64,000 nt of DNA from the NCBI GenBank assembly GCA_039640505.1, contig CP046865.1, forward strand, positions 1,178,001 through 1,242,000, written 5' to 3'. This document shows positions 1-64,000 of the stretch, one piece after another; the first letter of the stretch is position 1; each line of letters begins with the position of its first letter. This DNA is from Rhodobacteraceae bacterium Araon29. Lineage in GTDB: Bacteria > Pseudomonadota > Alphaproteobacteria > Rhodobacterales > Rhodobacteraceae. Under the pieces are notes generated by a model. It made no database searches. It saw only the letters and a list, made by a program, of their open reading frames with translations, and had not been told where the DNA came from. The position numbers and the translations under genes were made by a program.

Positions 1-54
1 TACGTCTAGCCACTCTTTAAGTGCCTGCAGGGCAGCTGGCGCAATGGATATCAT
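1..54 (-). CDS. xerC: Tyrosine recombinase XerC-like, N-terminal fragment (cut by window edge)
   Basis: Only the first 18 codons are in the window. The ATG (54-52) overlaps the stop codon of the DUF484 gene in an ATGA arrangement, so the two are translationally coupled. The visible N-terminus (MISIAPAALQALKEWLDV) fits the start of the SAM-like N-terminal domain of XerC recombinases. A xerC gene downstream of fsa and DUF484 is the usual order in Rhodobacteraceae. The catalytic domain is outside the window, so the name rests mainly on context. Confidence 0.6.
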   Translation of the reverse strand, partial: MISIAPAALQALKEWLDV

Positions 55-764
55 GCCAGCCAGCGCCGCATTACCCGCTCGAACACGCCGCCGAAAAATG
101 CCAGCAGATCGGTGCCATGTTGCGGCGTGAATTGATGCAGGTCATCAGATCCCATAAGCAGCAGGCCGGGCAGCTTACCGCGTCCAAAATCCAGTCTTAG
201 TGCCGCTTCAGAGCGCAGGAATTCGGCGGCATCGCCATAAACCTGTTCTGCGCCATATTGAATTTTTCGCAACGTTACATCCCGCGCTAAAGTATTTTTC
301 CCTTGGGTCAGATAGGCCTCGATGAACCCGGGAATTGCAACGGTAATGGCGTCGTTAAAATCTCCAAAGACATGGTTTGAATTTCTATCTGTCTGGCGGG
401 TTTCAAGCACCAGTTTGATAGATTGGACACGTAAAATGTCTGCAACGTCACCTTGAAGGTCACTGAGAAACTGTTGGAAGTCTACAGCATCCATCATGCG
501 CAAAATGGCCCGTTGAACTTGATTGATGCCAGACAGGCTTTCATAAGAGGCGGCAATCACACTTCGGTGCAACTCTTCTAGCCGATCAAGCCGGGTTTCC
601 AAACGGTCCATTGCGATCCCTCTAAGATCAACAATGTTGCCCCCCAGCGATTGACTGTTGGCGTCAATCAAAGCCTGCATCAAATCTTGATCATCCAGAA
701 TAACGTCCGGCCGGGCTATGATCTTGTCGCGCAGGGCGCTGTCAATTTTGGGCGGTGTTGTCAT
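51..764 (-). CDS. DUF484 family protein
   Basis: This 237-residue soluble protein matches the DUF484 family: an N-terminal helical part rich in Leu, Arg and Glu (residues about 25-75, likely coiled coil), then a GAF-like alpha/beta part (about 90-235). The biochemical role is not known. In many proteobacteria the gene lies directly before xerC, as here, which hints at a role linked to chromosome-dimer resolution; that link is inference. It lies 43 bp downstream of the transaldolase-like gene on the same strand and overlaps the xerC start by 4 bp. Confidence 0.8.
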   Translation of the reverse strand: MTTPPKIDSALRDKIIARPDVILDDQDLMQALIDANSQSLGGNIVDLRGIAMDRLETRLDRLEELHRSVIAASYESLSGINQVQRAILRMMDAVDFQQFLSDLQGDVADILRVQSIKLVLETRQTDRNSNHVFGDFNDAITVAIPGFIEAYLTQGKNTLARDVTLRKIQYGAEQVYGDAAEFLRSEAALRLDFGRGKLPGLLLMGSDDLHQFTPQHGTDLLAFFGGVFERVMRRWLA

Positions 765-807
765 CTGTCGGCCCCTCTATCAAAGATATATGAGGCTTTA
801 TACAGAT

Positions 808-1461
808 TTACAGAATTTTTTGCCCAGTTTTTTCAATATCTGCCAAAAATGCCGCCAAACCCTTGTCTGTAAGGGGGTGGTTGGCCAAGCTTTTGATCAC
901 AGCTGGAGGTGCTGTCATGACATCCGCGCCAATACGCGCGCTTTCCAAAACATGGTTTGCTGTGCGGATAGAAGCCGCGAGGATTTGAGTTTCAAAGCCA
1001 TAATTGTCGTAAATCACCCTGATATCCTCGATCAGGTCCATACCATCAAGGTTGATGTCATCCAGCCGGCCAATGAAAGGCGAAATAAAGGTTGCTCCGG
1101 CTTTGGCAGCCAACAGCGCTTGATTGGCGGAAAAGCAAAGGGTAACATTTACCATTTGTCCCCCGCCAGACAGCACTTTACAGGCTTTCAACCCATCCCA
1201 AGTAAGCGGCACTTTAACAGCAATATTATCCGCAATTTCACCAAGCTTACGGCCCTCTGCGATCATCTTGTCGGCTTCTGTTGCCGTAACCTCTGCGCTG
1301 ACGGGGCCCGAAACGATGCTGCAAATTTCTTTGGTAACTTCGACAATGTCGCGGCCAGATTTTTTAATCAAAGACGGGTTGGTGGTGACCCCATCAACCA
1401 TGCCTAAATCATTAAGTTCTGCAATTTGGTCAATTTCAGCGCTATCTACAAAAAATTTCAT
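808..1461 (-). CDS. fsa: Transaldolase-like fructose-6-phosphate aldolase (TalC/MipB family)
   Basis: This 217-residue protein has the compact single-domain length of the TalC/FSA subfamily of class I aldolases. The start ([13 protein letters not shown]) and the GVTTNPSL motif near residue 24 are typical. The Schiff-base lysine is in the NIAVKVPLT stretch (about residue 85). It should act in the cytoplasm, either as a transaldolase in the pentose-phosphate pathway or as a fructose-6-phosphate aldolase; sequence alone does not separate these. It heads the fsa-DUF484-xerC set and is divergent from priA. Confidence 0.88.
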
Positions 1462-1549
1462 GACTTTGATCCTCTAATGGGTTGGCCTAAGGTTGCTGTG
1501 GCTTTACTGCAAGTTCAGCCTTTGGAAAACCCCCAACGCGGAGCAAAGC

Positions 1550-3745
1550 GTGCAACAAGCTGCTTTTTTTCGACAAGACGATCTAATTTCGGTGATCACT
1601 ACCCAGCCGATCGAGCGGGCCTTGGATTATCGTGCGCCCGAAGGTGGGTGTTTCGATGGCGCCTTTGTCGAGGTGCCGCTCGGACCGCGTAAGGTATTGG
1701 GGGTGGTTTGGGGGTCTGGGCAAGGCGGGTACGATGCGGCTAAAATCCGGCCGGTTCTGCGTGTGCTAGATGTGGCACCGATGACATCTGAAATGAAGTT
1801 TTTTTTACAGCGCGCCGCAGATTACACCGTGACCCCCTTTTCTGCGATGCTACGCTTGGCCACCCGTGCGCCGGGGTTAAGCGATCCGCCTTCAATGCGC
1901 AAAATCTACTATCCAGGGGACACCACGACGATTAAAAAGACCAAAGCCCGAGAACGTGTTTTGGATGTTTTTGACATCTACGGTGGGGCTGGCTTTACGC
2001 TAAAAGAGCTTGCGGGGCTAGCGGGGGTGTCCACTTCGGTGATCAAGGGGATGCTGCCATCTGGTGCCGTTGTCGAAAAAGCATCGCCGCGTGATCGCCC
2101 GTTTGAACGTCTAAATCCGGATAAAACTGGCAAAACTCTCACTGAGGCGCAAGCAACAGCAGTGGAACACTTGCGCGCGCTTATAACAGAGGACGCGTAT
2201 AGCACCGCTTTGCTACGCGGTGTCACGGGATCAGGCAAAACTGAAGTCTATCTCGAAGGGGTTGCACAAACCCTGCGCCAAGGCCGGCAGGCCCTCGTTT
2301 TGCTGCCCGAAATTGCTTTGACAGGTGAGTTTTTGCAGCGTGTTGAAAGCCGCTTTGGCGTGCGGCCGGCAGAATGGCATTCGGGCGTGACGATGACCGA
2401 ACGCCGCCGCATCTGGAAAATGGTGGGACAAGGGCAGGCAGAACTGGTGGTCGGCGCCCGCTCGGCGCTGTTTTTACCGTTTCGCAGTCTTGGATTGATT
2501 GTTGTCGATGAAGAACACGATAGCTCGTACAAACAGCAAGATGGGGTTCGGTACCACGCCCGTGATATGGCGGTTTTACGAGCTTCGATTGCGGGCGCGA
2601 AAGTGGTGTTGGCCTCGGCCACGCCAAGCTTGGAAAGCTGGACCAATGCGGGGGCGGGAAAGTATCACCGAATTGATTTAACTGACCGCTTTGGACCGTC
2701 TATTTTGCCAACGATTGAGACCATCGACATGCGGTCGGAAAATTTGCCTTCGACGCGCTGGATATCGGATACTTTGGCAGCGCGGGTGCAGACGCGGCTA
2801 GAGCGCTCAGAGCAAGTGCTTTTGTTTCTTAATCGCCGCGGCTATGCCCCGATCACTTTGTGCCGTGCTTGCGGAACGCAAATCGAATGTGAGCAATGTG
2901 ATGCGCGAATGGTTGAACACCGGTTTTTAAATCGTTTGGTGTGCCACCAATGTGGTAACAGTCAGGCCAAACCGACAAGCTGTCCGTCCTGCCATGCAGA
3001 AGACAAGCTTGCCGCCGTTGGTCCGGGGGTCGAGCGGCTTGCGGAAGAGACAGCAGAGCTGTTTCCACAGGCTCGGGTTGTGACCCTTTCGTCGGATATG
3101 TTTGGCACTGCGCGGGCGCTCAAAGAACAGATTAAAGAAATAGCGGAGGGTGCCGCAGATATTATTATTGGCACCCAACTGGTGGCCAAAGGCCATAATT
3201 TCCCGAAATTGACACTGGTGGGCGTGATTGATGCAGATCTAGGCCTGCACGGATCTGATTTGCGTGCGGCAGAGCGAACATTTCAGCTGATGCGGCAGGT
3301 GGCTGGTCGCGCCGGACGGGCGGACAAACCGGGCGTTGCGCTGTTGCAGACCCATCAGCCTGAGCATCCGGTTATAACGAGCATCTTGAGCGGCGATGAA
3401 GAAGAGTTCTGGGATGCCGAGGCGCAGGCGCGCCAAGACGCCGCTGCACCCCCCTTTGGGCGGATGGTTGGTATCATTATCAGCGCCTCTAGCCCTGAAG
3501 CGGCCTTTGAGTTCGGCGCGCGTCTTGCGCAAAATTCCCAACCGCTTCAGGCCATTGGCGCGCAGGTTTTTGGGCCAGCTTCAGCACCAATTGCGCGCAT
3601 CCGAGGCCGCCACCGGGTTCGGCTTTTGATTAAATGTGATAAGGCAGCGCCGGTTCAGGCAGCTGTTCGCCAGTGGTTGCAAGCCCTTGCACCCAAAGGG
3701 GATCTACGACTTGCGGTGGATATTGATCCGCAGAGCTTTCTATAA
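1550..3745 (+). CDS. priA: Primosomal protein N' (replication restart helicase PriA)
   Basis: PriA is a 3'-5' DNA helicase that reloads the replisome at stalled forks. I place the start at GTG 1550 because GGAG sits 6 nt upstream and the conserved 3'-binding domain (TTQPIERALDYRAPEGG) begins about 16 codons later; an in-frame start at 1493 adds 19 unlikely residues. This gives 731 residues. Walker A (GVTGSGKT) is near residue 224 and the DEEH box near 319. A zinc-binding cysteine cluster (CRACG, CEQCD, CHQCG, CPSCH) lies at about 437-485. It is divergent from fsa. Confidence 0.93.
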   Translation: MQQAAFFRQDDLISVITTQPIERALDYRAPEGGCFDGAFVEVPLGPRKVLGVVWGSGQGGYDAAKIRPVLRVLDVAPMTSEMKFFLQRAADYTVTPFSAMLRLATRAPGLSDPPSMRKIYYPGDTTTIKKTKARERVLDVFDIYGGAGFTLKELAGLAGVSTSVIKGMLPSGAVVEKASPRDRPFERLNPDKTGKTLTEAQATAVEHLRALITEDAYSTALLRGVTGSGKTEVYLEGVAQTLRQGRQALVLLPEIALTGEFLQRVESRFGVRPAEWHSGVTMTERRRIWKMVGQGQAELVVGARSALFLPFRSLGLIVVDEEHDSSYKQQDGVRYHARDMAVLRASIAGAKVVLASATPSLESWTNAGAGKYHRIDLTDRFGPSILPTIETIDMRSENLPSTRWISDTLAARVQTRLERSEQVLLFLNRRGYAPITLCRACGTQIECEQCDARMVEHRFLNRLVCHQCGNSQAKPTSCPSCHAEDKLAAVGPGVERLAEETAELFPQARVVTLSSDMFGTARALKEQIKEIAEGAADIIIGTQLVAKGHNFPKLTLVGVIDADLGLHGSDLRAAERTFQLMRQVAGRAGRADKPGVALLQTHQPEHPVITSILSGDEEEFWDAEAQARQDAAAPPFGRMVGIIISASSPEAAFEFGARLAQNSQPLQAIGAQVFGPASAPIARIRGRHRVRLLIKCDKAAPVQAAVRQWLQALAPKGDLRLAVDIDPQSFL

Positions 3746-3855
3746 TCCTTTCGGGATTGAGCGCATATTCAGCATCATCGGGTGTTGAAAAATTATTGCG
3801 CTGCGTAAAGTTGATTTTGCTCGCCAAGGGTAAATAAAAATCCTAGATCACGTTT

Positions 3856-5073
3856 ATGAATTCCTCTTTTCCAGTATCTGAAGCTCAAAGCCTCGCCGCA
3901 TGGCGCCGTCCAACGGCTCTCTTGTTTGTCTTTGCGGCCGCAATGCCATTGTCTTTTGCAGTTTGGTCCGCGCTGCTGAACAATTTTGTCATTGAAGTGG
4001 TGAATTTCGATGGCTCTGACATTGGGCTGTTGCACACTGTGCGTGAAATTCCGGGATTTTTCGCGGTGGGTGTGATTGCCATCCTAGTGTTTATGCACGA
4101 ACAAATCCTTGGCTTGGTTTCGCTCGCCCTTCTGGGGGTTGCCACGGCCGTGACCGCATGGTTCCCAAGTATGGGCGGAATTTTAACCATCACCATGCTC
4201 AGTTCCATTGGTTTTCATTATTTCGAAACGGTCAATCAATCGCTTCAGTTACAATGGTTTACAAAAGAAGAGGCCCCGCGGCAGTTGGGAAAACTTTTGG
4301 CAGTTGGATCGGCCGCTTCTTTGGTGGCCTATGGGCTGATTGTCATCGGTTGGCGCACCTTGGACTTGTCGTTTCACGTAGTTTATCTTGTGTCTGGAGG
4401 TGCGACGGCGCTTATTGCCGTATTTTGTCTTGTCGCTTACCCAAGATTTGAAGCCCCGTCAGTTCAGATCAAAAAAATGATCCTCCGCAAGCGCTATTGG
4501 CTTTATTATTTATTGCAATTTATGGCCGGTGCACGGCGGCAAATTTTTGTTGTATTTGCCGGTTTCATGATGGTTGAAAGGTTTGGCTTTGAAGTACATG
4601 AGGTCACATCATTGTTTCTGCTCAACCTAGTTGTGACAATGTTTGCAGCACCAATTTTTGGTCGGGCGGTGGGACGGTTCGGGGAACGCAATGCATTGTG
4701 TTTTGAATATTTTGGTCTCGCTTGTGTATTTTTAGCCTACGGCGGAATATACTATTTTGGCTGGGGCGTAATTTTGGCGGCGTCGCTCTATATCATTGAC
4801 CATCTGTTCTTTTCGCTCGCATTGGCATTGAAAACCTACTTTCAAAAAATTGCCGATCCGCAAGATATCGCACCCACTGCGGCGGTTGCTTTTACCATCA
4901 ATCATATTGCAGCTGTTTTCCTTCCGGTTTTATTGGGCTACCTCTGGCTGGTATCGCCGGGGGCGGTATTTTTAATGGCCGCGGGGATTGCAGTTTTGTC
5001 TTTGCTGCTTGCCTTGCTGATCCCCCGACATCCTCAAAAGGGCCAAGAGACGATTTTTGCGCGTTCTCATTAG
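3856..5073 (+). CDS. MFS-type membrane transporter
   Basis: This 405-residue protein has about 12 predicted hydrophobic segments, as expected for the major facilitator superfamily. The conserved RxGxR-type loop expected between helices is only weakly visible, for example near GRAVGRFGERN (about residue 275). The substrate cannot be deduced. It is followed 27 bp later by a MATE transporter on the same strand, so the two may be co-transcribed and act in efflux. No strong ribosome-binding site precedes the ATG. Confidence 0.75.
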   Translation: MNSSFPVSEAQSLAAWRRPTALLFVFAAAMPLSFAVWSALLNNFVIEVVNFDGSDIGLLHTVREIPGFFAVGVIAILVFMHEQILGLVSLALLGVATAVTAWFPSMGGILTITMLSSIGFHYFETVNQSLQLQWFTKEEAPRQLGKLLAVGSAASLVAYGLIVIGWRTLDLSFHVVYLVSGGATALIAVFCLVAYPRFEAPSVQIKKMILRKRYWLYYLLQFMAGARRQIFVVFAGFMMVERFGFEVHEVTSLFLLNLVVTMFAAPIFGRAVGRFGERNALCFEYFGLACVFLAYGGIYYFGWGVILAASLYIIDHLFFSLALALKTYFQKIADPQDIAPTAAVAFTINHIAAVFLPVLLGYLWLVSPGAVFLMAAGIAVLSLLLALLIPRHPQKGQETIFARSH

Positions 5074-5100
5074 CAAACATTATAAATTGAAAGAAATATT

Positions 5101-6465
5101 ATGACGCAGTCTCAGGGTAGATTTTTAACTGGCTCAACTATGGGCCATGTGATGCGGATGACTCTGGCAGGGACAGCTGGTATCACATTTATGTTTTTGG
5201 TTGATGCGGCCAACTTACTTTGGATTTCGCAGCTCGGAGATGTGCAGCTCTTGGCCGCCATTGGATTTGCTTTTGCCATCCAGTTTTTTTCCATATCCTT
5301 TGGTTTGGGTTTGATGATCGCCGCCACGGCTATTGTGTCCAAGAGCATCGGTCAAAACCAATATGATCTAGCTCGCCAACAGGCAAGCTCGGCCATGATC
5401 CTAGCGTTTCTGGTGCAAGCGTTTGTTGCCTTTCTGATCCTCATCTATCGGCATGAAGTTGTTGCTTTAAGTGGCGCCGTAGGCGAAACGGCCGCCTTGA
5501 CCGAAAGATATCTGCTGCTCACTCTACCCACTTTGCCCATCATGGCCATTGGCCTTGTTGGGGGCGCAATTTTACGAGCAGAAGGAGATGCGCTGCGGGC
5601 GATGTTGGTCACCATGATTTCGGGCGGTGTTGCGATGCTGATTGATCCGGTTTTAATCATCACGCTTGATCTAAGGCTTGATGGCGCCGCTATGGCGCTG
5701 TGGATTTCTAGGGTGGCGATGGCCGGTCTCGCGCTCTGGTTTGTGATTGGAAAACACAACCTCATGGCGCGCCCTACCTTCAAGCAACTCAGAATGACGT
5801 CTGGTATATTTTTTGCCATTTCTATTCCAATTATTCTGACTCAATTGGCATCACCTGTTGCCAATTATTTGCTGACTAAAGTGATTTCCGATTTTGGTGA
5901 CAGTGCAGTAGCCGCTTGGGCGGTAATCAATAGACTTACCGTTGTGGCCTTTGGTGGCATATTCTCTCTTTCTGGTGCGGTGGGCGGCATTTTTGGTCAA
6001 AACTATGGAGCCCAGAAGTTTGACCGCTTGCGCTCGACCTATCGTAATGCGATTATATTTTGCGCCGGTTATACCATTCTAGCATGGGCCGTTTTGATGC
6101 TGGCGTCAGATATTATTACAGATATTTTTCGTCTTGATGCAACAGGCGCAGATATTTTGTGGACTTTCACCCATATTGGGGCCGCCGCCTTTATCTTTAC
6201 CGGATTGATGTTTGTGGCCAGTGCAGCGTTTAACAATATGGGAAAACCGGTGTGGTCAACAGCGCTCAATTGGTTGCGCGATGGTTTGCTTACATTGCCC
6301 GCCGCGCTTTGGCTGTCGGGGATATTTGCCGCCAGTGGTGTGATCTATGCGCAGGGGTTGGTGGCCTTTACTGTGGGTATATTGGCGACGCTTTGGGGGT
6401 TTCGGTTTATAAAATCAGCCCAGCAGAGCCGGTCAGAGGTTGACCCGAACACTTTGGAGGCATAA
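5101..6465 (+). CDS. MATE family efflux transporter
   Basis: This 454-residue protein shows the MATE (NorM/DinF) pattern: 12 hydrophobic segments in two similar halves, an early GTAGITFMFLVD segment, and the internal GAILRAEGD motif around residue 155, typical of the family. Such carriers export cationic drugs or metabolites using Na+ or H+. It is downstream of the MFS gene and 29 bp upstream of prmA. The exact substrate is unknown. Confidence 0.88.
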   Translation: MTQSQGRFLTGSTMGHVMRMTLAGTAGITFMFLVDAANLLWISQLGDVQLLAAIGFAFAIQFFSISFGLGLMIAATAIVSKSIGQNQYDLARQQASSAMILAFLVQAFVAFLILIYRHEVVALSGAVGETAALTERYLLLTLPTLPIMAIGLVGGAILRAEGDALRAMLVTMISGGVAMLIDPVLIITLDLRLDGAAMALWISRVAMAGLALWFVIGKHNLMARPTFKQLRMTSGIFFAISIPIILTQLASPVANYLLTKVISDFGDSAVAAWAVINRLTVVAFGGIFSLSGAVGGIFGQNYGAQKFDRLRSTYRNAIIFCAGYTILAWAVLMLASDIITDIFRLDATGADILWTFTHIGAAAFIFTGLMFVASAAFNNMGKPVWSTALNWLRDGLLTLPAALWLSGIFAASGVIYAQGLVAFTVGILATLWGFRFIKSAQQSRSEVDPNTLEA

Positions 6466-6494
6466 CGCAGCGCCAACATAACTCGGAGATTTAA

Positions 6495-7367
6495 ATGCCC
6501 ACTTTTACTGCTTTGACAACTCTGTCGGAAAAGCAATCAGCCCAAGCCCTTGGCGCAGCAATGGAACGTCTTGATCCTGAGCCAATGGGGGTTGGGGTAT
6601 TTGAGATGGAAGATGGATCGGGATTATGGGAAGTCGGCGGCTATTTTACACAAGCCCCTGATGATACTGCGCTAGCAATCCTGGCTGCTGCATTTGATGC
6701 GGCCCCTTTTGCTGTCTCAAAATTGCCGGAAACTGATTGGGTGGCTAAAGTCAAACGCGAATTGAAACCCGTTAAGGCGGGACGGTTCTTCGTCTATGGC
6801 AGTCATGATGCAGATCAGGTTCCAGCGGATAGTATTGCACTTTTAATTGAGGCCGCAATGGCTTTTGGAACTGGACATCATGGCACGACCTTGGGCTGTT
6901 TGCGGGCTTTGGACCGACTGGCCGAGACCGGATTTGAAGGCCGAAACGTGATTGACGTTGGATGCGGGACAGCGGTTTTAGCGATGGCGGCAGCTTCGAT
7001 CTGGTCGTCGCCTGTGCTGGCCAGCGACATTGACCAAGTCGCGGTGGACGTGGCGCGCGCTAATGTTGTGTCCAATCAATTGGAGGGGTGTGTTACGTGC
7101 CTTGAGGCCGCTGGCTTTGATCACCTCGATTTATCCGCGTCAGCGCCCTTTGATCTGGTCTTTGCCAATATTTTGAAAGGCCCGTTGATTGATCTGGCTC
7201 CGGCCATGGCATCCCATATTATGGATCAAGGATATGCGATTTTATCAGGTATCCTGACCGAACAGGCAGATCAGGTGACGTCGTGTTACGCCGAGGTGGG
7301 CTTTGAACTTTTGCACCGCGAAGATATTGGCGAGTGGTCAACGCTCACCTTGCGCAAATCGCAATAA
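6495..7367 (+). CDS. prmA: Ribosomal protein L11 methyltransferase
   Basis: PrmA trimethylates ribosomal protein L11 with S-adenosylmethionine. The 290-residue protein has the family features in order: an N-terminal ferredoxin-like substrate domain, the AFGTGHHGTT motif (about residue 123), the SAM-binding VIDVGCGTAVLAM motif (about 154), and NILKGPL near 222, equivalent to the family's NILAxPL. GGAG lies upstream of the ATG. It ends one turn before a terminator that serves the convergent DUF1127 gene. Confidence 0.93.
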   Translation: MPTFTALTTLSEKQSAQALGAAMERLDPEPMGVGVFEMEDGSGLWEVGGYFTQAPDDTALAILAAAFDAAPFAVSKLPETDWVAKVKRELKPVKAGRFFVYGSHDADQVPADSIALLIEAAMAFGTGHHGTTLGCLRALDRLAETGFEGRNVIDVGCGTAVLAMAAASIWSSPVLASDIDQVAVDVARANVVSNQLEGCVTCLEAAGFDHLDLSASAPFDLVFANILKGPLIDLAPAMASHIMDQGYAILSGILTEQADQVTSCYAEVGFELLHREDIGEWSTLTLRKSQ

Positions 7368-7397
7368 AAAAGGGCACTATGGAAAACCATAGCACCC
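7366..7397 (-). terminator. Intrinsic terminator of the DUF1127 gene
   Basis: On the minus strand, GGGTGCTATGG (7397-7387) can pair with CCATAGTGCCC (7382-7372) around a TTTT loop. This gives an 11-bp stem with two G-T pairs, followed by six T residues (7371-7366). It is a textbook rho-independent terminator for the minus-strand gene ending at 7426. The plus strand lacks a T-run, so it is probably weak for prmA. Confidence 0.8.
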
Positions 7398-7425
7398 ATA
7401 ACCGACAGGGAGAAAAGTCGGGCAA

Positions 7426-7632
7426 TCAGCGTCCGAGGGGCAAACGCGTGAAATTGTCGATGTCACCGCGGCATAGCCCGATGTCTTCAAGTTGCCGGTC
7501 AGATAACCGAGATAGGCTCGTACGGGTCAAACGGCGATCATTCCAATTGTTAATGGCGGCAAAGACATTGGTGAAAAGTGCTGATCTTTTGCCTGAGCTG
7601 CGCGCTAAGTCGCTAGTGCTTACTACTGACAT
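7426..7632 (-). CDS. DUF1127 small basic protein
   Basis: This 68-residue protein carries the DUF1127 motif in its C-terminal half: WNDRRLTRTSLSRLSDRQLEDIGLCRGDI, with the invariant Leu-xx-Leu-xx-xx-Leu-x-DIGL pattern. Family members are arginine-rich and often stress-induced; in some alphaproteobacteria they affect RNA turnover or phosphate/carbon metabolism, but the function here is unknown. The ATG is preceded by AAAGGAC, and the leader resembles that of the second DUF1127 gene (44868-45089). It is monocistronic with its own terminator. Confidence 0.88.
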   Translation of the reverse strand: MSVVSTSDLARSSGKRSALFTNVFAAINNWNDRRLTRTSLSRLSDRQLEDIGLCRGDIDNFTRLPLGR

Positions 7633-7864
7633 AATTAAAGTCCTTTAAAAGAGGGGTTCCTTAGGCCCACTTAGGCTCGAAACCCTGTCAGCACAATCAT
7701 CGTTTTTGCATGTCCTCTATGCTTTTTCTGCATGGCTTAAACGCGACTGGAAACAGGTGTGAATGAGCGCCTTTTGCCGCCGTATGTCTTACTAGGTTTT
7801 TGACGCTCGTGGGTCTTGCTTGAAGTGGCCAATAACCTGCACAAGTATTTTGTGATTGGCATTT

Positions 7865-7879
7865 GTTCACGTTTCGTGC
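7865..7879 (+). promoter_or_regulatory. Candidate LexA (SOS) box upstream of ruvCAB
   Basis: GTTC (7865-7868), seven bases, then GTGC (7876-7879) matches the alphaproteobacterial LexA consensus GTTC-N7-GTTC with one mismatch. It ends 42 bp upstream of the ruvC ATG. SOS control of ruv genes is known in several bacteria. One mismatch in an 8-base motif is weak evidence by itself. Confidence 0.4.
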
Positions 7880-7921
7880 TAATTGTTGCGAATAACAAGA
7901 TATAAAAAAAGGGCAGTGAGC

Positions 7922-8428
7922 ATGCGGGTACTCGGGGTTGACCCAGGTTTACGCAATATGGGCTGGGGGATCATCGAGGTCTCAGGCAGCCGGATTGCCC
8001 ATGTAGCGAATGGAATATGTCATTCCAGCGGTGAAGATTTGGCCATGCGTTTGCTATCTTTGCATCATCAACTCACGGATGTGGTGTCAAAGTGGGCACC
8101 CGAAACAGCAGCTGTCGAGCAAACCTTTGTCAACAAAGACGCTGTGGCCACGCTAAAGCTGGGGCAGGCGCGGGCGGTGGCGCTTTTGGTGCCTGCTCAG
8201 GCGGGGCTGCTGGTGGCGGAATATGCCCCCAACAAAGTGAAAAAAACTGTGGTTGGTGTCGGCCATGCGGATAAGCAGCAAATTGACCATATGGTGCGCC
8301 TTCAATTACCCGGGGTTGAGATCAAGGGCGCCGACGCCGCAGATGCTTTGGCCATTGCGCTGTGCCATGCCCATTATGCGCGATCATCGGACCGGTTGTC
8401 GCGGGCAATAGCAGGGGCTGTGGCATGA
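7922..8428 (+). CDS. ruvC: Crossover junction endodeoxyribonuclease RuvC
   Basis: RuvC resolves Holliday junctions by symmetrical nicking. From ATG 7922 the protein has 168 residues, the family's usual size; an upstream in-frame start at 7883 would add 13 atypical residues before MRVLGVDPG. The catalytic acidic residues appear as D7 in [11 protein letters not shown], the Glu of AAVEQTF (about 68) and the C-terminal Asp pair in [17 protein letters not shown]. Its stop overlaps the ruvA start (ATGA), so ruvCAB form one operon. Confidence 0.95.
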
Positions 8429-9105
8429 TTGGAAAGCTGTCGGGCCGCATTGAGTATAAATCTGATGACCATCTTCTTTTGGATGTTCGCGGCGTGGGGT
8501 ACATCGTTTTTTGTTCGGATCGGACCCTCATGGCGCTGCCCGGAGTTGGTGAGTTTACCGCGCTTTATACGGATTTGGTGGTGCGCGAAGATTTAATGCA
8601 ATTGTTTGGGTTTCTGACGCTGGTGGAAAAAGAATGGCACCGGCTTTTGCTGTCAGTCCAAGGGGTTGGGGCAAAAGCATCACTGGCAATTCTAGGGGCC
8701 TTGGGACCAGACGGTGTCAGCAAAGCGATTGCGCTGGGCGATTGGACATCGGTGAAAGCGGCCAAGGGCATCGGGCCGAAAACTGCTCAGCGTGTGGTTA
8801 ATGAGTTAAAAGACAAAGCCCCCAAAGTGATGGCGATGGCCGGAAATGTACCGGCGGCCATTGATCACCCATCTGATCCAGATGCCGTTGTAGAGCCAAT
8901 CGCTGCTGCAAAGCCTGATGCGCCAACAGCAGCCGCAATGGGCAATCCGGCGGCGCAAGCCGAAGCCTTGTCCGCTTTGAGTAACCTCGGGTATGGCCCG
9001 GGCGAGGCGGCCTCGGCGGTGGCGCAGGCTATGGCTGACGGCAATGATGGCGAAACAGCTGCATTGATCCGCGCGGCCTTGAAACTTTTGGCACCGAAAG
9101 GCTAG
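8425..9105 (+). CDS. ruvA: Holliday junction branch migration protein RuvA
   Basis: RuvA tetramers bind the four-way junction and load RuvB. I use ATG 8425 because [12 protein letters not shown] is the canonical N-terminus and the ATG overlaps the ruvC stop; an ORF opening at 8362 is not needed. This gives 226 residues. The OB fold (1-65), the helix-hairpin-helix pair ([17 protein letters not shown] and [13 protein letters not shown]), an Ala-rich linker (about 145-180) and the C-terminal RuvB-binding domain follow in order. Confidence 0.95.
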
Positions 9106-9108
9106 GGC

Positions 9109-10128
9109 ATGAGCGATCCTGATCCCATAGTGCGCCCTGCACCGCTTGAGGATGACAATGACCGTGCGCTTAGACCGCAGGGGTTAGATGAGTTTATTGG
9201 TCAAGCCGAAGCGCGGGCTAACTTAAGCGTGTTCATTCAATCCGCGCGCCAGCGCGGTGCGGCGATGGATCATACCCTGTTCTACGGCCCGCCCGGGCTT
9301 GGTAAAACCACATTGGCCCAGATCATCAGCCGCGAGCTTGGCGTGAATTTCCGCATGACCTCGGGGCCGGTACTGGCCAAAGCCGGTGATCTGGCGGCTA
9401 TTCTGACCAACCTTGAAGCCCGAGACGTTCTATTTATAGATGAAATTCATCGGCTTAACCCGGTTGTGGAAGAGGTGCTCTATCCGGCGCTGGAAGATTT
9501 CGAGCTTGATCTGGTCATCGGTGAAGGCCCGGCCGCGCGCACCGTGCGGATTGAATTGCAGCCCTTTACCTTGGTGGGGGCCACCACGCGGCTTGGGCTT
9601 TTGACAACCCCGCTGCGGGATCGGTTTGGTATTCCGACGCGGCTGCAGTTTTATTCTGAGGACGAGCTTTTTGAGATCGTCAGCCGCAATGCGCGCAAGC
9701 TTGGGGCGCCTTCTGATGAAGGCGGGGCGCGTGAAATTGCCCGCCGGGCGCGCGGTACGCCGCGGATCGCCGGGCGTCTGCTGCGCCGGGTGGTGGATTT
9801 TGCCGTGGTGGAAGGTGACGGGCGCGTCACCCAGGCGCTGGCGGATCATGCGCTCACCCGTCTTGGGGTGGACCATCTTGGTCTTGATGGGGCTGATCGG
9901 CGCTATCTTACTCTCATTGCTGAACATTATGGCGGCGGTCCAGTGGGCGTAGAAACCCTAAGCGCAGCGCTTTCAGAAAGCCGTGATGCGCTCGAAGATG
10001 TGATCGAGCCTTATCTTTTGCAACAGGGTTTGGTTCAACGTACACCGCGCGGCCGGATGCTGGGACAGCTTGGGTGGACCCATCTGGGGCTGAGCGCCCC
10101 CAAAGGCCAGAGCAATTTATTCGAATAG
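9109..10128 (+). CDS. ruvB: Holliday junction ATP-dependent helicase RuvB
   Basis: RuvB is the AAA+ motor of branch migration. The 339-residue protein has Walker [12 protein letters not shown] (about 61-70), Walker [10 protein letters not shown] (about 109-117), the sensor-1 GATTR region and the C-terminal winged helix with RTPRGRMLG. It starts 3 bp after ruvA. It is the last recognised gene of the ruv operon; the next plus-strand gene begins 465 bp downstream. Confidence 0.96.
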
Positions 10129-10169
10129 CATATAGCTCGGTGATGGGGTGAAAACCCGGCTCAAACAAC

Positions 10170-10577
10170 CTACAGTTTTGCGTCAGTATCACATCTGTTT
10201 TGCGGCGGAGTGATTTTGCCACCCATTTTCCGCTTAATAATGTCCCGACGGATCGCAAACAAAGGCTTGCCATCCGCCGGGCACGAGGTCGGAAAAAGTG
10301 CACCGCCCGGGGCGAACCGGTGAAGCCGGATCTGGAGAAACAGTAATTCCGACGTCACTGTTTTCGTCCGGGCGGGCATAGAGTCTACGGCTGTATAGCT
10401 CATAATTTTAGTCATCTTGGGTGCGAAAGTGCAGCCTATGCCAAAAAATGCTCGTTGTTGTTTGATATTTTGACTAAAAATTTTATTTTTGGCCAGTACT
10501 GCCTGCCCCGATCCCGTCTTGGACAGGGCGAAAAACAATGCTAAACCTGCGCAGGTAAAGATCAATTCGACCATCAA
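10170..10577 (-). CDS. Possible small hypothetical protein with N-terminal hydrophobic segment
   Basis: The 465-bp gap after ruvB holds a minus-strand ORF of 135 codons that overlaps no other likely gene. Residues 3-17 (VELIFTCAGLALFFA) form a hydrophobic N-terminal segment like a signal anchor, and the C-terminal half is basic. I do not recognise a family. No strong ribosome-binding site precedes the ATG, and codon use is unremarkable. It could be a real lineage-specific gene or a chance ORF. The rest of the gap shows no RNA gene or clear terminator. Confidence 0.3.
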   Translation of the reverse strand: MMVELIFTCAGLALFFALSKTGSGQAVLAKNKIFSQNIKQQRAFFGIGCTFAPKMTKIMSYTAVDSMPARTKTVTSELLFLQIRLHRFAPGGALFPTSCPADGKPLFAIRRDIIKRKMGGKITPPQNRCDTDAKL

Positions 10578-10593
10578 AGGAGCTCAATTTCAA

Positions 10594-11229
10594 ATGACAC
10601 CGCAAGAGGTCGAGACCCATTTCAACCGCAGCAATGGACGCTATGGTTTTGCCCGCTGGGGGCGGCCAATCGCCCCGATTGTTTTTGGGGTAGAGGATGC
10701 GACACTGGCGGTGCTTAAAGGCGCAATCGAAGCGGTGGTGACGCTGGCCAATCATAAGATGGCGGAAACCGACCCGGAATTGGGGTCAAACCTGATGGTG
10801 TTTTTCTGCCGGGACTGGAATGAACTGCTCGGCGTTCGTGATCTTGATAAGCTTGTGCCTGAACTGGACGCTTTGGTCGGCCGGTTGACCGACCAGGCGG
10901 CGAACCAATATCGGATTTTTAGATTTGATACCGCAGGAGCAATCAAAGCCTGCTTTGTGTTTCTAAGAATGGATAAATCTTTGGCTGACATGCCGGCGCA
11001 AACCCTGTGCCTGTCGCAAGCGGTGCAAACAATCGTTCTATGGTCCGAGGCCGCCTTTGCCCAACGTTCACCGCTGGCTATTCTGCCCGGTGGTAAAACC
11101 GTGTTGCGGCCCGAGATCGCTAATTTGATCCGCGCGGCCTATGATCCGGTACTGCCGGCGGTGGCAGCTGATCCCACGCACGCATTGCGTCTGTCTGCGC
11201 GTCTTACATTGTCCGAGGTGGCCGAATGA
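10594..11229 (+). CDS. Uncharacterised protein upstream of ybgC-tol operon
   Basis: This 211-residue soluble protein is not a family I can name. I place the start at ATG 10594 (MTPQEVETHFNRSNG), preceded by AAGGAG at 10577-10582; the ORF opens upstream at 10489 but that part reads as non-coding. There is no signal peptide and no clear catalytic motif. Its stop overlaps the ybgC start by 4 bp (ATGA), so it is translationally coupled to the Tol-Pal envelope operon. A role connected with that operon is inference. Confidence 0.7.
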   Translation: MTPQEVETHFNRSNGRYGFARWGRPIAPIVFGVEDATLAVLKGAIEAVVTLANHKMAETDPELGSNLMVFFCRDWNELLGVRDLDKLVPELDALVGRLTDQAANQYRIFRFDTAGAIKACFVFLRMDKSLADMPAQTLCLSQAVQTIVLWSEAAFAQRSPLAILPGGKTVLRPEIANLIRAAYDPVLPAVAADPTHALRLSARLTLSEVAE

Positions 11230-11630
11230 TGATCGATCATCGATTTGATCTGAGCGTATATTATGAAGATACCGATCTGGCTGGGATCGTCTATTATGCC
11301 AATTACCTAAAATTTATTGAACGCGCGCGCAGCGAATGGGTGCAAACGCTCGGGATTGACCAGATGCGGCTTAAAGCCGAGCGCGGGGTGGTTTTCGCGG
11401 TGCGCCGGATTGAAGCTGACTATCTGCAGGCGGCAAAATTTGGAGACCGGCTACAGGTTCGCACGCGGGTTTTGGACATCACCGGCGCGCGGGTACGTCT
11501 AGAGCAAACAGTTGAGCGCGATAAAGAGGCGCTGTTTAAAGCCATCGTGACGTTGATTGCACTGACCGAAGGTGGCAAAGCGACCCGCTTGCCAGCGGAA
11601 TTTCGCCTCAAATTGAACAAAAATTTGTGA
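11226..11630 (+). CDS. ybgC: Tol-Pal system-associated acyl-CoA thioesterase
   Basis: YbgC is a hotdog-fold thioesterase of the 4-hydroxybenzoyl-CoA thioesterase type that is linked to the Tol-Pal system and phospholipid metabolism. The 134-residue protein has the signature YYEDTDLAGIVYYANYLKF near residues 12-30, with the catalytic Asp in DTDLAG. The start overlaps the preceding gene. It is separated from tolQ by 111 bp, which may hold a further promoter. Confidence 0.93.
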   Translation: MMIDHRFDLSVYYEDTDLAGIVYYANYLKFIERARSEWVQTLGIDQMRLKAERGVVFAVRRIEADYLQAAKFGDRLQVRTRVLDITGARVRLEQTVERDKEALFKAIVTLIALTEGGKATRLPAEFRLKLNKNL

Positions 11631-11741
11631 TTTCGCCGGGATCGACGGCATAATTCTTGGTTTTGGTTGTTTTTTGGTCTAGGCTTGCGCGAGTTAGAAG
11701 CCGTAAAATGGCCAAACAGATAGCAGATAGAGAGCAGGCAG

Positions 11742-12437
11742 ATGGAAGCAGAAACGCTGGCTTTAGCGCAAGAGATCGACTTCTCATTCTGGGCATTGTT
11801 TGCCCGGGCCACCCTTACAGTCAAAATAGTCATTGCGATTTTGGTCTTTGCCTCGTTTTGGGCATGGTCAATCATCGTCCAGAGGATCATAATATATCGC
11901 CATGCCCGCCGCCAAGCGCGGCGCTTTGATCGGCTGTTTTGGTCAGGTGAGCCCCTCGATGAACTGTTTGAAAAAATGGGCCCCGAGCCCAAAGGCCGAG
12001 TGCAGCGGATATTTGCAGCGGGCATGATCGAATGGCAACGTAGCCACCGTTCGGACGGGGCCTTGATCGCTGGTGCGCAGTCGCGGATCGAGCGCTCAAT
12101 GGACGTGGCGGTTACGAAAGAAGCCGAAGCTTTGCAGGCAGGGTTGCCGGTGTTGGCCACAGTGGGGTCAACCGCGCCGTTTATCGGTCTTTTTGGCACT
12201 GTATGGGGTATTATGAATGCCTTTATCGAGATTGCGCAGCAGCAAAATACCAATTTGACTGTAGTGGCCCCCGGGATCGCCGAAGCGCTTCTCGCCACGG
12301 GACTGGGTCTGCTTGCCGCGATCCCTGCGGTCATTTTCTACAATAAACTGAGCACTGATAGCGAACGTATTATCGCAGGTTATGAAGGCTTTGCAGATGA
12401 GTTTGCAACCATTCTTAGCCGTCAGTTGGACAGCTGA
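11742..12437 (+). CDS. tolQ: Tol-Pal system proton channel protein TolQ
   Basis: TolQ and TolR form an inner-membrane proton channel that drives TolA for outer-membrane constriction at division. The 231-residue protein has three hydrophobic segments (about 15-45, 130-160, 175-200). The TolQ/ExbB pattern is clear in LATVGSTAPFIGLFGTVWGI and in the Ala/Gly-rich third helix. The start follows an AGGCAG ribosome-binding site. tolR begins 1 bp after its stop. Confidence 0.94.
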   Translation: MEAETLALAQEIDFSFWALFARATLTVKIVIAILVFASFWAWSIIVQRIIIYRHARRQARRFDRLFWSGEPLDELFEKMGPEPKGRVQRIFAAGMIEWQRSHRSDGALIAGAQSRIERSMDVAVTKEAEALQAGLPVLATVGSTAPFIGLFGTVWGIMNAFIEIAQQQNTNLTVVAPGIAEALLATGLGLLAAIPAVIFYNKLSTDSERIIAGYEGFADEFATILSRQLDS

Positions 12438-12438
12438 T

Positions 12439-12906
12439 ATGGGCGCGAGCACAGTTTCAAGTCAGGCAAAGTCGCGCCGGAGTCGCCGTACCCGCAATAA
12501 ACCGATGTCTGAGATTAATGTTACGCCCTTTGTCGATGTGATGTTGGTGCTGCTGATCATCTTTATGGTGGCGGCGCCGATGCTAACGGTTGGGGTGCCT
12601 GTTGAATTGCCGAAAACGGCAGCCAATGCGTTGCCGACCGAAAAGGAAGAGCCCTTGACCGTCACCTTGACCGCAGAAGGCAAGCTGATGCTGCAAGACA
12701 CCGAAATCCCTCCAGAGCAGTTGATTAATAAACTCAAAGCCATTGCCGTTGAGCGCAACAGCGACCGGGTGTTTTTGCGCGCGGATGGCGCAATTTCCTA
12801 TGCCCGCGTGGTACAGGTGATGGGCGCGCTTAATGCGGGTGGATTTTCCAATATTGGATTGGTCACGGATGTGGGTGGGCCGACGCTGGCCGAAACGGAC
12901 GGCTAA
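12439..12906 (+). CDS. tolR: Tol-Pal system protein TolR
   Basis: TolR is a single-pass inner-membrane protein of the ExbD family. ATG 12439, one base after the tolQ stop, gives 155 residues. The basic N-terminus is followed by MSEINVTPFVDVMLVLLIIF, where the conserved membrane Asp (about residue 34) takes part in proton transfer. The C-terminal periplasmic domain follows. An upstream in-frame opening at 12382 lies inside tolQ and is not used here. Confidence 0.94.
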   Translation: MGASTVSSQAKSRRSRRTRNKPMSEINVTPFVDVMLVLLIIFMVAAPMLTVGVPVELPKTAANALPTEKEEPLTVTLTAEGKLMLQDTEIPPEQLINKLKAIAVERNSDRVFLRADGAISYARVVQVMGALNAGGFSNIGLVTDVGGPTLAETDG

Positions 12907-12915
12907 GAGGGCCGC

Positions 12916-14085
12916 ATGCATATCGGGCATTATATCTCAGGAAGTGCACATATCGGGTTGCTTGGCTGGATGTTGCTTGGCGGTGTGTTTCAATCCGAGC
13001 AATTGCCGGTTGACGTAAGCAACGTCTCTGTAGTGAGCCTTTCCGAATACGCCGATATTGTGATGACGGACCGCGCCCCAGAGGCCGAGCTACAACCACA
13101 GGATTTGATGCAGCCAGAGACGGAAGCAGATCCTTTGCCCGAACGCCCCAGTCAAGAACAGGCGGTTGAAAATATCCCGCAGCCGGAGCTGATGGTGCAG
13201 CCGGAAGAAACGTCGCGCAGCGCCCCGCAGACCCCTGATCCACTGCTTATCCCGACCCCCGAGGTGACCGAACCAACAAAATTGGCGGCGCCGCAAAGCA
13301 ATGATGCTGCTTTTATTGTGCCGCGCTCTGCGCCTGCGCCGCGCCCGCAGCCGGACAAGCGGATTGCCCCAAAACCCGTTGCACCGCCACCGCCGGATGT
13401 TGCCCAAGAGGATCAACTTCGCCAAGCCGCAGCCCCGTCTGAAAACCCTGCGGCGGTCCCGCAGCCCGAAGTTGACGCCACAGCCCCCGAAGAAGCAGCA
13501 CGCGAAAGTCTGGCCGAGACAGACACGCCGCCAAAGATGGCGCCCGACAGCTCGGTGCGCCCACAGGCGAGACCGGCGCTGCCCGAGCCGCCAAAGGCAC
13601 CTGAGCCATCACCTGAAATTGCAAATCAATCACCAGATCCTGTTCAAGCGCCGGAACCCGAGCCGAAACCAGAAGCTGAGCCGAAACCAACACCGCAAGA
13701 AGACCCGATCCAAGCTGCACTTCAAGAAGCGATGCAAGGTGGATCTGAACCATCAGAGGCCACAGGTCCGGCATTGACAAAAGACGAAAAAGAAGGTCTG
13801 CGTGATGATGTGCAAGCCTGCTGGATTGTGGATGAAGGCAGCCTCGTGTCGAACGTCACAGTGACAGTGGCAATGTCAATGACACCCGAGGGAAAGGTAA
13901 AAGGCGGCAGTTTGCGATTGATCAGTGGGGAAGGCGGCTCAGACAGGGCGAAAAAAATAGCCTTTGAGGCAGCAAGAAGAGCTATTTTACGTTGCCAGAA
14001 AAAAGGCTATGATTTGCCCAAAGAAAAATATGAACATTGGCGAGAAATTGAAATAATATTCGATCCAGAATCGAGAACGAGATAA
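12916..14085 (+). CDS. tolA: TolA-like energy-transducing protein
   Basis: This 389-residue protein has the three-part TolA layout: an N-terminal membrane segment with the [16 protein letters not shown] pattern (about 9-25), a long Pro/Glu/Ala-rich periplasmic spacer (about 55-285), and a C-terminal globular domain (about 295-389) of TolA/TonB type. It should link TolQR to TolB and Pal across the periplasm. As usual in alphaproteobacteria, sequence conservation with E. coli TolA is low, so position in the operon is the main support. The stop overlaps the tolB ATG. Confidence 0.88.
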
Positions 14086-15395
14086 TGATGCGTATACTGA
14101 TCCTACTAACAAGTTTGCTATTGGCCACGGCGGCGGTGTCTGCCCCGCTGCGGATAAAAATCACCGAGGGCGTGGTCGAACCGCTGCCTTTCGCCGCCCC
14201 TAGCTTTATTGCCGAAAATGCTGCGGGGGCCGAATACGCCAAGGTGTTGGCCGAAGTTGTCGCGCAGGATTTAACCGGATCGGGGCTGTTTCGTGCAATA
14301 CCTGAGGCGGCGCATATCTCGACTATCACCAGCTTTGCCTCACCTGTGCAATATTCCGACTGGAAGGCGATTAATGCGCAAGCCTTGATCACAGGCACGG
14401 TCAGCGGCAGTGCAACGGGGCAAATCACCGTCAAATTTCGAATTTACGATGTTTTCGCGGGCGCGGAATTAGGCAAAGGTCTGCGCTTTACCGGCAGCGC
14501 GGATGGATGGCGCAGGATGGCGCATAAAGTAGCGGATGTGGTTTATGGGCGGATCACTGGCGAAAGCGGTTATTTCGACAGCCGTGTTGTCTTCGTGTCC
14601 GAAACCGGCCGGAAGGGCGCGCGCAAAAAGCGTCTGGCGATTATGGATTATGATGGCGCCAATGTGCAATATTTGACCGATAGCACTTCGATTGTTTTAG
14701 CGCCGCGGTTCTCACCCACTGGCGACCGGGTGCTCTACACCAGCTATGAGACTGGATTTCCGCATATATACGTGCTCGACGTAGGGTCGGTAAAACGCAA
14801 AGTACTGCAAAACAGCGCTGGCACCATGAGCTTTGCACCACGCTTTGCCCCAAATGGAAAATCTGTTGTCTATTCGCTTGAACAAGGCGGAAACACAGAT
14901 ATCTATCTGATGAATTTAAGCTCTGGAAAAAGCCGCCGTTTGACCAATGCCGCCTCGATTGAAACCGCGCCTAGCTTTTCGCCCGATGGATCACAAATCG
15001 TCTTTGAAAGCGATCGCTCTGGCTCGCAGCAGCTGTATGTGATGTCTGCAAGCGGCGGCTCGCCAAAGCGTATTAGTTTTGGTGATGGGCGCTATGGCAC
15101 GCCTGTTTGGTCACCCCGCGGTGATCTGATTGCCTATACCAAACAAAACAAAGGCCGCTTTCATATTGGTGTGATGCGCGTAGATGGTTCAAAAGAGCGT
15201 CTGCTCACGGCATCTTTTCTAGATGAAGGGCCAACCTGGTCTCCGAATGGGCGGGTGATTATGTTTACCCGTGAAACCCAAGGCGCAAGTGGCGCCGCAT
15301 CGCTTTATTCGGTGGATATCTCGGGGCGCAATCTAAAACCGGTGAAAACCCCCGATGGGGCCTCGGATCCGGCGTGGTCACCGCTTGGGCGTTAA
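14085..15395 (+). CDS. tolB: Tol-Pal system beta-propeller protein TolB
   Basis: TolB is a periplasmic protein that binds Pal and the outer membrane. The 436-residue precursor starts with two adjacent ATG codons and a signal peptide (about 1-20, cleaved near AVSA). An N-terminal alpha/beta domain is followed by a six-bladed propeller with repeated SPDG/SPNG-type turns, for example [26 protein letters not shown] and [13 protein letters not shown]. It lies 82 bp before pal. Confidence 0.95.
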
Positions 15396-15477
15396 ACCGC
15401 CAATAGCAAAAGCGCTCTGGCGTTCCCATGAGATACAAGATGTGTTAATACAATGGAAAATATGAGGACATAAGACA

Positions 15478-15963
15478 ATGAGATGGCTAATCCAAGTCGG
15501 CGCAGTTTTGTGTTTGACAGTGCTAATTGGGTGTTCTGAAACAAGTGCCCCGGGATCAGGTGTCAATGGCGGCAGTCGCGGATCAGTTGATGATCCGACC
15601 TCAGAAGCATTTTTTGAAACATCGGTTGGAGACCGGGTCTTTTTCGCTATCGATGAATCGGTCATCAATGCAGAAGCCCGCACTGCGCTTGATGGGCAGG
15701 CCACATGGTTGAATGGTAATACTGAATTTACGGTGATTATCGAAGGTCATGCAGATGAACAGGGAACCCGCGAATATAACCTTGCTCTTGGAGCCCGGCG
15801 CGCCAATGCGGTACGAGAATACCTCATTGCTGCAGGGGTTAGCGGAGATCGAATACAAACCCTCAGCTATGGCAAAGAGCGCCCAGTTGAACTTTGCAGT
15901 CTTGAGCGCTGCTATGCACAAAACCGCCGTGGTGTGACTGTTTTGAACAACGTTGGGTTTTAG
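15478..15963 (+). CDS. pal: Peptidoglycan-associated lipoprotein Pal
   Basis: Pal anchors the outer membrane to peptidoglycan. The 161-residue precursor has a lipobox ending at Cys19 (VLIGC) and a C-terminal OmpA-like domain. Peptidoglycan-binding residues are seen in EGHADEQGTREYNLALGARRA (about 90-110). The gene follows tolB and has a GAGGA ribosome-binding site about 10 nt before ATG. It is 6 bp from cpoB. Confidence 0.95.
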   Translation: MRWLIQVGAVLCLTVLIGCSETSAPGSGVNGGSRGSVDDPTSEAFFETSVGDRVFFAIDESVINAEARTALDGQATWLNGNTEFTVIIEGHADEQGTREYNLALGARRANAVREYLIAAGVSGDRIQTLSYGKERPVELCSLERCYAQNRRGVTVLNNVGF

Positions 15964-15969
15964 CAGATC

Positions 15970-16782
15970 ATGATAGGAAGAGGTTTTTGCTTATTACTGG
16001 TCTTTCTTGCCCTTCCGTTTGCCATGCAGGCGCAGGAGCGTGAGCAAACGTTAGCCGATATCCGTCAGGATCTCTCGGTTCTGTATTATGAACTGCGGCG
16101 GCTGAACAGGGAACTTTCAACCACCCAAGCGCCCTCAGGCATCGGGTCTGGGGCAAATGTGAACGACCGTCTAGATGCGGTCGAAGCAGAGTTGCGGCGG
16201 TTAACAGGAGCCACTGAAAAGCTAGAGTTCCGGATCAACCAGGTGGTCAAAGACGGCACCAACCGGGTTGGTGATTTAGAGTTTCGTTTGGTTGAGTTGG
16301 AAGGCGGGGATATTTCAACGCTCGGCGAGACCTCGACACTGGGCGGCGAAGTGGCGCAATTTCCCATTGATGATGAGCCCCAAGCCGAAACCGAGCTTGC
16401 AGTTGGAGAAGAGGCAGATTTTGCCATGGCGCAGCGGGCCTTGGATGAAGAACGCTATGAGGAAGCCGCTGAACTTTTTGCGCGCTTTACCCAAACCTAT
16501 CCGAGTAGCCCTCTGACCGCAGAGGCGCATCTGTCGCGCGGCAAGGCATTGGATGGAAATTTTGACTATAAAGCCAGTGCCCGGGCCTATTTGGAAAGTT
16601 TCAGCAATTATCCAAACGCATCGGTTGCCCCAGAGGCGTTGATGCGGCTTGGCAAGGCGCTGGTGAGCTTGGGACAGGTTGATGCGGGCTGTCAGACTTT
16701 GTCGCAGGTGGAAATTCGCTTTCCCAACACGCAGTTTGCCATTGATGCCCAAGATGAAATGCTTGCTTTGCAGTGTCTGTAA
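15970..16782 (+). CDS. cpoB: Tol-Pal associated coiled-coil/TPR protein CpoB (YbgF)
   Basis: CpoB coordinates peptidoglycan synthesis with outer-membrane constriction by binding Tol and PBP1B in E. coli. This 270-residue protein has a signal peptide (cleavage near AMQA), an N-terminal coiled coil (about 25-105) and C-terminal TPR repeats (about 140-268) with the typical YEEAAELFARF and YPNASVAPEALMRLGKAL patterns. Its end overlaps the tilS GTG start by 10 bp. Confidence 0.92.
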   Translation: MIGRGFCLLLVFLALPFAMQAQEREQTLADIRQDLSVLYYELRRLNRELSTTQAPSGIGSGANVNDRLDAVEAELRRLTGATEKLEFRINQVVKDGTNRVGDLEFRLVELEGGDISTLGETSTLGGEVAQFPIDDEPQAETELAVGEEADFAMAQRALDEERYEEAAELFARFTQTYPSSPLTAEAHLSRGKALDGNFDYKASARAYLESFSNYPNASVAPEALMRLGKALVSLGQVDAGCQTLSQVEIRFPNTQFAIDAQDEMLALQCL

Positions 16783-18080
16783 ACGACCCACTTTCTTTAG
16801 CCGCGGCCTTTGCAGATGCGGTTCAGAAAAATATACCTGCTGCACTTGGTAAGCCCTTAAGCCATTTAACGCTGGCCGTGTCGGGCGGCGGGGACAGTAT
16901 GGCACTAATGCATCTTGCTGCTCAATGGGCTGAGGTGCACGCCGTCCAGTGCCATGTGGTCACGATTGACCATGGGCTGCGATCCGGCAGCGCATCAGAG
17001 GCGCAATTTGTAGCGCAGGCAGCAGCTGAGCTTGGGCTCACACATAAAACACTGTGTTGGGCAGACTGGGACGGGCAAGGCAATCTTCAAGATCAAGCGC
17101 GTCAGGCGCGCTACCGGTTACTTGATGACGCGCGCGGCGATAGCCAATTGGTTTTGATGGGCCATACCCTAGACGATCAGGCCGAGACGTTTTTGATGCG
17201 TCTGAAACGTGGCTCAGGCGTTGATGGGTTGGCCGGCATTCCAACCTGCCGTTTTGTTGGCTCTGCGGCTGGGGATGACGGCTATTGGGTGCTGCGCCCT
17301 TTGCTGGGTATTTCGCGTCAAGCGCTGCGTGATTATTTAAATCAACAAAATGTGCAGTGGGTCGAAGACCCTTCCAACCAAGACCCAAGCTATGAACGTA
17401 TTCAAATGCGCCAGCTTCTGAACCAGATCAGCGGGGCAGGGCTTGGCCCATCGGTGCTTGCAGAAACGGCTGCCCGAATGGGGCAGGCCAAAGAGGCGTT
17501 GGATCGACAGCTTAGCAGGCTGGTGCGCGATTTGGTGCAAGAGTATCACGGTGATTTAACTATTGATCTGCAGGCGCTTCTAAAGGAACCGACAGAGATT
17601 TCAGATCGTCTGCTTGCGGCGGCGCTTTGTTGGGTGTCTTCCAACCCTTACCGTCCGCGTTATGCGGCGCTGCGACGCTGCTCCGAGGCCGTGGCAGGGG
17701 GCGCTGCGCAGTCGTTACATGGCTGCTTGCTATACCTATGGAAAGGGCGTCTGCGCATCACGCGTGAATATCATGCCGTGGCGGATATGAGCGTTGTAGC
17801 CGCCCCAAAAGCACTATGGGATGGCCGTTGGCGTTTGAACCTTTTGCCGCCCGCGCATGATACTGCCGCCGGCTGGGTGATTAAGCCTTTGGGCGAGGCG
17901 GGCGCGCAGGCAGTGCGCCCACTTTTGCCCAAGGACATTCCTTTTCGCTCGCTCTTGGCCTGCCCAGCTCTTTTTGACCAAGATGGGGCGCTGCAAACTG
18001 TTCCCGGATTAAGCAAAAATCCGCCCTTTAATGTGGAATTTAGCCTGCGGCCTTTTGATCAATCTTTGATTGCCCATTGA
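16773..18080 (+). CDS. tilS: tRNA(Ile)-lysidine synthetase
   Basis: TilS converts the wobble cytidine of the CAU-anticodon tRNA-Ile to lysidine, using ATP and lysine. The 435-residue protein begins with GTG inside the end of cpoB. The N-type ATP pyrophosphatase P-loop SGGGDS is at residues 37-42. The DDQAETFLMRLKRGSG motif (about 130-145) is also typical. C-terminal substrate-binding parts are less conserved. It is the usual neighbour of ftsH. Confidence 0.94.
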   Translation: MSVNDPLSLAAAFADAVQKNIPAALGKPLSHLTLAVSGGGDSMALMHLAAQWAEVHAVQCHVVTIDHGLRSGSASEAQFVAQAAAELGLTHKTLCWADWDGQGNLQDQARQARYRLLDDARGDSQLVLMGHTLDDQAETFLMRLKRGSGVDGLAGIPTCRFVGSAAGDDGYWVLRPLLGISRQALRDYLNQQNVQWVEDPSNQDPSYERIQMRQLLNQISGAGLGPSVLAETAARMGQAKEALDRQLSRLVRDLVQEYHGDLTIDLQALLKEPTEISDRLLAAALCWVSSNPYRPRYAALRRCSEAVAGGAAQSLHGCLLYLWKGRLRITREYHAVADMSVVAAPKALWDGRWRLNLLPPAHDTAAGWVIKPLGEAGAQAVRPLLPKDIPFRSLLACPALFDQDGALQTVPGLSKNPPFNVEFSLRPFDQSLIAH

Positions 18081-18158
18081 ACCTTTAAATTTGATGGCTA
18101 TTTAACTCATAACACCCCTGTGCTAAGCACATTTACTGAATTAAGTTTGGAGAGTCTC

Positions 18159-20078
18159 TTGGGCAATAATCGCAACGTCGCCTTTTGGATCGTATTGTTT
18201 TTGTTAATTGTCGTGCTGTTTAATGTCTTCAGCTCAGGCGCTGGTACGATGCAGACCCGCGAAATTAGCTATTCTGACTTTGTAAAATCGGTCCGCGGGG
18301 GAACGGTTTCCTCAGCAACACTCGATGGTGAACAGGTGCGCATTGTCACCACGGATAATAGTGAATTCGTTACCATTCGCCCCAATGATGCCAATGTCAC
18401 CGAGCTGTTGATCGAAAACAACGTGGCCATTCGGGCTGAACAGCAAGAGCAGTCGGGTATTCAATCATTTTTGATGACAATATTCCCCTTCCTGTTGCTG
18501 ATCGGAGTATGGATCTTCTTTATGAACCGGATGCAGGGCGGCGGACGCGGCGGGGCCATGGGCTTTGGCAAATCGCGTGCGAAATTGCTGACCGAAAAGC
18601 AGGGCCGTGTCACCTTTGATGATGTGGCCGGCATTGACGAAGCCAAAGAAGAGCTTGAAGAGATTGTCGAATTTCTGCGCAACCCGCAAAAATTTAGCCG
18701 CCTTGGTGGTCAGATTCCCAAGGGCGCGCTTTTGGTGGGCCCTCCGGGTACGGGTAAAACCCTTTTAGCGCGCGCCATTGCTGGCGAAGCCGGGGTACCG
18801 TTCTTTACCATTTCCGGCTCTGATTTTGTGGAAATGTTTGTTGGTGTGGGCGCCAGCCGTGTACGCGACATGTTTGAGCAGGCCAAGAAAAACGCACCCT
18901 GCATCGTGTTTATAGACGAAATTGATGCGGTCGGGCGTAACCGAGGCGCCGGCTATGGCGGCGGTAATGATGAGCGCGAGCAAACGCTGAACCAGTTGTT
19001 GGTCGAAATGGATGGCTTTGAAACCAATGAGGGTGTGATTATCCTTGCTGCGACCAACCGCCGTGATGTGCTTGACCCTGCATTGCTACGTCCGGGCAGA
19101 TTTGACCGTCAGGTCACCGTGCCCAATCCGGACATCAAAGGGCGTGAAAAAATTCTTAAAGTTCATGCCCGTAAAACCCCGCTCGGACCAGATGTGGATT
19201 TGCGTCTGATTGCGCGTGGATCACCGGGAATGTCCGGTGCCGATCTGGCCAATCTAGTGAATGAAGCGGCTTTGATGGCTGCGCGCATCGGGCGCTCTGT
19301 GGTCAATATGATTGATTTTGAAAACGCCAAAGACAAAGTCATGATGGGCGCTGAGCGGCGCAGTATGGTGCTGACCTCGGACCAGAAGGAAAAAACCGCC
19401 TATCACGAAGCGGGTCATGCGGTTGTTGGGATGAACCTGCCCCAGTGTGATCCTGTCTACAAGGCGACAATTATCCCGCGCGGCGGTGCGTTGGGGATGG
19501 TTGTATCGCTACCTGAAATTGACCGGCTCAACTGGCATAAATCAGAATGCGAAGAAAAAATGGCGATGACTATGGCGGGCAAAGCCGCTGAGATCATCAA
19601 ATATGGACCTGAAAATGTCTCGAACGGGCCGGCGGGCGATATCCAGCAGGCGTCGGGTCTGGCGCGCGCCATGGTGCTGCGCTGGGGGATGTCGGATAAA
19701 GTTGGCGATATTGATTATTCCGAAGCCCATGAAGGTTATTCGGGCAATACAGCCGGGCTGTCTGTATCGGCCAATACCAAGGAATTGATCGAAGATGAGG
19801 TCAAGCGGTTGATCGGTGATGCCTATGATTGCGCCTATGCCATTTTGACAGAAAAGCACGAAGAATGGGAGCGGCTGGCGCAGGGCCTACTGGAATATGA
19901 AACCCTGACCGGAGATCAGATTAAACGCGTGATGCGCGGTGATCCGCCAGAAGCGGAAGACGGCGAAGACGATAGCGATGATGCGGGCAATGCACCTTCG
20001 GTCACGATGATCCCGAAAACCAAGCCCAAATCAAAACCTAGCGGTGATACCGGAGATATGGCCCCCGAGCCTACCTAA
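18159..20078 (+). CDS. ftsH: ATP-dependent zinc metalloprotease FtsH
   Basis: FtsH degrades unstable membrane and cytosolic proteins. I favour TTG 18159 (product 639 residues, starting at GNNRNVAFW) because the family N-terminus begins there and GGAGAG lies just upstream; a GTG at 18120 would add 13 residues. Two membrane segments (about 7-26 and 103-123) flank a periplasmic domain. Walker A GPPGTGKT is near 194, Walker [10 protein letters not shown] near 253, and the zinc site HEAGH near 416. The C-terminus is acidic and Pro-rich. A terminator follows. Confidence 0.94.
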
Positions 20079-20119
20079 AAGCTTGCTGGCTTAACCGCTA
20101 TTGCGATAGAAAATTAAAG

Positions 20120-20160
20120 CGCCTGCCAAAGCATGACCTGCTGGCAGGCGTTTTGGTTTT
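20120..20160 (+). terminator. Intrinsic terminator after ftsH
   Basis: CGCCTGCCA (20120-20128) pairs perfectly with TGGCAGGCG (20142-20150) around a 13-nt loop. The stem is followed by TTTTGGTTTT. It is placed 42 bp after the ftsH stop and ends the long ruv-tol-ftsH block. Confidence 0.85.
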
Positions 20161-20260
20161 CTGTGGCAAATATGCTAGAATTGGCAAACATTTAAAGCCC
20201 CAAATCCTTTAGGCGCTGCACAGCGGATAGAATTTTAGAAAGCCAAGAAAGAGTAAAGAC

Positions 20261-20914
20261 ATGTCCCAACCATTGGTTCTTTATAGCTATCGCTATAGTG
20301 TCTATTGCTGGATTGCACGGTTAACTCTTGCAGAAAAGCGGCTTTCTTACGCGGTTTTGGAAATCAATCCATTTACCGAAGATCAGGTTCACACCCGTTT
20401 TGAACGCACGCCGTTCGGGTTGGTGCCCGTTTTAAAGCAAGGCGCGTTTACGCTTTATGAAAGTGCTGCGATTTGCCGTTATATTGATCTAAGTTTTCCA
20501 GACCCTGCCTTGGTTCCAAAAGAGCCAATGGCAGCGGCACAGATGGCGCAGGCGATTAATATTATCGACAATTATGGCTACCGGCCTATGATCCGGCAGG
20601 TTTTTGCACATCGGGTTTTTCGCCCCATTGAGGGACTTGAGGCCAGCAACGATGAAATTGCCATTGGCATCGCGGCCTCGGCGCCTGTCTTAAAGGCCTT
20701 GGAGCCACTGTGCGGCCATGGCTTTGCGCGCCTGGGTGGGCAAAAAACACTTGCAGATTGCCATCTTGCACCGATGTTTGGCTATTTTTCCCAAGCTGAA
20801 GAGGGCGCAAAGATGCTGGCAAGCTATCCAAAGCTGGCGCAGTGGTGCGCACAGCTTAAAGACTGGTCTAGTTATCTGGATACCGAACCAAAGATTGGGG
20901 CGGCAGGGGCCTAA
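20261..20914 (+). CDS. Glutathione S-transferase family protein
   Basis: This 217-residue protein has an N-terminal thioredoxin-like domain (about 1-80) and an all-helical C-terminal domain. The glutathione-site motif is visible: the cis-Pro in FGLVPVLK (about 50-57) and the ESAAICRYID motif (about 67-76). The N-terminal YRYSVYCWI segment occupies the place of the catalytic Ser/Tyr/Cys. The substrate is unknown. It is convergent with lpdA, and both stop codons lie in one inverted repeat (20909-20925). Confidence 0.88.
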   Translation: MSQPLVLYSYRYSVYCWIARLTLAEKRLSYAVLEINPFTEDQVHTRFERTPFGLVPVLKQGAFTLYESAAICRYIDLSFPDPALVPKEPMAAAQMAQAINIIDNYGYRPMIRQVFAHRVFRPIEGLEASNDEIAIGIAASAPVLKALEPLCGHGFARLGGQKTLADCHLAPMFGYFSQAEEGAKMLASYPKLAQWCAQLKDWSSYLDTEPKIGAAGA

Positions 20915-20925
20915 GCCGCTTAGGC
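20909..20925. terminator. Inverted repeat spanning both convergent stop codons
   Basis: GCCTAAG (20909-20915), three bases, then CTTAGGC (20919-20925) is a perfect 7-bp inverted repeat. The TAA of the GST gene (20912-20914) and the TAA of lpdA (20922-20920, minus strand) are mirror images inside it. There is no T-run on either side, so termination activity is uncertain. Confidence 0.5.
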
Positions 20926-22308
20926 GTGAATGGCCCCATCACCGCAGTCCAGCGCCGCTTCACGCACGGCCTCGGAATAGGTGGGATGTGCATGGCAGGT
21001 CATGGCCAGATCTTCGGCAGAGGCGCCAAACTCCATTGCCACACAGACCTCATGGATTAAATCGCCCGCTGCTGGTCCGATGATATGCGCGCCAAGGATC
21101 CGGTCGCTGTCTTTATCGGCCAGAATTTTCACAAAACCGTCGGCGGCAAAGTTTGCCTTGGCGCGGCCATTTCCCATGAACATGAACTTACCCACTTTAT
21201 AGGCGCGGCCTTCTTCTTTTAGCGCCTCTTCGGTTTGGCCGACCGAGGCGACCTCGGGGTGGGTATAAATCACGCCCGGGATCACATCGTAATTCACATG
21301 GCCATGGCGTCCGGCAATAACCTCGGCCGCTGCAATACCTTCGTCTTCGGCCTTATGCGCCAGCATTGGGCCGTCGATCGCATCACCGATTGCATAAATG
21401 CCGCTGACCGAAGTGCGCCATTGCGCATCGGTTTTAATCTGGCCGCGCTCGCTGATCTCGATGCCAAGATCAGCCAGTCCTAAACCATCTGTAAAGGGCT
21501 TACGCCCCGTGGCCACCAGAACCACATCTACATCTATCTGCTGAGCGCTGCCGTCTTTGCGCCGCTGATAGTTGACCTTGGCTTTGGTTTTTAGCCGCTC
21601 GACGGATTGCACTGCTGCGCCCATGACGAATTTCAAACCCTGTTTTTTCAAGGTCCTTTGAAAGGTTTTTTGCACCTCGGCGTCCATCCCCGGCGTGATC
21701 GCATCAAGGTATTCGATCACCGTGACCTCTGCGCCCAGGCGGGCATAGACTGAGCCCAGCTCAAGCCCGATAACGCCAGCGCCGATGACTGCAAGCTTTT
21801 TGGGTATTTTTGGCAGCGTTAATGCGCCTGTTGAACTGACAACTATCTCTTCGTCAATCTCGACACCGGGCAGGGTTGAGGGGGTCGAGCCAGAGGCGAT
21901 GATGATGTTTTTAGCGTCATGGATATCACCGCCAACATCAACCTGACCGGCTTTGGCAATGCGCGCCCAGCCTTTGAGCCAGTCGATCTTGTTCTTTTTA
22001 AACAGAAACTCGATGCCTTTGGTGTTGCCCTCGATGGTTTCGGCTTTATAGGCCTGCATTTGGGTCCAATCGACCGAGGGGCTTTTGCCTTTAAGTCCCA
22101 TTTTGGTGAAATTATGCGTCGCCTCATGCAGCATATGGCTGGCATGCAGCAGGGCTTTTGACGGGATGCAGCCCACATTCAGGCAAGTCCCACCAAGGGT
22201 TTCACGCCCTTCGACACAGGCGGTTTTAAGCCCCAGCTGGGCGCAGCGAATGGCCGCCACATAGCCGCCTGGGCCGCTGCCGATCACAATCACATCATAG
22301 CTGGCCAT
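20920..22308 (-). CDS. lpdA: Dihydrolipoyl dehydrogenase (E3)
   Basis: This 462-residue flavoprotein reoxidises the dihydrolipoyl groups of 2-oxo acid dehydrogenases. The N-terminal FAD-binding GSGPGG motif is at about 11-16, and the redox-active cysteines are C42 and C47 in [13 protein letters not shown]. An NAD-binding GAGVIG motif is near 178, and the C-terminal catalytic His is in [10 protein letters not shown] (about 440). It lies 108 bp after sucB on the same strand, so it most likely serves the 2-oxoglutarate dehydrogenase complex. Confidence 0.96.
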
Positions 22309-22383
22309 CAGATATTTCCTTTCAATCCTATCCGGCTTGGAGCTGCGGAGTTTTCATATGCCGCGCCGTTTTTTGAGTATTTG

Positions 22384-22405
22384 AACAAAGAAAAAGCTCT
22401 TTGTT
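22384..22405. promoter_or_regulatory. AT-rich inverted repeat between sucB and lpdA
   Basis: AACAAAGA (22384-22391) and TCTTTGTT (22398-22405) form a perfect 8-bp inverted repeat with a 6-nt spacer. It sits directly downstream of the sucB stop codon on the minus strand. It may be a partial terminator or an mRNA processing hairpin that uncouples lpdA from sucAB. The stem is AT-rich and there is no following T-run. Confidence 0.35.
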
Positions 22406-22416
22406 GTAGATTAAAA

Positions 22417-23934
22417 TCACAGGTCCATCAGCAGGCGGCGGGGGTCTTCGAGGGCCTCTTTGACCCGCACCAAAAAGGTCACAGCGCCTTTGCCATCCAC
22501 AATTCTGTGGTCGTAGCTGAGCGCTAGATACATCATTGGCCGGATTACCACTTCGCCGTTGATCGCCATCGGGCGGTCCTGAATTTTATGCATGCCCAAA
22601 ATACCCGATTGCGGCGGGTTCAGGATTGGCGAAGACATTAGCGATCCGTAAACGCCGCCGTTCGAGATGGTGAAAGTTCCGCCCTGCATTTCGGCCATGG
22701 AAAGTTTGCCATCGCGGGCGCGGGCGCCTTTTTCGGCTATCGCCTGTTCAATTTCGGCAAACGACATTGCATCGGCATTGCGGATCACGGGCACCACGAG
22801 GCCTGTTGGCGTGCCTGCGGCGATGCCCATATGGACAAAGTTTTTATAGACGATATCCGTGCCATCGATTTCGGCGTTGACCTCAGGCACTTCGTTTAGG
22901 GCGTGGCAACAGGCTTTGGTGAAAAACGACATGAAGCCCAGCTTGACACCGTGTTTTTTCAAAAACTGATCTTTGTAGGTGTTGCGCATTTCCATCACTG
23001 CGCCCATGTCCACCTCATTATAGGTGGTGAGCATGGCGGCAGTGTTTTGACTGTCTTTGAGGCGGCGGGCGATGGTTTGCCGCAAGCGGGTCATTTTTAC
23101 GCGCTCTTCGCGGGCTGCATCATCTGCGGCCACGGGTGCACGCGGCGCTGCTGGCGCGGCGTCCGCCGCAGCTGGCGCGGCCGTTGCGGCAACGGCCTGA
23201 GCCACGTCGCTTTTCATCACTCGGCCGTCGCGGCCCGTACCGGTCACCTTATCACGGCCAATACCGGCTTCGGCCATGGCTTTTTTGGCTGCGGGCGCAT
23301 CTTCTATATCTGCAGCGCTTGCGGCTTTGGCCTTTGGCTCACCACCGGCGGCAGCCGGCGCTGCGGCAGTGGCAGTGCCGCTGGCAGCAAGAACGGCCAG
23401 TTTTGCATTGGCGGCCACAGTGCTGCCTTCGGCGGCCAGAATTTCGCTCAGAACGCCCGCAGAAGGGGCGGGCACTTCAACGCTGACCTTATCGGTTTCC
23501 AACTCGCAAAGCATTTCATCTTGGACAACAGCATCGCCAACGGCCTTGAACCATGTGGTGACGGTTGCCTCAGTGACGCTTTCGCCCAAGGTCGGCACCA
23601 GAACATCGAGGCTGCCGGTTGAGGCTGCTGGTTGGTCATTTGCGGGGGCTTCGGCGATCGGTGCGGCTGGTTGTGCAGCGGTCGGTGCGGCGCTTGCGCC
23701 ATCGCTGATCACAGCAAGCAAGGCACCGACCCCCACGGTGCTGCCTTCGGCGGCGATAATTTCGGCCAGTGTGCCCGCAACCGAGCTTGGAACCTCGACC
23801 GTGACTTTATCGGTCTCAAGCTCGCAGAGCATTTCATCCACGGCGACGTTGTCGCCCGGGGCTTTGAACCAGGTGGCTACGGTGGCTTCAGTTACGGATT
23901 CGCCAAGGGTTGGAACACGAATTTCGGTTGTCAT
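22417..23934 (-). CDS. sucB: 2-oxoglutarate dehydrogenase E2 (dihydrolipoyl succinyltransferase), two lipoyl domains
   Basis: SucB transfers the succinyl group from E1 to coenzyme A. The 505-residue protein has two tandem lipoyl domains (about 1-77 and 110-186), each with the lipoylated lysine in ELETDKV. Alanine/proline-rich linkers, a peripheral subunit-binding domain (about 215-255) and the catalytic core follow. The catalytic His is in [13 protein letters not shown] near the C-terminus. E. coli SucB has one lipoyl domain; two are common in Rhodobacteraceae. It begins 4 bp after sucA. Confidence 0.95.
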
Positions 23935-23938
23935 CAGC

Positions 23939-26914
23939 TTATTTTCCTTTAAGGCTCAGCGCGTCATTGATCAGCGCGTCATTGATCAGCGCTTCTTGTT
24001 GGGCTTTGTGCTGGGCGGCTAGGCCGGTGGCAGTGGAAGCGCTGGCGGCGCGTCCCACATAGACCGGCCGGCTGTGTTTGGCCTTCATCCGGCTCAGAAC
24101 CCATTCCAAATTTGGCTCCATAAAGGTCCAGGCCCCCTGATTTTTGGGCTCTTCCTGACACCAGATCATTTCAGCCTGCGAAAAGCGTTCCAGCTCTTTG
24201 AGGGCCGAGATCGCCGGGAAGGGGTAGTATTGTTCAAAGCGCATCAGATAAATATCGTCGATGCTGCGTGCATCGCGCTCTTCAAGCAGGTCATAATAAA
24301 CTTTGCCAGCACACATCACCACACGTTTGATTTTTTTGTCATCCACCAACTTGGTTGTTGAGCTGCCTTTTTGAGCATCATCCCAAAGCACCCGGTGAAA
24401 CGAGGACCCGTTGGTAAAATCATCGACCGTTGACACTGCCCTTTTATGGCGCAAAAGCGATTTAGGGGTCATCAGAATAAGCGGTTTTCGAAAATTGCGG
24501 TGCATTTGTCGCCGCAGGATATGAAAATAATTCGCCGGGGTGGTGCAATTGGCCACGATCCAGTTGTCTTGCCCGCACATTTGTAGAAAACGCTCAAGCC
24601 GGGCAGAGCTGTGCTCAGGCCCCTGGCCTTCGTAGCCGTGCGGCAAAAGCACAACCAAACCCGACATGCGCAGCCATTTGCTTTCGCCGGAACTGATGAA
24701 CTGATCAAACATGATCTGCGCCCCATTGGCAAAATCACCAAATTGGGCTTCCCAAAGGGTAAGCGCATTGGGTTCGGCAAGCGAATAGCCATATTCAAAG
24801 CCTAACACCGCGTATTCGGACAGCATCGAGTCGATCACCTCATACTGTTCTTGCCCCTCGCGGATTGTGTTTAGGGGGTAATAGCGTTCTTCGGTGTCCT
24901 GATTGATCAGACCCGAATGGCGTTGGCTAAAAGTGCCGCGAGTACTGTCTTGACCGGACAGCCGCACCGGATAGCCTTCGGTGAGCAACGAGCCAAAGGC
25001 CAGCGCTTCGCCAGTGGCCCAGTCAAAACCAGCCCCTTCGGCAAACATTTTCTGCCGCGCCCCGAGCAGCCGCGCGATGGTTTTATGCAGGGGAAACCCA
25101 TCTGTAACCCGGGTTAGCGCAGTGCCAATTTCAGCCATAAGGTCGGTTGAGATTGAGGTTTTGCCGCGCTGATAATCTTCGCCGCGTTTATCAAGATGCG
25201 ACCACCGTCCATCAAGCCAGTCAGCTTTGTTGGGTTTGTAATCTTTACCAGCCTCAAATTCATCGTTCATACGTGCCTGAAACGTGGCTTTCATATCTTC
25301 AATTTCGCCTTCGGGGATCAGCCCGTCTTTGACCAGCCGTTCGGTATAAAGCGAAAGCGTGGTTTTTTGGCGTTTGATTTTGTTGTACATAATCGGGTTG
25401 GTAAACATCGGCTCATCGCCTTCGTTATGTCCAAACCGGCGGTAGCAGAATATATCGATGACCACATCTTTGTGGAATTTCTGGCGAAACTCGGTGGCGA
25501 CTTTGGCCGCATGCACAACCGCTTCGGGGTCGTCGCCGTTGACATGGAAAATCGGCGCTTCCACCATCAAAGCGATATCGGTGGGATAGGGCGAAGAGCG
25601 GCTAAAATGCGGCGCCGTAGTAAACCCGATCTGATTGTTGACAACCACATGCATGGTGCCGCCGGTGCGGTGGCCAAGCAACCCAGAAAGCCCAAAACAT
25701 TCGGCCACAACGCCCTGACCGGCAAAGGCGGCATCGCCATGCAGCAGCAGGGGCATCACTTTGGTGCGGTCATCATCGCCAAGCTGTTGCTGTTTGGCGC
25801 GCACTTTGCCAATCACCACTGGATTCACTGCTTCTAGATGGCTTGGGTTAGCGGTCAGTGACAGATGCACAGTATTGTCGTCAAAGGCGCGATCGGATGA
25901 GGCGCCAAGGTGGTATTTCACATCGCCCGATCCGTCGACATCTTCGGGTTTGAACGAGCCGCCTTGGAATTCGTTAAAGATGGCGCGGTAAGGTTTCTGC
26001 ATCACATTGGCAAGCACTGATAAACGGCCGCGATGCGGCATGCCGATGATAATCTCTCTGACCCCGAGCGCACCGCCGCGCTTGATGATCTGTTCCAGTG
26101 CCGGAATAAGGCTTTCGCCGCCATCAAGGCCAAACCGTTTGGTGCCCATGTATTTGACATGAAGGAATTTTTCAAAACCTTCGGCCTCGACCATCTTATT
26201 CAGGATTGCTTTGCGGCCTTCACGGGTAAAGGTGATTTCCTTGTCAAAGCCTTCGATGCGCTCTTTCAGCCATGCTGATTGTTCTGGGTCGGATATATGC
26301 ATGTATTGCAGGGCAAAAGTGCCGCAATAGGTGCGTTTGACGATGTCTATGATCTGCCGCATGGTGGCAATCTGCAGCCCAAGTACATTGTCGATAAAAA
26401 TCGGCCGGTCCATGTCGGCATCGGCAAAGCCGTAGGTTTGTGGATCAAGCTCGGGGTGTTTGGTTTTTTCACGCATCCCCAGCGGATCAAGATCGGCGGC
26501 CAGATGGCCACGAATGCGGTAGGCGCGAATAATCATCAAGGCGCGTATACTGTCCAGAACCGCCCTCTTGATAGCATCATCACTAACTTCTGCGCCCGTT
26601 TCGGCCGCTTTGTCCGCAATCTTTTTCCCAGCCCCCTGTGCCTCGGCAGGCGCGGGCCACATGCCATCTAAGGCGGCGGTCAACTCGTCATCGGGTTGCG
26701 GCGGCCAGTCGCTGCGCGCCCATGAAGGGCCTTGGGCCTCTTTTTTGACATCCAGTTCTGCATCGCCAAGGGACGCGAAAAACTCAGCCCAAGCCGCGTC
26801 TACTGCCGCAGGGTCGTTGGCATATTGCGCATAAAGCTGCTCAAGATATTCAGCGTTATGGCCCTGCATAAAGCTAGAGGCATGAAATTGCGCATTTGGG
26901 GATTGATCGGTCAT
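23939..26914 (-). CDS. sucA: 2-oxoglutarate dehydrogenase E1 component
   Basis: SucA is the thiamine-diphosphate enzyme that decarboxylates 2-oxoglutarate. The 991-residue length and N-terminal [21 protein letters not shown] motif are typical. The [14 protein letters not shown] segment, the thiamine-diphosphate binding region with [14 protein letters not shown], and the transketolase-like domain with [19 protein letters not shown] follow in order. The last residues contain a short repeat ([12 protein letters not shown]) encoded by a 15-bp DNA repeat. The ATG overlaps the stop of the DUF805 gene. Confidence 0.96.
23956..23992. repeat. 15-bp tandem repeat in the 3' end of sucA
   Basis: The unit TCAGCGCGTCATTGA occurs twice without change (23956-23970 and 23971-23985) and is followed by a partial third copy (TCAGCGC, 23986-23992). 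It is in frame and encodes the five-residue repeat INDAL at the extreme C-terminus of SucA. The pattern is what polymerase slippage produces. Confidence 0.9.
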
Positions 26915-27342
26915 TGGGGCACCTCATGTGGGTTGGGACCGTATCTATTGGAGCCGGGTTCGGATGGTTGAATGAGCAGGTAAAATGCTATCAAGGCCAG
27001 TACCCAGTAACTGGTCATTGTTATCAATTCAAAAAGCACCATTTGACGACTAGTGGGAAAAATAGGGCCTACAGCCCCAAGAAAAACCATTAAAGCTGCC
27101 AGAATGAAAATGACCCAGCGATGACGCATGCCTACGTCTGCCATTCTTCGGAATGATACGGCCAATATCGGACAAATAAGGCCAAAATAGAGAACCACCA
27201 CTAAAATGACTGAGATACTACTTAACAATATTTGTATCAGGCCGGTAATTAAGTAAAACCACCAAAATTCCGAACAACTGCTCCGTCCGGAGAAGGTGGC
27301 ATACTTTGTCAGACAAGATTTCGTGGCTTCAAGTGCTCGCAT
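26911..27342 (-). CDS. DUF805 family membrane protein
   Basis: I place the start at ATG 27342 (MRALEATKSC), preceded by GAGG; in-frame ATGs at 27369 and 27414 are alternatives. The 143-residue protein shows the DUF805 pattern: an N-terminal KYATFSGRSSCSEFWWF motif, then several hydrophobic segments, with the FRRMADVGMRHRWV loop equivalent to the family's RRLHD-G motif. The function of the family is unknown. It lies between sucD and sucA, and its stop overlaps the sucA ATG. Confidence 0.85.
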   Translation of the reverse strand: MRALEATKSCLTKYATFSGRSSCSEFWWFYLITGLIQILLSSISVILVVVLYFGLICPILAVSFRRMADVGMRHRWVIFILAALMVFLGAVGPIFPTSRQMVLFELITMTSYWVLALIAFYLLIQPSEPGSNRYGPNPHEVPQ

Positions 27343-27437
27343 ACGGTGCCTCGCAAAATTGTTGCGCATTTTCACCGCATCCGTTCTTGTATTTGAACGT
27401 TGCCTGAACAACATGCCCTGTGTTTTTAATCAACATT

Positions 27438-28319
27438 TTACCCAATCGCTTCTAACACTGCCTCACCCAAAGTGGCCGGGCTATCCGCCACGACAATGCC
27501 GGCGCTGCGCATGGCTTCGATTTTATCATCGGCGCCGCCTTTGCCGCCCGCAACGATAGCGCCAGCATGGCCCATGCGCCGGCCCGGAGGCGCGGTGCGG
27601 CCTGCAATAAAGCCTGCGACGGGTTTGCTGCGGCCCTTTTTGGCTTCATCCTTGATAAATTGCGCAGCTTCTTCTTCGGCGCTGCCGCCAATTTCACCGA
27701 TCATGATGATCGACTGGGTTTCATCATCGGCCAAGAACCACTCTAGCACATCAATATGTTCGGTGCCTTTGATCGGATCGCCGCCAATGCCGACACAGGT
27801 GGACTGGCCAAGCCCCACATCAGAGGTCTGTTTCACCGCCTCATAGGTGAGCGTGCCAGAGCGGGACACAACCCCGACCGAGCCGCGCTGGTGAATATGG
27901 CCTGGCATAATGCCGATTTTACAGGCATCCGGCGTGATCACCCCTGGGCAGTTTGGCCCGATCAGGATCGAGCTGCTGTTTTCCAGCGCCCGTTTGACCT
28001 TCATCATATCCAGCACCGGAATGCCTTCGGTGATGGCCACAATCAGCTCCATTTCGGCATCAATGGCCTCAAGGATACCATCGGCGGCAAAGGGTGGCGG
28101 CACATAGATCACCGTGGCATTGGCGCCGGTGACGTGCTTTGCTTCATGCACCGAGTTGAACACCGGCAGGTCAAGATGGCTTTGCCCACCTTTGCCGGGG
28201 GTCACCCCGCCCACCATTTGGGTGCCATAGGCAATCGCTTGCTCTGAATGAAATGTGCCCTGCGAGCCGGTAAACCCCTGACAGATCACTTTGGTATTTG
28301 CATCAATTAAAACTGCCAT
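27438..28319 (-). CDS. sucD: Succinate-CoA ligase alpha subunit
   Basis: SucD forms the active-site phosphohistidine of succinyl-CoA synthetase, which couples succinyl-CoA cleavage to ATP or GTP formation. The 293-residue protein has the N-terminal CoA-binding Rossmann fold with [11 protein letters not shown] (about 16-26), the [10 protein letters not shown] motif (about 122-131) and the catalytic His in [13 protein letters not shown] (about 250). It starts 4 bp after sucC. Confidence 0.96.
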
Positions 28320-28323
28320 GGTT

Positions 28324-29517
28324 TCACCCCTTTACCGCTTTGACGATTTTCTCTGCGCCGTCTTTGAGATTGTCGGCGGCAATGACATCAAGCCCTGAGG
28401 TGTTGATGATCTCTTTTCCCTTTTCCACATTGGTGCCTTCGAGCCGGACCACAAGAGGCACTTGCAGGCCGACCTCTTTGACCGCCGCTACCACGCCCTC
28501 GGCGATCACATCGCAGCGCATGATGCCGCCGAAGATATTGACCAATATGCCCTTCACATTGGGATCAGAGGTGATGATTTTGAACGCTTCGGTGACCTTT
28601 TCTTTGGTGGCGCCGCCGCCTACATCCAGAAAGTTGGCCGGTTCGGCGCCATAAAGCTTGATGATATCCATGGTCGCCATGGCAAGGCCTGCGCCGTTCA
28701 CCATACAGCCAATCTCACCATCCAGAGCGATGTAATTGAGGTCGTATTTAGAAGCCTCAAGTTCTTTGGGGTCTTCTTCGGTGGTATCGCGCAACTCGCC
28801 GATATCCGCATGCCGGTAGACTGCGTTGCTGTCAAAACCCATTTTAGCGTCAAGGCATTTTAGATCGCCGCCATCGGTCACAATCAAAGGATTGATTTCA
28901 AGCATTTCCATGTCTTTATCGGTGAACATCTTATAAAGCGTACCCATTAGGCCAACGCATTGTTTGACCTGTTTGCCGCTAAGCCCCAACATGAAAGCGA
29001 TGCGGCGGCCATGATAGGCCTGATAACCGGTTGCCGGATCAACTGCGAACGATAGGATTTTTTCCGGTGTTTCGGCGGCCACCTCTTCGATGTCCATACC
29101 GCCCTCGGTCGAGCAGACGAAAGAAATCCGGCTGGTTTGCCGGTCGACGAGCAATGCTAGATAAAGCTCGCTTTCAATACCGGCGCCATCTTCGATATAA
29201 ATCCGGTTGACCTGTTTTCCCGATGGGCCCGTCTGATGGGTGACCAATGTCCGCCCAAGCATCTTTTTGGCTTCTTCGGCGGCCTCGGTGGCAGATTTGG
29301 CTAGCCTTACACCGCCTTTTTCGCCAGCATCGGCTTCTTTAAACGTGCCTTTGCCGCGTCCGCCGGCATGGATTTGCGCTTTGATCACCCAAAGTGGCCC
29401 GTCCATTTCACCAGCAGCGGTTTTGGCATCCTCTGCCTTTAATACAACGCGGCCGTCAGAAACCGGCGCCCCGTAAGAGCGCAGCAACGCTTTTGCCTGA
29501 TACTCATGGATGTTCAT
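28324..29517 (-). CDS. sucC: Succinate-CoA ligase beta subunit
   Basis: SucC provides the nucleotide- and succinate-binding part of succinyl-CoA synthetase. The 397-residue protein has an N-terminal ATP-grasp domain starting [16 protein letters not shown], with the [14 protein letters not shown] loop (about 51-64), and a C-terminal domain with [16 protein letters not shown]. It is the first gene of sucC-sucD-DUF805-sucA-sucB, and the paired GTGATCAC sites lie about 107-136 bp upstream of its ATG. Confidence 0.96.
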
Positions 29518-29522
29518 TAAGT

Positions 29523-29548
29523 CTGTCCCATTTTATTATGTTGGACAG
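29523..29548 (-). promoter_or_regulatory. Leader hairpin in front of sucC
   Basis: CTGTCC (29523-29528) and GGACAG (29543-29548) form an inverted repeat with a 14-nt AT-rich loop, directly before the sucC ATG at 29517. In the mRNA the 3' arm, GGGACAG, also looks like the ribosome-binding site. Pairing could therefore reduce sucC translation; this is inference from the sequence. Confidence 0.35.
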
Positions 29549-29623
29549 GTTTATGCGCTTCTAAGTTGGAAATATAAGTTAAATTTGCCAGAAAGACGAC
29601 AATATGATTGATTTTATGAGTTT

Positions 29624-29653
29624 TGTGATCACACCTATAAAACTGTGATCACA
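29624..29653. promoter_or_regulatory. Paired TGTGATCACA palindromes upstream of the suc operon
   Basis: Two identical 10-bp palindromes, TGTGATCACA, lie at 29624-29633 and 29644-29653, exactly 20 bp apart. They are in the mdh-sucC gap, about 107-136 bp before sucC. The same pair, with 21-bp spacing, is found upstream of sdhC (36137-36167). Two-turn spacing suggests cooperative binding of two regulator dimers on one DNA face. I do not know the regulator. Confidence 0.7.
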
Positions 29654-29718
29654 AAAATTATTAACAGGGTTATAACCGCTCCTGCTGGGCTGCAAACCCA
29701 CCTCGGAGTTGTTACGTT

Positions 29719-30720
<1,002 letters not shown>

Positions 30721-30770
30721 CTAGTCTTTTCCGGCGCATTAGGCAAGAGTGCTGCAATGCGGCGAAACGG

Positions 30771-30796
30771 ATGCTTTGCCTAAAGCATTGCAAAGA
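30771..30796. promoter_or_regulatory. Nested inverted repeats in the mdh / TauE divergent promoter region
   Basis: ATGCTTT (30771-30777) and AAAGCAT (30782-30788) form a 7-bp inverted repeat with a 4-nt spacer. Overlapping it, CTTTGC (30774-30779) pairs with GCAAAG (30790-30795). These lie between the divergent mdh and permease genes and may bind a regulator or form a hairpin. No known motif is recognised. Confidence 0.35.
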
Positions 30797-30821
30797 TCAT
30801 GCTTAAAATCTAACACAATAA

Positions 30822-31598
30822 ATGAAATTGACAGGTTGGATCGACCCATTGCCCGATATGGTTTTTTTTATTATTGCCGCAGCGGCAGTTGTTTTTGCGG
30901 GAATTTCCAAAGGGGGATTCGGCTCTGGTGCCGCCTTTGCGGGGGCAGCGATTCTTGCGACTGTTATTGATCCGGGCGAAGCGATAGGCATCATGCTGCC
31001 ATTGCTCATGTTGATGGATATCACCAGTTTACGCCCGTACTGGCGCCAATGGATGCCGCGCGAATCGCTCTATCTTGTTCTTGGTGGATTGCCGGGCGTA
31101 GCGCTTGGCGCTTGGTTCTATAGCTTGGCCAATGCGGATGCGCTGCGCTTATTGATTGGGGTGATCAGCGTGCTTTTTGTTATCTGGCAGATGGCAAACA
31201 GTCGCGGGTTGATCAAAGCGGGTTTGAAAAAACTCCCTGCATGGGCCGGGCTTTTGTCCGGTGTGGCCGCTGGCTTTACCAGTTTTGTCAGCCATGCCGG
31301 GGGGCCGCCAGCTGCGGTTTATTTACTGTCACTGAGGCCATCTAAAACTGAATATCAGGCGACGACAGTGATTGTTTTCTGGGCCATAAATATCGCCAAA
31401 GCAATTCCCTATACATTTCTGGGGCTGTTCACGCTGGAAAGCCTAAAGCTTGACCTGATGCTGGCGCCTTTTGCGGTCTTAGGTGTCTGGATCGGCGTAA
31501 AAGGCCATGGGCTTATCCCCGAGAAATTGTTTTTTGGCCTGACCTATCTGCTTTTGATGGCCACTGGACTCCGGCTAATCTGGGTGGCTTTGATCTAA
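30822..31598 (+). CDS. TauE/SafE family sulfite/organosulfur exporter
   Basis: This 258-residue membrane protein has the two-repeat TauE/SafE pattern: about eight hydrophobic segments, with GISKGGFGSGAAFAGAAIL near residues 27-45 and the mirrored GVAAGFTSFVSHAGGPPAA near 143-160. Members move sulfite, sulfoacetate or other small anions; the substrate here is not known. It is divergent from mdh. Confidence 0.88.
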   Translation: MKLTGWIDPLPDMVFFIIAAAAVVFAGISKGGFGSGAAFAGAAILATVIDPGEAIGIMLPLLMLMDITSLRPYWRQWMPRESLYLVLGGLPGVALGAWFYSLANADALRLLIGVISVLFVIWQMANSRGLIKAGLKKLPAWAGLLSGVAAGFTSFVSHAGGPPAAVYLLSLRPSKTEYQATTVIVFWAINIAKAIPYTFLGLFTLESLKLDLMLAPFAVLGVWIGVKGHGLIPEKLFFGLTYLLLMATGLRLIWVALI

Positions 31599-31807
31599 TT
31601 TTCTGCAACGCAGCAAAAACAGGGTTCAAATGCCAGTCTGCAAACGGCCTGCCTTTTGCAAAATATACAGTTTGAAGTGGGCCACTGTGATATACGGGCC
31701 GCAAATATCCATCGGGTAAGGGCCAAGGGTCGCGCGTGAAAGAGGCTATCGCCTTAGCTGTCCGTTTCAAACTCTCGTTTTATAATTTTGGTGAAGGCTT
31801 CAACCAA

Positions 31808-32572
31808 CTACTTAGGTAAGAATACAAAGTCATATTTAGCTAGTTGCACATGTTCTTTATAGTTGTTTGCTTCTAGTATGGCCCGTGTTGCATTTATATT
31901 TTCCTCTCCGTGCGCAAGCTCTACCCAAATTGGGGGGCGGTCTTTTGAAAGCACCCGCTCTGCGCCGTCAAGCACCGATGCCTCAAAGCCCTCGACATCC
32001 AGCTTTAGAAACCCAACTGCGCCATAGGGGGCAGTCAAGGCATCCAAGGTCATCATTTCAAACTGGCCTTCATCACTGGCTTTCAACATTGTGGCCCCGT
32101 GATTCCTAGCATTAAAATGTTCGACCTCTCCGCGGCCCGAATTTTTGCCAAGCATGACGTTAAAGGCATTATCGGTGGGCAATTCGTTAAGTTCAAGATT
32201 GCGTTGAAGCGTGCTATAAACATGGGGTTGCGGCTCACAGGATACAACTGTCTGTGCGCCAAGGACGCGTCCAAAATACACCGAGTGGTTACCGATGTTT
32301 GCCCCGATATCACAGACCACTGTATCGCGACCAATCAAGCCCATTTTCGCGATCTGCGAGAGCAATGCAGCTTCGAAGAAGCAACTTGTCTGAAGGATGA
32401 CTTTTTGAATGTAATCGTCCTGCGCATCTGGCAGCGATAAGTGGATGGTCTGACCATTGAAGTTAAAGCGAAACACGTTTTTTTCTAAAAGAGTAGCGAC
32501 CCGCTGCCTGTACAGGATCTCTCTCAAAAGGCGTATTACTTCATCCATTTGTTTTGAAATATCGGTATCCAT
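31808..32572 (-). CDS. FkbM family methyltransferase
   Basis: From ATG 32572, preceded by GAGGA, the protein has 254 residues; the ORF opens further upstream at 32845 but that part reads as AT-rich spacer. The SAM-binding motif is VCDIGANIGNHSVYFG (about 105-120). The FkbM-type motif GFLKLDVEGFEASVLDGAE lies near 205-223. Family members O-methylate sugars, lipids or natural products. No glycan cluster surrounds it, so the substrate is unknown. It is divergent from mcl2 and somewhat AT-richer than its neighbours. Confidence 0.85.
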   Translation of the reverse strand: MDTDISKQMDEVIRLLREILYRQRVATLLEKNVFRFNFNGQTIHLSLPDAQDDYIQKVILQTSCFFEAALLSQIAKMGLIGRDTVVCDIGANIGNHSVYFGRVLGAQTVVSCEPQPHVYSTLQRNLELNELPTDNAFNVMLGKNSGRGEVEHFNARNHGATMLKASDEGQFEMMTLDALTAPYGAVGFLKLDVEGFEASVLDGAERVLSKDRPPIWVELAHGEENINATRAILEANNYKEHVQLAKYDFVFLPK

Positions 32573-32763
32573 CGATTTCCTCGAAAAAAAATTATAGGAA
32601 AAGTCTTGTTTGAATTTGGTAAGTGAGCCAATCAAATAACAGCTTTTGAAATTAGTATCCACACAGATTTCTAGTACTATTTTCCGCATCGCAGCAAGAA
32701 TGCCCTTGAATTTTTCATAAAAAAATGTGCCATAAAGCGAAATAATATTTCGAAAGGCGCTAA

Positions 32764-33624
32764 ATGTTCCAAGATATTTGTCCCTACCGATCGGTCCTTT
32801 ACATACCTGCGTCAAAAGAGCGGGTACTTGAGAAAGCCAAATCACTGCCCGCTGATGCGTTGATCTTTGATCTTGAAGATGCCGTGACGCCGGATGCCAA
32901 AGACGCCGCCCGCGCGTTGCTTGCGCAGCAACTGCCTCAGGGTGGATATGGCAAGCGGTTAAAACTTTTGCGCGTGAATGGGTTGGACACTCCTTGGGGT
33001 GAAAATGATATTTCCGCGTTGCAGGCCGCTGGGGCTGATGCGATTTTGCTACCCAAAGTGAACAGTGCTGCGGATTTAGAGGCCGCCGCTGCGCTTCTCA
33101 AAAGTGATATTCCACTTTGGGCGATGATTGAAACCGCACGCGGGGTTCTCAATGCCGCCGAGATTGCCGATCACCCACGTTTGCAGGGCATGGTAGCTGG
33201 CACGAATGATCTGGCCAAAGAGCTGGGCTGCGCGCCGGATAATAATCGCGCGGCATTGCAGTTTGGCTTGCAGGCGATGGTGATGGCAGCGCGCGCAGCG
33301 GGCTGCGCGGTGATCGACGGTGTATATAATCGGTTTAAAGATCAAGAGGGGCTAACCGCCGAGTGCATGCAGGGCAAGGCGCTTGGTTTTGATGGCAAAA
33401 CACTCATCCACCCCACACAAGTCGAGGTGGCAAATCAGGTCTTTGCACCCTCTGAGGCCGAACTTGATTTGGCACGCCGGCAGATCGCAGCCTTTGATGA
33501 AATTCAACGCGCGGGACAGGGTGTTGCAGTTGTGGATGGAAATATTGTTGAAAATCTGCATGCTGAAGGGGCAAAACAGCTATTGAAAAAGGCAAAGTCA
33601 ATTGCCGAGCTAAAAATGGAGTAG
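32764..33624 (+). CDS. mcl2: (3S)-malyl-CoA thioesterase (HpcH/HpaI aldolase family)
   Basis: Mcl2 hydrolyses (3S)-malyl-CoA to malate, the last step for the C4 product of the ethylmalonyl-CoA pathway. The 286-residue protein has the citrate-lyase-beta motifs YRSVLYIPASKERVLEKA, LIFDLEDAV (metal-binding Asp/Glu) and the C-terminal GFDGKTLIHPTQVE. From memory it is very like Rhodobacter sphaeroides Mcl2 along its length. Malyl-CoA lyase is the alternative name, but the neighbouring mesaconyl-CoA hydratase favours Mcl2. NnrU follows 3 bp later. Confidence 0.85.
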   Translation: MFQDICPYRSVLYIPASKERVLEKAKSLPADALIFDLEDAVTPDAKDAARALLAQQLPQGGYGKRLKLLRVNGLDTPWGENDISALQAAGADAILLPKVNSAADLEAAAALLKSDIPLWAMIETARGVLNAAEIADHPRLQGMVAGTNDLAKELGCAPDNNRAALQFGLQAMVMAARAAGCAVIDGVYNRFKDQEGLTAECMQGKALGFDGKTLIHPTQVEVANQVFAPSEAELDLARRQIAAFDEIQRAGQGVAVVDGNIVENLHAEGAKQLLKKAKSIAELKME

Positions 33625-33627
33625 AAT

Positions 33628-34179
33628 ATGCTATTATTGGTTTTAGGTATTGCGCTATGGATTGCGGCGCATGGGCTCAAACGCATTGCACCAGAGCGCC
33701 GCGAAGCGATGGGCGAAAAAGGCAAAGGCCCGGTTGCGATCGGCATTTTGGCGGGTTTAATACTGATCATCATCGGGTATCGCAGTGCAGATTTTATCGC
33801 GATTTGGACGCCGCCGGCCTTTTTAACCCATGTGAACAACCTGCTGATGGTTTTGGCGGTTGTGTTGTTTGCAATGTCTACAACCAAGGGCCGGATGAGC
33901 GGAAAAATGCGCCATCCTATGCTGACCGCAGTGAAAACATGGGCGGTGGCGCATTTGCTGGTCAACGGCGATTTGGCATCCATTATCCTGTTTGGCAGCA
34001 TGTTTGCCTGGGCGCTGTGGACTGTGATTAAGATCAACCGCGCAGAAGAATGGACACCGCCCGATTTCACCGCCGCTGGCCGTGATTGGCAATTTCTAGT
34101 CACTTCGGTCGTTGCCTTTGGCGTGATTGTATTGGTTCACTGGGGGCTGGGGGTTTGGCCTCTGGGTGCGCGTGGATGA
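33628..34179 (+). CDS. NnrU family membrane protein
   Basis: This 183-residue integral membrane protein matches NnrU, with about five hydrophobic segments and the family pattern HPMLTAVKTWAVAHLLVNGDLAS (about 96-118). The conserved His residues in that segment resemble haem-ligand positions, but the family's biochemical function is not settled; it was first tied to nitrite/NO metabolism. Here it is between two ethylmalonyl-CoA pathway genes and overlaps the next ORF by 4 bp (ATGA). Confidence 0.85.
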   Translation: MLLLVLGIALWIAAHGLKRIAPERREAMGEKGKGPVAIGILAGLILIIIGYRSADFIAIWTPPAFLTHVNNLLMVLAVVLFAMSTTKGRMSGKMRHPMLTAVKTWAVAHLLVNGDLASIILFGSMFAWALWTVIKINRAEEWTPPDFTAAGRDWQFLVTSVVAFGVIVLVHWGLGVWPLGARG

Positions 34180-34382
34180 GCACGCTTTACCGCTTACTTA
34201 CCGAAGAGGACACATCCGCCTTCTGTCATAAGGTGTCGCTGGCATTGTCAAAAGGGTGGTCGCTTTATGGGGCGCCGACCTATGCGTTTGATGCAGCAAG
34301 CGGAAAAATGAGGTGCGGGCAGGCGGTGGTTAAAGATATCTCGGCCGCTTACCATCCCGATATGAAGCTAGGAGAGCAGTAA
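34176..34382 (+). CDS. DUF1737 domain protein
   Basis: This 68-residue soluble protein starts at ATG 34176, overlapping the nnrU stop. The YRLLTEEDTSAFCHKVSLALSKGWSLYG segment is characteristic of DUF1737, a small domain of unknown function often involving a Trp-Gly-rich turn. Its stop touches the GTG start of the next gene with no gap, so it is likely translated in the same operon. Confidence 0.82.
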   Translation: MSTLYRLLTEEDTSAFCHKVSLALSKGWSLYGAPTYAFDAASGKMRCGQAVVKDISAAYHPDMKLGEQ

Positions 34383-35417
34383 GTGGCGAAAACCAACCCT
34401 GGGCGATTTTTTGAAGATTATCACATCGGAGAGGTGATCGTGCACGCTGTACCGCGCACCGTTGGTGCAGGGGAGCGTGCGCTTTATCATGCGCTTTATC
34501 CGGCGCGCCATGCGCTCTATTCCTCGGATGAATTTGCCCGCGCCTGTGGCTTGTCTGCGGCGCCGCTAGATGACCTGGCGGCCTTTCATGTGGTGTTTGG
34601 CAAAACCGTTCCGGATATTTCACTCAACGCGGTGGCAAATTTGGGTTATGCCGAAGGCCGCTGGCTACAGCCCGTTTATGCCGGTGATACCTTGCGCTCT
34701 TCCTCAGAAGTGATCGGGCTTAAGCAAAACTCAAACGGCAAAACCGGCGTGGTCTATGTGCGCACACGGGGGCAAAACCAGCGCGGCGAAGCTGTGCTTG
34801 AATATGTCCGCTGGGTGATGGTGCGCAAACGCGATCCCGGTGCGGCTGCACCGGCGCCGGTGGTGCCTGATCTGGTGGCTTCTGTGGCCGCCAGCGATTT
34901 GGTGGTACCGCAGGGCTTGGATTTTTCCGGCTACGACTTTGTACAGGCAGGCGAAGCCCACCGCTGGCGGGACTATCAAATTGGCGAAAAAATTGACCAT
35001 GTGGACGGTGTCACAGTTGAAGAGGCCGAACATATGATGGCCACGCGCCTGTGGCAGAATACCTCGAAAGTGCATTTTGACAGCACGTTGCGAGAGGATG
35101 GTCGGCGGCTTATTTACGGCGGCCATGTGATTTCAATGGCGCGGGCCCTGTCGTTTAACGGCTTGGCCAATGCGCAAATGATTGTTGCGCTGAACGCTGG
35201 CACCCATGCCAACCCATGCTATAGCGGAACAACCATCAAGGTGTGGTCCGAAGTGCTTGACCGGACGGAAACCAATGCGCCCGGTGTGGCCGCTCTGCGA
35301 TTGCGGTTAGTGGCGGTACAAGGCAACTCTGCAGAATTTGTTTACAAAACTGCAGAAGGAAAATATCATTCAGACGTTCTTTTAGATCTTGATTACTGGG
35401 CGCTTGTACCCAGCTAA
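34383..35417 (+). CDS. mch: Mesaconyl-CoA hydratase (MaoC-like)
   Basis: Mesaconyl-C1-CoA hydratase forms beta-methylmalyl-CoA in the ethylmalonyl-CoA pathway. The 344-residue protein has two MaoC-type hotdog domains (about 5-150 and 185-335), the size known for this enzyme. Typical segments are GRFFEDYHIGEVI at the N-terminus and IDHVDGVTVEEAEHMMATRLWQNT in the second half. The GTG start abuts the DUF1737 stop, and mcl2 lies upstream in the same run of genes, which supports the call. Confidence 0.9.
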   Translation: MAKTNPGRFFEDYHIGEVIVHAVPRTVGAGERALYHALYPARHALYSSDEFARACGLSAAPLDDLAAFHVVFGKTVPDISLNAVANLGYAEGRWLQPVYAGDTLRSSSEVIGLKQNSNGKTGVVYVRTRGQNQRGEAVLEYVRWVMVRKRDPGAAAPAPVVPDLVASVAASDLVVPQGLDFSGYDFVQAGEAHRWRDYQIGEKIDHVDGVTVEEAEHMMATRLWQNTSKVHFDSTLREDGRRLIYGGHVISMARALSFNGLANAQMIVALNAGTHANPCYSGTTIKVWSEVLDRTETNAPGVAALRLRLVAVQGNSAEFVYKTAEGKYHSDVLLDLDYWALVPS

Positions 35418-35430
35418 AGGGTGTTGTGTG

Positions 35431-36141
35431 ATGCGTTTAAAAGTTTTGGTTTTGGCGCTTGTTTTGGGCAGTGGCCCGCTCTGCGCAAAAGAGCCTTCTG
35501 ATGCCTTTGTAGCGTCAAATGTCGTGTCGATTTTATATCACGAGATTGGTCACGCGGTGATTGATTTGATGCGTTTGCCGATTTTTGGCCAAGAAGAAGA
35601 CGCAGCAGATGTTTTATCTGCGCTGCTGATCGATGAAATTTATGAGGAGCAATCTGCACAAAACACCGTAAGGGACGCTGCGTTTGGGTTTTATGCGGAA
35701 GCCCAGAATGTGGATGAACCAGCCTATTGGGATGTGCACGGCCCCGACGAGCAGCGGTACTTTAATCTGATATGCTTATTTTATGGCGGCAATCCAGCCG
35801 AGCGCGAGGATTTGGCGGCTGAGCTAGGCCTGCCAGAAGATCGGGCTGAGACCTGTCAGGAAGAATATGAACTGGCGTATGAAAGTTGGACACTCGTGCT
35901 AGACGATCTGGCTGACCTTTCGCATGAGATGGAGCTGATAGATTTTCCCGATGGCTTGATGGCGGATGTGCTGATTGATGAAATAATCTATTTTAATACG
36001 TTGTTTCGCTTTCCCGAGCCAGTTTCTGTAGAGCTGGTAAGCTGTGGAGAAGCCAATGCATTTTATGACCCCGCGAACGTCCTTATTACCATCTGCTCTG
36101 AATTTGAGGCCTATCTGCGCAGCCAGTATGAGAATTTGTGA
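35431..36141 (+). CDS. DUF4344-type zinc metallopeptidase, exported
   Basis: This 236-residue precursor begins at ATG 35431, or at GTG 35428 just before it. A signal peptide covers about residues 1-18. The zinc-binding HEIGH motif is at 37-41 and the following acidic stretch (EEDAADVLSALLIDEI) holds a likely third ligand. This fits DUF4344 metallopeptidases. The protein is acidic and probably periplasmic; the substrate is unknown. The stop codon overlaps the first GTGATCAC site of the sdh promoter. Confidence 0.82.
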   Translation: MRLKVLVLALVLGSGPLCAKEPSDAFVASNVVSILYHEIGHAVIDLMRLPIFGQEEDAADVLSALLIDEIYEEQSAQNTVRDAAFGFYAEAQNVDEPAYWDVHGPDEQRYFNLICLFYGGNPAEREDLAAELGLPEDRAETCQEEYELAYESWTLVLDDLADLSHEMELIDFPDGLMADVLIDEIIYFNTLFRFPEPVSVELVSCGEANAFYDPANVLITICSEFEAYLRSQYENL

Positions 36142-36167
36142 TCACGAAGGAAAACCATGTGATCACA
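36137..36167. promoter_or_regulatory. Paired GTGATCAC palindromes upstream of the sdh operon
   Basis: TGTGATCACG (36137-36146) and TGTGATCACA (36158-36167) contain the same GTGATCAC core as the suc promoter, 21 bp apart. They lie about 140-170 bp upstream of the sdhC ATG. The first site overlaps the TGA stop of the peptidase gene. A TTGACA hexamer follows at 36202-36207, so the sites would be upstream of a possible -35 element, as for an activator or an upstream repressor. Confidence 0.68.
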
Positions 36168-36306
36168 AAGTGGTTTTTTGTGGATATTCGCCCTAGATTG
36201 GTTGACACTTGGGTGGTTTCGCCGCTTAACAGGTATAACCTTTTATGTAGCCGATTAAATGCCAAGTCTTTGGTATTTTGCCAAACCGTAAGGAAAGGGT
36301 TCGTTC

Positions 36307-36690
36307 ATGGCTGATGTGAACCGGGGAAATCGTCCCTTGTCACCGCATTTATCGATTTATCGCCCGCAGTTGACCTCGGTGACATCGATCCTCACCAGGA
36401 TCACTGGCAATGCGTTGCTTTTAGGCGCGCTTTTGGTGGTTTATTGGCTGTTGGCTGCGTCCACCTCAGCAGAGTATTTCGCTCTGGCCAATTGGGTCAT
36501 GACAAGCCTGTTTGGTAAACTGGTCATGCTTGGATCAATCTGGGCGCTTTGGTATCACACTTTGGCGGGCGTACGGCACCTTATATGGGACAACGCCATG
36601 GGGCTAGAGCTGCCTGTGGCCTATCGGCTGGGCTGGGCGGTGGTAATTGGATCTTTCGTGCTTACTGCACTCACCGTTATCGTGCTTTAG
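36307..36690 (+). CDS. sdhC: Succinate dehydrogenase cytochrome b556 subunit
   Basis: SdhC is one of the two membrane anchors of complex II and helps bind haem b and ubiquinone. The 127-residue protein has the N-terminal RPLSPHLSIYRPQLTSVTSI motif, typical of SdhC, and three membrane helices. The likely haem-ligand His is in LWYHTLAGVRHLIWD (about 81-95). AAGGAAAGGG lies upstream of ATG. It is the first gene of the sdh operon. Confidence 0.95.
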   Translation: MADVNRGNRPLSPHLSIYRPQLTSVTSILTRITGNALLLGALLVVYWLLAASTSAEYFALANWVMTSLFGKLVMLGSIWALWYHTLAGVRHLIWDNAMGLELPVAYRLGWAVVIGSFVLTALTVIVL

Positions 36691-36700
36691 GGGGCCGGAT

Positions 36701-37072
36701 ATGCATTATTTAACAGATCGTAAACGGGCCGTGGGCATGGGCAGTGCCAAAACCGGAACGGGGCATTTCTGGGCCATGAAGCTTAGCTCGGTTGCCCTGC
36801 TGATTTTGGTACCGCTTTTTGTATTTACCTTTGGAACCGTTGTGGGTGAAGACCATGCCACAGTGGTTGCGTATTTCGCTCACCCTGCGCCTGCCATAAT
36901 TGCCGCATTGACACTAATCGTGGGATTTGAGCACTTCAAATCTGGAGCGACTGTTATGATAGAAGACTACGTGCACGGTATTTTGCAGAAAATTTGCATC
37001 ATCGCTCTTACGTGCCTGTCTTACGGTGCAATGGCCACGGGGCTGTTTGCGCTAGCCAAAATGGCTTTTTGA
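36701..37072 (+). CDS. sdhD: Succinate dehydrogenase hydrophobic anchor subunit
   Basis: SdhD is the second membrane anchor of complex II. ATG 36701 gives 123 residues with three membrane helices; an upstream in-frame ATG at 36647 lies inside sdhC. The N-terminal [20 protein letters not shown] segment and the [18 protein letters not shown] segment, which holds the conserved Asp-Tyr near the quinone site, are typical of alphaproteobacterial SdhD. It begins 10 bp after sdhC and 13 bp before sdhA. Confidence 0.93.
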
Positions 37073-37085
37073 GAGGTCAAAAACG

Positions 37086-38888
37086 ATGAGCTATAGTTAT
37101 GAAACCCATGAATATGACGTTGTCGTTGTTGGCGCTGGGGGCGCAGGATTGCGCGCGACCTTGGGAATGGCAGAACAAGGCCTGCGCACTGCTTGCGTCA
37201 CAAAAGTGTTTCCGACACGTTCGCACACTGTAGCTGCGCAAGGCGGTATTGCGGCCTCCTTATCGAATATGGGGCCGGATAATTGGCAGTGGCACATGTA
37301 TGATACTGTGAAAGGCTCAGATTGGCTCGGTGATACTGATGCGATGGAATACCTTGCCCGCGAAGCTCCAAAAGCTGTTTATGAGCTCGAGCACTATGGT
37401 GTTCCGTTTTCTCGGACCGAAGAAGGCAAAATCTATCAGCGGCCCTTTGGTGGGCATACGACTGATTTTGGAGAGGGACCGGCAGTTCAAAGAACATGTG
37501 CTGCAGCAGATCGAACAGGTCATGCTATTCTCCATACGCTTTACGGTCAGTCGTTAAAGAATAACGCGGAATTCTATATTGAATATTTTGCTATTGATCT
37601 CATCATGACCGAAGATGGTATTTGCCAAGGTGTTGTGTGTTGGAAACTAGACGATGGCACGATGCACGTTTTTAATGCCAAAATGGTTGTTTTGGCTACT
37701 GGTGGCTACGGGCGTGCTTATTTCAGTGCCACTTCAGCGCATACTTGCACTGGCGATGGCGGCGGCATGGTGGCGCGGGCCGGATTACCGCTTCAAGATA
37801 TGGAATTTGTCCAATTTCATCCAACTGGGATTTATGGATCCGGTTGTTTAATAACAGAAGGTGCACGCGGCGAGGGTGGATACCTGACAAATTCCGAAGG
37901 AGAGCGGTTTATGGAGCGTTATGCGCCGAACTATAAGGATTTGGCGCCTCGAGACTATGTAAGTCGATGTATGACAATGGAAATCCGCGAAGGCCGCGGC
38001 GTGGGCGCCGAGGGCGATCATATTCACCTGAACCTGTCTCATTTACCGCCTGACGCTTTGGCTGAGCGTTTGCCTGGGATTTCTGAAAGTGCAAAAATTT
38101 TCGCAGGCGTTGATCTTACCAAGGAACCAATCCCCGTTTTGCCAACTGTGCATTACAATATGGGTGGAATTCCAACCAATTATTGGGGCGAGGTTTTGGA
38201 CCCAACGCCAGAAGACCAGAATAAAGTTGTGCCTGGACTTATGGCCGTAGGTGAGGCGGGGTGTGCGTCAGTTCATGGTGCCAATCGTCTTGGTTCAAAT
38301 TCATTGATTGACCTCGTTGTTTTTGGACGTGCCTCGGCTATCAGAGCGGGTAGCGTAGTGGATCGCAAAGCGCCATCAATGTCATTAGACAATAACCAAA
38401 TTGACAAAGTTTTTGGGCGTTTTGATGGTCTTCGGTATTCGAAAGGCAAAACACCAACAGCAGATTTACGCCTTGAAATGCAAAAGACGATGCAATCAGA
38501 CGCAGCAGTTTTTAGAGCAAAAGATACCCTCGCACATGGGCTTGAGAAAATGAAATCCATAGCCAAAAAGGAAGATGACCTTAAAGTGACAGATACTTCA
38601 ATGGTCTGGAACAGCGATCTCATGGAAACGCTTGAGTTAACGAATTTGTTGCCCAATGCGTTGTCGACTATTGCTGCTGCAGAGGCACGCAAAGAAAGCC
38701 GTGGAGCACACGCTCATGAGGACTTTAAAGAACGAGATGATGAAAGTTGGCGTAAACACTCTTTGGCATCTGTCATGGGGCACAATATTAATCTGTCCTA
38801 CAGGTCTGTAATTATGGAGCGTCTCACGGATGAAGCACAAGGTGGAATACCGTTAGAAAGAATAGCCCCAAAGGTTCGCACATTTTAA
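37086..38888 (+). CDS. sdhA: Succinate dehydrogenase flavoprotein subunit
   Basis: SdhA oxidises succinate to fumarate using covalently bound FAD. The 600-residue protein has the N-terminal [12 protein letters not shown] motif (about 17-25), the FAD-linking His in SHTVAAQGG (about 46-54), and the active-site region [21 protein letters not shown] (about 242-262). The C-terminal helical domain is complete. Several parts of the gene look AT-richer than sdhB and other neighbours. The following gene is a sulfotransferase, not sdhB. Confidence 0.96.
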
Positions 38889-38903
38889 TTGTAAAGGCGC
38901 GTG

Positions 38904-39773
38904 ATGGTAGAGGCTGATATCCGGCTATTGGGTCTAGTGACCCACCATAAATGCGGCACGGTCTGGATGCAGCAGGTGGTGGCGGGTCTAAAGCGGCTTT
39001 TGGGCTATCCGATTGTTGGCGTATGGTCCGACAAGCAACGCGCAAATATCCCCAAATCAGGACCTGCCTTTTTGGTGAATTGGAACGGTTGGCTGCCTTT
39101 CGATCTGTGGGAGCGCAAAGATTTTGCAGTGCTGCATCTGACCCGTGATCCACGTGATGTGCTGCTGTCCGGATGCCAATATCATCATGTCGCCCCCAAA
39201 AAAGGCGAGGCTTTCCTGCATACACCGCGCGCAGATCTCGGCGGTAAAACCTATCAAGCCCATTTGTGCGATATCGAAAGCTACGAAGATAAGTTACTGT
39301 TTGAAATGCGTGAAAAACATGCGTTGACACTTGCCGAAATGCTGCAGTTTCCAAAAGGCCATCGCTCTAATTACGAACTGCGCTACGAGACGCTGATCAA
39401 TGACACCGAACAGGATGAGATGCGTTCGGCCTTTCAGCATTGGAATTTGGACGAAAAAGCCACAAAAGACGCACTGGCCGTCGTATGGCAGACGAGCCTT
39501 TTTGGTTCGTTTAAAACCTTTGAGGACCGACCGCAGCAGGTGCGCAGCCATGTTTTTTCCGGGGCCGCGCGGCGCTGGCAAAACGAGTTGCCGCAGGCGG
39601 TTGGAAAAATTTATGCCCAAGAGTTTGGAAATGCCTTGATTGAGCTGGGTTATGAAACAGATACCAAATGGGTGGATAGGCTACCGGTTGATCCGGTGCC
39701 CTTTAATTTACCCGACCCAATGGACGACCCGTCTGCAATCGATGACGCCGCAGACGCGCAACTGAGTAGGTGA
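38904..39773 (+). CDS. Sulfotransferase-like protein inside the sdh operon
   Basis: This 289-residue protein (ATG 38904; GTG 38901 is an alternative) shows PAPS-dependent sulfotransferase motifs: the 5'-phosphosulfate loop HHKCGTVWM (about 14-22) and the 3'-phosphate motif [12 protein letters not shown] (about 80-92). Residues 155-210 give a typical C-terminal helical part. It should move a sulfuryl group to an unknown acceptor. It is located between sdhA and sdhB with gaps of only 15 and 4 bp, so it should be co-transcribed with complex II genes, which is unusual. Confidence 0.82.
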
Positions 39774-39777
39774 TGAA

Positions 39778-40557
39778 ATGGTACAATTGACGCTTCCGAA
39801 AAATTCCCGCATCCGCAGGGGTAAAACCTGGCCAAAGCCGGACGGTGCCACCAACCTGCGAAAATTTAGCATTTACCGCTGGTCGCCCGATGATGGCGAA
39901 AATCCGCGGGTTGATACCTATTTCGTTGATATGGACACCTGCGGGCCGATGGTTCTGGATGCGTTGATCAAGATCAAAAACGAAATTGATCCGACCCTGA
40001 CCTTTCGCCGGTCGTGCCGAGAGGGCATCTGCGGCTCTTGCGCAATGAATATTGATGGCATTAACACGCTGGCCTGTATTTACGGCATGGATGAGATTAA
40101 AGGCGATGTGAAAATCTACCCGCTGCCGCACATGCCGGTGGTCAAAGACCTTATTCCCGATCTGACGCATTTTTATGCCCAGCACGCCAGCATCATGCCT
40201 TGGCTTGAAACCAAAACCAACCGCCCGGCCAAAGAGTGGAGGCAATCCATCGATGATCGCAAAAAGCTTGACGGGCTTTATGAATGTGTGATGTGCGCGT
40301 CTTGCTCGACATCATGTCCGTCCTATTGGTGGAATGGGGATCGATATCTGGGGCCGGCGGCGCTGCTGCACGCCTATCGCTGGATTATAGATTCGCGCGA
40401 TGAGGCCACCGGCGAGCGGCTTGATGAGCTTGAAGATCCTTTCAAGCTTTATCGTTGCCATACGATTATGAATTGCTCCAAAACCTGCCCCAAGGGGCTT
40501 AATCCAGCAAAAGCTATTGCCGAGATTAAAAAGATGATGGTCGAGCGGACGGTCTAA
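39778..40557 (+). CDS. sdhB: Succinate dehydrogenase iron-sulfur subunit
   Basis: SdhB carries electrons from FAD to ubiquinone. The 259-residue protein has the three cysteine clusters in order: [12 protein letters not shown] for the 2Fe-2S centre (about 81-92), [16 protein letters not shown] for the 4Fe-4S centre (about 171-186) and [17 protein letters not shown] for the 3Fe-4S centre (about 227-243). It is the last gene of the operon and begins 4 bp after the sulfotransferase gene. Confidence 0.96.
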
Positions 40558-40637
40558 CCAAACCGGCCTTATTTACCAAGTCTTAACATCTTTCCGCCTA
40601 GCAATGGGGAAAGTTCCCATGCGAGAGGTGTTGGGAC

Positions 40638-41243
40638 GTGTCGGTACGTGCCGTAATATCCGCGTTTATGCTCTGCGCTGCCTGTTCAGGGCAAAGTGGA
40701 TCTTCACCCGCCCTTCTGCCCTCTGCTTTTGCTGGCTCGGGCACAGCCACAGCGGATGCCAGTGGCGCGGTTGATGTTGAGCTGAGCCATAAGACAAGCG
40801 GTGTCTACATAGATGAAGATGGGCTCGGATTTTCCTATGTTTTGGGCCTGCAAGGCAATGCATGGGCGGCCTATTCAGCGCTTGGCCATTGGACACCCCC
40901 GCCTGATCTACCCGCTGGGGGAAAGATAAAGTTCAACGGGCAATACGCGCTTGGCGTGCTGCGCAAGCAATCTCAGGGCGCGCCAGATGTCGAGCGCTAT
41001 AATGGCACATTTGAGTTGCTGGCCAATCTTGATGCCCAAACGCTCACAGGGGGCAATTCGGATTTATTCGTCGATGCCGGTATTTCGGGGTCAGACTTTG
41101 ATGGCAGCGTTGAATTTCGCGGCATGTCTGGTGCGCTGACAGGCAAGCTTTCGAGTGAATATGCGCAGGGCGCTTTTCAAGGACAATCCGACGCAGCGCT
41201 CTTTGCCGGTGGTTTTAAAGCCAATCGCCAAGAAGAAGAATAA
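40638..41243 (+). CDS. Lipoprotein with transferrin-binding-protein-like beta-barrel
   Basis: This 201-residue precursor starts with GTG and has a lipobox ending at Cys16 (LCAAC), so it is probably an outer-membrane lipoprotein. The C-terminal half (about 95-198) shows the pattern of TbpB-type eight-stranded barrels: NGTFELLANLDAQTLTGG, then GSVEFRGMSGALTGKL and a final GAFQGQSDAALFAGGFKA. The role in a Roseobacter is unknown; iron-transport function cannot be assumed. A promoter is probably in the 80-bp gap after sdhB. Confidence 0.72.
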   Translation: MSVRAVISAFMLCAACSGQSGSSPALLPSAFAGSGTATADASGAVDVELSHKTSGVYIDEDGLGFSYVLGLQGNAWAAYSALGHWTPPPDLPAGGKIKFNGQYALGVLRKQSQGAPDVERYNGTFELLANLDAQTLTGGNSDLFVDAGISGSDFDGSVEFRGMSGALTGKLSSEYAQGAFQGQSDAALFAGGFKANRQEEE

Positions 41244-41379
41244 CCAACGCTGAGTAAGTAGTCGTCCTAATATTGGGGCGCAACTTGCGCATTTCATAAT
41301 GGTTCTGTGTTGCAAAACCTTTACCGGCCTGGGCAAAGCGCGTATCCAAAGATCAAAGGCGCAGCCCTATAGGTGAACA

Positions 41380-42237
41380 ATGAGCGAAACCAATCTAACT
41401 CCAAAAGATGCCGCTAGCCGCAAAGCTGTGGCGCCGGTGATCTGTTATCCCACACAACGCCTGCCGCAACCTGATTTGGCCTTTTATAGGGAGCTGCGAG
41501 CAGCCGCTAAGCCAAGCGAAGCGGTTTTGGTGCCGCCGCGTGAGGCGGCCACGTTTAATGTGCCGCGGGGCGGGTTTTTCCGCATCTCAAGCATCGAAGG
41601 CCCGCAAGTGGGCGATCTAAACCTGTGGAATGCCCATAACCTAAGCGAGCGGTTTTATTCCGGTAAAACCCGCGCGCTGCATGGCACGCATTTAACCACT
41701 GGTGATCGGATGTGGTCAGCCTTTCCGCATCTAAGACCCTTGGCGACGATTATCAAAGACACGCTGGATTGGTACGGCATCGATGAATTTGGCGGCTCGG
41801 TGCATGATGTGATTGGCACCCGATGCGACCCTTACACCCATGCTTTGCTGTCAGAGGGCGATCTTTATCACCACTGCTGTCATTCCAACCTGACCCGGGC
41901 GCTGGCCGATCATCTTGATGTACCGCTTAAAGAGGCCGAGGCCCATGTGCATGATGTGCTGAATGTGTTTATGTGCACCGGATTTACCCGCGATACTGGG
42001 CAATATTTCATGAAAGCCAGCCCGGTGCGGCCCGGTGATTATCTAGAATTTTTTGCCGAAACCGATCTGTTGGGTGCGCTCAGCGCCTGCCCGGGCGGGG
42101 ATTGCTCGGCACAGCACTCAAGCGATGTGGCCGAATGCTTTCCTTTGTTGGTTGAAGTCTTTACCAGCGATCCTGCCGCGCTTGCCAATTGGCACAGCCC
42201 GCTGGACAGCCCTTATGATGGCAGCCACGGGCGCTAG
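41380..42237 (+). CDS. DUF1989 / urea carboxylase-associated family protein
   Basis: This 285-residue protein matches DUF1989, a domain seen in urea-amidolyase-associated proteins and in several nitrogen-metabolism loci. Motifs are VPRGGFFRISSIEGPQVGDLNLWN (about 62-85), GTHLTTGDRMWS and CPGGDCSAQH near the C-terminus; the clustered Cys and His residues (RCDPYTH, HHCCHSN) suggest metal binding. No urea carboxylase gene is in the window. It is convergent with the SHMT-like gene and shares the four bases CTAG with it. Confidence 0.82.
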   Translation: MSETNLTPKDAASRKAVAPVICYPTQRLPQPDLAFYRELRAAAKPSEAVLVPPREAATFNVPRGGFFRISSIEGPQVGDLNLWNAHNLSERFYSGKTRALHGTHLTTGDRMWSAFPHLRPLATIIKDTLDWYGIDEFGGSVHDVIGTRCDPYTHALLSEGDLYHHCCHSNLTRALADHLDVPLKEAEAHVHDVLNVFMCTGFTRDTGQYFMKASPVRPGDYLEFFAETDLLGALSACPGGDCSAQHSSDVAECFPLLVEVFTSDPAALANWHSPLDSPYDGSHGR

Positions 42238-43562
42238 GAGTTGTGGATATAATGAAGCTTGGAAAACTCTGATCTGAAATGCGCCACCTCGGATGCCAAA
42301 TCTTCAGGCGCATTTGAGCGCAGCGCCAAAGCGATCAGGCGCGCGAGCTCGGCGCAGTGAGTTTCGGCAACGCCCCAGCGCACCAGCTCGGGCGTGCCGA
42401 TCCGCAGCCCGTTCATATCTCCGGCTACCTCAGGCAATGGCAATCCGATGCCGCAGGCCAGAAATCCGGCTTTTCGCAGGGTTTTTGAGGCCGTCTGACC
42501 ACCGCCAAAAGCAGCCGCTTTTAGGGCAAATTGATGCGAGCAGGTGGCTCCGTCCTTGGTGGTGAACAGCGTCAGTCCTTCGGCGCTCAGTGCTTGGGCA
42601 AGATGCTGGGCCACGGTGATCATTTTTTCCGCATAGGCGGCGCCGAAATCACGCCAATCCAGCAGGCTCATGGCCAAGGCAGCCGATTTCGCAGCATCAA
42701 AGTTGGCCGTCATGCCCGGAAAGGCTATGCTGTCAAGTCGCTGGGCAATTTCAGCCGAATTCGTGACAATTACCCCTGATGGCGGCCCGCCAAGGGATTT
42801 ATAGGTGCTCATGGTCATCACATGCGCGCCCTGATCAAGCGGGTTTTCCCAGGCGCGGCCTGCGATGATGCCGCATTGATGCGCCGCATCAAACAGCACA
42901 GCTGCCCCCACCTCATCGGCAATAGCGCGGATATCGGCGACCGGATGGGGCAGTAAGTTAAGGCTACCGCCAATAGTGATCAGTTTTGGGCGTACCTCTT
43001 GGACCAGCTGCTGCAACCCCGCCAGATCAACGCTATAGCCATCGCTGTCAATCGGGGCGTGGTGGATATCCAGCCCATAAAGGCCGGCGCATCCGGCGCT
43101 GTGGTGGGTGACATGACCGCCAATGCTTGCGGGCGGCACAACGATGCTATCGCCCGGTTGGCACAGCGCCATAAAGCCGTAAAGATTTGCAATCGCGCCC
43201 GATGGCACGCGAATTTCGGCGTATTTAGCCCCAAAGACCTCGGCGGCCAAGGCGGCGGCGATAACCTCTATCTCTTCAATGGCTTCTAGACCCATTTCGT
43301 ATTTGTCTCCGGGGTAGCCCAGTGACGGGCGGCTGCCCATGCCCGCAGCAAGCAGCGCCTCGGCGCGCGGGTTCATCACATTGGTGGCCGGATTTAAATT
43401 AAAGCAATCACGTTCGTGGATTTGCCGGTTCTGTTGGGCTAAGGCCTCAAGCCGTGCGGCAATATCCACGCTGGAATTGGCGGCGGTTTCGGTTGCTATC
43501 CGGTTTGCCAGTGCGTCGCAGGGCGCAGGCACCCAGCCCCGGGGGGACAGAAAACTTGTCAT
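42234..43562 (-). CDS. SHMT-like PLP enzyme (divergent paralogue)
   Basis: This 442-residue fold-type I PLP enzyme resembles serine hydroxymethyltransferase: NMNPRAEA-like start, NLYGFMALCQPGDSI, and DAAHQCGIIAG before the lysine. The PLP-binding lysine lies in MSTYKSLGGPPSG (about 250-262) where canonical GlyA has a THKTLRGPRGG-type motif, so substrate use may differ, for example 2-methylserine or another beta-hydroxy amino acid. It follows deoD on the same strand. True GlyA is presumably elsewhere. Confidence 0.78.
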   Translation of the reverse strand: MTSFLSPRGWVPAPCDALANRIATETAANSSVDIAARLEALAQQNRQIHERDCFNLNPATNVMNPRAEALLAAGMGSRPSLGYPGDKYEMGLEAIEEIEVIAAALAAEVFGAKYAEIRVPSGAIANLYGFMALCQPGDSIVVPPASIGGHVTHHSAGCAGLYGLDIHHAPIDSDGYSVDLAGLQQLVQEVRPKLITIGGSLNLLPHPVADIRAIADEVGAAVLFDAAHQCGIIAGRAWENPLDQGAHVMTMSTYKSLGGPPSGVIVTNSAEIAQRLDSIAFPGMTANFDAAKSAALAMSLLDWRDFGAAYAEKMITVAQHLAQALSAEGLTLFTTKDGATCSHQFALKAAAFGGGQTASKTLRKAGFLACGIGLPLPEVAGDMNGLRIGTPELVRWGVAETHCAELARLIALALRSNAPEDLASEVAHFRSEFSKLHYIHNS

Positions 43563-43594
43563 AGTGGTACCTTTTTATTGCACCGAATGTTGAT

Positions 43595-44299
43595 TTAAGC
43601 CAGCGCTGCGTTGAGCGCGATCTCGACCATATCGCCAAAGCTTTTTTCGCGCTGATCCGATGGCAAGGCTTCACCGGTTTGCAAATGATCCGATACGGTC
43701 AGCACAGCCAAGGCCCGTACCCCGTAGCGGGCTGCCAGATTGTAAAGCTCGGCGGCTTCCATTTCGACCCCAAGGATGCCGTGGCGCACCATCTGTTCAT
43801 TCAGATCGGGGCGCTCGTCGTAAAACACATCCGATGAGTATATTCCGCCCACATGCAGCCCGACATCTTTGCCTTGGGCCTCGGCGACCGCCGCCGAGAG
43901 CAGGTCGTAATCGGCGCAGGGGGCAAAGTTAAACTCTTTGAAAAGACCACTTGAGGGGGTCGAAAGGCTGCTGGCGGTCATGGCAATGATGATGTCGCGC
44001 AGCTTCACATGGGGCTGCATGCCGCCGCAAGAGCCGATGCGGATCAGCGTTTTGGCGCCATAATCACGGATCAGTTCATTGGCATAGATCGACAGCGAAG
44101 GCATGCCCATGCCGGATCCGTGGATGGTGACCGGCGCGCCTTTGTATGTGCCGGTAAAGCCCAGCATGCCGCGCACCTCATTGACAAGTTTCGGGGCATC
44201 AAGAAAGGTTTCCGCTGCCCATTTGGCGCGGTATGGATCACCGGGCAGCAGAACGATATCTGCAATGTCTTTGGGCTGTGCACCAATATGGATGGTCAT
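43595..44299 (-). CDS. deoD: Purine-nucleoside phosphorylase, DeoD type
   Basis: DeoD cleaves purine nucleosides with phosphate to release the base and ribose-1-phosphate. The 234-residue protein has the hexameric PNP features: an N-terminal HIGAQ, the phosphate-binding GDPYRAKW (about 21-28), and the signature [14 protein letters not shown] (about 63-76). The catalytic Asp is in VSDHL near 204. GAGG precedes ATG. It lies 9 bp after the GNAT gene and 32 bp before the SHMT-like gene on the same strand. Confidence 0.95.
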
Positions 44300-44308
44300 T
44301 TTTGGCCT

Positions 44309-44743
44309 CTATCGTTGGTATTTTATAAATGGTGTCAGCGTGGCGATGTTATCATAAAGCCGCCGCGCTTGGTGATTGTCGTCTTGGGTAAGCCAATATA
44401 CCGATGGCGCGCCGCTGTCATCTGCAACTTTATAAACTTCCTCAATCAAGGCGCGGCCGATGCCCTCACCGCGTTGGGTAGGATCGGTATAAAGGTCTTG
44501 CAGATAAATCACGTCATTTTGGTGCCAGTTGTGCGGATGATAAATGTAATGCACCAATCCCTGCAGCGTGCCGCCGATCTCGGCCACCCGTGCGTTTTGC
44601 TGGGGGTGATCGGCCGAGGTCAGGCGCGCAAAGGTGGTTTCATAGACCGCTTCGGCCACAGTGGCGTGATAAAATGCGAGATAGGCCTGCCACAGCCTTT
44701 GCCATTGTGGATAGTCTGTAGCGGTCAAAGAGCGAATGTTCAT
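44309..44743 (-). CDS. GNAT family N-acetyltransferase
   Basis: This 144-residue protein has the acetyl-CoA binding motif A, QRGEGIGRALIEEV, near residues 92-105, preceded by the YLQDLYTDPT strand. The acceptor substrate is unknown; the family includes amine, amino-acid and antibiotic acetyltransferases. It appears to be the first gene of a minus-strand set with deoD and the SHMT-like gene. Confidence 0.85.
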   Translation of the reverse strand: MNIRSLTATDYPQWQRLWQAYLAFYHATVAEAVYETTFARLTSADHPQQNARVAEIGGTLQGLVHYIYHPHNWHQNDVIYLQDLYTDPTQRGEGIGRALIEEVYKVADDSGAPSVYWLTQDDNHQARRLYDNIATLTPFIKYQR

Positions 44744-44867
44744 GCGCGGGTTTCCTCGTAGCTTTGGACAGAGGTTAACCTAACAAATATGTGCTGCGCC
44801 AGAGGGGTAGGGCACAGAAAAATAACCCAATCAGGGCGACGGCCAAAACCCTATTGCATTCGGGGCT

Positions 44868-45089
44868 TTATTTAAGCCAATGATCAGGGGCATCCCAAAT
44901 CGGTTTATCTGCCTCGCCTTGGGCCGTTGCCTGTGAAAGGCCAATATCGCGCAATGCTTTTGCATCTAGCTGGCTGAGCCTATGACGGCTACGCTGCATT
45001 TTAATCCGGTTGAGAACATTGTGTAAAATCGTTGAAATCGAAATTTTAAACTGTGGCGCGAACCGCGTTGCTCTAAGTGAAATAGCCAT
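44868..45089 (-). CDS. DUF1127 small basic protein
   Basis: This 73-residue protein carries the DUF1127 motif in RHRLSQLDAKALRDIGLSQATAQGEADKPIWD, with the invariant Leu/Arg spacing and DIGLS. It is longer at the C-terminus than the first copy (7426-7632). The leader TTAAGGACTTT before its ATG is nearly the same as in that first copy. It is divergent from a LysR regulator, which is a common arrangement and suggests control by it. Confidence 0.87.
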   Translation of the reverse strand: MAISLRATRFAPQFKISISTILHNVLNRIKMQRSRHRLSQLDAKALRDIGLSQATAQGEADKPIWDAPDHWLK

Positions 45090-45146
45090 AAAAAAAGTCC
45101 TTAAGTTGAAGTTGGAATATTTCTATTGCTGTCATATCACTTAAAG

Positions 45147-45183
45147 ATGTATCATAAAAATGAATTAATGTGATTTTATACAT
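45147..45183. promoter_or_regulatory. Candidate LysR operator between DUF1127 and lysR
   Basis: ATGTAT (45147-45152) and ATACAT (45178-45183) form an inverted repeat around a 25-bp AT-rich centre with partial ATAAAA/TTTTAT symmetry. It lies in the 107-bp divergent promoter region and contains T-N11-A-type half sites. LysR regulators often bind such sites to control a divergent gene. The assignment is by position and symmetry only. Confidence 0.35.
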
Positions 45184-45196
45184 AAGGAAAGTTGAT

Positions 45197-46048
45197 ATGA
45201 GAAATTTGGATTTAACCATATTGCGTTCCTTTGTGACCGTTGTTGAAACCGGCGGCGTTACGCAGGCCGCAGGGATATTAAACCTAACCCAGTCGGCGGT
45301 TTCAATGCAGCTAAAGCGGCTTGAAGAGCTGTTGGCGGTCGAGGTTTTGCAGCGGGCCGGGCGTAAATTGGTGATCACACCGGCCGGCGAGCAATTGCTT
45401 GGCTTTGCCAAGCGCATGGTTGAGCTGAATGATGAAGTCTTTTTGCGCATGACGGATCGTACCCATGTTGGCGCCATTGCCTTAGGGGTTCCAACCGATA
45501 TTGTTTTTCCACATATCCCAAACGTCCTAAAGCGGTTTAACGCTGAATTTCCCCAAGTAAAGGTGCAACTGATTTCATCCTTTACTGCTGCGTTGAAGGA
45601 TGAATTTAGAAAGGGCGAAATTGATATTATACTGACCACCGAGCAGGGTTTGGATGCGGGAGGAGAAACCTTAAAAGAGGCTGCGCTGCGCTGGATCGGA
45701 GCGCCGCAGGGCAAAGCATGGCAGCAGCGACCCTTGCCGTTCGCATCCTGCCAGTCCTGTAATTTCAGATCTGTTGGCTTTGCCGCTTTAGACCAAGCTG
45801 GTATTGCTTGGACCGATGTTGTGACATCTGAGTCCGAAATTGCCGCCGAGGCCAGTGCCAGTGCTGATTTGGCTGTGCTGACACGGCTAGAAGGGCATCA
45901 CCCGCCGCATCTTGAGCTGATCGAGCCCAATGGACAATTGCCTGATCTTGGCACCAGCCTTGTGAATATCTATGGGCCGGTGCAGAAAACCGAGTTCGCG
46001 CAACGTTTGAAAGAGATCATTCGGGTTAGCTTTGCTGGAGTGAGTTAG
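45197..46048 (+). CDS. LysR family transcriptional regulator
   Basis: From ATG 45197, preceded by AAGGAAA, the protein has 283 residues. The N-terminal winged helix-turn-helix is clear (MRNLDLTILRSFVTVVETGG, then VTQAAGILNLTQSAVSMQLKRLEELL, about 20-46). A periplasmic-binding-like effector domain follows from about 90. The effector is unknown. It is divergent from the DUF1127 gene. Confidence 0.9.
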   Translation: MRNLDLTILRSFVTVVETGGVTQAAGILNLTQSAVSMQLKRLEELLAVEVLQRAGRKLVITPAGEQLLGFAKRMVELNDEVFLRMTDRTHVGAIALGVPTDIVFPHIPNVLKRFNAEFPQVKVQLISSFTAALKDEFRKGEIDIILTTEQGLDAGGETLKEAALRWIGAPQGKAWQQRPLPFASCQSCNFRSVGFAALDQAGIAWTDVVTSESEIAAEASASADLAVLTRLEGHHPPHLELIEPNGQLPDLGTSLVNIYGPVQKTEFAQRLKEIIRVSFAGVS

Positions 46049-46140
46049 GGGCGAGTTCTGAGGTTTTCACAGGGTAAATCGCACCACCGCGAAACTGCCG
46101 CAATACCGACGTGATGCCGATGGTCGAAATGAACGATGTA

Positions 46141-48105
46141 TCAGGCGGCAGGAGCAACTGGGTCACAGAGCGTTACAATATCGGTCATAATCGTGTTTAG
46201 GTCGAAATCTTTGGGTGTATACACCTTGGCCACGCCAATTTTTCGCAGGGCCTTGGCATCAGTGTCGGGAATGATGCCGCCTATAATAACCGGGATATCC
46301 CCAAGCCCAGCTGCGCCCAGTTTATCTATAAGATCCTCCATAAGCGGCAGATGGCTGCCCGATAGGATCGACAGGCCAATCACATGGGGGCGCTCTTCTA
46401 TGGCTGAGGCAACAATTTGCTCTGGGGTCAGGCGTATCCCTTCATAGGCGATGTCCATCCCGCAGTCCCGTGCCCGAAATGCAATCTGTTCAGCGCCGTT
46501 GGAATGGCCGTCAAGCCCCGGTTTTCCCACAAGAAATTTCAGACGCCGACCAAGTCGATCACTGATTTTGTCAACTGCTTCGCGCAGCTCTTCCAAGCCT
46601 TCGGTCTTGTTGGATACCGCGCGCGACACTCCGGTTGGGCCACGATAATCGCCAAAAACCATGCGCATTTGCGCCGCCCATTCGCCGGTTGTGGCGCCTG
46701 CTTTGGCCGCCGCAATCGAGGCGGGCATCACATTCTCGCCAGCCTGTGCGGCTGCGCGTAATTGCTTCAGCGCGGCCTCAACCGCGCCCTGATCGCGCGC
46801 GGCGCGCCATTCATTTAGCTGGTCAATCTGCTGTTTCTCCACCGCCGGATCCACCACCATTATGCCTCCATCGCCCGAGGTCAAAGGCGATGGCTCGCCC
46901 GTGGTGAATTTATTGACCCCAACCACAGTGGTCTGATTTTTCTCAATTTTATTCAACCGTTCGGCATTGCTGTCGACCAGTCGCGCCTTCATATACTCAA
47001 TCGCGCTGATGGTTCCGCCCATGCCGTCAAGGGTTGCCAGTTCATGCAGCGCATCGGTCTTCAGTTTTTCGACTTTCGCCGCGACCACAGGATTGCCATC
47101 GAACAGGTCCTCATACTCCAAAAGATCGGTTTCATAGGCCATGATTTGCTGCATCCGCATGGACCATTGTTGATCCCAAGGGCGCGGCAGGCCCAGCGCT
47201 TCGTTCCAGGCGGGCAGTTGAACCGCGCGCGCGCGGGCATTTTTCGACAGCGTAACCGCCAGCATTTCAATTAAAATGCGGTAGACATTATTTTCCGGTT
47301 GCTGTTCGGTCAGCCCCAGTGAATTGACCTGAACCCCATAGCGGAACCGTCTGAATTTGGGATCAGAAACGCCGTAGCGGGTTGCACAGATTTCATCCCA
47401 AAGCTCTACAAATGCGCGCATTTTGCACATCTCGGTGACAAACCTTATGCCTGCGTTTACGAAAAATGAAATGCGGCCCACCATGCGTGGAAAGTCTTCT
47501 TTTGGTACTTTTGGACGAAGTTCATCTAGCACTGCGGTTGCCGTGGCCAGAGCAAAGGCCAGTTCCTGTTCCGGGGTCGCGCCGGCTTCCTGCAAATGAT
47601 AGGAACAGACATTCATCGGGTTCCACTTAGGCACATGGGTAAAGCAATATTGCGCCACATCGGAAATCAACTTTAGGGAGGGCTTCGGTGGGCATATGTA
47701 AGTGCCTCTTGAAAGGTATTCTTTAATAATGTCATTCTGCACAGTACCTTGCAGGTTTTTCACCTCTGCGCCTTGTTCTTCGGCCACTGCAATATAAAGC
47801 GCAAGAAGCCATGGCGCTGTGGCATTAATCGTCATCGACGTGTTCATTTTTTCCAGCGGTATCTGGTCGAACAGGCTGCGCATATCCCCCAAGTGACAAA
47901 TTGGAACACCAACTTTTCCGACCTCGCCTTGGGCTAATATATGATCGCTGTCATATCCCGTTTGCGTTGGTAGATCAAAGGCAACGGATAGGCCGGTCTG
48001 ACCTTTTTGCAAGTTTGATCTGTAAAGCGCATTAGAAGCCTCGGCCGTGGAATGACCTGAATAGGTTCGAATTAACCAAGGGCGGGTTTTTAGGGTGTTA
48101 GACAT
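46141..48105 (-). CDS. ecm: Ethylmalonyl-CoA mutase (B12-dependent)
   Basis: Ecm converts (2R)-ethylmalonyl-CoA to (2S)-methylsuccinyl-CoA. ATG 48105, preceded by TGAGG, gives 654 residues; the ORF opens upstream at 48165. The N-terminal TIM-barrel part has SVAFDLPTQTGYDSDH (about 40-55). The C-terminal cobalamin domain has DGHSNG near 531, matching the DxHxxG base-off motif. Size and neighbours (ccr, divergent) favour ethylmalonyl-CoA mutase over methylmalonyl-CoA mutase. It is divergent from ccr. Confidence 0.9.
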   Translation of the reverse strand: MSNTLKTRPWLIRTYSGHSTAEASNALYRSNLQKGQTGLSVAFDLPTQTGYDSDHILAQGEVGKVGVPICHLGDMRSLFDQIPLEKMNTSMTINATAPWLLALYIAVAEEQGAEVKNLQGTVQNDIIKEYLSRGTYICPPKPSLKLISDVAQYCFTHVPKWNPMNVCSYHLQEAGATPEQELAFALATATAVLDELRPKVPKEDFPRMVGRISFFVNAGIRFVTEMCKMRAFVELWDEICATRYGVSDPKFRRFRYGVQVNSLGLTEQQPENNVYRILIEMLAVTLSKNARARAVQLPAWNEALGLPRPWDQQWSMRMQQIMAYETDLLEYEDLFDGNPVVAAKVEKLKTDALHELATLDGMGGTISAIEYMKARLVDSNAERLNKIEKNQTTVVGVNKFTTGEPSPLTSGDGGIMVVDPAVEKQQIDQLNEWRAARDQGAVEAALKQLRAAAQAGENVMPASIAAAKAGATTGEWAAQMRMVFGDYRGPTGVSRAVSNKTEGLEELREAVDKISDRLGRRLKFLVGKPGLDGHSNGAEQIAFRARDCGMDIAYEGIRLTPEQIVASAIEERPHVIGLSILSGSHLPLMEDLIDKLGAAGLGDIPVIIGGIIPDTDAKALRKIGVAKVYTPKDFDLNTIMTDIVTLCDPVAPAA

Positions 48106-48325
48106 TGGAGCCTCAGGATTCTTTTCGGTAATATTATTAGCTAAATAAATACATATGAGAAACAATATGGCGATGTCAATTCGCCGCGATGCAGCAAAAT
48201 CAAGTTTCCCTTTGGTTTAGAGGCTTCGAATAAATCTTTTCTATTTGGATAAAAGCCCTAAACCTATGATGGCTCGTGAAGAATTGGCGTATGTTACCTG
48301 ATCCCAATGCAATATTTGCCTTAAA

Positions 48326-48395
48326 TTTGAATTTATTTGAATTTAACACGACATAAAATTGCCAAAAAACATCTAAAATAGTTGCAAAGTTGCGT
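48326..48395. promoter_or_regulatory. Ecm-ccr divergent promoter region with direct repeats
   Basis: The 357-bp gap 48106-48462 holds no gene. It contains two copies of TTTGAATTT (48326-48334 and 48336-48344) and a doubled AGTTGC unit (AGTTGCAA 48380-48387, AGTTGCGT 48388-48395). The second element resembles the TTTGCAAA-type sites of ScfR/RamB regulators that control acyl-CoA pathways in Rhodobacter, but the match is partial. These are candidates for coordinate control of ecm and ccr. Confidence 0.4.
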
Positions 48396-48426
48396 TTCCG
48401 ATTATAGCTACTGATTATACCGCCGA

Positions 48427-48441
48427 TTCTGCGGCGCAGAA
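48427..48441 (+). promoter_or_regulatory. Leader hairpin before ccr
   Basis: TTCTGC (48427-48432), GGC, GCAGAA (48436-48441) is a perfect inverted repeat in the ccr leader, 11 nt before the GGGAGGA ribosome-binding site (48452-48458). An overlapping CGCCG/CGGCG pair offers an alternative fold. It may affect mRNA stability or translation of ccr. Confidence 0.35.
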
Positions 48442-48462
48442 ATTTCAACTTGGGAGGATCAA

Positions 48463-49743
48463 TTGGCCTTGGATCGTGAAACCAACATTGCAGTATATGA
48501 GGCACCTGAAAAAGACCTTTACGAAGTGGGTGAAATGCCCCCCCTAGGTCATGTTCCAGCTAAAATGTATGCTTGGGCCATTCGCCGCGAGCGGCATGGC
48601 GAACCTGACACGGCATTTCAGGTTGAAGTGGTAGATATTCCGCAGGTTGGGGCTCAGGATGTTTTGGTTTTGGTTATGGCTGCCGGGGTCAATTATAATG
48701 GTGTCTGGGCCGGTTTGGGCGTTCCCATCAGTCCATTTGATGTTCACAAAGCAGACTACCACATCGCTGGCTCGGATGCGGCTGGTATTGTGTGGGCTGT
48801 GGGTGAAAAGGTCACGCGTTGGAAGGTGGGCGACGAGGTTGTGATCCATTGCAATCAAGATGATGGGGACGACGAAGAATGTAATGGTGGCGATCCGATG
48901 TTTTCCGCAAGTCAGCGCATTTGGGGATATGAGACACCGGATGGATCATTTGCACAGTTCACCTCGGTTCAATCGCAACAGCTAATGCCACGCCCAAAGC
49001 ATCTTACTTGGGAAGAAAGCGCGTGTTATACGCTGACGCTTGCTACCGCGTATAGGATGTTATTTGGCCACCATCCGCACGAATTAAAGCCAGGTCAGAA
49101 TGTACTTGTCTGGGGGGCTTCTGGCGGTTTGGGCTCCTATGCTATTCAGCTGATAAACACTGCTGGTGCAAATGCAATTGGTGTGATTTCAGATGAAGAC
49201 AAACGCGAGTTTGTACTTGGACTTGGCGCCGCTGGGGTCATTAATCGCCGAGACTTTGACTGTTGGGGGCAATTGCCGACGGTCAATAGCCCTGAATATA
49301 AGACTTGGTTTGGCGAGGTGCGGAAGTTTGGCAAAGCGATCTGGGATTTCACTGGTAAGGGCGTCAATGTCGATATGGTGTTTGAACACCCGGGCGAAAG
49401 TACATTTCCGGTGTCAACATTTGTGTGTAAAAAAGGCGGCATGGTTGTGATCTGTGCGGGCACAACAGGTTACAACCTAACCATGGATGCCCGCTATGTT
49501 TGGATGAACCAGAAAAGAATTCAAGGTAGTCATTTTGCGCATTTAAAGCAGGCAGCAGCGGCAAACAAGTTGATGGTAGAGCGGCGTTTGGACCCCTGTA
49601 TGTCCGAAGTTTTTGGTTGGGAAGAAATTCCTAAAGCCCATGTAAAAATGCGCCGAAATGAACACAAGCCGGGCAATATGGCGGTACTGGTTCAGGCGCC
49701 GCGCACCGGGCTTCGCACGTTTGAAGATACGATCGCAAAATAA
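48463..49743 (+). CDS. ccr: Crotonyl-CoA carboxylase/reductase
   Basis: Ccr reductively carboxylates crotonyl-CoA to ethylmalonyl-CoA with NADPH and CO2, the key step of the ethylmalonyl-CoA pathway. The start is TTG 48463, with GGGAGGA 4 nt upstream, giving 426 residues. It is an MDR-superfamily enzyme with GVNYNGVWAG (about 81-90), the NADPH-binding GASGGLGSYAIQL motif (about 207-219) and GSHFAHLKQA near 360, the region of the CO2-binding His. A strong terminator follows. Confidence 0.95.
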   Translation: MALDRETNIAVYEAPEKDLYEVGEMPPLGHVPAKMYAWAIRRERHGEPDTAFQVEVVDIPQVGAQDVLVLVMAAGVNYNGVWAGLGVPISPFDVHKADYHIAGSDAAGIVWAVGEKVTRWKVGDEVVIHCNQDDGDDEECNGGDPMFSASQRIWGYETPDGSFAQFTSVQSQQLMPRPKHLTWEESACYTLTLATAYRMLFGHHPHELKPGQNVLVWGASGGLGSYAIQLINTAGANAIGVISDEDKREFVLGLGAAGVINRRDFDCWGQLPTVNSPEYKTWFGEVRKFGKAIWDFTGKGVNVDMVFEHPGESTFPVSTFVCKKGGMVVICAGTTGYNLTMDARYVWMNQKRIQGSHFAHLKQAAAANKLMVERRLDPCMSEVFGWEEIPKAHVKMRRNEHKPGNMAVLVQAPRTGLRTFEDTIAK

Positions 49744-49770
49744 CCGAAAATCTGGATTTTTCCCTCTCTT

Positions 49771-49810
49771 GCTCGCGAATCAGTTAATGCTGAACGCGAG
49801 CGCATTTTTT
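49771..49810 (+). terminator. Intrinsic terminator after ccr
   Basis: GCTCGCG (49771-49777) pairs with CGCGAGC (49795-49801), with an inner CAG/CTG pairing. Six T residues follow at 49805-49810. It begins 27 bp after the ccr stop and separates ccr from the quorum-sensing genes. Confidence 0.85.
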
Positions 49811-49947
49811 CGTGTTGTTATTTTTCAGGAGCTTGAAAATCATAATACTGCTATATCTGGGGAGTTGAAAAATGCGAATTTCAGAAAAACTGACAAACAT
49901 GGTAAGGTTGAGTTAATTAATTGTTAATCATTTTTAACGAGAATCTA

Positions 49948-50166
49948 ATGACACATGAATGGATAATTGACGTTTTGCTAGACTTGCGCACCTTCGCAGC
50001 CAAAAACGATATGACTGCTTTGGCAGCGCAGCTTGATGATGCCAAGATGATGGCAATAATTGAGATTGCGTCAAAGACCGAAAGGCCGGCCGTTGACACA
50101 GCTTATAAAAATATCAGCTTACGAGCAGGCCCTCACGCGTTTGGAGCAAGCAAAAGAGCGAGCTGA
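49948..50166 (+). CDS. Small protein upstream of and overlapping luxR
   Basis: From ATG 49948 (MTHEWIIDVLLDLRTFA) the product has 72 residues; TTG 49921 is an in-frame alternative. The N-terminal 40 residues form amphipathic helices (MTHEWIIDVLLDLRTFAAKN, then MTALAAQLDDAKMMAIIEIA). I believe similar small ORFs precede luxR in other roseobacters, but that is from memory. Its end overlaps the luxR reading frame by about 74 bp. The function is unknown; a role in quorum sensing is inference. Confidence 0.55.
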   Translation: MTHEWIIDVLLDLRTFAAKNDMTALAAQLDDAKMMAIIEIASKTERPAVDTAYKNISLRAGPHAFGASKRAS

Positions 50167-50821
50167 TTTACAATCTGTTATTGAAGAGTTCTGCCACATT
50201 TTTGAAGTTGAGCATGCGGTGTATCATTGGGTTAATTCCAAGGGCGCGCATATGGGGGTTGGTACCTATCCACAATCTTGGATCAACCGATACCTGCAAA
50301 AGGGATATTTAAAAATTGATCCGGTGATTGTGGGCGGCTTTCAAAGCTATCATCCAATGGATTGGAAGAAATTGGACTGGTCCAGCAAACACGCGCGGGT
50401 GTTTCAAGCAGATGCAATTGCAAACGGTGTAGGCAATCAGGGTTTGTCAATTCCCCTTAGGGGGCCGCGCGGACAATATGCCTTGTTCACTGTTAGTCAC
50501 AATTGCGCAGATGATGTTTGGGCAAAATTCATCGAAAGCCGGCGCCGTGACTTAATTTTAATTTCGCATTATTTCAATAATAAGGCGCTTGAACTTGAAC
50601 CTGAAAAATTAGCGGATGTTGCTTCAGCATTATCGCCGCGGGAAATCGAAACACTCACGCTCTTGGCTATGGGCTATAATCGGGCCATGGTTGCCCAGAC
50701 TTTATCAATCTCTGAGCATACGGTGCGAGTTTATGTCGAAAGCGCCCGTTTCAAATTAGGCTCGATGAATACAACCCATGCGGTTGCCAGCGCGCTTAGT
50801 CGCGGTTTGATTGTCATCTGA
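50093..50821 (+). CDS. luxR: LuxR-type acyl-homoserine lactone receptor/regulator
   Basis: This regulator binds an acyl-homoserine lactone and DNA. I prefer TTG 50093, with AAAGG 7 nt upstream, giving 242 residues; TTG 50060 is the other option and no ATG fits. The N-terminal autoinducer domain keeps the family residues seen in YLKIDPVIVGGFQ and HPMDWKKL (Asp-Pro, then Trp) and GLSIPLRGPRGQYA. The C-terminal LuxR helix-turn-helix is SPREIETLTLLAMGYNRAMV followed by SEHTVRVYVESARFKLG. luxI is 113 bp downstream. Confidence 0.9.
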   Translation: MTQLIKISAYEQALTRLEQAKERADLQSVIEEFCHIFEVEHAVYHWVNSKGAHMGVGTYPQSWINRYLQKGYLKIDPVIVGGFQSYHPMDWKKLDWSSKHARVFQADAIANGVGNQGLSIPLRGPRGQYALFTVSHNCADDVWAKFIESRRRDLILISHYFNNKALELEPEKLADVASALSPREIETLTLLAMGYNRAMVAQTLSISEHTVRVYVESARFKLGSMNTTHAVASALSRGLIVI

Positions 50822-50850
50822 TCCCATTCTTCCCAACATTTTTAGACTGT

Positions 50851-50867
50851 TAACGGACCGCTCGTTA
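50851..50867. promoter_or_regulatory. Candidate lux-box-like inverted repeat before luxI
   Basis: TAACG (50851-50855), seven bases, CGTTA (50863-50867) is a perfect 17-bp inverted repeat about 68 bp upstream of the luxI ATG. A second short repeat, GCATA/TATGC, lies at 50894-50907. Lux boxes are about 18-20 bp inverted repeats at this kind of distance, but this one does not match the classical sequence. Confidence 0.4.
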
Positions 50868-50934
50868 GCTTCCCTAAGCCTTAATGCTTGTTTGCATAGG
50901 TTTATGCCTTCCATCAACGGTGAGGGCATAGCCA

Positions 50935-51567
50935 ATGTTGACCTATCTTTGGGCAAAACAATTAGCCAAGCGACCATTATTGCGCGATAGTATGTTTCGA
51001 GATCGTGCAGACCAATTCAAAACCCGGTTAAACTGGCAGGTAGACGTGGATCAAAACGGGTTTGAGAGGGATGAATACGATGCTCTTAATCCGCTTTATG
51101 TGATTTGGGAATCCCCGCAAGGCCTACATCAAGGGTCGCTTCGGTTGTTGCCAACCACAGGCCGCAACATGATAAAGGACCATTTTTCGCATCTTTTGGA
51201 TGAGCAAATGAAGGAAAGTCCCAAACTATGGGAGTGCAGCCGCTTTTGCCTTGCACGCCATGCGCCAAGGCAAGTTGCATCTAATTTAATGTTGGCAGCA
51301 GGCGAGGCAATGGTCGGCTTTGGGGTGATAGAGTGCATTGCCATCTTTGATCAGCGAATGATGCGGATTTACCGATTGCTTGGTGCACAGCCGCGCCTGA
51401 TCGGATCTTCTGGCACCGGCAAAGATTTTGTGGGTGTTGGAATTTGGAAGTTCACATCCCAAAACCGAGAAACGGTATCCCAGAAAGCAGGCGTGTCGGC
51501 CAAAGCTTCTGCGAAGTGGTTTGATCATGCCTTTGGCAGTACATGCCGGCAAGCCGAACTGGGTTGA
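50935..51567 (+). CDS. luxI: Acyl-homoserine-lactone synthase LuxI
   Basis: LuxI makes the signal from S-adenosylmethionine and an acyl-ACP. The 210-residue protein has the conserved residues at the expected positions: R24, F28, W34, D46, D49, R70, F84, E100 and R103, within MFRDRADQF, GFERDEYDALNP, GSLRLLPTTGRNM and LWECSRF. Acyl chain length cannot be deduced. It follows luxR on the same strand. The gene after it is a RecD-like helicase starting 54 bp later. Confidence 0.93.
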   Translation: MLTYLWAKQLAKRPLLRDSMFRDRADQFKTRLNWQVDVDQNGFERDEYDALNPLYVIWESPQGLHQGSLRLLPTTGRNMIKDHFSHLLDEQMKESPKLWECSRFCLARHAPRQVASNLMLAAGEAMVGFGVIECIAIFDQRMMRIYRLLGAQPRLIGSSGTGKDFVGVGIWKFTSQNRETVSQKAGVSAKASAKWFDHAFGSTCRQAELG

Positions 51568-51621
51568 TTAAGCGCATTAAAGCTATGGAGCTTGACCTCA
51601 AACGGGTGTAGCCTAGTGCCT

Positions 51622-53145
51622 ATGACCTCTGTTGGTTTTCAACTCTCTTCCGATCAGGCAGAAGCTTATGACACCGTTAGCCAATTGCTTCAGGCTGCGG
51701 GGATTAATTTAAACAATGCTCAGCTCATGCCGCCGGCCTCGGATAAATCTGCGGTCATGGCTTTAATTGGTAAAGCTGGGTCTGGCAAAACCTTATTGCT
51801 TTCGCAGCTTTACGAGGCTTTGGCAGACATCGGTATAGAATTGATCACAGGTGATTATGAAAGCCGGAAGCGGCGCGATAAGCGCACGCTTGCAATTCTT
51901 GCCCCGACCAATAAAGCAGCAAGTGTTTTGCGTATGCGCGGCGTGCCGGCAACAACTATTCACCGGATACTCTATACCCCCCTCTATGATCCAGAATATG
52001 AGAAAATTGCTGAATGGCTTTCTGGCAACGCGGAAAAACCAACCATCGAGGGGTTAACCCAAGATGCGCTTGATCGAGCCTATGACTTTTTTCAGACGCA
52101 TAAATCGATTGCCGGCGCTTTGGCTGCTGCTGGCCTTAGGGGGTCGGATTTTATCATTGGGTGGAAACGCAGGGAAGAGCCGCTTGATCTTGCCTTTGTC
52201 GATGAAGCCTCAATGCTTGATGAACGCCAATTTGAAGATTTAAAAGATATCTTCTCAACTTTGATTATGTTTGGCGACCCTGCACAACTTGCCCCTGTGA
52301 ATCAGTCTGGCGCAATGGTGTTTGACGCCTTAAAGCCTTCGCAGAAGATCGAGCTCAGCCGAATTCATAGGCAAGAGCAAGATAATCCAATTCTGGATTT
52401 AGCCCACGCTCTGGGCGACCCGAGTGTCGGGTTTGAGGATTTTGAAGCGCAGATACAAGATATTGCAAGCCGTGATGAGCGTGTGATCTGGGGCCAAAGA
52501 GTCGAAGTGGATTTAATGGCGCGCAGCCCGGTTTTGGTTTGGCGAAATGCCACGCGGATAAGGCTGATTAATGCTTTTCGCAGGGTTCATGATGCGCCAG
52601 AGGATGCCTTGCTGCCGGGAGAGCCTTTGATATGTGATGGTATTGAATTGCCGCTTAAGCATCGTAAAAAGCGCATTGACCTTGAGGCGCGCGGATTGGT
52701 GAAAGGGGCACAAGTTGTCTATTTGGGCGCCGGGCGTCGACCGGGGTTTTCAAAATTGCATGTGCTAGGAGCAGAAGATCCACAGGTGTCGGCCGCCTCA
52801 ATTATTAAAATAGAAATTCCCGACGAAGATGAACCTTTTATTCCCTTTGCTGCAAATATGGGGGCAGCATTCCTACATGGATCGGCTGTCACCATTCACA
52901 AAGCACAAGGCAGCCAATGGGACACGGTTCAGGTGTTTGCTCCAGACATCTATGCCGCTGCCCGAATGGGCCGATCGGAAGCGGGGCAACCATTGTGGAA
53001 AAGGCTTGCCTATGTAGCTATTACAAGGGCGCAAAATCGGCTTGTCTGGGTGGTCCGTAACCGGCTTTCAAAACCGACAAACCCGCTTAGCACCGGTGAT
53101 CTACGTGCGCTTGAGACTGCCCCAATGGCGTTGCAAATTGAGTAA
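51622..53145 (+). CDS. RecD-like ATP-dependent DNA helicase (SF1B)
   Basis: This protein of 507 residues (ATG 51622; GTG 51616 is an alternative) is a superfamily 1 helicase. Walker A is GKAGSGKTLLL near residue 50, the motif II box FVDEASML near 192, motif III GDPAQLAPV near 217, and the C-terminal motif V/VI region has HGSAVTIHKAQGSQWDTV and YVAITRAQNRLVWV. It resembles the core of RecD2-type helicases and lacks other domains. Its DNA-repair role is likely but unproven, and the link with luxI is only position. Confidence 0.85.
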   Translation: MTSVGFQLSSDQAEAYDTVSQLLQAAGINLNNAQLMPPASDKSAVMALIGKAGSGKTLLLSQLYEALADIGIELITGDYESRKRRDKRTLAILAPTNKAASVLRMRGVPATTIHRILYTPLYDPEYEKIAEWLSGNAEKPTIEGLTQDALDRAYDFFQTHKSIAGALAAAGLRGSDFIIGWKRREEPLDLAFVDEASMLDERQFEDLKDIFSTLIMFGDPAQLAPVNQSGAMVFDALKPSQKIELSRIHRQEQDNPILDLAHALGDPSVGFEDFEAQIQDIASRDERVIWGQRVEVDLMARSPVLVWRNATRIRLINAFRRVHDAPEDALLPGEPLICDGIELPLKHRKKRIDLEARGLVKGAQVVYLGAGRRPGFSKLHVLGAEDPQVSAASIIKIEIPDEDEPFIPFAANMGAAFLHGSAVTIHKAQGSQWDTVQVFAPDIYAAARMGRSEAGQPLWKRLAYVAITRAQNRLVWVVRNRLSKPTNPLSTGDLRALETAPMALQIE

Positions 53146-53250
53146 TGCACAGTGTGCGACGCAGCGTTGTTTGCAGCGCGTACGATCACGGGTTGCAAAG
53201 GTGGTCCTTTCTTTTCCATATTGCGGGTAAAAAACCGACGGGAGGAATAA

Positions 53251-54885
53251 ATGTTCGGAAACATGATGCACCGGCCTTTGTCGATCATCGAGATTTTACG
53301 ATTTTCGGTAGAAGCGCACCCTAAGGCTGAGATTGTTTCGGTTAGAACCGAGGGTGATGTCCATCGATATACCTATCCCGAGTGCTATAGCCGGGTGGGG
53401 AAACTGGCGCATGCTCTAGCCAAGCTGGGCATCAAAACCGGTGATCGTGTGGCCACCTTGGCATGGAATGGATATCGCCACTTTGAGCTCTACTACGCGA
53501 TCGCTGGGATTGGCGGGGTTTGTCACACCCTTAATCCACGGCTCAGCGCGGAGCAGATGATCTATATTACCAATCACGCCGAAGACCGGGTGATGTTTGT
53601 CGACACAACCTTTGTGCCTGTGGTTGAAGCTTTGGCTGACAAGTTTCCCAAGGATATGCAGTTTGTGGTGATGACCGACAGGGCGCATATGCCAAAAAGC
53701 GCATTAAACTTGCTCTGCTATGAAGACTTAATCCAAGATGAGCCGCAAGCTTATGACTGGCCGGAATTTCCTGAGGAAACCGCCGCAGGCTTGTGTTACA
53801 CATCTGGCACCACCGGCAATCCCAAGGGTGCGCTTTATTCGCATCGCTCAACAGTTCTGCATGCCTTTACCGCTGCTATATCAATCTCAGATGGGCTAAA
53901 TGAAGGCGCACGCGTTTTGCCTGTTGTGCCTTTGTTTCACGTCAACGCATGGGGGCTGCCTTATGCTGCCCCTTTAACCGGCGCATCGCTTATCTTCCCG
54001 GGCGGCGCGTTAGACGGTGCATCGCTTTTTGATCTTATGGACCGAGAAAAGGTAACCTCGGCTTGGGGCGTGCCCACAGTTTGGTTGGGGCTACAGGGCG
54101 AAATTGCATCCCGAGGACGAAATCCAGAAGGCTTTGCAAGCATTATTGTGGGCGGCTCTGCCGCGCCGCGGTCACTGATTGCGGCTTTTGAGAAATCTGG
54201 CGTTACAGTTTGTCATGCTTGGGGAATGACGGAAATGAGCCCGGTGGGCACCCATGGTATTTTATCATCGCATCACAAAGAGACGCTGAATGAAGAAGAG
54301 TTGCTGGATCTAAAAGCCCTACAAGGGCGGCGCGTTTTTGGCGTTGACCTCAAAATTGTCGACGAAGATGGCAACCGCCTGCCACATGATGGTGAAGAGG
54401 CGGGTGAGTTGTTTGTGCGTGGTAATACGATCATAAGCAGCTATTTCAATGACGCTGAAGCCAGCAAAGCAGCTATGGATGCCGATGGCTGGTTTGGAAC
54501 CGGTGATGTCGCTTCGATCAATGACGAAGGATTTTTGATCATTCAAGACCGCGCCAAAGACCTGATTAAGTCTGGCGGTGAATGGATTAGCTCAATTGAT
54601 CTAGAAAATGTTGTTATGGCCCACCCTGAGGTTGCCAATTGCGCTGTCATTGCGGTGGCCCATCCCAAATGGGATGAACGGCCACTGTTGATTATTGTTC
54701 CGGCAGGAGAGGCGCGGGTCGCAAAAGACGATATCGATGCTTTACTGCTTGATCATGTGGCAAAATGGCAATTGCCTGATGCCATTGAATTTGTCGACGC
54801 ACTGCCGCTAACGGCAACAGGCAAGGTGTCAAAACTTACCCTGCGCAAGCAATTTGCCGACTATAAACTACCAGATATGAAATAG
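53251..54885 (+). CDS. Acyl-CoA synthetase, DmdB-like
   Basis: This 544-residue AMP-forming ligase has the signature YTSGTTGNPKGALYSHRS (about 181-198) and the C-terminal lysine in GKVSKLTLRKQF. Overall it resembles medium-chain acyl-CoA synthetases and the methylmercaptopropionate-CoA ligase DmdB of roseobacters, for example in the NHAEDRVMFVD and IKSGGEWISSIDLENV segments. It could act on 3-methylmercaptopropionate from DMSP or on a fatty acid. It starts with GGAGG upstream and is followed by an acyl-CoA dehydrogenase 4 bp later. Confidence 0.85.
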   Translation: MFGNMMHRPLSIIEILRFSVEAHPKAEIVSVRTEGDVHRYTYPECYSRVGKLAHALAKLGIKTGDRVATLAWNGYRHFELYYAIAGIGGVCHTLNPRLSAEQMIYITNHAEDRVMFVDTTFVPVVEALADKFPKDMQFVVMTDRAHMPKSALNLLCYEDLIQDEPQAYDWPEFPEETAAGLCYTSGTTGNPKGALYSHRSTVLHAFTAAISISDGLNEGARVLPVVPLFHVNAWGLPYAAPLTGASLIFPGGALDGASLFDLMDREKVTSAWGVPTVWLGLQGEIASRGRNPEGFASIIVGGSAAPRSLIAAFEKSGVTVCHAWGMTEMSPVGTHGILSSHHKETLNEEELLDLKALQGRRVFGVDLKIVDEDGNRLPHDGEEAGELFVRGNTIISSYFNDAEASKAAMDADGWFGTGDVASINDEGFLIIQDRAKDLIKSGGEWISSIDLENVVMAHPEVANCAVIAVAHPKWDERPLLIIVPAGEARVAKDDIDALLLDHVAKWQLPDAIEFVDALPLTATGKVSKLTLRKQFADYKLPDMK

Positions 54886-54889
54886 GAAA

Positions 54890-56131
54890 ATGGAAATGGA
54901 CTTAGGTGTATCGCCAAAAGTAACCCCTCTGATCGAGGCAGTACGTGATATGGTGGAAACTGATATTGCGCCTCTTGATGCTGAATATCATGCCGAAGTT
55001 GGCCGCCATCCCAGTGGTGAACGCTTTGCCCTGACCGACCGTCAGGTTGAAATTATGGAGGGGCTTAAAGCCAAGGCGCGGGCAAGAAATCTGTGGAATT
55101 TTTGGCTGACCGACAGTGAGCGCGGCTATGGGCTAAGCACGGTTGAATACGCCTATCTGGCAGAAGAAATGGGCAAAGTGAGCATTGCTGCCGAAGTTTT
55201 CAACTGTTCTGCACCAGACACCGGAAATATGGAAGTGCTTGAGCGCTATGGAACACAAGAGCATAAAGATCGCTGGTTGGGGGATCTGCTGGAAGGAAAA
55301 ATTCGCTCAGCCTATGTGATGACAGAGCCAGGATTAGCATCCTCTGATGCTGCACAACTGGCTTTTGAAGCCAAGCGCGACGGGGATGAATTTGTCTTAA
55401 ATGGTGAAAAGTGGTGGATATCAGGCGCAGGTGATCCTCGCTGTGGGCTTTATATCCTAATGGCGTGCACCGATCCCGATGCCGCCAAGCACAGCCGCCA
55501 CACAATGTTCGCAATGGACGCGAAAATGCCGGGAATTGAAATATTGAGGCCTATGGAGGTCTTTGGAAATGATGATGCACCGCACGGGCACATGCATCTT
55601 CGGTTCACCAATGTTCGCATTCCGGCAAGCGCTGTTATTTTAGGTGAGGGCCGCGGTTTCGAAGTTGCACAGGGCCGACTTGGTCCTGGCCGTATCCATC
55701 ATTGTATGCGCGCCATCGGTCAGGCAGAAAAAGCGCTTGAAATGATGTGCCGCCGTGGTCTGTCACGAGAAGCCTTTGGAAAACGCCTAACAGAATTGGG
55801 CGCCAATTATGACATTATTGCAAATGCGCGGATGGAAATTGAAATGGCGCGTTTGCTATGCCTGAAAGCTGCCTACATGATGGATACAGCAGGTGTTCGG
55901 GCAGCGCAGCCGTGGATTTCACAGATTAAAGTAGTGGCCCCGCTAATGGCCGGGAAAGTTGTTGACGAGGCCATGCAAATGCATGGTGCGGGCGGTATCA
56001 GTCAGGACTTTAATCTGGCCCATATGTGGACCCATATTCGCACGTTGCGGTTTGCCGATGGTCCCGATGCGGTGCATCGACGTCAGGTGGCGCGGGCTGA
56101 GTTGAAAAAATATACGAACTCTGAAACCTAA
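54890..56131 (+). CDS. Acyl-CoA dehydrogenase
   Basis: This 413-residue flavoenzyme oxidises an acyl-CoA to the 2-enoyl-CoA. The FAD- and substrate-binding motif YVMTEPGLASSDAAQL is near residues 142-157, and WWISGAGDPRCGLYILMAC follows. The C-terminal part has QMHGAGGISQDF, typical of the ACAD10/11-like subfamily. It is too short to be DmdC, which is about 580-600 residues. It is probably in an operon with the acyl-CoA synthetase, giving activation plus oxidation of one acid. Confidence 0.87.
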   Translation: MEMDLGVSPKVTPLIEAVRDMVETDIAPLDAEYHAEVGRHPSGERFALTDRQVEIMEGLKAKARARNLWNFWLTDSERGYGLSTVEYAYLAEEMGKVSIAAEVFNCSAPDTGNMEVLERYGTQEHKDRWLGDLLEGKIRSAYVMTEPGLASSDAAQLAFEAKRDGDEFVLNGEKWWISGAGDPRCGLYILMACTDPDAAKHSRHTMFAMDAKMPGIEILRPMEVFGNDDAPHGHMHLRFTNVRIPASAVILGEGRGFEVAQGRLGPGRIHHCMRAIGQAEKALEMMCRRGLSREAFGKRLTELGANYDIIANARMEIEMARLLCLKAAYMMDTAGVRAAQPWISQIKVVAPLMAGKVVDEAMQMHGAGGISQDFNLAHMWTHIRTLRFADGPDAVHRRQVARAELKKYTNSET

Positions 56132-56165
56132 CGCCTCGAGGGGGGCAGGGGTTACAAGATAAATA

Positions 56166-56612
56166 TTAGTTTGCGTTGGTATCAAACCAAATTGTCACGG
56201 GCCCGTCATTTACAAGGCTAACTTGCATATCCGCACCAAACTCGCCAGTTTCGACTTGGACGCCCAGCGCGGCTAATGCTTTGGCAAAATATTCATAAAG
56301 CTTGCGGCCTTCCTCAGGTGGGGCAGCCGAAGAAAACCCGGGGCGGTTGCCGCGCGATGTATCTGCCGCAAGTGTGAATTGGCTGACAACCAAAGCAGCG
56401 CCGCCAATGTCGATCAAAGACCGGTTCATTTTGCCGGCGTCATCGGTAAAGATCCGCAGCTTGCTGATTTTAGCGGCCAGTTGATCAGCGTCTTTCGGGC
56501 TGTCTGCTTCCATGGCACAAATCAGTATGAGTAGGCCTTGATCGATTTTACCGATTGTATGTCCGCTGACCTCTACGGATGATTGGCGAACGCGTTGCAG
56601 CAAGGCACGCAT
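56166..56612 (-). CDS. dtd: D-aminoacyl-tRNA deacylase
   Basis: Dtd hydrolyses D-amino acids mischarged on tRNA. The 148-residue protein has the family N-terminus [17 protein letters not shown] and the [20 protein letters not shown] motif (about 78-97) with the catalytic Thr/Ser region, plus the C-terminal NDGPVTIW motif. It is convergent with the acyl-CoA dehydrogenase gene. Confidence 0.95.
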
Positions 56613-56717
56613 GATTTATTCCTTCTTGTTTTTAAACCTTGTAATCGATTACGTTCAAAAGATGCAATTTTTTCCCGCAGTACCATCTATTCGCACCCTA
56701 ACGGCGTTTCGTTTCCT

Positions 56718-57644
56718 TCATCTGTTTGACGAGCTTATTTCGCGCGCAATCTGTTGAAAAATCGGGCGCGCTTCAGCAAGGCTTAGCCCAGGGGAAAGAC
56801 GTGGATCATAAAGCATTTTGAGCAAAATTTCATCGTGATCTGTCAAAAATGCAAATTCATCATCATCATTGAATATTGAGGGACGTGCACGAAGGCTATC
56901 ATTGCTTAGACCGAGGCCCTGGGAAATTTCTTCGTGAATACAAGCAAGCTTTAGGATGTCTGGATGTTCTGCCCGAATTACTGCGAGCGCATGAGAATAA
57001 ACATCTTCTGTCTCCGGGTCCGAAAATGCCAGAACCAAGCAATGAATGTTTCGCGGCATTTGGGTAATAATGCGCTTTGCCGCAGATCCTATAGGAGCCC
57101 CTTGGGCTTTCAAAGTGTCTAGCATAAAAGGGTGCTCATCTTCGCGGGAAATCAAAACATCGAAATTACTGTTTTGTGAAACCATCCGCATGGGGTGGTT
57201 AGTCACTTGGGCAAGTTTGGAAACAAAATCAGAAATATTTTTTTCATCCTCTGCCCGGGTAAGTTCAGAAATTGAAGGGCCAAAATGTACTTTGACCCTG
57301 ATCGGAGAAACCCATTTTGATAATTTAGCGTTTTCGCCTTTGGATTTTTCAAAAGTGCTGCCGCGTTGATACTCATCATAAAAAACCACAGTTTCGAAAT
57401 TTTCCAAAAGATCTCTCATGTCAAAAGGTACATCCTTTGCACGCTGATCCGTTCGCAAAAGTCCGCGTGAGCGCAGTGTTACTTCTAATTGTCGATAGTA
57501 CTTTTCCAGTGCTTTAGACGCCTGTGGAGTTCCCATTTCGTACTCTGGTGGCGGCCAAGACAGCGGTGATGGACGCTCGGCGCACCCTGAAAGCAGGATC
57601 AGCGCTGCTATTTTTAAGCAAAGAAAACGTAAAGACACTAGCAT
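56718..57644 (-). CDS. DUF2927 lipoprotein
   Basis: This 308-residue precursor has a signal peptide and lipobox ending at Cys21 (LLSGC). The C-terminal part matches DUF2927, with CIHEEISQGLGLSNDSLRARPSIFND and LKMLYDPRLSPG (about 235-285). The His-Glu-Glu pattern in CIHEE resembles a metallopeptidase zinc site, but a full HExxH motif is not present. The function is unknown. The gene looks AT-richer than most neighbours. Confidence 0.82.
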   Translation of the reverse strand: MLVSLRFLCLKIAALILLSGCAERPSPLSWPPPEYEMGTPQASKALEKYYRQLEVTLRSRGLLRTDQRAKDVPFDMRDLLENFETVVFYDEYQRGSTFEKSKGENAKLSKWVSPIRVKVHFGPSISELTRAEDEKNISDFVSKLAQVTNHPMRMVSQNSNFDVLISREDEHPFMLDTLKAQGAPIGSAAKRIITQMPRNIHCLVLAFSDPETEDVYSHALAVIRAEHPDILKLACIHEEISQGLGLSNDSLRARPSIFNDDDEFAFLTDHDEILLKMLYDPRLSPGLSLAEARPIFQQIAREISSSNR

Positions 57645-57797
57645 CGAATTCCGCCGGTTTGAGCCTCACGTGGGATTCGACGTATTTGATGATGTTCAGT
57701 CTTGTAAATCAACTGCATAGCAAAGTTCCTTGCCCTGATCCCAACACTATCACCTCACAAAAGTGAAAGAAAAGCAGCAGCCAAAGGGATCATAGCC

Positions 57798-58616
57798 TTA
57801 TGACTTTGTGTTATGCTGTCGCTCCATTGCCAGTTTGCGGCTATAGCCGGATTGAATAATTTCAACCCCGACCAAAACCAATACACTGAAGTAGAATGTT
57901 GTTTTTGACATGGGTATAACTTCATAGCCAAAAAACTTAAGCGCTAAAGATGGATCATGCATCGCATGCGCTGCTGCTTGGCCGCTTTCACCCAACAGAA
58001 CAATGCCAACAATAAGCAAAATGAAAAGGCCAAGAACCTCATACATGCGGTTTCGTTCAAGAAATTTTGTCACCCCATCTGCTAAGACCAGCATGGCAAT
58101 GCCGGACATAATAATTGCGGCCGCTAAAATTGGGAACACATCTGTAATGGCCAAAGCTGATAAGACTGAATCAAAAGAGAAAATAAGATTCATCAAGACA
58201 ATCATTAGCACCACCTGAACCGCAGATTTGCTACCTTTGCCGTTCACGTCCTTATCAAGATGCTCAATGCTCAGCATGTGTGAGATTTCTTTAACCGCCG
58301 TGTAAATGATAAAAACACCGCCAAGAATAAAGACGCAGGTGGCAAAATTAACGCCGCCTTCAATCACGCCTACCCAGTTAAAAACATAAAACGGGCTCGC
58401 CATTGCATCAATCAAACGGATCATTGCGAACAGGAGAACGACACGCAATACCACGGCAAGAATAATGCCCCAAAATCGAACAGCTTTCTGATGAGCAGCT
58501 GGCGCCCGCTGGCTTTCGATCGAGATATAAAGCAGGTTATCAAATCCTAAAACCGCTTGCAGGAAACAAAGCATAAGCAAGCTGCCAAGATTTTCCAAAG
58601 TTAATAAGTCTGCCAT
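57798..58616 (-). CDS. TerC family integral membrane protein
   Basis: This 272-residue protein has seven to nine hydrophobic segments and the TerC signature acidic residues in VLGFDNLLYI (about 22-32) and LIFSFDSVLSAL (about 146-157). TerC proteins are linked to metal efflux, mainly Mn(II), and metalation of exported enzymes. No manganese riboswitch was seen upstream. The gene lies between the DUF2927 gene and the pseudouridine synthase gene, both on the same strand. Confidence 0.9.
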   Translation of the reverse strand: MADLLTLENLGSLLMLCFLQAVLGFDNLLYISIESQRAPAAHQKAVRFWGIILAVVLRVVLLFAMIRLIDAMASPFYVFNWVGVIEGGVNFATCVFILGGVFIIYTAVKEISHMLSIEHLDKDVNGKGSKSAVQVVLMIVLMNLIFSFDSVLSALAITDVFPILAAAIIMSGIAMLVLADGVTKFLERNRMYEVLGLFILLIVGIVLLGESGQAAAHAMHDPSLALKFFGYEVIPMSKTTFYFSVLVLVGVEIIQSGYSRKLAMERQHNTKS

Positions 58617-58676
58617 AGTGATTTTCCTTAAATCTGCTGCAATGAGATGATTATAACTTGAATGTGGTTAGGAGTT

Positions 58677-59462
58677 TTAGCGCGTGCGTTTCCTTTTGGG
58701 AACCGGCTTTGAAGGTTTTTGCTCAGAAGGTTGTTCAATGCCCAATTGGTCTCGCACAACGCGCCTGCGCACTTCCTCAACAGCGCCGGTTTTTAAATTG
58801 CCCAATTGAAAAGGACCGTAAGAAATTCTTATCAGTCTATTAACATTCAACCCTAGGCTTTCCATGGCACGGCGAATTTCTCTGTTTTTACCTTCGCGCA
58901 GCCCGATCGTCAGCCAGGCATTGGCGCCTTGTTGGCGATCAATTACAACAGACATTGGGCGAAATTTTTCGCCCTCTACGCTGATGCCTTTTTCCAGTGG
59001 CTTCATCATGTCTTCTGTTGGCCTGCCATTGATACGCACCCGATAGCGCCGCAGCCAACCGGTCGAGGGCAGCTCAAGTCGGCGTTTGGCCTCTCCATCG
59101 TTGGTCAGCAATAGCAATCCTTCTGAATTTAGATCAAGCCGGCCGACATTCATCACCCGTGGCATGTCCGGAGGCAATACATCAAAAATTGTCTTGCGGC
59201 CCTGCTCGTCTTGCGATGTGCTCACCACTCCGACTGGCTTGTGAAAGAGCCAAAGACGGGTGGGTTCAGCCGCCACTAAAGGCTTTCCATCAACTAAGAT
59301 TTTGTCCTTTTCGGTCACGTTTAAGGCCGGAGAGGTTATTTTCTTTCCATTCACCGAAACTCGGCCAGCAGTGATCATGCGCTCGGCTTCGCGGCGGCTG
59401 GCCAGACCAGAACGGGCAATGACTTTCGCAATACGGTCGCCAGAAGGTGTTTTTTGTTCCAT
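58677..59462 (-). CDS. 23S rRNA pseudouridine synthase, RluB/RsuA family
   Basis: This enzyme converts uridine to pseudouridine in rRNA. ATG 59462 ([17 protein letters not shown]) gives 261 residues; an in-frame ATG at 59516 is possible but adds 18 atypical residues and leaves only a few bases before tadA. The N-terminal S4 RNA-binding domain (about 10-60) precedes the catalytic domain with [18 protein letters not shown] (Asp nucleophile near 108). The C-terminus is basic. It resembles RluB more than RsuA, but I cannot fix the target. It is divergent from tadA. Confidence 0.88.
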
Positions 59463-59525
59463 GATTTGGGCTTTAGGCCAATTTTTCGACTTGTGAAAGG
59501 GGCATTCAGCAGTCATCTAAATCAA

Positions 59526-59978
59526 ATGGCATTTACAAGTTTTATGCAAATCGCACTTAAAGAGGCCCGCGCCGCAGCCCAGCGGGGTGAAGTTCCTGTA
59601 GGGGCCGTAGTGGTTTCTGCTGAGGGGCAGATTGTGGCGCGGGCGGGGAACCGGATGCGGGAAACCTGTGATCCTTCGGCGCATGCAGAGCTGCTTGCCA
59701 TCCGCGCAGCCTGCGCCGAACTGGGCCAAGAGCGGCTGAGCGGGCATGATTTATATGTCACGCTTGAGCCTTGTGCCATGTGCGCCGGTTTGATCGCAGC
59801 AGCGCGCATTCGGCGGCTTTATTATGCTGCTTCGGATCCAAAGTCAGGTGGTGTTGAGCATGGTGCACGGGTTTTTAATCACCCGCAAAGCCACCATAAG
59901 CCAGAAGTTTACCCCAACATATCCGAAGCAGAATCCCAACAGCTGCTGAAAGAATTTTTCAATAAAATCAGAGGGTAA
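59526..59978 (+). CDS. tadA: tRNA-specific adenosine deaminase
   Basis: TadA deaminates the wobble adenosine of tRNA-Arg to inosine. ATG 59526 gives 150 residues. The zinc site is H53-A-E55 in SAHAELLAI and C83/C86 in EPCAMC, with E55 the proton shuttle. The ORF opens upstream at 59454 but that region belongs to the divergent promoter. It is followed by a hairpin (59993-60019) shared with the convergent ileS gene. Confidence 0.95.
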   Translation: MAFTSFMQIALKEARAAAQRGEVPVGAVVVSAEGQIVARAGNRMRETCDPSAHAELLAIRAACAELGQERLSGHDLYVTLEPCAMCAGLIAAARIRRLYYAASDPKSGGVEHGARVFNHPQSHHKPEVYPNISEAESQQLLKEFFNKIRG

Positions 59979-59992
59979 GATAGTTCTGAAAG

Positions 59993-60019
59993 CAGAGCCG
60001 ATAAAAAGTACCGGCTCTG
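59993..60019. terminator. Bidirectional terminator between tadA and ileS
   Basis: CAGAGCCG (59993-60000) pairs with CGGCTCTG (60012-60019) around an 11-nt loop. The stem is GC-rich and lies in the 55-bp gap between the convergent stop codons of tadA and ileS. A TTTTTT run at 60030-60035 is further away, so it is not a perfect intrinsic terminator in either direction. Confidence 0.6.
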
Positions 60020-60033
60020 ACTTGCAGGATTTT

Positions 60034-62925
60034 TTAGCCTAACGCATCATTACAGCGCTTACAGGTGCCCGGGTGGAAATGAAGACCGACATCGGGCAGG
60101 ATTTTCCAGCAGCGCTGGCATTTCTGCCCCTCTGCCTTGGCAAAGACCACGGCAATATCATCCTCTGCGCCGTCCAGCGTAAACGCACCATCGGGCGCTG
60201 GGCCGGCTTTTAGGGTGATCGCCGAGGTGATGCAAAGGTCGGCAAAGGGCACAGATTGCAGGGTCTGTATCGCGTCAGTATCGCGGAGGTATACCGTTGG
60301 TGCCGCTTCAAGGCTTGCGCCAATGACTTTTTCAGTGCGCTGGACTTCCAGAGCGGCTGTGACCACCCGCCGCGCTGCCCGAATTTTTGCCCATTTTTCG
60401 GCCAAAGCATCATCACGCCACTGCGACGGCGTGTCTGGAAAATCCTGAAGATGGATTGAGCTTTTCTCGCCGGGGAACCGCTCAAGCCAGACCTCTTCCA
60501 TGGTGAATACCAGAACTGGTGCAAGCCAAGCGGTCAGACGGTGAAACAGTATATCCAGTACGGTGCGCGCCGCACGGCGTTCGGATGTGTCCCCGTCGCA
60601 ATACAGCACATCTTTGCGCACATCGAAGTAAAACGCTGACAAATCCACGGTCGCAAAGGTAAAGACTGCCTGAAAGACGCCCTGAAAATCATGCGCGGCA
60701 TAGCCCTTTCGCACAGTTTCATCCAGAACCGCCAGACGGTGCAAAACCCATTTTTCCAGCTCTGGCATCTCTGCGGCATCAATCCGATCTGCCTCGCTAA
60801 AATCGGAAAGTGAACCGAGCATGAAGCGCAGCGTGTTGCGCAGGCGGCGATAACTGTCAGCCACGCCTTTAAGGATTTCCGGGCCAATGCGCAGGTCAGC
60901 TGAGTAATCCGATTGCGCCACCCATAGGCGCAGAATATCCGCGCCATATTGTTTCACAACATGGTCTGGCGCCACGGTATTGCCCATGGACTTGGACATT
61001 TTCATGCCCTTTTCATCTAGCGTAAAGCCATGGGTCAGCGCGCCGTGATAGGGCGCGCGTCCGCGCGTGCCGCAAGCTTGCAGCATCGACGAATGAAACC
61101 ATCCTCGGTGCTGGTCAGTGCCTTCCAGATAAAGATCGGCAAGCCCATCGTGCGAACCATCTTCGCGGTCGCGCAGCACAAAGGCGTGGGTTGATCCGCT
61201 ATCGAACCACACATCAAGAATATCAAACACCTGCTGATAGGCATCTGGATCCACAAGGCCGGACAGAAACCGTTCTTTCGCCCCATCTTTATACCACGCA
61301 TCTGCACCTTCGGTTTCAAACACTTCGGCAATTCGGGCGTTAACCTCGGGGCTTCGCAGCAAAAACTCCTCGTCTGAGGGCAATGCGCCAACCTTGGTAA
61401 AGCAGGTCAGTGGCACACCCCACGCGCGTTGTCGTGACAGCACCCAGTCAGGCCGCGCTTCAATCATAGAATAAAGCCGGTTGCGTCCGGTTTGCGGTGT
61501 CCATTTAACCAACTGGTCAATTGAATTTAATGCACGCTCACGGATGGTTTTACCGTAGTCGTCTTGACCATCGCCCACAGGGCGGTCGATGGCGGCAAAC
61601 CATTGTGGCGTATTTCGAAAAATCACTGGTGCTTTTGAGCGCCAAGAATGGGGATAGCTATGCTCTAAGCGGCCGCGTGCGATGATGCCCCCGGCTTCAA
61701 CCAATTTTGCGATTACTGCTTGGTTGGCTTTGCCCTCTTTTCCCTTTCGGTCAAAAACTTCAAGCCCTGCAAAAAGGGGGACATGCGGTAGAAATTCGGA
61801 TGCCTCGCCAACATTATGGGTCATGCGGTCGGTCCAGCCGCGTTTGACAAAACACTCATAGTCGTCGGCGCCGTGCGACGGGGCGGTGTGTACAAAACCT
61901 GTGCCGGCATCATCCGTGACATGATCGCCGTCAATCATCGGCACATCATAGGCCCAAAACGCATCCAGCTTTGCAAACGGGTGCACACAGGTTGCCTCGG
62001 CAAGCTCAGAGCCTGCCACATCGCGCAGCCGCGTAAACTCGGTCACCCGGGACTTGGTCAGACAGTCTTGGGCTAAAGCATCGGCAAAAAGATATATTTC
62101 ACCGGGCTTGGTCCAGCTTTCTTCTTCGGTGGCATCGACTTGATACAGCCCATAGGAAATCTCGGGGTTATAGGCGATGGCCTTGTTGGACGGAATGGTC
62201 CAAGGGGTTGTTGTCCAGATCACAACCCGCGCAGTTTCAAGTCCCTTAGGGGCTGTTTTGAACGCAAATGGCACCCAGATGGTGTGCGACTTGTGATCGT
62301 GATATTCGATTTCCGCCTCGGCCAGTGCGGTTTTTTCCACTGGCGACCACATGACGGGTTTTGAGCCCTGATACAGCGTGCCGTTCATCAGGAATTTCAT
62401 AAACTCTTCGGCAATCACCCGTTCGGAATGAAAATCCATGGTCAGATAGGGTTTTTCCCATTTGCCGGTGACCCCAAGACGTTTGAACTCTTCACGCTGG
62501 ATGGACACCCATTTATCCGCAAAGGCGCGGCATTCCTGACGGAAATCCACCACAGGCACGTCGTCTTTGTTGCGCCCCTTTTGGCGATAGCTCTCTTCAA
62601 TTTTCCACTCGATCGGCAAGCCGTGGCAATCCCAACCGGGCACATAAAGCGCGTCATGCCCCATCATCTGGTGGCCGCGCACAACCATGTCCTTTAAGAT
62701 TTTATTCAGCGCGTGGCCAATGTGCAGATTGCCGTTGGCATAGGGGGGCCCATCATGCAGGATATAGGGCTTGCGGCCGGTTTTTTCCCTAAGCCGGTCA
62801 TAGATGCCCATTTTTTCCCAGCGGACCAGCCAGTCGGGTTCGCGCTTTGGCAGGCCTGCGCGCATTGGAAAGTCGGTTTTTGGCAAATTTAAAGTGTCTT
62901 TGTAGTCGGGGGTCTCGGCGCACAT
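60034..62925 (-). CDS. ileS: Isoleucyl-tRNA synthetase
   Basis: IleS charges tRNA-Ile. ATG 62925 (MCAETPDYKDTLNLPKTDFPMR), with AAGGA about 10 nt upstream, gives 963 residues; the ORF opens at 62982. The class I HIGH motif is at 68-71 in NGNLHIGHAL, and KMSKS is near 640. The editing (CP1) domain lies between them. The C-terminal zinc motif is CQRCW ... CKRCND. It is convergent with tadA. Confidence 0.96.
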   Translation of the reverse strand: MCAETPDYKDTLNLPKTDFPMRAGLPKREPDWLVRWEKMGIYDRLREKTGRKPYILHDGPPYANGNLHIGHALNKILKDMVVRGHQMMGHDALYVPGWDCHGLPIEWKIEESYRQKGRNKDDVPVVDFRQECRAFADKWVSIQREEFKRLGVTGKWEKPYLTMDFHSERVIAEEFMKFLMNGTLYQGSKPVMWSPVEKTALAEAEIEYHDHKSHTIWVPFAFKTAPKGLETARVVIWTTTPWTIPSNKAIAYNPEISYGLYQVDATEEESWTKPGEIYLFADALAQDCLTKSRVTEFTRLRDVAGSELAEATCVHPFAKLDAFWAYDVPMIDGDHVTDDAGTGFVHTAPSHGADDYECFVKRGWTDRMTHNVGEASEFLPHVPLFAGLEVFDRKGKEGKANQAVIAKLVEAGGIIARGRLEHSYPHSWRSKAPVIFRNTPQWFAAIDRPVGDGQDDYGKTIRERALNSIDQLVKWTPQTGRNRLYSMIEARPDWVLSRQRAWGVPLTCFTKVGALPSDEEFLLRSPEVNARIAEVFETEGADAWYKDGAKERFLSGLVDPDAYQQVFDILDVWFDSGSTHAFVLRDREDGSHDGLADLYLEGTDQHRGWFHSSMLQACGTRGRAPYHGALTHGFTLDEKGMKMSKSMGNTVAPDHVVKQYGADILRLWVAQSDYSADLRIGPEILKGVADSYRRLRNTLRFMLGSLSDFSEADRIDAAEMPELEKWVLHRLAVLDETVRKGYAAHDFQGVFQAVFTFATVDLSAFYFDVRKDVLYCDGDTSERRAARTVLDILFHRLTAWLAPVLVFTMEEVWLERFPGEKSSIHLQDFPDTPSQWRDDALAEKWAKIRAARRVVTAALEVQRTEKVIGASLEAAPTVYLRDTDAIQTLQSVPFADLCITSAITLKAGPAPDGAFTLDGAEDDIAVVFAKAEGQKCQRCWKILPDVGLHFHPGTCKRCNDALG

Positions 62926-62991
62926 TTCACGTCGTCCTTGAATAAACTTTAGGGCTGAAGGAGGGGCAGCGCGATGTCTCAAGCGCCTTAT

Positions 62992-63022
62992 CCCGGCGGC
63001 TCGTCTGGATCAGAGCGCCGGG
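62992..63022. promoter_or_regulatory. GC-rich inverted repeat upstream of ileS
   Basis: CCCGGCG (62992-62998) and CGCCGGG (63016-63022) form a 7-bp inverted repeat with a 17-nt spacer, between the ileS start (62925) and the Rrf2 gene end (63096). It could be a terminator for the Rrf2 gene or part of the ileS leader. There is no T-run on the minus strand. Confidence 0.35.
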
Positions 63023-63095
63023 CATATAATTCGTATAATGATCGCATGCATATAGGTCATTTGATGCCGCTTATAAACTTGTGTTGACCTGCGGT

Positions 63096-63554
63096 CTAGG
63101 GGTTAGAGATGTGATTTTGCTCGGCAAGTGATAAAAGCTTGCGTAACCCTGAGTTTTGACCGCTGGCCAGCGCCAGTGATGTTTTGTCCAGTTCTTCGAA
63201 GAACGCATTCTGGGCATTTTTAAGCGGTTGGTAAAGGCCGCATACAGGCAGTATCAAACACGAACACGCGCCAGGGCTTTCGCAGTCAACAAGGGCGGTG
63301 TTTTGGCTCAGCGCGCGCGTTATCTCGCCCAAAGTGGTGTCTTTGGGCGATTTTGAAAGCTTTAACCCTCCGTTTCGTCCGCGCTCAGAGCGGATCAGGC
63401 CGGCTTTGACAAGGGTTGAGCAAACCTTGGCCAGATGATGATCCGATAGATCGAAAGTTTTAGCGATTTTTTGCACGGAAAGCTTTTGTGGATGCACCAC
63501 CGCCAAATGCAGCATCACACGAAGTCCGAAGTCTGTAAATTTACCAAGTTGCAT
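63096..63554 (-). CDS. nsrR: Rrf2 family regulator, NsrR-like (nitric-oxide sensor)
   Basis: This 152-residue protein begins MQLGKFTDFGLRVMLHLAVV, close to the NsrR pattern MQLT-FTDYGLR. The winged helix-turn-helix covers about 10-65. Four cysteines, CESPGACSCLILPVC, near 91-106, fit the iron-sulfur cluster ligands of the family; NsrR uses three of such Cys. NsrR proteins are repressors that release DNA on reaction with NO. It is divergent from a globin gene, and its promoter has a matching palindrome. Confidence 0.82.
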   Translation of the reverse strand: MQLGKFTDFGLRVMLHLAVVHPQKLSVQKIAKTFDLSDHHLAKVCSTLVKAGLIRSERGRNGGLKLSKSPKDTTLGEITRALSQNTALVDCESPGACSCLILPVCGLYQPLKNAQNAFFEELDKTSLALASGQNSGLRKLLSLAEQNHISNP

Positions 63555-63567
63555 GAGATTAATAATA

Positions 63568-63580
63568 GCATTTGAAATGC
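63568..63580. promoter_or_regulatory. NsrR-like operator 1
   Basis: GCATTTGAAATGC is a perfect 13-bp palindrome (6 + 1 + 6), 13 bp upstream of the Rrf2 gene ATG (63554). It resembles the NsrR motif built of ATGCATTT-type half sites. Its position would give autorepression. Confidence 0.65.
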
Positions 63581-63604
63581 GGAATAAAAAGTGCTAATAA
63601 ATAC

Positions 63605-63617
63605 GTATTTGAAATAC
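63605..63617. promoter_or_regulatory. NsrR-like operator 2
   Basis: GTATTTGAAATAC is a perfect 13-bp palindrome with the same ATTTGAAAT core as operator 1. Its centre is 37 bp away from the other centre, and it lies 18 bp upstream of the small membrane peptide ATG. It would control the peptide-globin genes. Confidence 0.65.
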
Positions 63618-63635
63618 TAAATATAGGAGATCACC

Positions 63636-63788
63636 ATGACTTTTGTCGATTTAATACTTTTGCCGGGTACATTGGTATGCCGGCGTATGGGAATAGAACC
63701 GGAAAGCGATCAGGGGCTCATCCGGTCTATGTTCAATATGTTGATCTATCTGGTTGTTATTCTATCTGCACTTTGGATATTCATGTGA
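63636..63788 (+). CDS. 50-residue single-pass membrane peptide
   Basis: The ATG at 63636 has GGAGA upstream. The 50-residue product has a cytoplasmic-looking N-terminal half (MTFVDLILLPGTLVCRRMG, acidic middle) and a hydrophobic C-terminal segment (MFNMLIYLVVILSALWIFM, about 32-50). I do not recognise a family. Its last codon ATG overlaps the globin GTG start, so the two are translationally coupled and probably both under NsrR-like control. Confidence 0.65.
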   Translation: MTFVDLILLPGTLVCRRMGIEPESDQGLIRSMFNMLIYLVVILSALWIFM

Positions 63789-64000
63789 GCGCAAGACAGC
63801 CAAGGGTGCCTGTCACCCATGCAGATATACAAAAAGTTGTTGGCAATTTTTATGCGCGGGTGCGCGGCCACCCACTGCTAGGGCCAATTTTCTTTTCGAC
63901 AATTTCTCATGACCCCGACCTGTGGCGGGAGCATGAGGAAAAAATTGCCCGTTTTTGGGCCAATGCTTTGCTGTATGAAAACCAATACTCCGGTAACCCA
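63785..64000 (+). CDS. Group III truncated haemoglobin, N-terminal part (cut by window edge)
   Basis: GTG 63785, overlapping the preceding stop codon, opens a frame of 72 codons to the window end. The sequence shows the group III (P) truncated globin start: VVGNFYARVRGHPLLGPIF (helix A/B), then DLWREHEEKIARFWANALL and YSGNP. Such proteins bind O2 and NO; some protect cells from NO or support respiration at low oxygen. The NsrR-like operators upstream fit a role in NO defence. The haem-ligand His is outside the window. Confidence 0.85.
   Translation, partial: MSARQPRVPVTHADIQKVVGNFYARVRGHPLLGPIFFSTISHDPDLWREHEEKIARFWANALLYENQYSGNP

Follow-up and report, generated by a model that had tools for sequence, protein, structure and literature searches.

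What reads a pair of identical palindromes placed just upstream of the succinate dehydrogenase genes, and to what effect on those genes, is the question raised by a 64,000-nucleotide stretch of the Rhodobacteraceae bacterium Araon29 genome, referred to here as the window. The sequence in question, GTGATCAC, is an 8-bp palindrome that occurs twice in close succession ahead of sdhC. Answering the question requires consideration of the positions of the boxes, their relation to the promoter that they precede, the gene for the protein that would bind them, and their distribution among related genomes.

The paired boxes and a published regulon

The distal box of the sdh pair lies at positions 36138 to 36145 and the proximal box at 36159 to 36166 (no strand is assigned to any of the boxes), with a start-to-start spacing of 21 bp, or two helical turns. 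The likely start codon of sdhC, read from the sequence, follows at 36307 to 36309 on the plus strand, and sdhA (37086 to 38888, TIGR01816) and sdhB (39778 to 40557, by family match) lie beyond it on the same strand. A second pair, separated from the first by 6,513 bp, is located between mdh (29719 to 30717, minus strand), which is upstream of it, and sucC (28324 to 29517, minus strand), which is the first gene past it. Its distal box is at 29645 to 29652 and its proximal box at 29625 to 29632, 20 bp apart, and sucA (23939 to 26914, minus strand) is found downstream in the same direction as sucC; these three genes were likewise assigned by family match.

A sequence-only reading of this DNA had described twin sites with 21-bp spacing before sdhC, a second pair some 6.5 kb away, and single copies elsewhere in the window that are confined to genes, and on each of these points the present analysis agrees with it. 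The window holds seven exact copies of GTGATCAC against 0.55 expected, and at least seven were reached in none of 100 shuffles. The remaining three copies, at 1592, 27934 and 45371, are intragenic, and fall respectively in a PriA gene, a 293-aa frame of the suc cluster, and a LysR gene. When the whole 3.66-Mb genome was searched for GTGATCAC-N5..35-GTGATCAC, the only exact matches were those at sdh and suc. The same reading had suggested looking for further pairs at the genes for fumarase, aconitase, citrate synthase, isocitrate dehydrogenase and the ethylmalonyl-CoA pathway, but a third exact pair is absent from the genome, and hence no other TCA gene there carries one. A mismatch-tolerant search, made for the 21-bp spacing only, returned 38 places with up to three mismatches versus six for the reversed pattern. 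Below the sdh pair itself, the best matches were five places with two mismatches, all of which are inside open frames of at least 300 codons.

The distal sdh box also overlaps the stop codon (TGA, 36139 to 36141) of the upstream gene, which encodes a DUF4344 putative metallopeptidase. While the overlap is present in the window, the proposal that selection has kept the site across a coding end does not extend to relatives, as a frame ends inside the pair at only 10 of 54 of their loci when the two longest upstream frames per locus are considered. As judged from these sequences, the overlap appears to be incidental.

The palindrome itself is already in print. An excerpt of one paper, citing Imam et al. 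2015, gives GTGATCAC as a motif found in the sites bound by AkgR, a transcriptional activator from Rhodobacter sphaeroides (PMC6365646). In an excerpt of another, sucCD, sucAB-lpd and sdh (RSP_0967-6, RSP_0965-62 and RSP_0974-6) are the predicted targets of the GntR-family protein RSP_0981 (PMC4344238). The sequence-only reading had proposed an unrecognised TCA-cycle regulon; one regulon common to the suc and sdh operons stands, but it is not unrecognised, because the motif has been published for AkgR and the target operons, as predictions, for RSP_0981 (excerpts of PMC6365646 and PMC4344238).

The features of the AkgR regulon of Rhodobacter (Cereibacter) sphaeroides, as far as the excerpts describe them, recur at this locus and in this genome: the GTGATCAC operator sequence is present, the targets are the succinyl-CoA synthetase, 2-oxoglutarate dehydrogenase and succinate dehydrogenase operons (there sucCD-sucAB-lpd and sdh), and a GntR-family regulator with GntR and FCD domains is encoded. 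RSP_0981 is taken here to be AkgR, which was reportedly defined in the mBio paper of Imam, Noguera and Donohue in 2015. On the basis of motif, targets and regulator family, the paired GTGATCAC boxes are very probably sites for this known regulator, common to two TCA gene sets across the Rhodobacterales.

Two other published systems bear comparison. PS417_07240, the regulator of the deoxyribonate cluster in Pseudomonas simiae, is 32% identical to AkgR and likewise has a conserved GTGATCAC upstream of its cluster, but the palindrome is at -47 to -40 from the start codon of the regulator gene and the pathway is a different one (excerpt of PMC6365646). In R. sphaeroides, sdh is also among the central carbon genes for which control by the LacI-family protein CceR (RSP_1663) is predicted, but the CceR motif is GTT-N6..8-AAC (excerpt of PMC4344238). 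Literature searches with the 8-mer GTGATCAC and the 10-mer TGTGATCACA gave no useful title among those listed, and neither the twin spacing nor the phasing nor an autoregulatory box was found described in the literature searched, Imam et al. 2015 being outside that search.

Between sdhA and sdhB lies a frame of 290 aa (38901 to 39773) that weakly matches a sulfotransferase domain. A LuxR/LuxI-type quorum-sensing pair (50060 to 51567) lies about 9.5 kb past sdhB, adjoining genes for a crotonyl-CoA carboxylase/reductase and a member of the methylmalonyl-CoA-mutase family.

Distance between the pair and the sdh promoter

A motif model built from 58 sdh upstream regions (57 loci and the window) gave GTGACA as the -35 element, mostly 65-68 bp from the start of the proximal box, with further groups near 56, 77, 87 and 98 bp and outliers at 23, 25, 43 and 54 bp, some of them low-scoring. 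In the window, this model, trained on relatives, predicts a -35 (TTGACA) at 36202 to 36207 and a weak -10 at 36225 to 36230, both on the plus strand. The predicted -35 has a low score, and its position, 43 bp downstream from where the proximal box begins, misses a whole turn by about 2 bp.

Box-to-(-35) distances were counted in 292 sampled Rhodobacterales genomes by two pattern searches spanning 40-101 bp, with rows assigned to sdh promoters by pattern and not gene by gene. The first search matched 212 genomes, 147 of which were used; the second, run on the 80 genomes unmatched in the first, matched 42, and 38 of the 292, the Araon29 genome (G000) included, had no match in either. Second matches were dropped for G106, G199 and G113 (69, 68 and 62 bp; three of 150 listed rows) in the first search and for G220, G036, G274 and G002 (74, 89, 89 and 90 bp; four of 46 rows) in the second. 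Among these dropped rows, 62 alone lands in a gap that is otherwise empty.

In the resulting 189 genomes, the distance is 64-69 bp in 123, 55-58 bp in 24, 77-79 bp in 24, and 87-90 bp in 14, with 74 bp found in two genomes and 85 and 98 bp in one each. The intervals 40-54, 59-63, 70-73, 80-84 and 91-97 bp are empty. The pair thus lies from the sdh -35 at distances that cluster near 56, 67, 78, 88 and 98 bp, in steps of approximately one helical turn, and only three of the 189 genomes (74, 74 and 85 bp) are off the main clusters by 3 bp or more. The best period is 10.9 bp for all 189 genomes and 10.8 bp for the 66 left when the main cluster is removed, the Rayleigh figures for this phasing carrying no correction for relatedness. 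Whole-turn differences are seen even within a genus: 66-67 versus 78 bp in g13, 68 versus 79 bp in g19, and 78 versus 87-88 bp in g3. For the suc promoter, the model gave no settled -35 or -10, and the phasing claim is therefore made for sdh only.

A pair positioned 55-98 bp upstream and in helical phase fits an activator that reaches the polymerase from one face of the DNA. The pairs would be operators of AkgR, a GntR/FCD transcription factor, with one dimer on each 8-bp palindrome and the two dimers, two helical turns (20-22 bp) apart, on the same DNA face. From there, about 55-98 bp upstream of the -35 (43 bp in the window) and in phase with it, AkgR may aid RNA polymerase at the sdh promoter, whether by reaching it directly, in a class I-like activation, or via a short loop. 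By analogy, the suc promoter could be helped in the same way.

Phasing alone would fit a repression loop too, and AkgR might bind the pair as a repressor, through blocking or looping. GntR/FCD proteins are in general more often repressors, and at the regulator's own promoter, discussed below, the box is indeed placed for repression. Such a role at sdh is nonetheless unlikely, as the proximal box is not on the -35 but begins 55-98 bp ahead of it, and an excerpt of PMC6365646 describes AkgR as a transcriptional activator. Activation by AkgR is the preferred reading of the sdh pair.

A candidate regulator gene and its promoter

A scan of the window genes from sdhB to 46048 for the regulator gave no GntR candidate (the genes scanned encode DUF1989, SHMT-like, purine nucleoside phosphorylase and LysR proteins), and the frames at 40638 to 41243 and 44009 to 44761 had no family match. 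The candidate AkgR is encoded outside the window, at G000:C1:260280-260927 on the minus strand (L121, L143), and possesses GntR and FCD domains; McbR from Escherichia coli (PDB 4p9f) is its closest solved structure by sequence (E 1.3e-20). From its domains and its promoter, this protein is likely to be the AkgR of this organism, and we infer that it is orthologous to RSP_0981.

The promoter of the candidate gene carries TTGAC-N13-GTGATCAC. Among 18 orthologue matches (46-100% identical), an exact GTGATCAC is found within 150 bp upstream in 14 and a one-mismatch box in a fifteenth, while the other three (L149, L150 and L157) have no box at up to one mismatch. The distance from the start of TTGAC to the start of the box is 18 bp in 12 of the 14, those of G110 and G227 included, and 17 bp in one, and TTGAC is absent in one; it is also 18 bp in the case of the one-mismatch box. 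More broadly, TTGAC-N12..14-GTGATCACA occurs in 202 of the 292 genomes and its reversed pattern in one, most of the matches not being tied to a gene; the sole match in G000 is the promoter of the candidate regulator, and those in G174 and G261 lie away from the regulator gene. Most box-bearing regulator promoters have one box only. Since this single GTGATCAC covers the spacer and the -10 region of the TTGAC promoter, and hence its core, the arrangement suggests autorepression, in which AkgR would repress its own gene.

The regulator gene is 9-19 kb from the suc or sdh pair in seven of 15 compared pair-bearing genomes (G174, G055, G046, G010, G157, G282 and G261); in the other eight, gene and pairs are either far apart (G000, G147) or on separate contigs. 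In L052, it is about 2 kb past the frame taken for sdhB. This nearness agrees with the RSP numbering in the excerpt of PMC4344238 and, like the box at the gene's own promoter, speaks for the inferred orthology with RSP_0981.

There are 11 FCD-domain matches in G000, two of which, the candidate and its paralogue L115, were traced in 20 genomes, so that a different GntR/FCD paralogue might be thought to bind the pairs; L115 itself has an orthologue within 10 kb of sdhA in L009. Binding by such a paralogue is nevertheless quite improbable. A box was found in none of 17 L115 matches, within 300 bp upstream, versus 14 of 18 for the candidate, and L115 and the sdh pair are about 98 kb apart in G157, while in G261 and G282 they are separated by far more than that or lie on different contigs. 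With no box near any of its 17 matches, L115 was rejected as the regulator and serves as the negative control.

It is more doubtful still that the pairs function as RNA hairpins, in a terminator or attenuator, and not as DNA operators. The boxes can pair as RNA, with -15.9 and -18.2 kcal/mol in the window, but no Rfam covariance model matched the window at the gathering threshold, and the sdh pair is upstream of the predicted promoter and consequently outside its transcript. Moreover, the box-bearing regulator promoters mostly have a single box, and helical-turn spacing would be meaningless for a hairpin.

Conservation and loss of the pairs

The pair is present in 287 of the 292 Rhodobacterales genomes, representing 109 of 113 genera and mostly with two pairs each, as compared with one genome for the reversed-pattern control. 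In a class-wide draw of 385 genomes, only 10 match, five of which are Rhodobacteraceae, and the reversed pattern gives five matches, all in one genome. At 57 of 80 named sdhA loci, a pair with at most one mismatch in all is found 600-1500 bp upstream of sdhA, with a spacing of 21 bp in 48, 20 bp in eight and 22 bp in one. The flanking T and A are conserved in these 57 loci and the spacer is variable; the loci were chosen via the boxes, and conservation of the boxes themselves there consequently says little. In thirteen of the 23 pairless loci (L066, L067 and L072-L082, from Bartonella, Mesorhizobium, Stappia, Ochrobactrum and others), the entire locus is devoid of pairs; the other 10 come from the remaining 67, L003 among them with too little upstream DNA. 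Although GTGATCAC is also found singly within genes, the notion of a chance or general genomic palindrome with no regulatory role can be set aside, given that the pairs are unique genome-wide and conserved across the order against the reversed-pattern control.

Further information comes from the genomes that have no exact pair. G232 has no regulator match and G141 only a 34% match, and in the stretches read neither has an exact box or pair upstream of sucC or sdhC, G141 having one lone one-mismatch box at sdh. In G231, where the sucC side was covered, the regulator is present (71%) along with a one-mismatch pair at sucC. A close relative of the regulator and the pairs are thus both missing from two genomes, G232 and G141, with an exception in one genus: G110 and G227 possess a 46-49% regulator relative with its own box, yet are pairless at suc and sdh, with lone one-mismatch boxes at sdh. 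The latter case indicates that regulator and pairs can part.

Several genomes depart from the two-pair arrangement. Triple GTGATCAC arrays, with two successive 21-bp steps, are found at L046:356-405 (Pseudorhodobacter) and L069:483-532 (Cypionkella), far upstream of sdhA and probably on the suc side. Outside the Rhodobacterales, G437, one of the five class-wide matches from other families, has twin GTGATCAC boxes just upstream of a GntR/FCD gene (L175:992-1903), the product of which shares 26% identity with the candidate AkgR. A third pair in G272 (L192: 1959, 1980) is flanked by genes for a CoA-ligase and a family III CoA-transferase, upstream of the latter (start 2056), and a single box (L192: 1615) precedes the divergent CoA-ligase gene (stretch L192:1615-3315); this is a hint that a few species may extend the regulon. 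The third pair in L187 was rejected as an extra regulon site, as it is inside an enolase-superfamily gene. By sequence reading, L189 also has a third pair, and that in L190 is beside a 397-aa frame, which is the length of sucC.

Taken together, the comparisons show what would be the core of the regulon, namely the two TCA operons and the regulator itself, in almost all genera sampled from the order. It is highly likely that AkgR dimers on the twin boxes activate sdh, in phase with its promoter, and by analogy suc, and that the single box autorepresses akgR, an explanation in which the motif, the activator role and the targets are those published for R. sphaeroides (excerpts of PMC6365646 and PMC4344238). 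The sites with their spacing and conservation, the phasing at sdh, the box at the regulator promoter and the loss of pairs in two genomes without a close relative of the regulator are observations made here; one dimer per box, contact with the polymerase and autorepression are inferred. The narrower proposal, that AkgR is a distance-tolerant but phase-locked activator of sdh, acting over about 55-98 bp with length changes that are nearly always whole turns, and that akgR is autorepressed, is favoured with less assurance. Within the literature searched, the helical-turn phasing at sdh and the single box over the regulator's own core promoter are apparently new. The regulon seen in the window is tied to AkgR, and the whole-turn spacing amounts to an experiment of nature on the way in which a promoter is reached by an activator bound upstream.
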